Origin: a virus
Strand: one strand, 5' to 3'
Virus record (IMG/VR): IMGVR_UViG_3300049024_000077
Coordinates: 1 to 23,183 of that record
Length of the DNA stretch: 23,183 bases
Both the position numbers and the translations under genes were made by a program. A model generated the notes under the pieces. The model was not told the origin of the DNA and ran no database searches. It was given only the letters and a program-made list of their open reading frames with translations. How positions within the stretch are numbered: position 1 is the stretch's first letter; every line of letters starts with the position of its first letter. Shown in pieces: positions 1 to 23,183 of the stretch.

Positions 1-2
1 GG

Positions 3-563
3 ACTGTCAACGCTTCCACGGTCGCGCCGACCGTGGTCAACTTTCAGACGACCGTAGCGGCCAACAACGACGGCAGGCTTGTGTACGACGGTCGACGCCT
101 CAGCATCGGCGACGGGTCGGCCCCACGTACAGTTCACCATCCGCTTTCCGCCTACGTGATCTCGCACACCATTCAAGGTGACGACGGTGTCACGGACATC
201 CCCGGGGCCTCCATTTCAATGATCATCGAGAATAGCGAATGGGTCTATGTCCGAATTAGCGCCAAGCAGACTGTCGACGACTCGGGCGAGGCGCCGACGC
301 TGCTTGTCTCAGCGTCGAACGGCGTCGACAACGTTACTGCGCTGAACAACGGCGATGACGACGTCGCTTCAATTCAATTGCCGGCCACCACCGCGTCGAA
401 CCAAGCGAGGACAGTATCGCTGGTCACGCGGTGGAAGCCGACAAATGATGTCGTCGCGCCGAACAACACGAGTTGGACACTGCAAGCTCGGCACGACGTC
501 AGCGGCGGCGGTACGGTCAACCTGACCACCAGCAACGTGCTCTTTGAGGTCTGGTACGAATGA
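3..563 (+). CDS. Partial hypothetical protein, possibly a virion surface/tail component (5' end missing)
   Basis: The frame is open from the first bases of the window, so the gene begins upstream; a GTG at 33 is in frame but nothing marks it as the true start. The visible 186 residues have no Cys, are rich in Thr, Asn, Val and Asp, and look like an extracellular beta-sandwich: short alternating hydrophobic strands separated by Gly/Asn/Asp turns, ending in a hydrophobic-aromatic strand (NVLFEVWYE). This fits the C-terminal part of a phage tail, fibre or decoration protein, but I recognise no family motif. It converges on the lipoprotein gene that ends at 565, with one base between the stop codons. 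An exported host-like protein is the alternative. The ORF is convincing; its function is a guess from composition and context. Confidence 0.6.
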   Translation, partial: TVNASTVAPTVVNFQTTVAANNDGRLVYDGRRLSIGDGSAPRTVHHPLSAYVISHTIQGDDGVTDIPGASISMIIENSEWVYVRISAKQTVDDSGEAPTLLVSASNGVDNVTALNNGDDDVASIQLPATTASNQARTVSLVTRWKPTNDVVAPNNTSWTLQARHDVSGGGTVNLTTSNVLFEVWYE

Positions 564-564
564 C

Positions 565-1560
565 CTAACCTACGGGCCACGCGCACATAGGAGTACTGTC
601 TGCGATCGCCATGCCGCAGACCATCCCCGGTGCACAGTCGGCATCGTCGGAGCAGCGAGGGTAGCAAGCATCGCCCCAGCCGATTTCGTACGTAGTGCCG
701 ATGTCAGGAAGCGTTGGCGGGCACGAACCGAGCGGTAAACAAATGTTGCTCTCGCCGAAGTCCGCCGGCACGCAAGCCAAGTCCTCGCCGTAGCAAAGCG
801 TAGGCTGGCCGCTCTGCTGGTCGGTGGGGCACGGGCCCCAAAGCTGGCCGGCTTCAAAGAGAGGCTCCGTGCACAGTCCGTCGACGCACACGAGATCAGC
901 TCCGCAGGGACACGGCTCGCCGAGATCGCCTTTACATGCAGGAGCCTCGGCTTGCGCAAACTGATCGACGTGACAGGTAGGCCAGACCAACATCGAATCC
1001 TCGCCGCTCACGGCGACGCATGTCGCCGACTGTCCGTCGAAGCACCCGATACTGTCCCATGGGTGTGTGCTGACCTGCCCGGCGGCTCCCTCACATTGGT
1101 ACTCCGACCACGCGGACACCGTACCGGGTCCGATTTCGCAAGACGGCGCGACTTGGGTCCACCACGCTCCATCCCCCGCGTAGCATACCGACGTCCCGCG
1201 ATCGAAGATGGTCAGACACCGCCATTCGGGCAGCAAACCGCTTGGGTGTTCGCCTGCGCGGCAGGACTCGGCCGTCCATGCGTCAACGGGTGCTGCTTTG
1301 CCAGAGTCAATCAATTCGTCCAGCAAGCAACTTTCAACGACGATCGTCCACGCATCGTCCGCGGTGTTCAATCGTCCGTAGCAGATGTCAGCAATGGACT
1401 CTACGCAGCGGATTTCAGCCCAAACCGAAACGTCGTCACCGTCGCCGTCACCGTCTCCGACCTCGCCGGAAGTCTCCTCGCCGCCGTCTGTCAAGATTCC
1501 ACCCGGTGCGCAACCGAGCAGCATCAGCGACGCGACAATCGTGAACGCAACACACTTCAC
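565..1560 (-). CDS. Cys-rich outer-surface lipoprotein, Nannocystineae style (paralog of the next gene)
   Basis: This 331-residue protein has a classical lipoprotein signal: a short charged N-terminus, a hydrophobic core and the lipobox LLGC with acylated Cys17. A Gly/Asp-repeat linker (about residues 34-43) precedes the mature Cys-rich part. Residues about 48-230 hold several Cys/Trp modules, including PEWRC, GAWWTQV and LVWPTC. Residues 241-329 form a block that starts WGPCP and ends MCAWP. The same block, nearly unchanged, occurs in the upstream gene, so the two are paralogs. The start overlaps the upstream stop by four bases (ATGA), indicating translational coupling. The Gly-Asp linker plus EGF-like Cys repeats is a style I associate with Nannocystis-group myxobacterial surface lipoproteins. 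Function is unknown. If phage-borne, a role at the host surface such as blocking superinfection is possible but unproven. Confidence 0.85.
   Translation of the reverse strand: MKCVAFTIVASLMLLGCAPGGILTDGGEETSGEVGDGDGDGDDVSVWAEIRCVESIADICYGRLNTADDAWTIVVESCLLDELIDSGKAAPVDAWTAESCRAGEHPSGLLPEWRCLTIFDRGTSVCYAGDGAWWTQVAPSCEIGPGTVSAWSEYQCEGAAGQVSTHPWDSIGCFDGQSATCVAVSGEDSMLVWPTCHVDQFAQAEAPACKGDLGEPCPCGADLVCVDGLCTEPLFEAGQLWGPCPTDQQSGQPTLCYGEDLACVPADFGESNICLPLGSCPPTLPDIGTTYEIGWGDACYPRCSDDADCAPGMVCGMAIADSTPMCAWPVG
575..840. repeat. Direct repeat copy 1 (paralogous lipoprotein block)
   Basis: This segment encodes the WGPCP...MCAWP block of the shorter lipoprotein and matches 1748-2010 in the longer one at the DNA level, with long identical runs such as TGCGATCGCCATGCCGCAGA. 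Similarity at silent positions suggests a fairly recent duplication or gene conversion. Confidence 0.85.
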
Positions 1561-3041
1561 GGCTGCACCTCGCAGAATCCGTCGGCGCAGACCAGTCCGA
1601 GATCACATTGTCCGTTTGCACATGGACAACCGATCTGTCCGGCGGGACACGAAGTGCACCAGCCATCGCTGCACGTGAGATTCTCGGCACATTCGCCGCC
1701 AGGAAGACAGTTGCATCCGAGCGTGCCGGCGCATGATTCTTCACGCGGCCAGGCGCACATTGGCTGACCGTCTGCGATCGCCATGCCGCAGACCATGCCG
1801 TCTCCGCAGTCGTCGTCTGTCTCACATCGGAGATAGCAAGCATCACCCCACCCGACCTCGTGCATCGTCCCCCACGTCGGAGCGTCCGCGGGGCACGAAC
1901 CGAGCGGCAAACAGATGTTCGATTCACCGAAGTCAGCAGGCACGCAAGCCAGGTCTTCGCCATAGCAAAGCGTGGGTTGTCCGCTCTGCTTGTCGATCGG
2001 ACACGGACCCCACGCCTCGCCCGGCGCATACCCGGTCGGCCATGCGCAGAAGCCCTTGTTGCTTGCGTCGATCGGCGAGCACTCCAAATCGCCGCAGTCG
2101 TCAACGTTCTGCGTGCAGCCAGCCACACAGGCCGAATCGTGCAACACGCCTGAAAGTTCGAGCGGTAGGCCATGGTCGCAAGGCTCGGTACTCGTGGTGT
2201 TGGGCAGCGAGCAAACTTCGTTCCCGTTGTCTGCAACCGCGCAGATGAGTCCCGGCAAACAAGCGTCTCCGGGCATGCAGCGGCAACCGAGATCACCGTC
2301 AACGCACGCTTGACCGTCGCCGAGACACTCGGGCACGGGAGCCGGTGGCAGCATGTCGACCCAGCACGTCGGCCAGATCCTGAACGAGTCGTCGGCATAC
2401 TCTCCCGTGCACGACGTGATCGGATCGGTCAAGCAGCCTGTCGCGGACCAAGGGTTGGTCCCGACCGCCGAAGCCTCGCCGCAGATCGACGCTGGCCACG
2501 GTGCGACGGGCCCGGCCGGTGCATCGCACTGCGGACGGACCTGCGTCCACCACTGGCCGTCGCCCGAAAAGCACGCTGACGCCTGGGCCTGCTCCCTGAA
2601 CAAGCAGCGCCATTCCGGCATGAAGTTCGCGGGATGCTGACCGGGGGCGCACGTCTCGTCGGTCCATCCAGCGACGTCGCTTGCATCTCCCGTGGCTACC
2701 AGGTCATTGAGAACGCAGTCCGCCACTACGACCACCCATGCGTCTTCGGACCCGACGGGGAGGCCGTAGCAAACATCGAGTTCGTTGACTTTGGTGCAAC
2801 GGATTTCGGCGAATGCCGCCTCGCCATCGCCGTCGCCGTCGCCCGTCGGGTCACCGTCGCCGTCGCCTGATTCGGACGTGGCGCCAGTTTCTTCACCGCC
2901 ATCCATGGCGATATCTCCGGGCGCGCACGCGCAGAAAATGCCTACGGCAAGCAATGTGTGTAGTGACCGATAGGTCTGGCCGATTACAGATCGGTCGGGT
3001 AAACTAGAAGAGACCATCGAAGTAAAGATCTTGAATGTCAT
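1557..3041 (-). CDS. Larger Cys-rich lipoprotein, paralog of the downstream gene
   Basis: I chose the ATG at 3041 because AAAGGAAT lies just upstream; the frame continues to 3116 but that extension runs through a hairpin and does not look like protein. The 494-residue product has a long n-region, a hydrophobic stretch (about 29-38) and a lipobox ending at Cys39, followed by an acidic linker containing two Gly-Asp repeats. The body repeats the domain order of its neighbour: modules PEWRC, GQWWTQV and RIWPTC, then the WGPCP...MCAWP block. It adds about 60 C-terminal residues made of short Cys repeats (GCNCLPGG, IGCPCANG). No catalytic motif is visible. It is probably anchored in the outer membrane and disulfide-bonded. 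It is the first gene of a two-gene operon with a hairpin in its leader. Confidence 0.85.
   Translation of the reverse strand: MTFKIFTSMVSSSLPDRSVIGQTYRSLHTLLAVGIFCACAPGDIAMDGGEETGATSESGDGDGDPTGDGDGDGEAAFAEIRCTKVNELDVCYGLPVGSEDAWVVVVADCVLNDLVATGDASDVAGWTDETCAPGQHPANFMPEWRCLFREQAQASACFSGDGQWWTQVRPQCDAPAGPVAPWPASICGEASAVGTNPWSATGCLTDPITSCTGEYADDSFRIWPTCWVDMLPPAPVPECLGDGQACVDGDLGCRCMPGDACLPGLICAVADNGNEVCSLPNTTSTEPCDHGLPLELSGVLHDSACVAGCTQNVDDCGDLECSPIDASNKGFCAWPTGYAPGEAWGPCPIDKQSGQPTLCYGEDLACVPADFGESNICLPLGSCPADAPTWGTMHEVGWGDACYLRCETDDDCGDGMVCGMAIADGQPMCAWPREESCAGTLGCNCLPGGECAENLTCSDGWCTSCPAGQIGCPCANGQCDLGLVCADGFCEVQP
1748..2010. repeat. Direct repeat copy 2 (paralogous lipoprotein block)
   Basis: This is the partner of 575-840. 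It lies inside the longer lipoprotein gene, followed in that gene by extra Cys repeats absent from the short paralog. Recombination between the copies could delete or fuse the two genes. Confidence 0.85.
2822..2870. repeat. Short tandem GTCGCC-type repeat coding a Gly-Asp linker
   Basis: An imperfect hexameric GTCGCC/GTCACC repeat encodes, on the minus strand, two Gly-Asp runs after the lipobox. A shorter version sits at about 1436-1465 in the paralog. Such tracts are prone to slippage and so to linker length variation. Confidence 0.7.
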
Positions 3042-3046
3042 CGGGA

Positions 3047-3053
3047 TTCCTTT
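3047..3053 (-). promoter_or_regulatory. Ribosome binding site deciding the long lipoprotein start
   Basis: Read on the minus strand, AAAGGAA lies five bases upstream of the ATG at 3041. It is one of the clearer Shine-Dalgarno sequences in the window and is the reason for preferring 3041 over 3116. Confidence 0.7.
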
Positions 3054-3061
3054 GGTGGTTA

Positions 3062-3093
3062 GAGCACGGGTCCGCGGCAACGGACCCGTGCTC
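3062..3093. other. Perfect 13-bp hairpin in the lipoprotein operon leader
   Basis: GAGCACGGGTCCG (3062-3074) is exactly complementary to 3081-3093, with a six-base loop. It lies about ten bases upstream of the ribosome binding site of the long lipoprotein gene. No T tract follows it on the minus strand, and only AGTTTCG follows it on the plus strand, so it is not a typical terminator. A structured 5' leader, an mRNA stabiliser or a protein-binding site are all possible. Confidence 0.7.
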
Positions 3094-3280
3094 AGTTTCG
3101 CACAGCACAGTACCATGGGCAGGTACCTTTATGCCACAGGGGTGATCGCGCGCGTGCGTGAGAGCGCCACCTGCTGCCGTGCCTAGTTCATAGATTGGGC
3201 ACGCAAAGCACGCAAGGATTAACAGCGTGATTTTCGCGGGCGTGTCCGTGAGCTTACGCTACGTTTTTCCTTGCATCGCC
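3094..3280. other. Intergenic stretch, possible control region
   Basis: I see no gene here. The stretch contains a small direct repeat, GCACGCAA at 3199-3206 and again at 3208-3215, spaced one base apart like half-sites on one helix turn, and a weak inverted repeat around a GGTACC near 3115. No convincing -35/-10 pair is visible on either strand. If the small ORF at 3281-3538 is not real, the empty stretch extends to 3561 and would have to hold divergent promoters. Confidence 0.4.
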
Positions 3281-3538
3281 TCAGCACGTCGCCGTGCCGC
3301 TCGTATTCAGGTCCCATGCGCCGGGGCAGTAGAGCACTGCACCGCCGCTGAGCGTACAGGTCTTCACGTCGCCTTCGTCGATGGTCTCGCAGTCGGAGCC
3401 CAGTCCGCGACGCTGCCCGACGCAATCGGACTCGGTAGCAGCAGAACGGCGGCGGCGATGGTGGCGACCACTAGGGCCGCGATGTAGTCTCGCCGCGGCT
3501 CGCGCGGCGCTGTTCGCGGATCGGGTCGACGGATTCAC
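3281..3538 (-). CDS. Possible small Cys-rich protein, maybe frameshifted
   Basis: The last 50 residues look like a real disulfide-rich protein (SDCVG...GSDCET...KTCTLSG...LYCPGAW...TATC), similar in character to the other exported proteins in the window. The N-terminal half in the same frame is an Arg/His-rich run that does not look like protein. The adjacent frame over the same bases (about 3420-3490) reads YIAALVVATIAAAVLLLP, a good signal-anchor, but has no start codon of its own. Two compensating indels would join the pieces into a secreted protein. The GTG start at 3538 lacks a proper ribosome binding site. It could be a decayed gene or a chance ORF. Confidence 0.3.
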   Translation of the reverse strand: MNPSTRSANSAARAAARLHRGPSGRHHRRRRSAATESDCVGQRRGLGSDCETIDEGDVKTCTLSGGAVLYCPGAWDLNTSGTATC

Positions 3539-3561
3539 CTTGCGCGACTAGACTGATCCAC

Positions 3562-4161
3562 GTGGGCGACGCGAAGAAACGAACGATCTGGCACGGCGGC
3601 GATCCAGATCGCGCACTCAGCAAAGCGGAAGGTCTACTGGCCAAGCTGCGCGAGACGCCGCCCGAACACCGACCGAAGCAGATGACCATCCAGTATCTCG
3701 CTCACCAGTACCACGTGAGCGTGCAGACGATGAAAGGTCGCGTTGCTGATGCCGAGTCCAAGCGGCGTCTCAATGACTACGCCGACAACTGGCTGGAGAT
3801 CATCTACCAGATCGGCAACGTGCTCGGCGAGACGACGGCGGCGAAGACCTTCGCCATCGCGCATGACGTCAGCAACCGCAACGCCTTCAACGCGCAGAAG
3901 TTCATCTTGGAACGGACCGACCCGACGGTCTACGGAGCGACGGCCAACACGGTCGAACAAGCGCCCGCGCGGGCGTTCATTTCGGACGTGCCGCAAGAGG
4001 TGTTCGACGATCTGGACGAGGTCGCCGAACAGCAGTTGGCTGAGATCGAGCAGCTGTTCGCCAACGCGCAGTTGATGCTCACGCAGTGGGTGAGGCGGCA
4101 GCAAAAGAAGATCGCGGACCAACGCGTGCAGGAGGTTGACGCCGATGACACCGCCGACTAA
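3562..4161 (+). CDS. Probable terminase small subunit-like DNA-binding protein
   Basis: This 199-residue, mostly helical protein starts at GTG. Residues about 42-62 (IQYLAHQYHVSVQTMKGRV) fit a helix-turn-helix. A helical stretch then leads to AQKFILERTDPTVYG (111-125), closely resembling the 'LLERRDPERWG' signature common in small terminase subunits. The acidic, helical C-terminus would suit oligomerisation. If correct, it recognises the packaging site and recruits the large subunit. Against this, the large terminase gene is about 9 kb away on the opposite strand, whereas the two are usually adjacent. The next gene starts inside its 3' end. A phage regulator with a similar fold is the alternative. 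Confidence 0.5.
   Translation: MGDAKKRTIWHGGDPDRALSKAEGLLAKLRETPPEHRPKQMTIQYLAHQYHVSVQTMKGRVADAESKRRLNDYADNWLEIIYQIGNVLGETTAAKTFAIAHDVSNRNAFNAQKFILERTDPTVYGATANTVEQAPARAFISDVPQEVFDDLDEVAEQQLAEIEQLFANAQLMLTQWVRRQQKKIADQRVQEVDADDTAD
4130..4135 (+). promoter_or_regulatory. Consensus ribosome binding site AGGAGG
   Basis: This perfect Shine-Dalgarno sequence lies nine bases before the ATG at 4145 and directly abuts a TTG at 4136. It therefore places the start of the coiled-coil membrane protein at 4145, inside the end of the preceding gene. Confidence 0.8.
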
Positions 4162-4975
4162 TCGCCCTCTCCGATCAGTCACTGATCCCGACGTCGATGC
4201 TCTCGCTGACTCGCCGGTCGTGCTAGAAAACGAAGTGAGAGAGGAGATGCGAGCAGACGAACGCACGGAGCGAACGCGAGTCGCAGAATCCCTGCGAAGC
4301 ACCGATGACGGTGATGACGTCCCTGTATCTCGCAGCAGCCGAGCGCACCGCGATCGGGTGGTCTCGCGCGAAGACTCCGGCGTTCTTGCACGTGCTGTGC
4401 TCGATCAAGCTGACGCACTCGTACGCCGTCAATTCGGCGCGGGGCTGCCCGACGAAGCCAAGGCGTTCGCCGTCAAAATTGCACGCGAAGCGATCGATGA
4501 GTGGGCGCATCAACGCGAAGAGGCGTCAACGACGAGCACACGCCGAGTGCCCGCGTTTCAACCAGCGACGAGCACCGGGTTCGTGGTCTCGATCGTGACC
4601 GCAGTCGGGCTCGTCGTGGCCATCTTGATCGGTTCCGTGCTTGCGTTACGCATCACTGACCGGCTCGCGTCGATCGACGCCGCTGGACGCGAGCGCATGA
4701 CGGCGGTGGAAGCTCGTCTTGCCGAAGCCGAGAACAAACAGTTGGACTTGCGCAAGGACTACGACGCGAGTGTCAAGAGCAATGAGATCACCATCGCTGA
4801 CCACACCAAGCGCATCGGTCAGCTGGAAGCGCGTCAGAACATGCTCACGATCTACGTGATGGAGAGCCTGCGTCGCTTGTTGAAAGAGCGCGGCATCCCG
4901 GAGCCTGACGTGCCTCGCGGGCTGAGGATCGCCGAGATCGAAGCCGAAGATGCGCTACACCAAACACCGCAATGA
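4145..4975 (+). CDS. Single-TM coiled-coil membrane protein
   Basis: This 276-residue protein has three parts. Residues 1-140 are hydrophilic, very rich in Arg, Asp and Glu, and probably largely disordered, with one helical patch around 83-125. Residues about 146-170 form one strong transmembrane helix. Residues about 176-235 are a heptad-like coiled coil (ASIDAAGRERMTAVEARLAE onward), followed by an amphipathic helix and a short tail. There is no signal peptide. It overlaps the previous gene by 17 bases and the next by 4 (ATGA). Spanin-like lysis proteins and phage membrane-anchored scaffolds share the TM plus coiled-coil layout, but the TM is in the middle, not at the N-terminus, so I do not assign that role. 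Function unknown. Confidence 0.75.
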   Translation: MTPPTNRPLRSVTDPDVDALADSPVVLENEVREEMRADERTERTRVAESLRSTDDGDDVPVSRSSRAHRDRVVSREDSGVLARAVLDQADALVRRQFGAGLPDEAKAFAVKIAREAIDEWAHQREEASTTSTRRVPAFQPATSTGFVVSIVTAVGLVVAILIGSVLALRITDRLASIDAAGRERMTAVEARLAEAENKQLDLRKDYDASVKSNEITIADHTKRIGQLEARQNMLTIYVMESLRRLLKERGIPEPDVPRGLRIAEIEAEDALHQTPQ

Positions 4976-5292
4976 CTAACGCCAAACTGACCGCAGCACT
5001 CTCGGCCGCTCTCTTGTTCGGAGCTGGAACCGGTTATGCCGTTTCGGAGATGACCGCTAGCACGACCGGCGCCGGCAACCTCTGTGATCAATACCCGCGA
5101 CTGTGTGTGCAGTGCGGCATCACGGCGCCGTGCCCTACGCCCGCCGAAGGCGAGTGGCTCTGCTGCAATCTGTCTTCGGGGGTGTGCGTCGTCGCCAATG
5201 GAAGTTGCGAGGCGCCGAACGTGTTCGGCTACTGTGAGAACTACACCGAGAACGCGAACGGCTCGGTTACTTGTCACGATGAAGCTGAGTGA
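4972..5292 (+). CDS. Small exported Cys-rich protein (10 Cys)
   Basis: This 106-residue protein has an N-terminal signal or signal-anchor (TAALSAALLFGAGTGYAV). The rest contains ten cysteines, including an adjacent pair in EWLCCNLSSGVC, consistent with five disulfides outside the cytoplasm. Its ATG overlaps the preceding stop in ATGA, so it is probably translated together with the membrane protein upstream. There is no charged toxin-like or catalytic signature. It has the same style as the two exported proteins downstream (paired CC, short spacing) but does not align with them across its length. Possible roles include a virion or host-envelope protein; I cannot choose between them. Confidence 0.7.
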   Translation: MTNAKLTAALSAALLFGAGTGYAVSEMTASTTGAGNLCDQYPRLCVQCGITAPCPTPAEGEWLCCNLSSGVCVVANGSCEAPNVFGYCENYTENANGSVTCHDEAE

Positions 5293-5573
5293 CGCGCTGT
5301 CCGAGGCGCGCGGACCGGCAACGCTTGTGGGACTCGGACAGCGACCATTCGCTTCCGAGCGTGTTGAGCCGGCACCCCCGAGATCGGTTCCCGGCCCACC
5401 GGTCCGCGCAGCGAGAGCATGTCCCGGTGCGGTCACGCGACCAGTCCGGCGGGCTCGCCGAGAACAGCGAACACTCACCGGGGCACGATGCCGACGAGAC
5501 CGCCGAGACTGTTCGCTGTTTTCGGAGCGCGCGCCCGTGTGGATGGGCCCAGCGGCCGGCTCAAGCTCTAAGC
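5293..5573. ncRNA. Highly structured non-coding element with four long inverted repeats
   Basis: No protein-like frame covers this stretch. It contains four inverted repeats. IR1 is 5295-5305 with 5333-5343, 11 bp, perfect. IR2 is 5308-5318 with 5399-5409, 11 bp, perfect. IR3 is 5458-5473 with 5510-5525, 16 pairs including one G-U. IR4 is 5364-5373 with 5555-5564, 10 bp, perfect. IR3 nests in IR4, while IR2 crosses both IR1 and IR4, giving pseudoknot topology in RNA. A local UNCG-type tetraloop hairpin sits at 5350-5361. The element lies between two exported-protein genes and ends ten bases before the next ATG, which lacks a Shine-Dalgarno. It could be a trans-acting RNA, a structured leader, a packaging site or an origin. 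The strand is assumed from its neighbours. Confidence 0.55.
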
Positions 5574-5897
5574 ATGCAACACCGAACACTCCGCGCCGGG
5601 CTCCCGGCGCTCGCTCTCCTACTCGCCTCTGCATTCGTCGGCTACGCCAGCGCCGAGCCGCCGCAAGGGCCAACCGACAAGGACGATCGGCCGAATGGGC
5701 CGAAGGTCGTCATCAAAACCGAATACTTCTGTTGCGACTCCGTGGACCCGGGCGGCAACGACGGGGCCGGGACCGGCCAGGGCTGCGTGAAGACGACCGA
5801 GGACAACATCAACGGCTGCCGATTCTGGCTGGCGTGCCCCGGCGGGGCGACGGGCAGCGACGGCACCACCACGTGCACGAACCCGAAGCAGGACTGA
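5574..5897 (+). CDS. Small exported six-Cys protein (paralog of next gene)
   Basis: I place the start at the ATG at 5574; the upstream in-frame stretch is not protein-like and overlaps the structured element. The 107-residue product has a good signal peptide ending YASA/EPP, an acidic Pro-rich spacer, then six cysteines: a CC pair in TEYFCCD, then single Cys in QGC, NGC, LAC and TTC. Spacing is CC-16-C-10-C-5-C-12-C. The gene five bases downstream has almost the same pattern (CC-15-C-10-C-6-C-16-C) and the same YFCCD core, so the two are tandem paralogs. No Shine-Dalgarno is visible, and translation may depend on the folded leader. Function unknown; secreted and disulfide-bonded. Confidence 0.7.
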   Translation: MQHRTLRAGLPALALLLASAFVGYASAEPPQGPTDKDDRPNGPKVVIKTEYFCCDSVDPGGNDGAGTGQGCVKTTEDNINGCRFWLACPGGATGSDGTTTCTNPKQD

Positions 5898-5902
5898 CCG
5901 CC

Positions 5903-6184
5903 ATGACGATCCACGTACTCGCCATCACAGCCGCGCTCGCCATGGGCATCGGGTTCGGCGTCCAGCAGTCGAGCTCAGGCTGGGACAAGTCAAAGACGCA
6001 CTACTTTTGCTGTGACAAGACCGAGCAGGCCGACGAGACACACGACCGCGGACTCGGCTGTGATCGGATCACCAAATCCGAAGCAGCCAAGTGCGAGCGT
6101 GAAGTGCTCGAATGCCGCTCCAGCTGGACGTGGCAGAAAGCGAAGTTACCGGACGTCGTGACCTGTTACCGACCCAAAAAGTAG
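5903..6184 (+). CDS. Small exported six-Cys protein (paralog of previous gene)
   Basis: This 93-residue protein begins five bases after the previous stop. An N-terminal hydrophobic segment (VLAITAALAMGIGFGV) serves as signal or anchor. Six cysteines follow, with the YFCCD pair, LGC, AKC, LEC and a final VTC near the Lys-rich C-terminus. The Cys order matches the upstream paralog, although the residues between are poorly conserved, which suggests old duplication and diversification. The stop codon lies inside the stem of the terminator hairpin of the converging operon. Function unknown. Confidence 0.7.
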   Translation: MTIHVLAITAALAMGIGFGVQQSSSGWDKSKTHYFCCDKTEQADETHDRGLGCDRITKSEAAKCEREVLECRSSWTWQKAKLPDVVTCYRPKK

Positions 6185-6199
6185 CGCAGCGATCGCTAC
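6176..6199 (-). terminator. Rho-independent terminator of the long minus-strand operon
   Basis: Read on the minus strand, a six-base-pair stem GTAGCG/CGCTAC (6199-6194 with 6186-6181) with a seven-base loop is followed at once by TTTTT (6180-6176). It lies at the 3' end of the second XRE gene, as expected for the operon end, and overlaps the last codons of the converging plus-strand gene. Confidence 0.6.
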
Positions 6200-6423
6200 A
6201 CCTGCGGTTCGCTCTCGATCAGGTCGGCCGGGCTCACCCCGAGCGCTCGGGCGATGCGAAGCAAGTTGAGCAGACTGATGTTTCGCTCGCCTCGCTCCAC
6301 GCCGCCGATGTACGAGCGGTTCAGCTCAGCGCGCTGCGCCAACGCTTCCTGTGACAACCCTTGGCGCTCGCGTTCGGCTCGGACGCGAGCGCCAAAGCGG
6401 GCGAGCGCGTCAGCCCCCGTCAC
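6196..6423 (-). CDS. XRE-family helix-turn-helix regulator
   Basis: This 75-residue protein is a bare helix-turn-helix domain. It opens with FGARVRAERERQGLSQEALA, continues with RAELNRSYIGGVERGERN and ends in LLRIARALGVSPADLIE, the classic Cro/C1 layout (about residues 9-69) with no additional domain. It would bind DNA as a dimer, possibly at its own promoter. It overlaps the upstream XRE gene by 14 bases and is last in the operon, just before a terminator. Two adjacent XRE proteins suggest a repressor pair or switch, but no integrase is visible to support lysogeny. Confidence 0.88.
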   Translation of the reverse strand: MTGADALARFGARVRAERERQGLSQEALAQRAELNRSYIGGVERGERNISLLNLLRIARALGVSPADLIESEPQV

Positions 6424-6760
6424 CGCGCCGCCTCGCGTCGTGCGGGTGTTGCTGGACGAGATCGACGCGAGTCACCAGCGCGACGTCATCGTTGCTGCGC
6501 GAGGCGATCAGGTCGAACAGCTCGCGCCGCTCGTCGGTGCGCCCGATCTCGAAACTCTCGAACAGAGTGCTCGGCGAGATGCCGAGCCCCTGGCAGAGCT
6601 TGCGGATCGTGTCGATGCTGGCCGCGAAGCTGCCGTGCTCGATCCTGCGGATGGTGTCGGCCGAGAGACCGCTGCGCTGCGCGAGCGCTTCCTGAGTCAC
6701 GCCGCGAGCTCGCCGAAGCGACCGCACGTGCTTGCCGAATTCGTGTGCGTAGGCGCTCAC
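6410..6760 (-). CDS. XRE-family helix-turn-helix regulator with C-terminal extension
   Basis: I use the GTG at 6760, which overlaps the stop of the upstream gene as GTGA and has GGAG eight bases before it; an in-frame GTG at 6790 lies within the upstream gene. The 116-residue product has an XRE domain at about residues 9-65 (HVRSLRRARGVTQEALAQRS, then DTIRRIEHG and LGISPSTLFE) and a 45-residue charged tail containing DDVALVTRVD. It is a DNA-binding regulator coupled to the exported Cys-rich protein upstream and to a second XRE gene downstream. It could control the left-arm genes or act as an antitoxin-like partner; no toxin motif is visible nearby. Confidence 0.85.
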   Translation of the reverse strand: MSAYAHEFGKHVRSLRRARGVTQEALAQRSGLSADTIRRIEHGSFAASIDTIRKLCQGLGISPSTLFESFEIGRTDERRELFDLIASRSNDDVALVTRVDLVQQHPHDARRRGDGG

Positions 6761-7191
6761 GGGTGCGACTCCAGGCGCGACCAGCTGCACGCCGTGCTCA
6801 GACAGTTGCTACCGATCTCGGCGCCGTAGGTCTGTCGCATGAACAGCGCCGCGCTGGAACAGTCGTGGGGCTCGTCGCAGCGACACGTGCAGTGCTCGCC
6901 GGCGCAGAGCGTTCCGCGATCGCAGGGCAACACGAAGTCCTCGCCGCAGTCGATCGACCAATGATCCGTGCCGCCGGTGTCCGCCCCCGCGCGCGCGACC
7001 GGCTGACCTTCGCGGGGCATGCAGAGCGCCGTGCGGCGGAGCGGAGCGGGTGCCGGGACGCTCGAGCGCGTAGGCGTCTTGGCGGGAGCAGTAGCGGGTT
7101 CGGGCGGGGGCGAGTGACGGGCGACGTGGAGGCCGTCCACGAGCGCCACAGGGAGACTCAGCGCAAGGAAGAACGAGAGGCGTCGGTGCAT
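6757..7191 (-). CDS. Small exported Cys-rich protein coupled to XRE regulators
   Basis: The ATG at 7191 is chosen because it opens a signal peptide (RRLSFFLALSLPVALVDG); upstream in-frame sequence is low-quality Arg/Pro-rich translation. The 144-residue protein has a Pro/Ala-rich spacer, then a Cys-rich C-terminal half with ten cysteines (for example LPCDRGTLCAGEHCTCRC and HDCSSAALF). The stop overlaps the GTG of the next gene by four bases, so an exported protein and a transcription regulator are probably made together. It has no visible homology to the plus-strand six-Cys pair. The function is unknown. Confidence 0.65.
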   Translation of the reverse strand: MHRRLSFFLALSLPVALVDGLHVARHSPPPEPATAPAKTPTRSSVPAPAPLRRTALCMPREGQPVARAGADTGGTDHWSIDCGEDFVLPCDRGTLCAGEHCTCRCDEPHDCSSAALFMRQTYGAEIGSNCLSTACSWSRLESHP

Positions 7192-7306
7192 GCGCGGAGC
7201 ATGATCCCGACCAGTAACAGGGACAGGGCGGCGCCGGGAGAGCCTGGTGTGATTCGCGGGCGGGAGCGGGCGAGCGGGCGGGTTCGTGGCGCGGAGCAGA
7301 ATTGCG

Positions 7307-7330
7307 AAGCCCGGCTTGCGGGCCGGGCTT
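7307..7330 (-). terminator. Hairpin downstream of a small gene, terminator-like
   Basis: AAGCCCGGC and GCCGGGCTT form a perfect nine-base-pair stem with a six-base loop. A second perfect hairpin, GCGCCG/CGGCGC with a four-base loop, lies at 7340-7355, directly after the stop of the gene ending at 7358. Only a weak T-rich tail follows, so termination may be partial. Confidence 0.4.
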
Positions 7331-7357
7331 GTAAGGGAGGCGCCGGGTTCGGCGCAT

Positions 7358-7645
7358 TTATGCCAACTTCTCAGCGTCCTCGGGAACCGGCGCAACCTTC
7401 AAGTAGCCCGGCTGAAAGCATCGCGCTTCCGTGAGCGCCTGCACACCTTCGGCCGTGAAGTACACCCGAATCGGCCGAGTCCCGCAGTAGCCGATCGGCG
7501 CACACTTGACGATGGTGATGAGGCCAGCCTTTGCCAGCGGGCGCAGCGCCTTGACCTCGTTTCGCTTGATGGGATCGATGTAGCAGCCGACGAAAGTGCG
7601 GCCAGCGAAGGGAGCGAGGGTGGTGCGGAGGGCGACGGCTTCCAT
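7358..7645 (-). CDS. Small protein, possible winged-helix fold
   Basis: This 95-residue protein reads well throughout. After an N-terminal strand (TFVGCYIDP) come helices KRNEVKALRPLAKAGLITIV and a strand-helix end (RVYFTAEGVQALTEA). The helix, 'AGLI', then 'RVYFTAEG..AL' resembles winged-helix proteins such as MarR-type ORFs, but I cannot confirm it. No Shine-Dalgarno precedes the ATG. A weak -10-like TAGAGT sits only six bases upstream, so a leaderless transcript is conceivable. It lies between the RNR gene and the regulator cluster, with hairpins after it. Confidence 0.6.
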   Translation of the reverse strand: MEAVALRTTLAPFAGRTFVGCYIDPIKRNEVKALRPLAKAGLITIVKCAPIGYCGTRPIRVYFTAEGVQALTEARCFQPGYLKVAPVPEDAEKLA

Positions 7646-7737
7646 GCAGGTACTCTACAGCCGCGGCGGGAGAGCGCAAGGATAAACCTATCATCCGCCT
7701 TGTGAGCGTTCGCACGTATTCTCCAGCGCTTTGCGCG

Positions 7738-9759
7738 CTAGCCCGCCGCGCTCAGGTCCACGATCTCGCAGACGTCACCCGAGCACGCGAAGGTCTTCGC
7801 GCCCTGCGTGGTGTCGCCTTTTTCGTACGCAGCGAGACGAGACCAGTCGACCTCGGCGGGCATCGACTCGCGCAGTGCTAGATATTCCTCGCGCGAGATC
7901 GCTTCGTAGGGCGCTTGCACGTAGGTGTGATCGGACCGCGGCAAGAAACTCAGACCCGTGATCTCATCGAAGTGGTCCCACACCCACTGACCGAGCGCGA
8001 GGAATTCGTCATCAGAGTAGTAGATCGTGCAGCTCACCGAGTGATCGGCCCAGTGCGTCGCGTAGACGTGCCACAGCTTCGCTTGCGTCAATGCGTCGAC
8101 GTCGGCAGCAAAACGAGCGGTCGGCGGGCTGGCGATCGGAAACGAGAAGACCAGATTGCTCGGTGTGCGCGCATCGACCTCGCACGGGAAGCCCTGCTCT
8201 TGCATGAGCTGCGCGAGCGGGTCGTGATGGTCGGCGCGAACGCGACGGACATAGTAGGGTGCGAAGCGGGGGTGAATGCCGGAGCTGCTGTTGACGAGTT
8301 GCGAGACGGTGCCGGACGGCTTGACAGTCGTGATCGCCTTGCTGGGGGAGATGCCGAGCAGGGCCGCCCACTCGCGGTTCGTGTCGCGAGCGACTTGCCG
8401 AAGTTCGCCGAGCAGTTCGGGCAGCGTCTCGTTGTCGGGATCACCGAGCACCGGATGATCGGTGATGCCGGTGAGGCTCACGCCGAGCAGCCGTTCTTCT
8501 TCGCAGTTCGTGCGCCACTGCTTGCGCAGATACTTGAAGTCCAGCAAGTCGCTCTGCAACGTGCCGAGGATGGTCGCGCAGCGGACCTTCTCCGCGAGCG
8601 TCTCCAGTGTGTCGTCGGGGCGCACCACGACCTCGGTGAGATTACAGAACTGCATGGAGCGCAAACTGATCTCGGCGCAGGGGTTGCAGCCGAAGTCGAC
8701 GGGCTCGCGTCCGATCGACTCCGCCTTGCGCTGTGCGGCCACGCGGTTGAAGATCCCCCGCTCGCCGGACTTGCTCTCGTACAACGCCCACCACTCGCGC
8801 ATGAACACGCCGAACTCGGGCCGCTCGGTATACGCGGCGGAGTTGTTGGCGAGCGCCCGCTGCTCGTTGTCGATCCACCACTGACCCGACTTGGCAAAGC
8901 GCAACCGGTCATCGCTCGGGTTGCTCAGCGAAATTTCGGCGGACCGTCGCACGCCACCTGAGACAACGATGCGACCGATCATGCACATGAGATCGTGACA
9001 CTCGATCGACGACAGTTTGCGGCCTGCGGCTTCGCGGAAGATCTTGACCGTGAACCGGAACAGCTCGTCCAACGGTCGCGGCCCGCTCGAGCGCCCGCCG
9101 GACGTCTTCAAGCGAGCGCCGGCCGGACGGAGCTTGGACAGGTCCCACTGCGGAACTTGGCCCGCGTAGAGCAGCGAGATCAGTTCCTTGTACGCGCGGG
9201 CCCAGCCCGTGCGCGAGTCGGCGACAGTGATGGTCGTGTCGCTGTCGACCAACTCGTCGGCGACGGTCGGCAGTTTCTTCACGTACTGCCGTTCGACAGA
9301 GAAGCCAAGGCCGCAGCCGCTCATGAGGATGTAGATGGCTTCATCGAACGCGCGCGGAGAATCGACAGACAAAAATGCGCAGTTGTACCCCGCGACGTTG
9401 CAGCGACGCAGCGCAGGACCAGTGCTCCACAACGCGCGCATGCTCGGCATGACGTCCATGCGCAACACGGCTTCGCGGACGGCGTCTAAACTGTCTGCCA
9501 GCTTGGCGTAGTTCGTATCCGACAACTTGTCGTCAAAATACGTGAAGTAACGCGCAACGGTCTCATGCCACGTCTCGCGCCGCCGCTCATCGTCCAACCA
9601 GCGCGCGTATCGGCTCTTGTGGATGAATGTCGAGTATTCGCGCGTGCCCGTGTCGGGCAGTGCTGCGCCTGAAAATGGTCGAGCACGCTCCGCAGGTGCG
9701 GCGGGCGTGCTCGATGCAGCAGAATCAGAATCGTGGGTGCTCTTGGTGGCGTCCAGCAT
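7738..9759 (-). CDS. Adenosylcobalamin-dependent (class II) ribonucleotide reductase, monomeric RTPR type
   Basis: This enzyme reduces ribonucleotides to deoxyribonucleotides for phage DNA synthesis, using a thiyl radical generated from coenzyme B12. At 673 residues it is close to, but shorter than, the monomeric Lactobacillus-type enzyme. Visible key residues are Cys127 in YNCAFL, Cys361 and Glu363 in NPCAEI, and Cys372 in FCNL. The Cys361-Cys372 spacing of 11 equals that of Cys408 and Cys419 in the L. leichmannii enzyme. The C-terminal redox pair Cys659/Cys664 (CSGDVC) keeps the CX4C spacing. A GGAG lies ten bases before the ATG. It is oxygen-independent and needs host B12. No separate beta subunit is seen, consistent with class II. 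Confidence 0.96.
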   Translation of the reverse strand: MLDATKSTHDSDSAASSTPAAPAERARPFSGAALPDTGTREYSTFIHKSRYARWLDDERRRETWHETVARYFTYFDDKLSDTNYAKLADSLDAVREAVLRMDVMPSMRALWSTGPALRRCNVAGYNCAFLSVDSPRAFDEAIYILMSGCGLGFSVERQYVKKLPTVADELVDSDTTITVADSRTGWARAYKELISLLYAGQVPQWDLSKLRPAGARLKTSGGRSSGPRPLDELFRFTVKIFREAAGRKLSSIECHDLMCMIGRIVVSGGVRRSAEISLSNPSDDRLRFAKSGQWWIDNEQRALANNSAAYTERPEFGVFMREWWALYESKSGERGIFNRVAAQRKAESIGREPVDFGCNPCAEISLRSMQFCNLTEVVVRPDDTLETLAEKVRCATILGTLQSDLLDFKYLRKQWRTNCEEERLLGVSLTGITDHPVLGDPDNETLPELLGELRQVARDTNREWAALLGISPSKAITTVKPSGTVSQLVNSSSGIHPRFAPYYVRRVRADHHDPLAQLMQEQGFPCEVDARTPSNLVFSFPIASPPTARFAADVDALTQAKLWHVYATHWADHSVSCTIYYSDDEFLALGQWVWDHFDEITGLSFLPRSDHTYVQAPYEAISREEYLALRESMPAEVDWSRLAAYEKGDTTQGAKTFACSGDVCEIVDLSAAG

Positions 9760-9779
9760 CGTTCAAATCTCCAGTGACG

Positions 9780-9803
9780 AAAACGAGGCGCACGACTGCG
9801 CCT
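9780..9803 (-). terminator. Possible intrinsic terminator before the RNR gene
   Basis: Read on the minus strand, a perfect seven-base-pair stem AGGCGCA/TGCGCCT with a four-base loop (9803-9786) is followed by CG and TTTT (9783-9780). It lies between the end of the 2H-phosphoesterase gene and the RNR start, so it could attenuate transcription into RNR. Confidence 0.45.
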
Positions 9804-9836
9804 GCAAGCAGAAACCTGATATTAGCCCGACTCGTT

Positions 9837-11294
9837 CTACTTGGCCGGGTCGAAGGCCCAATTCTTCAGCGAGATGTCTCGCTTGCTCGGCCCCTCGCGC
9901 CCGTCGATCTTGACGGGCTCGCCCTGCTCGGCCCCGCGCATCCGGCTCACGAAGGTGACGGTGCGCATCGCCGCGACAGCGTCGGCGAGCGTCCAATCTT
10001 CCTTGCGTTTGCGCAGCAGTCGGAGGTTGCGCTCGATCGGCGTGCGGTCCAGCGAAGCCTTGCGGCTCCACTCGGTTTTGGCCCACGCCTCCAGCTCGGC
10101 CGCGCCCATGTTCACGGTCTCGTGATAGCGGGCGAACGCGGTGTCGATGCGCTCGCGCTTCGCTTCTTCGGAGAGGTCACCGCACGACGCGAGCCACAGC
10201 GTCTCATCGATCGCGTCGTCAATCTCGGGCCCCGCGTCGGAGATGGGCTGCTCTGCACACGCGATCGGCAGCGCGAGATCGTCGTACCAGACTTCGCACT
10301 CGGTCGCCGTCCAGCCCTCCGACGGCACGGGGCCCGTGTAGTCTTCGCCGGGCTCCAAGTACGCGAGGGTCAGGTGCGGCGTGTAGTCGTGACTGACGTG
10401 CGCCACGTCGACGCCACACGCGGCCACGGCTTCGCGCAGTGCATCATGCAGCGCGGAGAGTTGCGCCGTCGGACGCACGCGCATGAACGCGACGCGCTGC
10501 TCGTTGTCGAAGTAGTCGACGCCGTCGAAATCGATAGCTAGCGCGGGCGTCTCGGCGAGCACGCGGCGGACCGCGTCCAAGATCGGGACGACCTTTTGGG
10601 GGTGCACCTTGCCGACGTAGAGCAGCGTCACGTGCGGGGCCGAGGTCTCGTTGCTCTTGTAGGGCACCCACTGCGCGACGCGTTTCGGGGCGCGCAGCAT
10701 GACGCCGACGGTGTAGCGGGCTTCGTTGCGCGCCGCTGCGTCGCGGACCTTGTCGCCGGTCGGCGCGGGTTCGGCTGCGGGCAGCTTGCCGTTGCCTTGC
10801 AACACGACGCGCTTGACCTCGCTCAGCGAGTAGCGGGGCTTGCCACCGAGCACGTTCCAGCCTTCGATCAAGCCGGCCCTGTGGGCTCGCGTGACGCGAA
10901 CCGTCGGGATGCCGAACTCGGCTGCGATCTTCGGGGCCTCTACAGCGTCAGCGGGCAACGGGTTTTGCGACCACAGCAGATCGACTTCGCTCGGCTCGCC
11001 CTCGCTGTCTTCTTCGTCGACGGGCGCAGGGGCGTTCGGACCGGTTGGCGCTGGCACCGGTTTCGGCGGTGCAACGCGCTCGGGAAAGACTGCGGCGATG
11101 TTCTCGGGCGTGAAGAACGTGGACGCGACCGCGAGCATGAAAGCGCGTCCGGCTTCGACGGGGATGCCCTCGGGATAGAGCGCCTGCAACAGCTGCACGC
11201 CGCCCGTGAACACGCCGACGGGAGCGAGCGCAGCGTCGTCTTGCGCGTCCAGGTCGATTTCGGGACGGAAGTAGTCGTCGGTCAACGCCGCCAC
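9837..11294 (-). CDS. Multidomain protein: 2H phosphoesterase domain plus DUF3140-like C-terminus
   Basis: This 485-residue protein starts 12 bases after the portal gene. Residues 1-75 resemble no domain I know; 76-110 is a Pro/acidic linker. Residues about 118-165 look like a DNA-binding helix-turn-helix/wing (FGIPTVRVTRAHRAGLIEGW then RYSLSEV). Residues about 190-345 are a 2H phosphoesterase, with both catalytic motifs intact: HVTLLYVG (His221, Thr223) and HLTLAYLEPG (His307, Thr309). Residues about 386-485 resemble DUF3140 (RYHETVNMGAAELEAW, LLRKRKEDWTLAD, SLKNWAFDPAK). 2H enzymes cleave 2'-5' or cyclic phosphodiesters; phage Acb1 of this superfamily destroys CBASS signals, and its family is linked to DUF1073 portals. 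Defence evasion is plausible, as is a capsid-associated RNA role. Confidence 0.85.
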   Translation of the reverse strand: MAALTDDYFRPEIDLDAQDDAALAPVGVFTGGVQLLQALYPEGIPVEAGRAFMLAVASTFFTPENIAAVFPERVAPPKPVPAPTGPNAPAPVDEEDSEGEPSEVDLLWSQNPLPADAVEAPKIAAEFGIPTVRVTRAHRAGLIEGWNVLGGKPRYSLSEVKRVVLQGNGKLPAAEPAPTGDKVRDAAARNEARYTVGVMLRAPKRVAQWVPYKSNETSAPHVTLLYVGKVHPQKVVPILDAVRRVLAETPALAIDFDGVDYFDNEQRVAFMRVRPTAQLSALHDALREAVAACGVDVAHVSHDYTPHLTLAYLEPGEDYTGPVPSEGWTATECEVWYDDLALPIACAEQPISDAGPEIDDAIDETLWLASCGDLSEEAKRERIDTAFARYHETVNMGAAELEAWAKTEWSRKASLDRTPIERNLRLLRKRKEDWTLADAVAAMRTVTFVSRMRGAEQGEPVKIDGREGPSKRDISLKNWAFDPAK

Positions 11295-11306
11295 GGCGGG
11301 ACGCGC

Positions 11307-12704
11307 TTACTTGCGCGTCAGAAGTCCATCGCTCACGAGGTCGCGGATATTCGTGAGCGCCTGGCTGCGAAGGTCGCCGCGTGTCTTCTCGTCGGGCGGA
11401 CTCAGGTCTTCGTAGTGAATGGTGCGCTGTGTGTCGGCGGGGAGGTTGCAACCGTCCTTCGCAACGAGGATCAGCGCGTGCAAGTGCATGAGCTGCGGCG
11501 TCAAGACGATGCGCTGGAAAGCGCGAGCGTCCTGGTGAAACGTGAGCATCTCGCTCTCGCCCTTGCCGAAGCCGCCCGGAGAGACGCCCCAGAACTGCGT
11601 GACCGGAATGCCGAGCGCGGCCGAAGCCCAGACCATGAACGGATTGCTCAGGTCCGCAACGCCGCCCATGGAGCGGTTCTTGATCTCGACGTCTTCCTGG
11701 TCCTTGTCGATGACCCACGCGTTGATGGTCGACTTCGCCTTGTCGACGAAGCTCATGTGTGCGTGCGCCAGATTGGCGTCTTCGCTCCACGCCTTGCGAA
11801 CCCAGTCGGTGATTTTGTAGACGACCGTGCTGCTCTCGCGCGCAGCCGTGGCGATGCCAGACATCGCCGTGAAGTACCCGCCGAGCGAGTCTTGGAGCGA
11901 GTCCAGGAGCGGCAGATAGTCGGTCGTCGGGAAGCTCAGCACGCGTTCGGCGTGGTACTGGAACACGCCGTACGACAAGCGGCGCAGGTCTTCGTCCAGC
12001 TGGTCGTATTGATAGGCGACGGTGTCGGGGCCGTAGCGAAGGCCGTCCTCGAGCACGCCGTTGATGTCCGTGATCTCGTAGGTCTCGATCTCGCCGAAGT
12101 GCTCCGAGCTCGCCGGGTACATCTTGAACGCCCGGAAGTCGCGCGAGTCGATCACTGCGGCCCAGCGGATGCGCTGCACGTTGGCCCAGTCGACGGGCTG
12201 ATCGAAGCCGCGACCGTCTTCGATCCCGAGCAGCACGAGCGCTTGGCCTTGCTGGCGTCCGCGGAAGAGAGCCCGCGCGATCGCGGTGCCGGTGCCGAGA
12301 CGGCTTTCGTACGCGGCGATCTTGTCGGCACAGGCTTCCTTGTCCTCCACGCGATCGTCGGTGATGACGGGGCGCCAGCCCTCGCGCGTCGCGGTGTAGG
12401 GGAGCTTGCCGAGCGCCTGCGCGATCAGGCCGTTGCGACCCATGCCGACACGCTCGGCGCGGGAGAGCGGCCGCGGGAGAGACCAGCTGTTGAAGAAGCT
12501 CGGATCGCGGTTGGTGCCGACGCCGGTAAACGCGTTGATCAGCGCGGATGTGCTGACGTACAGCTCGTTGTACAAACCGCGCGCAAAACCGCCACCCTGT
12601 TTCAATTTGTTTGGATCGATCGAATCGGCAGCCGGCATCGCGCGCGGCGGTTGGGTGGCCGGAGACGCGGAGTGGCGACGGCGGAGACGGTCAAACAGGC
12701 CCAT
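11307..12704 (-). CDS. Phage portal protein (DUF1073 type)
   Basis: This 465-residue protein forms the ring at the capsid vertex through which DNA enters and leaves. The best signature is at 371-385, FWGVSPGGFGKGESE, matching the 'GxSPGGxxxxGES' motif of DUF1073 portals, followed by the helical region where these proteins form the stem. A typical N-terminus (MGLFDRLRRR) and the central GKLPYTATREGW segment (99-110), where the partially open template 'P..ATREGW' is common, agree. It follows the large terminase by 52 bases, the normal packaging order, and precedes the 2H-phosphoesterase gene. The DUF1073 family (PF06381) has also been linked by name to Acb1-like proteins, but this one has no 2H domain itself. 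Confidence 0.92.
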   Translation of the reverse strand: MGLFDRLRRRHSASPATQPPRAMPAADSIDPNKLKQGGGFARGLYNELYVSTSALINAFTGVGTNRDPSFFNSWSLPRPLSRAERVGMGRNGLIAQALGKLPYTATREGWRPVITDDRVEDKEACADKIAAYESRLGTGTAIARALFRGRQQGQALVLLGIEDGRGFDQPVDWANVQRIRWAAVIDSRDFRAFKMYPASSEHFGEIETYEITDINGVLEDGLRYGPDTVAYQYDQLDEDLRRLSYGVFQYHAERVLSFPTTDYLPLLDSLQDSLGGYFTAMSGIATAARESSTVVYKITDWVRKAWSEDANLAHAHMSFVDKAKSTINAWVIDKDQEDVEIKNRSMGGVADLSNPFMVWASAALGIPVTQFWGVSPGGFGKGESEMLTFHQDARAFQRIVLTPQLMHLHALILVAKDGCNLPADTQRTIHYEDLSPPDEKTRGDLRSQALTNIRDLVSDGLLTRK

Positions 12705-12756
12705 GGGTGTATCTCAGTCTAGCGTCGGAGGACTCGCATCGCACCGCGATCGGGGC

Positions 12757-14382
12757 TCACTGCTTCGCCAGCACATCCGGCCCCAGCCACGGCGTGCGGC
12801 AGATGATCTGCATTGCCAACGTGTCGCGGCGGTCGTCGGGCTTGCTCGGGTAGGAGCCTTGCTCGTGCACCCATGAACCTTGCTGCTCCATGCTACCGAC
12901 GAAGCTGTGATCGACCAACGGCAGCGCGGGGTTCGTGGGGTCGCGGCCGAAGGACTCGCTGGGAACCCACACGCGCTGTTGTCCGGTGACGACCGAAGCG
13001 ACGCGGTAGCAGTAGAGCTTGGACCGCACCTTACCTACGGCGATGATCGGGTAGGTTCCTGCGTATTTCTTGATCACGGTCTGGCCGAGCGCCTTAGCTT
13101 CGACCCACCACTGGCCCGCGCGGAACTGCTTCGGTAATGCGGCCTTCCATTTTTTGCCGAGCCGCTGCATCTCGTCTTCGATCTGGCCGAGCGAGTAGTG
13201 ACCGCGGCTCTCGTCTAACAAGAAAAAATACTGGCCGCCGTCGGGCGTACGCAACACGCCGAACACGTGGATGCACGCGTAGCTCTGCCCGCTATCCGAC
13301 AAATTCGTGTCGATCGAAAAATCCAGGTAGTCTAGTTGCTTGGCGAGATCGAAGCTGCCGTTGTAGGTAGCCCAGTCGTCGGGCTGGAAAAACTTTTGAC
13401 CGAGCGCGTTCGGTCGCTGCTGGTAGAGGCCGTGCCACACCCACGGCTGCGTAGCGAGCAGCGCGTTGCGAGTGCCTTCGTAGTGCGCGAGCGAGTAGAT
13501 ACCGTCGGGCGGACCCTTGTCTAGACCTTCGCCGATCTGCCGGGGGTCGTCGGGCTCGAGCGGATCTTCGGCAATCGCGGGAAAGCGCAGCACCTTGATC
13601 GGGAGATGCAGCCCGGCCGTCTCCTGGCTCCGCCAGAAGTCGCAGAGCTCGTCCACGAAGTCGGGTTCGGTCCAGCGCGTACCGATGTACAGCTGGCCGG
13701 CGTGCTGGTGATTGGCTCGCGTGGCGAACGTCGACGCGTAGAAGGCCCAGACCTTCGGGTTCGTGGTCGGGCTCATCGCCTGTTCGGCGTTCTTGACCAG
13801 GTCGTCCATGATCCCGATATCGAAGCCCTTGCCCGTGAGCGAGCCGCCGAGGCCTTGCGCGAGGTAGTAGCCCTTCGCGGGGACGTACTCTTGCGAGCCC
13901 GCGTGTTTGGGCTTCAACGTGTTGAACATTAACGCGGCGTCGGTGACTTCCACGACGCCCTGGCGCCGGCCCGTGTTGTCGTCGATGCTCTCGACCTTGC
14001 CGACGCGCGTAGCGAAGGTCTGCTTGTAGAGCGCGGAGTTCATCCACTCGCGCGTGTTCTTGACGCCGTCCTTGGCTAAGCTCGCGCCGTTCGTGGCGAC
14101 CATGATCTTCAAATCCGGGTCGACGCCGAGAGCCATCGCGGGGAGTAGCTCGGTTGCGTGCAGGCTCTTGCCGTGGCGCGGCGGCATCGAGATCACGACG
14201 CGCGCGTAGCCGCCCCGCTCGCCCTTGTAGCGGACGAAGCGGAGCAGACCCTCCAGCGCTTCGGCGATCTGCACGTGATACCAGTGCAGGCGCCGGTCGT
14301 ACTTGGGCACGACCAGCTTGCCGAGCGCGACGATCGAGCGACGGGCTTGGGCTTGGCGAGCGGCGTGGAGCGAGGCGAACAT
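12757..14382 (-). CDS. Terminase large subunit
   Basis: This 541-residue ATPase-nuclease pumps DNA into the prohead and cuts it. The N-terminal ATPase has a Walker A-like loop at 65-73 (SMPPRHGKS) and Walker B ending in Asp193/Asp194 (FDIGIMDDLV), with a coupling segment YIGTRWTEPDF (232-242). The C-terminal RNase H-like nuclease shows acidic residues at Asp354 (YLDFSIDTN), Glu428 (WWVEAKALG) and the KPDDRRDTLAMQI end (514-526). Length and layout fit the family. The start at 14382 has no clear Shine-Dalgarno and follows the methyltransferase region. The matching small subunit is not next to it. Confidence 0.97.
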   Translation of the reverse strand: MFASLHAARQAQARRSIVALGKLVVPKYDRRLHWYHVQIAEALEGLLRFVRYKGERGGYARVVISMPPRHGKSLHATELLPAMALGVDPDLKIMVATNGASLAKDGVKNTREWMNSALYKQTFATRVGKVESIDDNTGRRQGVVEVTDAALMFNTLKPKHAGSQEYVPAKGYYLAQGLGGSLTGKGFDIGIMDDLVKNAEQAMSPTTNPKVWAFYASTFATRANHQHAGQLYIGTRWTEPDFVDELCDFWRSQETAGLHLPIKVLRFPAIAEDPLEPDDPRQIGEGLDKGPPDGIYSLAHYEGTRNALLATQPWVWHGLYQQRPNALGQKFFQPDDWATYNGSFDLAKQLDYLDFSIDTNLSDSGQSYACIHVFGVLRTPDGGQYFFLLDESRGHYSLGQIEDEMQRLGKKWKAALPKQFRAGQWWVEAKALGQTVIKKYAGTYPIIAVGKVRSKLYCYRVASVVTGQQRVWVPSESFGRDPTNPALPLVDHSFVGSMEQQGSWVHEQGSYPSKPDDRRDTLAMQIICRTPWLGPDVLAKQ

Positions 14383-14418
14383 GTCAACGCAGTTGTTCGA
14401 GACACCAGTGATAGGACA

Positions 14419-15148
14419 TCACCGCTTGTTCAACGACGACCGTATCCCCAAGACTTCCGACGCGCTCTCGTCGTCGACGTGCGTCCAATCCGCGGGGAGA
14501 CCCAAGAGACGCTCGATGAAGACCGGGTTCAACACCATCGAAGCCTTGCCCGGCCCGACTTGTTGGTTGTGGTAAAGCAGCATTGCATCGGTGAGTGTCG
14601 GGTACTGATGATAACGCATTTCGCCGTAACCAAGCTGACGCGACTCCTTCCAATCGGCCTGTTTCGGTGACGGCCAGCAGGAAGACTCGAGCACGGTTGA
14701 TTTGCCCACCGACCTCGGTCGCGCGGCTAATCGTCCACGCAGCATCACACCCGATTTCGGCAAGTCCTTGCAAGACGGTATCAAGTCCCCTTGTCCGAAG
14801 ATCGGCCACGTTTTCGATGAAGATGGCATGAGGTTGAGCTTCTTTGATTATGCGAAGATACTGAAACCACAAGCCTGAATGCTTGCCTTCAATGCCCTGT
14901 TTAGAGCCGAGCGGAGAGATGTCTCGGCAAGGGAACCCTCCGCACAGGACATCAAATTGTCCAGGTGTTGCGTTGTACGAACAGACGTCATCATGTCGCT
15001 GCACGTTGGGCCAGTGCTTGGCAAGCACTGCGCGACGGTACGGCACCGCTTCGACTTGTGTGACTGTACGCCCTCCGGTGACGATCTCGACTGCACGGTC
15101 GAGCGCGCCTATGCCAGAGAACAGCGAGAGGATGCGGGGTTGAGTCAT
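14419..15148 (-). pseudogene. C5-cytosine DNA methyltransferase, interrupted by a frameshift
   Basis: The 5' part (from 15148) is a clear Dcm-type enzyme: motif I LSLFSGIGALDRA, catalytic Cys74 in GGFPCRDIS, motif VI IENVAD and motif VIII-like INRARVFLLA. After residue 157 the frame drifts into unrelated sequence ending at 14384. A +1 shift at 14677 (CTG, skip C, TGG) restores a typical phage C5-methyltransferase tail: WPSPKQADW, then LNPVFIERLLGLPADW, stop at 14419. The gene is thus mutated, subject to +1 recoding, or carries an assembly error; no classical slippery site is evident. It is visibly AT-richer than both neighbours, suggesting recent transfer. Intact, it would protect phage DNA from restriction. 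GGAG precedes the ATG. Confidence 0.85.
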
Positions 15149-15151
15149 AAT

Positions 15152-16192
15152 TCACTCTCCAGCGCAGACGACGAACAGATCGTAGCCGGCCGGGCGCAAG
15201 CTCTGCCCCGTCATGGAGTCGTGCAAGAGCGCTGCGCGAACGGTCTCGATTTTGGCCGAGCCGCGGTAGACAACGCGGATGCTCCGCAGCTTCGCGTCAA
15301 CGGCGACAACGGACGTGCGGACGCCGGGCACGGCAGTCAGGGCGAAGCGAATGGCGTCGCCAAATCGATGTGCGTCGTGGGGTTGCAGCTGCGGCGGTTG
15401 TGCAGGCGCGGTGTTGCTGGTGAAGCGCAGGTTCGCAAGCTGCTCGCGGACGTGCGGCATCGGGTCATTGGCGAGCGCGTGCAGTTCGTTGCCAAGGCCC
15501 GGAAACAAGATCGCTTCGCCGCCGCGCTCTCGGAACGCCGCGCAGTTCTTCGGCGAGTCGTCGATCAGCAGCGCGCCGGGGCGACCGTGTCGGCCCTTGC
15601 ATCCGCGCCCGATCCAATGGTCGACGCCGGGGAAGTGCTCGGCGATCCACTGTGCCTTGCCGGCGTAGCTGCTCCAGTGCTTGGATGCCGAGGTGAGCAG
15701 CGTCGTTGGGGCGAGCGATTCACAGAGCGAGACCAGTTCACGCGCCCACGGGTAGGGTTCGATCCAGGCCCAGAACGCGGGGCCTTCGGCGTGGACGAGC
15801 GCCCAACCCTCGGCTTCGGTGATCGGCAACACCGAGAACACGTCCCACGTGCGGGGGTCCTGCTCGGCCCACGCGGCGGCAAGGCGTTCACGGGTCCAAC
15901 CGGGCAGCGCGACGCAGTACAAGAGCGCGCCGAGCCAGTCGGCGAGCACTTCGTCAACGTCGACGTAGATGGTCGTGGTGAGCGGATGACGAAGCCAGGC
16001 TTCTTTGCGCAAGAGCTCCCGATCGTCATCACGCACGACCGTGCCCACGCCGATGCAAGCGGGCGCGTACTTCGGGTGACGGGCAACGAGCTCGCGGTCG
16101 GGCGAGTCGTAGCCGCGATACTCAACGTGCTCGACGGTCCAGCCGGGCGGCATGCCTTCGACGGTGATAGGTGTTCGACGTTCGTGACTCAC
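15152..16192 (-). CDS. HAD-superfamily 5'(3')-deoxyribonucleotidase-like protein
   Basis: This 346-residue protein has a central HAD phosphatase domain (about 72-235). Motif I is IYVDVDEVLADW with nucleophile Asp78 and acid Asp80, motif II is TTLLTSASK (Ser168), and motif IV is LLIDDSPKN (Asp211/Asp212). This arrangement matches NT5C-type 5'(3')-deoxyribonucleotidases, which dephosphorylate dNMPs. Residues 1-70 and about 260-346 are additional and unrecognised; the tail has a mixed alpha/beta pattern. The start overlaps the previous stop (ATGA), and the gene ends three bases before the methyltransferase start. It sits with a dNMP kinase, MazG-like and ThyX, so nucleotide pool adjustment or salvage is likely. 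The exact substrate is unknown. Confidence 0.82.
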   Translation of the reverse strand: MSHERRTPITVEGMPPGWTVEHVEYRGYDSPDRELVARHPKYAPACIGVGTVVRDDDRELLRKEAWLRHPLTTTIYVDVDEVLADWLGALLYCVALPGWTRERLAAAWAEQDPRTWDVFSVLPITEAEGWALVHAEGPAFWAWIEPYPWARELVSLCESLAPTTLLTSASKHWSSYAGKAQWIAEHFPGVDHWIGRGCKGRHGRPGALLIDDSPKNCAAFRERGGEAILFPGLGNELHALANDPMPHVREQLANLRFTSNTAPAQPPQLQPHDAHRFGDAIRFALTAVPGVRTSVVAVDAKLRSIRVVYRGSAKIETVRAALLHDSMTGQSLRPAGYDLFVVCAGE

Positions 16193-16713
16193 TCGTCTCC
16201 CTCACAGATCCAAGCGTCCAAAATCAGGCGGTCGTTGATCCACGTGTCGAAGTCCGCGGCGGTCGGCAGCGTGCCGTCGTTGAACTTGTCGAACACGATG
16301 CGTTTACCGACGCGGTACCACGCGCCTTCGGGCAGGTTGCCCGAGGTCGCGGCTTCGTCCAGATCGTCTACGAGCGCGTCGAACGACTCGAATTCGCCGA
16401 GGCTCAGCGCGTCGCGGTCGAATGCGATCTCGCTCGGCCGCAGTTGTCGGCAACGACGGACCAGGTCGACCCGCTCGGCAAGACCCAAAGCCTCGCCGTG
16501 CGTCCGAAACGGTCCGAGGTACTGAACCTCGGCGTCAGTTCGATCGCCGCGGTCGACACAGTACAAGGGATAGGCAAACGTTTTGATGGCAGCCACAAGC
16601 GTCTCGGTCGACTGGTCGACAAGCGCGACGCTACGATGCTCGTCAAGCACAAGCCTGCCGGAGTCGTCGACACTGTACGGCGTCAATTTGGTGAACGTCA
16701 CGGCGTCAGACAT
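16189..16713 (-). CDS. Hypothetical protein of the nucleotide-metabolism operon
   Basis: The ATG at 16713 is preceded by AAGGTG and overlaps the previous gene by eight bases; the longer frame upstream is low-quality Arg/Ser-rich sequence. The 174-residue acidic product is mixed alpha/beta. Its segments (LVLDEHRSVALVDQSTE, GALVDDLDEAA-like helix near 120, EGAWYRVGKRIVFD) match no family I know. There is no signal peptide or metal-binding cluster. It ends ATGA-coupled to the HAD nucleotidase. Function unknown. Confidence 0.75.
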   Translation of the reverse strand: MSDAVTFTKLTPYSVDDSGRLVLDEHRSVALVDQSTETLVAAIKTFAYPLYCVDRGDRTDAEVQYLGPFRTHGEALGLAERVDLVRRCRQLRPSEIAFDRDALSLGEFESFDALVDDLDEAATSGNLPEGAWYRVGKRIVFDKFNDGTLPTAADFDTWINDRLILDAWICEGDE

Positions 16714-16930
16714 CGCGCACCTTTTTGAGCAAGTCGCCGATATCCGCCGTGTCGGTCGTGCTGACGTGCGGCTTGGTTGGTCGTTCCATCTCGATCGTGG
16801 GGCCGCGCTGCTTTGCCACGGCACCGCACTTGGAGCACGTCGGCGTGGGCGGGATGACGCCGTGCCAGATTGCGGGGACAGTGACGGCTCCGCCGCACAA
16901 GGAACAGTTGCCAATGATTCGGTCGCTCAT
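16706..16930 (-). CDS. Small zinc-ribbon protein
   Basis: This 74-residue protein carries two CxxC knuckles, CSLCGG (residues 8-13) and CSKCGA (31-36), spaced as in rubredoxin/zinc-ribbon folds that bind one Zn. The remainder is a Lys/Thr-rich tail. The ATG at 16930 overlaps the MazG-like stop as ATGA, which fixes the start. Small phage zinc ribbons often act as nucleic acid or protein adaptors; no specific role can be read from the sequence. Confidence 0.78.
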   Translation of the reverse strand: MSDRIIGNCSLCGGAVTVPAIWHGVIPPTPTCSKCGAVAKQRGPTIEMERPTKPHVSTTDTADIGDLLKKVRDV

Positions 16931-17586
16931 GCTCGCTTGCCTCCGTGACGATGCGGGCGGGTTTCGTTGTAGTCCATCTTCGCTTCGATCGCCGCAACGA
17001 GGTTGAGGCCGAAACCTGCCACGATCGAAGCGGCGTAGATCACGGCCTGTGTGAGTCGTTCGGTGTATTCGTCCCACGAGTCAACGCGCGCGGCCTCGGT
17101 CGCCTGGTCGATGTAGCGTCGCGTGTGCCCGAGCCACAAGATTGCGGTCACGCGCATAGCGTGTTCGTTATCTGCGGCTTGCAGTTCGACCGACGGGCGC
17201 GCTCCTTTGGCGATGGTCAGCCAGTCGCTGCGGTTGCTCAAGAACAGGCCGAGCGCTGCCGTCGTGTCGCAGATGCGAATGATGCAATCCGCGATCTCCA
17301 CGGACAGCCCTTCGATCTTGCCGTCGTCACCCGCGTACATCTCCCATTCATCGTTTTCGATGCACTCGTGCGCTTCGGTCAGCTCGGTGTGCATGAGCGC
17401 GTGTTTGGCCAACACGCGATCGTGATGAATGATGTACGGCGGGCCGACGTGCAAGTTGCCATGGTTGAAACCCGGCACCGGTACACCGAGCGTGTGCACC
17501 TGCTCGCGGAGGGGGTGTTCGTGCCAGCCCTTCGCCTTGGCGGTCGCGTACGCACGTTCTTGAATCTGTTGGAGCGTGATGGTCAT
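16927..17586 (-). CDS. MazG-like nucleoside triphosphate pyrophosphohydrolase
   Basis: This 219-residue all-helical protein has the MazG/dUTPase-like metal site: Glu68 and Glu71 in MHTELTEAHE, then Glu97 and Asp100 in LSVEIADCIIRICD. A second helical pair follows (EYTERLTQAVIYAA) and the end KMDYNETRPHRHGGKRA matches the usual C-terminus of phage MazG-like proteins. Such enzymes convert (d)NTPs to (d)NMPs plus pyrophosphate, to clear unwanted nucleotides or blunt the ppGpp response. It is ATGA-coupled on both sides, after ThyX and before the zinc ribbon. Substrate cannot be assigned from sequence. Confidence 0.87.
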   Translation of the reverse strand: MTITLQQIQERAYATAKAKGWHEHPLREQVHTLGVPVPGFNHGNLHVGPPYIIHHDRVLAKHALMHTELTEAHECIENDEWEMYAGDDGKIEGLSVEIADCIIRICDTTAALGLFLSNRSDWLTIAKGARPSVELQAADNEHAMRVTAILWLGHTRRYIDQATEAARVDSWDEYTERLTQAVIYAASIVAGFGLNLVAAIEAKMDYNETRPHRHGGKRA

Positions 17587-18473
17587 GGGGTCGTCTTTCG
17601 ATGTGCGAGAATGTCGAACTCGCCGGGAATGGTCTTGCGGTACTGCACCCAGCCGCGAAAGTTGCCGGAGAAGTGCTCGGTCACGTCGACGCTGCTCGTC
17701 ACGTGCATGCCTTTCGGCACGTACACTTCGCGCGGCATCATCGGACGACCAACATGCTGAAACGGCGAAAGATGGCCGGCCGCAAGTAGTCGATCGTGCA
17801 AGTCGATGTCGGCTTGCGGGTCGCGCACGCCGTCATGCGTCAGATAGCTGACGCGGGCGCAGCGAGCCACGGAGAGCTTGACCTGATCAGCGCGACGCAC
17901 GTTGACGTCACGCTCGTCAACGAGCGGGAGATGCCACTCGCCGAACTCCAGTTTGCGCGGTGTGTGCTCTTGCATCGCGTCGCGCATCGCCTCGGCGGTG
18001 TTGCGCAGGGCCGGGTGCGCGGCGGGGTGACAGCGGAGGTTGAAAAAGTTCGACCATTCGGTCGCGGTCACGATGACCGTGTGCCAGAGGAACGGCTCCA
18101 ACAAACGGTTGGTCGTCTGCTTGTGGATGCCGAGGTTGAGCAACTTTCGCGTGTGCTCCACGGCACTGTCACGCGCAGCAAGCCACTCGGCTTCGCAGCA
18201 CGCGATCGTGCTCGGGTGATCGACGACACCGTGCCCTTGCATGCCGCTGCCGTTGCGGTCCCACTGTTCGGGGACGTACGGGTCGTCGATGACACGCGCG
18301 AGCATCTTCTCCACGGGGATGGCCCGACTGCTCGCGCTGTTCTTGCTGATGATGGTGTGCGTGTTCAGCTCTGCGAGCACGATGCGAGGGAGCTGAATCT
18401 CCATCGTCGTGAGCCGTACGCCGTGCGGGCTAATGGAGTCGGCGATGATTTTGGCGAGTTTGCGAGAGATCAT
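17583..18473 (-). CDS. thyX: Flavin-dependent thymidylate synthase ThyX
   Basis: This enzyme makes dTMP from dUMP using FAD and methylene-tetrahydrofolate. The 296 residues show typical phage ThyX segments: IADSISPHGVRLTTMEIQLP (11-30), the substrate/flavin region LNTHTIISKNSASSRAIPVE (36-55), RCARVSYLTHDG, HLSPFQHVGRP and NFRGWVQYRK. In most homologs the second motif reads THR followed by xxSxN; here the Arg is Thr (T-H-T), while His39 is kept. The ATG at 18473 gives the family N-terminus; a GTG at 18482, three codons upstream, overlaps the kinase stop as GTGA and may be the real start. It couples to the MazG-like gene downstream. Confidence 0.93.
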   Translation of the reverse strand: MISRKLAKIIADSISPHGVRLTTMEIQLPRIVLAELNTHTIISKNSASSRAIPVEKMLARVIDDPYVPEQWDRNGSGMQGHGVVDHPSTIACCEAEWLAARDSAVEHTRKLLNLGIHKQTTNRLLEPFLWHTVIVTATEWSNFFNLRCHPAAHPALRNTAEAMRDAMQEHTPRKLEFGEWHLPLVDERDVNVRRADQVKLSVARCARVSYLTHDGVRDPQADIDLHDRLLAAGHLSPFQHVGRPMMPREVYVPKGMHVTSSVDVTEHFSGNFRGWVQYRKTIPGEFDILAHRKTTP

Positions 18474-18478
18474 GGTGT

Positions 18479-19138
18479 TCACAGTGTGATGGTTCCCGAA
18501 ACGTGTGTGCTTGCGATGAGTACGCGACTGAGTGTGTCTTGCAGTGAGCCGTTGTTGTCGACAGTTGCGGTGAGCCAGCGAGAGTCGATACCTCGCTCGC
18601 TGCGATGACCGAAGAAACGCCGCCACAGTCGACGCCACCACGGCCAGGGTTTTCCACGCTGCAACAGCACGATCGTTGCGTGACGCTCAGCAAGCGGGCG
18701 AGCTTCATTGTCGAAGCGCAGGTCATCGACAACGACGTCATGACCGGCGACGAGCAACTCATCGATGCGCCGCAGCGCGATGTTGGCCCACAGGTCGGGA
18801 CCGACCATGTTGCGCCCGACTTCGGTCCCCAAGAACTGCATGCAGTGACGCGGCGTGTGACCGCAGAGCAAGTCGCACGGCACTTCTTTTTGGTCGCCGT
18901 CGACTTGCGCTTCAGTGAGACCGAGCGCGCGCAGCATATCTTTGATCGGGCCGGCAAAGCGGACGCGAACGAAGCCGTGGGCAACGAGCGCTTGAGCGAT
19001 CGTCGTCTTGCCACAGCCAGCCGGACCGGTGAGCGCGATCAAGCGGGGCGGTCGTGTGGTGGTGATGAACGCGTCATCGGTTAGCGAAACCTGAACACCG
19101 TTGACGGTTACGCTGATCGCTTTTGATTTCAACTGCAT
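18479..19138 (-). CDS. Deoxynucleoside monophosphate kinase-like P-loop protein
   Basis: The ATG at 19138 overlaps the polymerase stop as TGATG; an ATG at 19150 is also in frame. The 219-residue protein has a P-loop at 38-45 (GPAGCGKT) after an unusual basic/hydrophobic leader. Next comes the AQALVAHGFVRVRFAGPIKD segment characteristic of phage dNMP kinases, then FLGTEVGRNM and VVVDDLRFDNEA (Walker B-like). It phosphorylates dNMPs to dNDPs, feeding the polymerase. It lies between PolA and ThyX, a sensible place for dTMP conversion. A Trp/Arg-rich insert (KPWPWWRRLWRRFFG) near the C-terminus is unusual. Other P-loop NMP kinases are the alternative. Confidence 0.84.
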   Translation of the reverse strand: MQLKSKAISVTVNGVQVSLTDDAFITTTRPPRLIALTGPAGCGKTTIAQALVAHGFVRVRFAGPIKDMLRALGLTEAQVDGDQKEVPCDLLCGHTPRHCMQFLGTEVGRNMVGPDLWANIALRRIDELLVAGHDVVVDDLRFDNEARPLAERHATIVLLQRGKPWPWWRRLWRRFFGHRSERGIDSRWLTATVDNNGSLQDTLSRVLIASTHVSGTITL

Positions 19139-21810
19139 CACTTGCCCCATCGCTCTGTGAGTATCTTGCCAGGTGCCTTGATCTTGACGTCGGGAATCCA
19201 GAGCTGCATGCCTTCGACCATTTCGCGCTCCAACGCGGGCAGAGCTGCGGGCGCTTGCTCGATCAAGCAGTTGACCAAGAACTCGTCGTGCACGAACCCC
19301 GAAGGGCGCGTCCCGTAGAGCGGACTACTCGCGTCCCTGTACGCCGCCCGGATGATCCTGCGCAGCGCTTCTTTGGCCCCGTCGGCGGCGAGCGCCTGGA
19401 AGTATCCGTTAGCAGCCTGCGTGTAGTTGCAGTCGCCACGCAGTCGCTTGGAACGGAGCTGACGCAGCGTTGTGAGCCTATTGCCGTTTTCCTTGCACAT
19501 CTGATCGATGTGATGGAAGTACAGCCGCATCTCGATCCACGTCTGCACGTACGCCTTGCGGGCGTGCTTCGCCGTGCCGAGGTCGATCGTCACGCCGTAG
19601 CCTGCTGCGTAGTCGATGAACTTGCGAGCGCCCAGCCCGCCAGGGAAGCCGAAATTGCACGCCTTCGCTAGCTGCCGATGATCGATGACGCTCTGCTCGA
19701 TCGTCGTGAGCGGCTGCTTGGCTTTTTTCTTGGCCTCCGCTCGCTCGTAGATCTCGACGCACTCAGCGTAAGACATGCCGAGCAGCGTCGCCGCCATGAG
19801 CAGGTGGCAGTCGCGGTCGTCGTTGATCGCTCGCGCGAGCGTGCTCTCGTACGTCGGCGAGATTGTCGTGCGAAGGAGCTGTTCGGCGAGTTCTTTGTTC
19901 GGCCCTCGCGCGTAGTGTCGCACAAGATTCGTCAGCACGTGTGCCAGCGAGCAGAGTTCTAGCTGCGAGTAGTCGGCAACGAGGAACGCCCAGCCAGGGT
20001 CAGGAACGAGACACCCGCGAACGTGCAGGTGCGAGGGCTTGTCGTAATCGCGTGGCAGCTGCTGCACGTTCGGTCGGCGCGAGCTCGTGCGGCCCGTGTC
20101 AACGAGCGTCTGATAGGTCGTGCGGATGCGTCGGTCCGTGTCCAGGTAGTCCAGGAACGACGAGATGATCTTGCTCGCTTTGCTGCGCACCGCGTAGGCG
20201 TTGAGTGCCGGCTGCTTGCTCTCCGCGAGCCAGCGATCGAAGTCGGCCTCGCTGCCCTCCGCCATGGCGACCGCGTCCGCCGGCAGCCTGAGCTTGCCGC
20301 CCGTCACGATGATTGCTCCGCGGACGGTCTTAGCCGCCGTGGAACAGAACTCGCGGCGCTGCTCGGGCGTGGGGTCGGGAATCTCCTCCGCCTTCTTTTT
20401 GCTCAGCGGGGCGTCGTCGCCGAGGATCGTGTAGACCATGTCCGCGACCACGCGCTTTTTGATCGTGCGGGGGTGCGAGACTTCGACGAGCCCGGCTTCG
20501 ATCAGCACGGGCAAGCACTCGTCGGCGATGGCGAGAAGACGGGCGTATTCGGGCGGGGCGAGAGCGGCTTGCTCGGCGGTGAGACCCTCGGCTTTCAACA
20601 GCTTCGCGGCCGCGCTCTCGGCTTCCTTGCGGAGCAGATGAGCAGCGAGGGCCGGGGCGCCGGACGACGCGAGCGCTTGCGCGATGGCGTACGTGAGCGG
20701 TACCGCCCGATCGGGGTGCGTTTCCAGGTTGACGTTGACCAGATCGGCGAGCGTGACGACGTGGCCGCCGAGCTTAGCGATCGCGGCCTTGACTGTTTCG
20801 GCGTCGGTCGCCGTCGCGTCGCGTCGCTCGGCTTCGTCGGCGGGTGCGGGTGCGTTCTTGCGGGAGTTGGTGATGGGGGGGCTTCCCGCAAACGCGTCGT
20901 ACATGAGCGACTGCAAGCGCTTGCGCTTCGCCGTCTCCACGCCTCCGGGCACGTGCAGGATGCCCGCGTCGATCAGCGTGCGATCGCAGTGGGCGATCAC
21001 CGTCTCGTAGCGCGCGCGGATGTTGCGGGCGCGCTCGCGGTCGGCTTTCCAACCGGGGATGCTCAGCACGTGCAGGCCCCACGACGACGCGATCTGTCGG
21101 GTGTCGTCGGGGATGCGCTTGGACTGCCAGCGCTTGCACTGCCAGTCGTACACGCGCCACGGCAAGCGAGCGTCATCCAGCGCGTAGTCGACTGCTTCGC
21201 GGGGCCACGCGCTCACGTCTTCGCCGTAGCGCTCGAGCAGCATGCCGAACAACACGCGGTAAGGCGTGCGCGCGAGCACGTCGTCGGGCCACTCGGAGTA
21301 CGGCACGGCCGCGCGGAGCAGCGCTTGCGCTTCGTCGGGGATGTCCTTCGCATCGCTGCGGTCTTCGCCGAATAGCGCTTTGGCGATCGAGCCGAGTCGG
21401 ACGTCGGCCTTGTGCGGCCCGAAGCGGATGTGCGTGAGGCGCTGGCGAATCTCGGTGTCGATCACTCGGCAGCGCGCTCGCAAGCCGTCGCCGGGGAAGC
21501 GCGGGTCGTAGATCAGATCGTACAGGCGGTGCGCCTGCTCCCACGCCCAACCCTGGCCCGGCACGCAGTCGCGGCCCTCAGCCCGACGGTAGGTCTCTTG
21601 CGCGAGCACAGCCACGTCGTTGTAGAGCGAGTGCCCGAGGAACGTGACGGACGGATCGTTGACCCACTCGGACCAAAGCTCCACAGCCTTCGCGGGCCCG
21701 GCGATCGCGGCGTGGTCGGGCCCGAACGAGTAGGTCATGCACGCGAGCCGAGCGACGCCGAGATCGGTGTAGCGGGCGTCATATTCGGTGTCGATGCAGA
21801 CGATCGTCAT
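19138..21810 (-). CDS. DNA polymerase, family A, with 3'-5' exonuclease domain
   Basis: This 890-residue replicative polymerase has an N-terminal DnaQ-like proofreading domain: exo I at CIDTEYD (Asp7, Glu9), exo II FLGHSLYNDVAVL (57-69), exo III YALDDARLPW (209-218). A charged, low-complexity insert (about 310-345) and a helical section connect to the polymerase core. Thumb/palm TGRTSSRRPNVQQLPR (572-587) is followed by motif A DYSQLELC (613-620), motif B RQLAKACNFGFPGGLG (712-727) and motif C FVHDEF (839-844). Motif A ends in Cys where bacterial Pol I has Arg, and the O-helix Tyr of 'YG' is Gly, as in some phage polymerases. Catalytic Asp613 and the HDE triad remain. There is no 5' nuclease domain. 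Confidence 0.97.
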   Translation of the reverse strand: MTIVCIDTEYDARYTDLGVARLACMTYSFGPDHAAIAGPAKAVELWSEWVNDPSVTFLGHSLYNDVAVLAQETYRRAEGRDCVPGQGWAWEQAHRLYDLIYDPRFPGDGLRARCRVIDTEIRQRLTHIRFGPHKADVRLGSIAKALFGEDRSDAKDIPDEAQALLRAAVPYSEWPDDVLARTPYRVLFGMLLERYGEDVSAWPREAVDYALDDARLPWRVYDWQCKRWQSKRIPDDTRQIASSWGLHVLSIPGWKADRERARNIRARYETVIAHCDRTLIDAGILHVPGGVETAKRKRLQSLMYDAFAGSPPITNSRKNAPAPADEAERRDATATDAETVKAAIAKLGGHVVTLADLVNVNLETHPDRAVPLTYAIAQALASSGAPALAAHLLRKEAESAAAKLLKAEGLTAEQAALAPPEYARLLAIADECLPVLIEAGLVEVSHPRTIKKRVVADMVYTILGDDAPLSKKKAEEIPDPTPEQRREFCSTAAKTVRGAIIVTGGKLRLPADAVAMAEGSEADFDRWLAESKQPALNAYAVRSKASKIISSFLDYLDTDRRIRTTYQTLVDTGRTSSRRPNVQQLPRDYDKPSHLHVRGCLVPDPGWAFLVADYSQLELCSLAHVLTNLVRHYARGPNKELAEQLLRTTISPTYESTLARAINDDRDCHLLMAATLLGMSYAECVEIYERAEAKKKAKQPLTTIEQSVIDHRQLAKACNFGFPGGLGARKFIDYAAGYGVTIDLGTAKHARKAYVQTWIEMRLYFHHIDQMCKENGNRLTTLRQLRSKRLRGDCNYTQAANGYFQALAADGAKEALRRIIRAAYRDASSPLYGTRPSGFVHDEFLVNCLIEQAPAALPALEREMVEGMQLWIPDVKIKAPGKILTERWGK

Positions 21811-21814
21811 GACG

Positions 21815-22030
21815 TCACTCGGCGTCGGCGATTTCGGACGCGTGAATCAACCGGACGGCCTCTTGTCGTTGCAACTCGGCGCGCCGTCGCAACGACGCGC
21901 GTAGACGGAAGCGCCACCACGGCAGCGCGTCGATTTGGTCGCACAAGACTTGCCAGGTCGCGGTGGCCTGCTCGGCAGCGAGCAACAGACGCCCGGCGTG
22001 ACCGGTGTAGATGCTAGTAGGCTGAGGCAT
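21815..22030 (-). CDS. Small hypothetical protein
   Basis: This 71-residue protein ends four bases before the polymerase start. It is helical and rich in Ala, Arg, Gln and Trp (WQVLCDQIDALPWWRFRLRASL). The middle could be an amphipathic membrane-associated helix. No family is recognised, and there is no Shine-Dalgarno of note. It is probably real because it fits the tight operon spacing and has no competing frame. Confidence 0.55.
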   Translation of the reverse strand: MPQPTSIYTGHAGRLLLAAEQATATWQVLCDQIDALPWWRFRLRASLRRRAELQRQEAVRLIHASEIADAE

Positions 22031-22057
22031 GGTGAGGTCACTTCCCGAACGTCGTGA

Positions 22058-22600
22058 TCACGGAGTGCACACGATCGTGAACGGCGGTTTGCAATAGGCG
22101 TTGACCGAGCACGCGGCTTCCAGCGCCGCAGTGATGCGCTTGCGAGGGTCCCGCCAAATCCCGGCGGTTGTGTGCAGCGAGCCCATCGCCAGTTCGCGGC
22201 CGCAGCCACGCGCTGCGAAGTCGGCAAACTCCTCCACGGCATAGTAGCTGTCCATGGTGAATAGCCGGTCTTCGTAGCCGATCAAGAGCACCGGTCCGAG
22301 CTCTTGTCCGGTTGTCACCTTCTCATCAAAGCCCGAATCCTTGCGAGCTTGTCGGAGAGCGTCAGCGAAGTCGATGCACAGGTAACGCAGCACGTCGGTG
22401 CTGTCGTTCATGTTCGGCAGCGTGACGCGGTGTTGGATGATTTGTTGCTCGCGCAGCGCCCCGGTGCAGGCGAACACGAAGTCGCCTTGCTGCCAGACCT
22501 TCGGTTGAGTGGACGCGGCGACAACATCGCCATTGGTCGTGGCCGAGTCAGCGCCTACCCACGTGCGCCCGTTGTGCACGACGCCGACGAGCACGGTCAC
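22058..22600 (-). CDS. HslV/proteasome-like Ntn hydrolase
   Basis: This 180-residue protein matches the proteasome beta/HslV fold. It begins Met-Thr-Val-Leu-Val; after Met removal the N-terminal Thr would be the nucleophile. In that numbering Asp17 (VGADSATT) and Lys33 (QPKVWQ) fall exactly where HslV has Asp17 and Lys33. The FVFACTGA segment is the usual 'hydrophobic-x-GxxG'-type strand, and the C-terminal RITAALEAACSVNAYC helix also fits. HslV is 175 residues. No HslU ATPase is seen here. It may act as a phage protease or another N-terminal-nucleophile hydrolase; a prohead protease role is a guess. It starts ATGA-coupled to the preceding gene. Confidence 0.8.
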   Translation of the reverse strand: MTVLVGVVHNGRTWVGADSATTNGDVVAASTQPKVWQQGDFVFACTGALREQQIIQHRVTLPNMNDSTDVLRYLCIDFADALRQARKDSGFDEKVTTGQELGPVLLIGYEDRLFTMDSYYAVEEFADFAARGCGRELAMGSLHTTAGIWRDPRKRITAALEAACSVNAYCKPPFTIVCTP

Positions 22601-22929
22601 GCGTCGGCCTGCTTTCGGTTGCGCGGCAACCCGGCAAGCTGCCGCATGAGACGGCGCAGCGACTTGGCGACACGGTGACCGGTGCGAATGGCCACAATCA
22701 CCGTGACGTCGTCGAAGCGAAAACAGTTGGCGGCCACGGTCACGCCGTCGTCCTTGCCTCCGTAGCGCAGCGAGCAGTCACCGTACCGCTCGACGAGGTC
22801 CTGCGCGCGGTCCAGCGCGACGATCAGGTCATCGGACGCGTTGGTCTGGACCGAGTCGGCGCGGATCAGCCGAGCACCGAGCACGCCGTCGATGGATGTG
22901 ATTTTGTCGATCGTGATTGAGCTAGCCAT
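22597..22929 (-). CDS. Hypothetical protein, possibly Roadblock/LC7-like
   Basis: The ATG at 22929 is preceded by AAGG eight bases upstream; the frame upstream of it runs through the tRNA-like element. The 110-residue protein opens with SIDGVLGARLIRADSVQ, has a central helix (LIVALDRAQDLVERYGDCSL) and two strands with a helix (VTVIVAIRTGHRVAKSLRRLMRQL). The strand-helix-strand-strand-helix order resembles Roadblock/LC7 domains such as MglB, common in myxobacteria, but key residues do not prove this. Its stop overlaps the next start as ATGA. Confidence 0.65.
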   Translation of the reverse strand: MASSITIDKITSIDGVLGARLIRADSVQTNASDDLIVALDRAQDLVERYGDCSLRYGGKDDGVTVAANCFRFDDVTVIVAIRTGHRVAKSLRRLMRQLAGLPRNRKQADA

Positions 22930-22945
22930 TCTAACTACCTTGGAT

Positions 22946-23070
22946 GCTCCGAAGACGGATTTGAACCGCCGACCTCTGCGGCGACTTATGAGCGGGCACT
23001 TCACCCTGTGCGGATTTGCACCGCCACTCTGCGACCATACAGCGCTCTAACCTGACTGAGCTATTCGGAA
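22946..23070 (-). tRNA. tRNA-like element with internal duplication (isotype unclear)
   Basis: On the minus strand TTCCGAA (23070-23064) pairs with TTCGGAG (22953-22947) as an acceptor stem. A TA and a D-arm follow (GCTC, AGTCAGGTTA, GAGC). A regular T-arm GGCGG-TTCAAAT-CCGTC precedes the 3' acceptor strand. Between D-arm and T-arm are about 71 bases instead of about 22. They include a second T-arm-like piece (GCGG-TGCAAAT-CCGC at about 23024-23010) and a CTCATAA that looks like a CAT anticodon loop but lacks a matching stem. It may be a chimeric tRNA, an intron-containing tRNA or a pseudogene. No CCA is encoded directly after the acceptor. Confidence 0.5.
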
Positions 23071-23099
23071 CGGGTGCCGGTCTATCCCGGCTGTCAGGC

Positions 23100-23183
23100 T
23101 CACGCCTTGCGGTAGGTCGTGCTGCTGCGGTTGCCCTCGCGGATGACCACCGAGCCGAGCCCGTCGATCGCCGTGCGGATCTT
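23100..23183 (-). CDS. Partial hypothetical protein (3' end only)
   Basis: The last 27 codons of a minus-strand gene run in from the window edge: IDGLGSVVIREGNRSSTTYR and a basic end. The part is too short to assign. It is 29 bases upstream of the tRNA-like element and is probably the preceding member of the same transcription unit. Confidence 0.5.
   Translation of the reverse strand, partial: KIRTAIDGLGSVVIREGNRSSTTYRKA

What the first reader, a model, noticed from the sequence alone, without database searches (positions are those of the whole stretch)
565..3041. Two host-style Cys-rich lipoproteins on a phage arm, related by duplication
The pair has lipoboxes, Gly-Asp linkers and Cys modules that I associate with Nannocystis-group surface lipoproteins, yet lies in an otherwise phage window. 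Part of the DNA is nearly identical between the copies. Phage lipoproteins in other systems block receptor use by later phages (for example T5 Llp), so superinfection exclusion or surface conversion is a plausible role. The genes also help to identify the host group.
Basis: partly seen in the sequence, partly recalled or inferred. Interest (0 to 1): 0.72.

Follow-up and report, generated by a model that had tools for sequence, protein, structure and literature searches.

The report
Phage lipoprotein pair beside tail-fibre gene
An uncultured phage carries two related cysteine-rich lipoprotein genes head-on against the gene for its host-recognising tail-fibre tip, an arrangement repeated in other phages, which suggests that the lipoproteins protect the infected cell's surface from further phage binding in the way coliphage T5 does with its small Llp protein.

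Summary
The pair is real: lipoprotein A (565-1560, minus, 331 aa) and B (1557-3041, minus, 494 aa), overlapping by GTGA, share an N-terminal Cys domain (43% aa) and a C-terminal module (74% aa). They are old paralogues under purifying selection. "Nearly identical DNA" is overstated (72% over the module, 82% at best). The window is a phage fragment (TerL, portal, PolA, RNR).

ORF 3-563 (+), whose stop lies 1 nt from A's, is the C-terminal tip of a tail fibre. Homologous tips in two other phages cap complete fibres, and the model has a TNF-like lectin fold (Z 12). In all four loci where this fibre or tip could be read with its downstream flank, an exported Cys-rich protein gene lies tail-to-tail within 53 nt; the three with enough flank hold a tandem pair. 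One locus, fetched by the fibre N-terminus alone, still held the lipoprotein domain (E 8e-15), its only copy in 97.5 kb. Lipoprotein similarity follows the fibre tip, not the phage backbone.

The best reading is a receptor-masking (superinfection-exclusion) lipoprotein paired with its receptor-binding tip, analogous but not homologous to T5 Llp. The host (Myxococcota) and the blocking activity are untested.

The parts
3..563 (+). C-terminal tip of a tail-fibre / receptor-binding protein, truncated by the contig end; converges on lipoprotein A with 1 nt between the two stop codons
   Evidence: 53% and 44% aa identity to the tips of complete fibres in L005 and L004, whose N-termini match PHROG tail-fibre families; model with TNF-like lectin fold
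565..1560 (-). lipoprotein A, 331 aa, lipobox LMLLGC, GDGDGD linker, N-terminal Cys domain plus C-terminal Cys module
   Evidence: homologue in L004 (45% aa) and remote homologue in L011
1557..3041 (-). lipoprotein B, 494 aa from ATG 3041 (SD AAAGGA), degenerate lipobox GIFCAC, same N-domain and C-module plus extra Cys modules; its stop overlaps A's start (GTGA)
925..1425 (-). N-terminal Cys domain of A (motifs AEIRC, GDGxWWT, WPTCxVD)
   Evidence: alignment A4; profile hit in L011 E 8e-15
2313..2816 (-). N-terminal Cys domain of B
   Evidence: alignment A4
574..873 (-). C-terminal module of A (WGPCP...CAWP), copy of the module in B
   Evidence: 74% aa, 72% nt over 100 codons, dN/dS 0.16; direct repeats
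1746..2048 (-). C-terminal module of B, followed by CxCLPGxxC...DGxC type Cys modules
3062..3093 (-). perfect 13-bp inverted repeat (6-nt loop) in the leader 20 nt upstream of B's start; possible operator or leader hairpin
   Evidence: (z -4.5); a 12-bp hairpin lies at the same place before the first lipoprotein gene of L004

Best explanation
The two genes form an operon of phage lipoproteins that works as the self-protection partner of the neighbouring tail-fibre tip. After infection they are made, exported and anchored in the host outer membrane through their lipid-modified Cys. Their disulphide-rich domains occupy or distort the surface receptor that the TNF-like fibre tip recognises. Further phages of the same receptor type are then excluded, and progeny are not lost on infected cells or debris. 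Shown: coding, paralogy, lipobox (canonical in A), phage location, fibre-tip neighbour, recurrence of the convergent arrangement, and co-variation with the tip. Inferred: outer-membrane location, receptor binding, exclusion, timing of expression and host.
For: (1) Position: the fibre-tip gene and lipoprotein A meet tail-to-tail. In L004 the gap is 11 nt, in L005 the ORFs overlap by 4 nt, in L011 the gap is 53 nt. (2) Predictive check: L011 was fetched with the fibre N-terminus only and still carried the lipoprotein N-domain beside the fibre (E 3e-14; 8e-15), the only match in its 97.5 kb record. In L004's 94.9 kb record the only significant match is also at the fibre. (3) Co-variation: L004 and L011 share TerL (74%) and fibre N-terminus (61%), but have unrelated tips and lipoproteins only 28% alike. 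L004 and the window share no TerL, but have tips 44% and lipoproteins 46% alike. (4) The tip model matches TNF-like lectins and phage receptor-binding heads (Z 12.1 to BC2L-C; phi812 spike and phage 1358 RBP about 8.6-8.8). (5) Precedent: T5 Llp lies adjacent and downstream of RBP pb5 and blocks FhuA (PMC9586334). BF23 has a non-homologous Llp beside its RBP Hrs, and that pair recombines as a module (PMC4728585). (6) dN/dS of about 0.1-0.16.
Against: No sequence similarity to any family in Pfam, PHROGs, NCBIfam or PADLOC, nor to solved structures. At 33-50 kDa they are far larger than T5 Llp or the roughly 6-kDa Rtp45. B's lipobox is degenerate. Only four loci from two phage lineages. Physical linkage alone could make tip and lipoprotein travel together. 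L005's lipoprotein is cut by the contig end. No expression or binding data. The fold of the lipoprotein could not be predicted (pLDDT 42).
Confidence: 0.5

Rival explanations
1. Lysogenic or surface conversion 'morons': the end of the fibre gene is a hotspot where phages gain host-benefit genes. The lipoproteins alter the host surface (adhesion, recognition, predation) and have no specific link to the fibre tip.
For: Opposite strand to the fibre, modular Cys repeats, further exported proteins nearby in the window (4972-6184) and in L011; HTH-like regulators in the window.
Against: The same N-domain family, not assorted genes, sits at this site in three records of two lineages and nowhere else in the two long records; similarity follows the tip.
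Confidence: 0.25
2. Fibre accessory factor: the lipoproteins are needed to fold, assemble or carry the fibre tip, or are virion proteins.
For: Tight linkage to and co-variation with the tip.
Against: Lipid anchor and export signal, opposite strand, many Cys expected to need an oxidising compartment; typical fibre chaperones are cytoplasmic and co-directional (general knowledge).
Confidence: 0.1
3. Decoy: the lipoproteins bind the fibre tip itself (not the receptor), titrating incoming virions at the cell surface.
For: Lipoprotein variants track tip variants; large, multi-domain ectodomains after a long Asp/Gly linker suit surface display.
Against: No binding data; a decoy on cells could also trap progeny, which is costly.
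Confidence: 0.1
4. Lysis-related outer-membrane lipoprotein (spanin-like).
For: Phage lipoproteins of the outer membrane include o-spanins (general knowledge).
Against: Size, Cys content, duplication and fibre linkage do not fit; no lysis cassette was recognised beside them.
Confidence: 0.03

Closest known systems
T5 Llp / BF23 Llp (receptor-blocking lipoproteins beside the RBP genes oad and hrs)
   Same: Phage lipoprotein gene adjacent to and downstream of the receptor-binding protein gene; varies with the RBP type
   Different: No detectable sequence relation; several times larger, Cys-rich and multi-domain, in tandem pairs, on the opposite strand to the fibre; blocking not shown
Cor of T1-like phages and Rtp45 of phage Rtp
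   Same: Lipoproteins that exclude superinfection by acting on an outer-membrane receptor
   Different: Those are small lipoproteins; no homology found here
TNF-like lectins (BC2L-C N-domain, PLTL) and phage RBP heads
   Same: Predicted fold of the fibre tip
   Different: Fold match only (8-13% sequence identity); this is the partner gene, not the lipoprotein

Membership tests
Llp/Cor-type superinfection-exclusion lipoproteins | Lipoprotein signal peptide with lipobox | tested here: met
   A: MKCVAFTIVASLMLLGC; L004 C: VLGC; L011 M1: VIAGC. B: GIFCAC, degenerate. By inspection; no SignalP run
Llp/Cor-type superinfection-exclusion lipoproteins | Gene next to the receptor-binding protein gene (T5, BF23) | tested here: met
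   Fibre tip adjacent in the window, L004, L005 and L011
Llp/Cor-type superinfection-exclusion lipoproteins | Sequence homology to T5 Llp (solved as PDB 8A60) | tested here: not met
   Profile against all PDB chain sequences gave no match at E 1; no phage record matched
Llp/Cor-type superinfection-exclusion lipoproteins | Small size (under about 100 aa) | tested here: not met
   331 and 494 aa; relatives 156-351 aa
Llp/Cor-type superinfection-exclusion lipoproteins | Blocks phage adsorption by binding the receptor | not testable with these tools
   Needs expression in the host and adsorption or plating assays
Phage tail fibre (neighbour ORF 3-563) | Fibre N-terminal attachment domain | tested here: inconclusive
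   N-terminus lies outside the contig; met in relatives L004, L005, L011 (phrog_6859, phrog_2617, phrog_1858)
Phage tail fibre (neighbour ORF 3-563) | Receptor-binding head fold | tested here: met
   TNF-like lectins and phage RBP heads, Z 8.6-12.1, on a medium-confidence model (pLDDT 60.5)
Nannocystis-group (Myxococcota) surface lipoproteins | Homologues in Myxococcota genomes | tested here: inconclusive
   Two pattern scans of genome contigs gave no relative, but exact short motifs are insensitive and no host genome could be set as a search centre

The most novel reading that the evidence does not exclude
A new family of large, disulphide-rich, tandem phage lipoproteins that co-evolves with a TNF-like lectin fibre tip as an exchangeable 'attach and then lock the door' cassette across unrelated phages, blocking either the receptor or the tip itself by a mechanism unlike the small Llp/Cor/Rtp45 proteins.
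Probability: 0.35. Interest if true: 0.68.

Novelty: new variant of a known kind. Interest (0 to 1): 0.52.

Why it matters
It would extend receptor-blocking superinfection exclusion beyond the small lipoproteins of coliphages to unrelated, large Cys-rich proteins in uncultured phages, and it names a receptor-binding tip and its likely partner that can be tested directly. The tip-and-lipoprotein linkage also gives a search rule for finding further exclusion proteins: look at the gene converging on the fibre tip.

Tried and rejected
Single-protein viral scans with A or B found nothing; the A+B alignment found L004. Known phage and plasmid records: no match to B, to L004's lipoprotein (plasmids), or to L011's lipoprotein and the window's fibre tip (phages). 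A TerL scan for close relatives of the window phage found none. Genome scans for a host origin were empty, and a Myxococcota search centre could not be set. The TIGR02232 myxobacterial Cys repeat has no match in the window. The lipoprotein structure model was too poor to search (pLDDT 42). No sigma-70-like promoter in 1-3800 and no Rfam family in the window was found. A PapG_C hit on L004's tip (21 bits against a cut-off of 20, 54 residues) was set aside as weak. Infectious bursal disease virus VP2 matches to the tip model reflect the shared jelly-roll. 'Recent duplication' was rejected on dS. Chimera was rejected on recurrence of the arrangement and uniform GC. L012 (fibre N-terminus only 40% alike over 40 residues) has a co-directional gene after its fibre and no lipoprotein; it serves as a contrast, not as a counter-example, because its tip is different. 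A tblastx comparison of the window with L004 gave mostly noise and was not used.

Full report
OBSERVATION. The minus strand of 565-3041 encodes two Cys-rich proteins. A (565-1560, 331 aa, GTG start) has a clean lipobox, MKCVAFTIVASLMLLGC, followed by APGG and a GDGDGD linker. B (1557-3041, 494 aa) starts at ATG 3041 behind AAAGGA. Its lipobox-like GIFCAC is degenerate, but the residues after the Cys (APGD, then an Asp/Gly linker) match A. B's stop overlaps A's start in GTGA, so the genes are probably co-translated. They are paralogues: the N-terminal Cys domain is 43% identical over 165 residues and the C-terminal module 74% over 100. The claim of nearly identical DNA is overstated: the module is 72% identical (82% in its best 131 nt), dS is about 1.4 there and saturated in the N-domain, and dN/dS is about 0.1-0.16. 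The pair is therefore an old duplication kept by purifying selection.

PHAGE CONTEXT. The window is a virus record with TerL, portal, RNR, PolA, ThyX, dNMP kinase and a C5-methyltransferase. GC is even across the region. A and B match no family in Pfam, PHROGs, NCBIfam or PADLOC and no solved structure.

THE NEIGHBOUR. The ORF at 3-563 (+), which runs in from the contig end, stops 1 nt before A's stop codon. Its sequence is 44% and 53% identical to the C-termini of two complete proteins in other IMG/VR records: L004 (UViG_3300037755_000828, 94.9 kb) and L005 (UViG_3300022562_001038, 7.2 kb). The N-termini of those proteins match PHROG tail-fibre families (E down to 9e-12). An AlphaFold2 model of the window tip (pLDDT 60.5, medium) has a TNF-like jelly roll. 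The best matches are the BC2L-C and PLTL lectins (Z 11.4-12.1), and phage heads (phi812 spike, cyanophage A4, phage 1358 RBP) score 8.6-9.0. It is thus most probably the receptor-binding tip of a tail fibre.

RECURRENCE. L004: lipoprotein C (351 aa, 45% to A) converges on its fibre with 11 nt between, and a second Cys-rich lipoprotein D lies directly upstream of C. L005: an ORF ending in the Cys module GCTCLPAEICTGNSVCHDGTCF overlaps the fibre stop by 4 nt but is cut by the contig end. L011 (UViG_3300009095_000001, 97.5 kb) was fetched with the first 72 fibre residues only. Its fibre has a different tip and is followed, convergently, by M2 (156 aa) and M1 (about 205 aa, lipobox VIAGC). M1 matches the lipoprotein N-domain profile at E 3e-14 to 8e-15 and is the only match in that record; in L004's record the only significant match is also the one at the fibre. 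If a single gene were placed at random in 97.5 kb, falling within about 600 nt of the fibre's end on the right strand would be expected in under 1% of cases (my estimate).

CO-VARIATION. L004, L005 and L011 share a backbone (TerL 74-80%, fibre N-terminus 60-61%). The window has an unrelated TerL. Yet the window's lipoproteins are 43-46% identical to L004's, with tips 44% alike, while L011's M1 is only 27-29% identical to any of them and its tip shows no similarity. Lipoprotein similarity thus follows the tip rather than the phage. Physical linkage can explain part of this, because a recombination that swaps the tip will carry its neighbour. What linkage does not explain is that the same protein family stays at that site when the tip is different.

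LEADER. A perfect 13-bp inverted repeat (3062-3093) lies 20 nt upstream of B's start (RNA fold z -4.5). L004 has a perfect 12-bp repeat 16 nt before the first lipoprotein gene of its pair, and L011 a weaker one. Arms that long occur in 0.2-0.5% of random 70-mers from these records. It may be an operator or a leader hairpin.

MECHANISM. Coliphage T5 keeps llp adjacent to and downstream of its RBP gene, and Llp jams the receptor FhuA from within (PMC9586334). BF23 keeps a non-homologous llp beside hrs, and the two recombine as a module (PMC4728585). Rtp45 does the like on LptD (PMC12685063). By anatomy the present pair is the same kind of arrangement with an unrelated and much larger protein. 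I commit to receptor masking / superinfection exclusion (0.5). Rivals are conversion genes at a fibre-end hotspot (0.25), a fibre accessory (0.1), a decoy that binds the tip itself (0.1) and lysis (0.03). The steps shown are the genes, the paralogy, the lipobox of A, the neighbour, the recurrence and the co-variation. The steps inferred are surface location, binding, exclusion and timing.

MEMBERSHIP. It works like Llp at most. Homology and small size were tested and not met, so it is not filed as an Llp or Cor family member.

HOST. The Nannocystis/Myxococcota assignment rests on resemblance recalled from memory (Asp/Gly linkers, Cys repeats). Two pattern scans of 84,980 species were empty, and a taxon-centred search could not be set up from a virus record. 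It remains open.

VERDICT. Observation confirmed with corrections; interpretation partly supported, and strengthened by the fibre-tip linkage. A new variant of a known kind, interest about 0.5.

Noticed in passing
window 4972-5292, about 5574-5897 and 5903-6184, plus strand: Three more small predicted exported Cys-rich proteins; two share a YFCCD motif. No family match for the first and third (PHROGs).
   Followed up: partly
L005 1872-4196 minus: A 774-aa protein that reads as a portal protein followed by an HTH/excisionase-like segment and a C-terminal region matching a family of unknown function (phrog_7998), which resembles a sigma-54-type AAA+ activator domain by eye; an unusual fusion for a portal. 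L004 has a 76% identical counterpart.
   Followed up: no
L004 12321-13538 plus: A 405-aa lipoprotein-like protein with a very long Gly-Asp repeat on the other side of the fibre, before TerL; weak phrog_18306 match.
   Followed up: no
window 6199-6471 and 6413-6808, minus strand: Two adjacent ORFs similar to each other (40% aa), probably HTH regulators; one resembles regulators in L005 and L008, the only other similarity found between the window phage and that lineage.
   Followed up: partly
window 9837-11294 minus: ORF next to the portal gene with a LigT / 2'-5' RNA ligase-like phosphoesterase domain (PF13563), a fold seen in phage anti-defence phosphodiesterases (general knowledge).
   Followed up: no

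Follow-up and report, generated by a model that had tools for sequence, protein, structure and literature searches.

The analysed DNA is an IMG/VR virus record of 23,183 bases, hereafter the window, whose minus strand carries genes for TerL, portal, PolA, ThyX, ribonucleotide reductase, a nucleotide kinase, and a C5 methylase. By its codon statistics, the open reading frame of the C5 cytosine methylase (14384-15148, -) looks non-coding (GC3 0.52, negative score), and it is overlapped in another frame by an open reading frame (14419-14829, -) that resembles the C-terminal part of the methylase, so that a frameshift, either natural or due to an assembly error, is possible. The same strand also encodes an HslV-family peptidase-like protein (22058-22600, PHROG 1040, E 3.6e-18). 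Two related lipoprotein genes, 565-1560 and 1557-3116 (-), are duplicated in the phage (best segments 42-73% identical); they encode Asp-Gly-rich linkers typical of Nannocystaceae and are likely host-derived. The DNA pattern of one linker matched only Enhygromyxa, one Nannocystaceae MAG, and one Myxococcales MAG. Several Enhygromyxa loci also encode homologs of the 5574-5897 protein (best E 1.3e-10, 42% identity), and the flanking genes therefore suggest that the phage host probably belongs to the Nannocystaceae.

A short rightward operon occupies positions 3562-6184 (+). Its genes overlap or lie at most 5 bases apart at every junction except one, the 281-base spacer 5293-5573, which is therefore exceptional within the operon. 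The spacer lies among three consecutive genes for small exported Cys-rich proteins, 4972-5292, 5574-5897, and 5903-6184 (+), the first upstream and the other two downstream (Table 1). The protein encoded at 5574 and probably that encoded at 5903 belong to a multicopy Enhygromyxa six-Cys family with the pattern FCC...C...C...C...C, for which no Pfam or PHROG match was found. Two Cro/CI-type HTH regulators are encoded at 6196-6790, 0.6 kb from the spacer, and the first of these genes (6196-6423) contains a 16-bp inverted repeat (94%) with a 3-base loop at 6361-6395. The sequence CTAGACTGA occurs at 3547-3556 (+) and 12714-12723 (-), just upstream of the starts of gene 3562 and the portal gene 12704; it is possibly a phage promoter -10 motif, with a simple pattern count that is not above chance.

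Table 1. Genes, inverted repeats, and predicted RNA helices at and around the spacer 5293-5573
Feature	Position	Strand	Remarks
Upstream gene, small exported Cys-rich protein, 106 aa	4972-5292	+	Stop codon 5290-5292
Downstream gene, exported six-Cys protein, 107 aa	5574-5897	+	Homologous to multicopy Enhygromyxa family
Next gene, exported six-Cys protein, 93 aa	5903-6184	+	Paralogous to 5574-5897 (E 7e-5)
S1, perfect 11-bp pair	5295-5305/5333-5343		
S2, perfect 11-bp pair	5308-5318/5399-5409		
S3, perfect 10-bp pair	5364-5373/5555-5564		
S4, 16 pairs	5458-5473/5510-5525		15 Watson-Crick, one G-U
Hairpin P1	5287-5350	+	Helix 5287-5291/5346-5350 (0.94) and S1 (0.99); overlaps stop codon 5290-5292
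S2 5' arm	5308-5318	+	Inside P1 loop; partner 5399-5409; pseudoknot or alternative fold
Closing stem, 5' side	5351-5373	+	5351-5354, 5357-5360, S3 arm 5364-5373; probabilities 0.90, 0.96, 0.98
Irregular internal arm of multibranch domain	5375-5453	+	Most helices >0.9, tip ~0.54
S2 3' arm	5399-5409	+	
S4 hairpin	5458-5525	+	5458-5473/5510-5525; probability 0.99
Small hairpin	5533-5548	+	5533-5538/5543-5548; probability 0.98
Closing stem, 3' side	5555-5573	+	S3 arm 5555-5564, 5565-5568, 5570-5573; covers -19 to -1 of AUG 5574

No codon periodicity was detected in any of the six frames of the spacer, and none of them scored as coding when compared to phage codon usage; two plus-strand frames are nevertheless open, as a result of the GC-rich DNA. 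The four inverted repeats described in the initial annotation were all recovered at their positions (Table 1). In 400 dinucleotide-preserving shuffles of the 281 bases, perfect pairs of at least 11 bp had a mean of 0.025, near the 0.01-0.02 that had been estimated as the chance level, and none of the shuffles contained two perfect pairs of at least 11 bp or three of at least 10 bp. Among 328 sliding windows of the contig, the spacer ranked first for perfect pairs of at least 10 bp. The shuffles and the ranking together place the repeat content beyond chance. The arms of the repeats are 27 to 181 bases apart, four of them have the sequence CGCTGT/ACAGCG in common in alternating orientation, and the GC content of the spacer is 70%, compared to 64% for the contig.

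The plus-strand RNA of 5285-5580 folded at -149.4 kcal/mol (z -3.17), and the comparison with shuffled sequence that had been proposed as a check gave no equally stable fold in either of two sets of 200 and 300 shuffles. The predicted fold extends over the whole spacer, with its 5' end at the upstream stop codon and its 3' end at the base preceding AUG 5574. Its ensemble diversity was 27.8, whereas the shuffles averaged 71 (4 of 300 were lower), and its three longest helices sum to 37 bp, a value reached by none of 300 shuffles (23 bp in shuffles). S1, S3, and S4 nest in one fold with pairing probabilities of ~0.98-0.99 and were retained when the sequence was folded in 500- and 926-base contexts. 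The multibranch domain is closed by the helices 5351-5354/5570-5573, 5357-5360/5565-5568, and S3. Since the last paired base directly precedes AUG 5574, positions -19 to -1 are nearly all paired, and the unpaired probability at 5555-5573 is at most 0.2 at every base except 5569. The lack of codon periodicity, the three long helices at probability >0.9, and the unusually well-defined fold bear out the earlier description of a structured non-coding element.

By folding z, the spacer ranked ninth of 248 window/strand folds of the contig; several of the eight more extreme folds are overlapping windows, and one overlaps the spacer region. Energy alone thus does not single out the spacer, as more extreme values occur elsewhere. 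The most extreme of the contig (z -6.2) belongs to the plus strand of 2993-3273, near the divergent lipoprotein/operon junction, which contains a perfect 13-bp hairpin at 3062-3093. This ranking, together with the possibility that S2 by itself is accidental, would suit the explanation that a GC-rich spacer happens to contain several repeats. We consider this very improbable, since its repeat content was matched by none of the 400 shuffles and its helix lengths or energy by none of 300. The spacer is a genuine, statistically strong orphan feature.

The initial annotation had also proposed a pseudoknot topology. S1, S3, and S4 nest; the proposed pseudoknot depends only on S2, which is missing from the minimum-energy fold. 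S2 crosses both S1 and S3 and has a probability of zero in the nested fold. Its duplex energy is -24.4 kcal/mol, and the fold with the S2 arms freed has an energy of -128.3 kcal/mol, so that the 24.4 kcal/mol gained from the duplex stands against a cost of ~21 kcal/mol for freeing the arms. In these energy estimates, the total for the S2 pseudoknot would roughly equal the nested minimum once the pseudoknot penalty is paid. An alternative nested fold containing S2 and S4 reached -142.6 kcal/mol. An accidental pair of the length of S2 is expected in ~2.5-6% of trials: a perfect pair of this length occurred in ~2.5% of whole-region shuffles, and in at most 5.5% with the other stems fixed, an upper bound because extensions of the fixed arms were counted. 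S2 is thus possibly a pseudoknot, a switch, or an accident. A more ambitious proposal is an undescribed phage RNA class, in which S1, S2, S3, and S4 would form a compact pseudoknotted domain in Nannocystaceae phages, acting either as a nested/S2 switch at the 5574 start or as a free trans RNA. In the switch version, the 5574 start would be closed by the nested fold, with the S2 fold as the alternate state. We regard a new class of this kind as quite unlikely.

The minus-strand RNA folded nearly as well as the plus strand (z -2.37, 4 of 200 shuffles), and the strand evidence from G-U pairs was mixed, as S4 favours the plus strand and S2 reaches 15 pairs only on the minus strand. Near-equal folding of the two strands is what would be seen if the spacer were a DNA-level site with protein-binding dyads, such as an operator, a packaging or cos-type site, or a replication origin, and RNA folding were incidental. 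Three of the four repeat pairs are perfect and hence strand-symmetric, the CGCTGT/ACAGCG motif alternates in orientation, and the two Cro/CI-type regulators are encoded nearby. However, the arms are farther apart than would be expected of an operator, no further copy of the motif was found in the contig, and a sequence with 70% GC that lacks an AT-rich stretch makes a poor origin. A packaging site, one of the alternatives in the initial annotation, had been linked to a nearby terS-like gene; this identification was not supported, as 3562-4161 gave no profile or fold match and its AlphaFold model reached a pLDDT of 62 (single sequence). We consider a DNA-level site somewhat unlikely.

Relatives of the spacer were sought among viruses and in potential hosts. 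None was found in 50,697 phage records. The S4 DNA pattern was absent from viral contigs, the six-Cys family profile had no match in them, and the S1 DNA pattern gave two unrelated matches (L158 and L159) that have no gene in common with the window. TerL, portal, PolA, and the 3562 protein likewise had no relatives in IMG/VR. A search of IMG/VR with the ribonucleotide reductase returned 70 loci at 35-61% identity, of which almost none have another gene in common with the phage; in the few exceptions, the additional genes are limited to PolA, dNMK, or the methylase. This class II enzyme (7738-9759, -) has ~50-60% identity to its counterparts in many IMG/VR phages and, since the other phage genes are without close relatives, was likely acquired separately. 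Against ~310-318 Polyangia genomes, the spacer DNA gave only short chance-level matches. The best piece, 39 bases at 93% identity in 1 of 318 genomes (L123 1501-1539, E 2.6e-7), matched the 3' arm of S4; its partner arm is absent, the region lies upstream of a gene, and its fold is not unusual (z +2.4). A 15-mer from this match was present in 15 genomes, compared to ~5 for the reversed control, and was judged not to be a shared motif. The single-sequence covariance model of S4 gave one match in the Polyangia genomes, within a peptidase gene and attributable to chance, and that of S1 gave one weak match. The missing relatives are an absence of data and do not constitute evidence against the structure.

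These searches bear on whether the spacer is a REP/MITE-like palindromic insert, either mobile or relict, between genes of a compact operon. An exceptional, palindrome-rich spacer in a tight operon, with a GC content above that of the contig, would be compatible with such an insert, but no second copy was found in the contig, where the search returned nothing except the palindrome of the spacer, in the phage records, or in the Polyangia genomes, short chance-level pieces aside, and we consider this explanation distinctly improbable. An integron attC site, which starts with RYYYAAC and ends with GTTRRRY, was rejected by eye, since GTTGAGC at 5363-5369 is located at the end opposite to that required and has GCTCAAG as its partner; no integron integrase was found among the scanned window proteins. 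Retron msr-msd RNA is known from Nannocystis and other myxobacteria and resembles the spacer in its size of ~280 nt and in having an outer inverted repeat with a long inner hairpin. In contrast to a retron, the window has no reverse transcriptase among its scanned proteins. Within Rfam 15, the spacer also resembled no RNA class, in agreement with the initial annotation: no family, retron RNA included, reached its gathering threshold, and the best sub-threshold match was to an unrelated microRNA model (E 0.72). The large ornate phage-associated RNAs GOLLD and ROOL (PMC12286853) are likewise non-coding, multistem, phage-borne, and possibly pseudoknotted, whereas the spacer is only ~280 nt long, is without an Rfam match, and had no relatives in the searches above.

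A phage small RNA that acts independently in trans, transcribed on its own or processed from the operon mRNA, would account for the compact, well-defined fold of 281 bases, and the structure at its two ends, by the stop and start codons, would be compatible with processing. A weak scan revealed neither a sigma-70-like promoter inside the spacer nor a Rho-independent terminator (GC hairpin with a downstream T-run) in 5293-5573, and the spacer has no Rfam match or relatives, which makes a trans-acting RNA unlikely.

The lack of a promoter fits co-transcription of the spacer with the operon. The spacer is non-coding, separates two genes that the operon carries in the same orientation, and has a predicted structure more stable than that of shuffled sequence. 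Among the alternatives raised initially, we favour a leader controlling the six-Cys genes, in the form of a cis-acting intercistronic mRNA domain that would control the translation of the downstream six-Cys exported genes or the decay of the surrounding mRNA. We hold this model tentatively, at slightly below an even chance; a packaging site, an origin, an attC site, a retron, or a mobile palindrome is less supported. According to this model, the polycistronic mRNA of the operon 3562-6184 would be transcribed through the spacer, which would fold into P1 on the stop codon of 4972-5292 and then into the multibranch domain, whose closing helices, S3 and two short ones, would extend to the base just before AUG 5574. 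The domain would hide positions -19 to -1 of the 5574 start, block exonucleases, or both; in the case of an exonuclease block, the two halves of the mRNA would decay differently. As a result, the two downstream six-Cys proteins would be expressed separately from the upstream genes.

A precedent for intercistronic protective structures and differential operon decay is provided by malE-malF (PMC5927463). Similarly to the malE-malF REP region, the spacer would place a stable structure without a terminator U-tract between two genes of a polycistronic mRNA, whereas it is much longer, multibranched, and free of a repeated REP unit. The pairing of -19 to -1 also recalls 5' leaders that hide a start, such as thermometers, riboswitches, and autoregulated leaders. 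In contrast to these leaders, the spacer is not at the 5' end of an mRNA and has no Rfam match and no known ligand or regulator. Several observations count against the cis-acting domain. The spacer has no homologs and thus offers no covariation; most genes of the phage lack a clear Shine-Dalgarno sequence, so that hiding one is no simple argument; and the fold does not specially join the stop and start codons, which were equally close in 69 of 300 shuffles. Regions upstream of the host homologs of 5574 are not consistently structured (z -2.6 to +1.8), and the host family showed no conserved leader of this kind. The near-equal folding of the minus strand and the mixed G-U evidence weigh in the same direction.

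As an orphan, the spacer is today a well-defined candidate rather than a class. The Nannocystaceae are predatory bacteria, and hardly any of their phages are represented in the collections searched. Should the element exist in the cell as predicted, one such phage would possess a structured regulatory RNA and would control host-derived secreted Cys-rich proteins separately from the rest of the operon.

What the first reader, a model, noticed from the sequence alone, without database searches (positions are those of the whole stretch)
9837..12704. Portal gene followed by a 2H phosphoesterase-DUF3140 fusion: possible anti-CBASS function
The downstream protein keeps both HxT motifs, carries a helix-turn-helix-like segment and ends in a DUF3140-like domain. 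The anti-CBASS enzyme Acb1 is a 2H phosphodiesterase, and DUF1073 portals are the family to which Acb1-like proteins are linked, so the arrangement suggests defence evasion evolved next to, or split from, a portal gene. The three-part architecture is new to me.
Basis: partly seen in the sequence, partly recalled or inferred. Interest (0 to 1): 0.75.

Follow-up and report, generated by a model that had tools for sequence, protein, structure and literature searches.

The report
Portal-linked 2H phosphodiesterase, split by stop
A phage gene for the DNA-entry ring of the virus particle is followed, after a single in-frame stop codon, by an enzyme domain that cuts RNA-like phosphate bonds; in a related virus the two are one protein, and many phages carry a known immune-signal-destroying enzyme at the same place, so this is probably a virion-borne counter-defence enzyme, though of a different enzyme branch.

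Summary
On the minus strand a PF06381 (DUF1073) portal gene (12704-11307) is followed 12 bases later by a 485-aa ORF (11294-9837) with a 2H domain, both HxT motifs, and a C-terminal DUF3140-type domain; the HTH is only weakly supported. The two ORFs share one reading frame, separated by a single TAA. A related viral contig (L012) encodes portal, 2H and DUF3140 as one 1034-aa protein with GAG at the TAA position, so the window is a fused gene interrupted by a nonsense codon (mutation, assembly error or functional split; unresolved). Contig L024 also has a portal-2H fusion. But this 2H domain is LigT/drCPDase-like, not Acb1: PF23474 scores 14 bits against a 27-bit cut-off; structure Z is 16.5 (drCPDase) against 9.4 (Acb1). 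Portal-2H fusions were predicted in 2017 as injected effectors. The DUF3140-type tail is the most conserved part and recurs in other head modules: alone after an unrelated portal, and behind a halovirus maturation protease. New variant of a known kind.

The parts
12757..14382 (-). Terminase large subunit (context: phage head/packaging module)
   Evidence: phrog_38 TerL E 1.5e-49; syntenic with L012
11307..12704 (-). Portal ORF, 465 aa, PF06381 (old DUF1073), ending at an in-frame TAA
   Evidence: Pfam 2.1e-30, phrog_146 1.1e-40; 58% identical to the portal part of L012
11307..11309 (-). In-frame TAA (codon 466 of the joint frame); GAG (Glu) in the fused relative L012; Glu also in L024 and S-CBS4 in the portal alignment
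11295..11306 (-). Four sense codons (Ala-Arg-Pro-Ala) between TAA and GTG, in frame with both ORFs; no Shine-Dalgarno
9837..11294 (-). Downstream ORF P0001, 485 aa (GTG start): end of the portal C-terminal tail, linker, 2H, DUF3140-type tail
   Evidence: AF2 model mean pLDDT 62, helices 16-69, 2H core, helices 364-453
11259..11294 (-). VAALTDDYFRPE: stretch conserved with L012 (9 of 12 residues) although it lies after the stop
10794..10952 (-). MerR/BldC-like segment (residues 115-167), weak
   Evidence: BldC 0.011, phrog_66 0.013, no Pfam hit; 50% identical in L012
10284..10715 (-). 2H phosphoesterase domain (residues 194-337)
   Evidence: PF13563 6.6e-20; AF2 model of the domain pLDDT 86.8; Z 16.5 to drCPDase 5h7e
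10626..10634 (-). First HxT motif (His221-Val-Thr223)
   Evidence: His and Thr invariant in 11 phage 2H domains
10368..10376 (-). Second HxT motif (His307-Leu-Thr309)
   Evidence: His and Thr invariant in 11 phage 2H domains
9840..10208 (-). DUF3140-type tail domain (residues 363-485; Pfam match 9915-10127)
   Evidence: Pfam 25.7 bits, cut-off 25; 78-80% identical to L012, dN/dS 0.17; about 58% identical to standalone proteins in L032-L060

Best explanation
The two ORFs are one ancestral gene for a phage portal protein whose C-terminus carries a 2H phosphodiesterase and a DUF3140-type tail; in the window it is interrupted by one in-frame TAA. The 2H part is a virion-linked effector. It sits at the C-terminal slot of PF06381 portals that in other phages holds the anti-CBASS enzyme Acb1, and it most likely cuts a nucleotide substrate early in infection or during assembly, by metal-free HxT/HxT chemistry, for the benefit of the phage (a cyclic or linear oligonucleotide immune signal, or 2',3'-cyclic phosphate RNA ends made by defence RNases). 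Shown: the anatomy, the in-frame stop, the fused relatives, the intact catalytic motifs and the LigT-like predicted fold. Inferred: packaging in the virion (from portal fusion and head-module relatives), activity, substrate and counter-defence role. Given the stop, either the 2H part is now made separately by termination-reinitiation at the GTG 12 bases downstream, or the contig carries a nonsense mutation or base-call error.
For: One frame, one TAA, no indel at the junction; GTG start and VAAL.DDYFR align inside the fused relative. L012: single 1034-aa ORF with PF06381, PF13563 and DUF3140 all above cut-off, same gene order TerL-portal-2H. L024: another PF06381-2H fusion of 737 aa. dN/dS 0.40 in the portal core, 0.41 in 2H, 0.17 in the tail. 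Related 2H domains lie in head modules: after MuF (L004), fused to XkdF-type protease (L008, L028), and in the 2039-aa Rctr197k multidomain protein. BFVD matches include named capsid morphogenesis and structural proteins. Acb1 occupies the same portal slot in other phages, with the full-length Pam3 portal as a solved virion protein. Iyer et al. 2017 report portal-2H fusions and predict these two kinds of function (PMC5512222).
Against: No activity data. The closest structures are RNA 2',3'-cyclic phosphodiesterases, so a plain RNA-end function is possible. A portal normally stays in the virion, so it is unclear how a fused domain reaches the cytoplasm; no cleavage site was shown. Only one contig shows the stop, so it may be an error. 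Host and its defence systems are unknown.
Confidence: 0.55

Rival explanations
1. The 2H domain is an RNA-end healing or RNA-processing enzyme (LigT/ThpR- or Usb1-like), repairing or trimming RNA cut by host anticodon nucleases, not a destroyer of cyclic nucleotide signals.
For: Profile best match drCPDase 9.9e-14, LigT 0.0026, Acb1 0.025; VIA Z 16.5 drCPDase, 14.7 LigT, 14.2 human Usb1, 9.4 Acb1. Iyer 2017 lists RNase as an equal option.
Against: No RNA ligase recognised among the window genes examined (fragment only); below the curated cut-off of the LigT equivalog TIGR02258 (53.8 against 65.7 bits); position on the portal is the Acb1 slot.
Confidence: 0.3
2. The TAA is a sequencing/assembly error or a private nonsense mutation; the real gene is the fused portal-2H-DUF3140 gene as in L012. 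(Compatible with the best explanation: it concerns the stop only.)
For: A one-base change from GAA would explain it; TAA is rare in this contig (2 of 19 genes examined, TGA 14); residues after the stop are still conserved; all eight other PF06381 portals compared continue past this position; no Shine-Dalgarno before the GTG.
Against: No second copy of this virus is available to check (one search found none); several other genes here also lack a clear Shine-Dalgarno.
Confidence: 0.5
3. The TAA is functional: termination yields mostly plain portal, and read-through or reinitiation yields few copies of the effector form, setting effector dose per virion.
For: Exact frame retention, ORF intact for 485 codons, GTG 12 bases downstream of the stop.
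Against: TAA-G is not a leaky context (general knowledge); no unusual RNA structure downstream (-27.3 against -28.6 +/- 3.3 kcal/mol for simple shuffles); the relatives L012 and L024 have no stop.
Confidence: 0.12
4. Bona fide Acb1: an anti-CBASS nuclease of the Acb1 family with a DUF3140 tail.
For: Same fold superfamily and HxT/HxT tetrad; same portal family carries Acb1 elsewhere.
Against: PF23474 14.3 bits against cut-off 27; hhalign aligns only the second-motif region; the C-terminal LGPEIFEEV-type motif of portal-Acb1 proteins is not seen in P0001.
Confidence: 0.06

Closest known systems
Portal-2H and MuF-2H fusions of phage polyvalent proteins (Iyer et al. 2017, PMC5512222)
   Same: 2H phosphoesterase joined to a portal, head module
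   Different: Window form is interrupted by an in-frame TAA and ends in a DUF3140-type domain, which the passages read do not mention
PF06381 portal-Acb1 fusions (RHph_N17, phiPSA1, Erebus, Ssp-JY39, Pam3)
   Same: Same portal family, 2H-fold enzyme at the portal C-terminus
   Different: Acb1 (PF23474) clade there; LigT/CPDase-like clade here; no DUF3140 match in RHph_N17
Bacterial RNA 2',3'-cyclic phosphodiesterase (drCPDase 5h7e; E. coli LigT/ThpR)
   Same: Closest fold and profile match, HxT/HxT
   Different: Cellular stand-alone enzyme; window protein is below the TIGR02258 equivalog cut-off and is portal-linked
DUF3140 (PF11338)
   Same: C-terminal domain just above the gathering score
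   Different: Here part of a phage head module; related phage forms stand alone after a PF04860 portal or follow a maturation protease in a halovirus

Membership tests
Acb1 (anti-CBASS 2H nuclease) | Match to Acb1 profile PF23474 above its cut-off | tested here: not met
   14.3 bits against 27 for the domain alone; not listed at E<=1 for the full protein
Acb1 (anti-CBASS 2H nuclease) | HxT/HxT catalytic tetrad | tested here: met
   H221/T223 and H307/T309, invariant in A4
Acb1 (anti-CBASS 2H nuclease) | Base-stacking aromatics, adenine-contacting Glu141 and C-terminal lid (PMC9117128) | tested here: inconclusive
   Only the second-motif region aligns between profiles, so equivalent positions could not be assigned
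Acb1 (anti-CBASS 2H nuclease) | Cleavage of 3'3'-cGAMP and related CBASS signals | not testable with these tools
   needs an assay
LigT/ThpR RNA 2',3'-cyclic phosphodiesterase (TIGR02258) | Equivalog score above cut-off | tested here: not met
   53.8 bits against 65.7
2H phosphoesterase superfamily (PF13563) | Profile match, fold and two HxT motifs | tested here: met
   6.6e-20, 72.1 bits against 27; Z 16.5 with 159 residues at 3.1 A to 5h7e
PF06381 phage portal | Portal profile match | tested here: met
   2.1e-30
Portal-2H fusion effectors (Iyer 2017) | 2H domain in one polypeptide with a portal | tested here: not met
   In the window a TAA separates the two; met in relatives L012 and L024
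Portal-2H fusion effectors (Iyer 2017) | Protein present in the virion and delivered to the host | not testable with these tools
   needs virion proteomics; a portal-Acb1 protein, Pam3, is deposited as a 12-chain portal
DUF3140 (PF11338) | Score above gathering cut-off | tested here: met
   25.7 bits in window, 27.5 in L012, cut-off 25; marginal

The most novel reading that the evidence does not exclude
The C-terminus of PF06381 portals is an exchangeable dock for 2H nucleases of at least two separate branches (Acb1 and LigT-like), giving each virion up to twelve copies of a pre-made immune-signal or RNA nuclease, and the DUF3140-type tail is a head-module adaptor; in this phage a stop codon sets how many copies are attached.
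Probability: 0.1. Interest if true: 0.75.

Novelty: new variant of a known kind. Interest (0 to 1): 0.5.

Why it matters
If right, phage particles would bring counter-defence nucleases with them on the portal, before any phage gene is expressed, and the same portal position would have been filled by different 2H branches. That would make 'which nucleotide is destroyed by the virion itself' a direct biochemical question, and it would give the DUF3140-type domain, so far without a function, a concrete setting (phage heads) in which to be studied.

Tried and rejected
Acb1 membership: rejected by profile. Recoded TAA: unlikely; all other genes examined read without internal stops under table 11 and no other split gene was noted, and no RNA structure signal follows the stop. 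Frameshift as cause of the split: rejected, the frame is exact. Defence-library match for the 2H protein: none in PADLOC. Searches that found nothing: P0001 and P0002 in viral contigs, a consensus-like sequence of my own, genome contigs with P0001 and with the tail (the patterns are sparse, so this is weak), plasmids, DNA-level phage match to L012, junction DNA in viral contigs (the window's own record and near copies may be left out). The whole-protein structure was poor outside the 2H domain. A paper on a portal-Acb1 fusion was looked for and not found. The Pam3 portal is absent from the rows shown; noted, not used.

Full report
What is there. The window is a 23,183-base IMG/VR virus fragment with no host genome. 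Phage genes run mostly on the minus strand: DNA polymerase A, ThyX, MazG-like, nucleotidase, C5 methyltransferase, terminase, portal, the 2H ORF, then a class II ribonucleotide reductase. The portal (12704-11307) is PF06381, formerly DUF1073 (2.1e-30). The next ORF (11294-9837, 485 aa, P0001) has a 2H domain (PF13563, 6.6e-20) and a DUF3140 match just over its cut-off. Both HxT motifs are intact, and their His and Thr are invariant across eleven phage 2H domains. The helix-turn-helix is only suggested (E about 0.01 in two libraries; none in Pfam).

The split. The two ORFs are in the same frame: codons run ... ACG CGC AAG TAA GCG CGT CCC GCC GTG GCG .... A scan with a small 2H alignment found contig L012 (IMGVR_UViG_3300035192_000084), where one 1034-aa ORF carries portal, 2H and DUF3140. 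It aligns to the window with no gap at the junction; TAA stands opposite GAG. Identity is 58% before and 54.5% after the stop, with dN/dS 0.40 in the portal core, 0.41 in 2H and 0.17 in the tail (one pair of sequences, simple NG86 counts). The stretch VAALTDDYFRPE after the stop is still 75% identical to L012, and all eight other PF06381 portals compared continue beyond this position (the alignment there is gappy). So the ancestral gene was most likely fused. I cannot tell a sequencing error or private nonsense mutation from a functional split: no other copy was found, the GTG has no Shine-Dalgarno, and nothing marks a read-through site.

What kind of 2H. A profile of eleven related domains ranks drCPDase first among solved structures (9.9e-14), then other 2'-5' RNA ligase-like proteins; E. 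coli LigT is 0.0026 and Acb1 0.025. The AlphaFold2 model of the domain (pLDDT 86.8) gives Z 16.5 to drCPDase, 15.8 to YjcG, 14.7 to LigT, 14.2 to Usb1, 12.0 to the rotavirus VP3 2'-5' phosphodiesterase, 9.4 to FBB1 Acb1 and 8.9 to the poxvirus cGAMP enzyme. PF23474 (Acb1) gives 14.3 bits against 27, and the profile-profile match is confined to the second motif. It is therefore not Acb1 by sequence, and it is also below the LigT equivalog cut-off. A fold shows no substrate.

The portal slot. The RHph_N17 portal is PF06381 plus Acb1. Its tail finds 48 phage records; the first 32 are portal, head or unnamed CDSs in Rhizobium, Pseudomonas, Synechococcus, Aminobacter, Sinorhizobium and Pseudanabaena phages (some records are duplicates). 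Five were opened and are 600-621-aa portal CDSs. The proven FBB1 Acb1 is among the weaker hits (2e-4). The full-length Pam3 portal is in the PDB as a 12-chain portal (8hds, aligned over query residues 9-610). L024 is a PF06381 portal with a LigT-like 2H, like L012 and the window. Other relatives of this 2H branch sit after MuF (L004), with methyltransferase or DNA ligase and XkdF-type protease (L008, L028), and in large multidomain proteins (Rctr197k, L013). Iyer et al. 2017 described 2H fused to MuF or portal and proposed RNase activity or destruction of nucleotide signals (PMC5512222). This is prior work, and it covers the main idea.

The tail. The DUF3140-type tail is the best conserved part (78-80% identity to L012). 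It found 30 other viral contigs; in the eight inspected a 124-aa protein directly follows a portal-like gene and lies upstream of a MuF-like gene; in L032 these were identified as PF04860 portal and Phage_Mu_F. In Halorubrum virus HRTV-7 a related domain follows a head maturation protease domain in gp10. I infer a head-related role; its function is unknown and no paper in the held library mentions DUF3140.

Conclusion. Anatomy and common ancestry with a fused portal-2H gene are well supported. A virion-linked effector role is inferred from position. The substrate is open between immune nucleotide signals and 2',3'-cyclic phosphate RNA; anti-CBASS activity is possible but untested, and the host group could not be examined.

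Noticed in passing
L032-L060 (e.g. L032:5938-6312): Standalone 124-aa DUF3140-type gene directly after (overlapping) a PF04860 portal gene in a group of related viral contigs.
   Followed up: partly
L062:4329-5489 (HRTV-7 gp10): Halovirus head maturation protease with a C-terminal DUF3140-type domain.
   Followed up: partly
L013:5875-10995: 1706-aa phage protein combining a 2H domain with a eukaryote-type topoisomerase I catalytic core.
   Followed up: no
L028:5245-10545: 1766-aa phage protein with 2H, ATP-dependent DNA ligase and XkdF-type protease domains.
   Followed up: no
window 14384-15148 (-): C5 cytosine methyltransferase gene with much lower GC3 (0.52) than its neighbours (about 0.8), suggesting recent acquisition.
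   Followed up: no
window 565-3116 (-): Two cysteine-rich lipoprotein-like ORFs with GDGDGD linkers, reminiscent of Myxococcota (from memory, not tested).
   Followed up: no
window 22058-22600 (-): Weak proteasome beta-subunit-like match (0.0098).
   Followed up: no
L012:8257-12036: 1259-aa ORF at the place of the window's ribonucleotide reductase; the window RNR has no tblastn match there.
   Followed up: no
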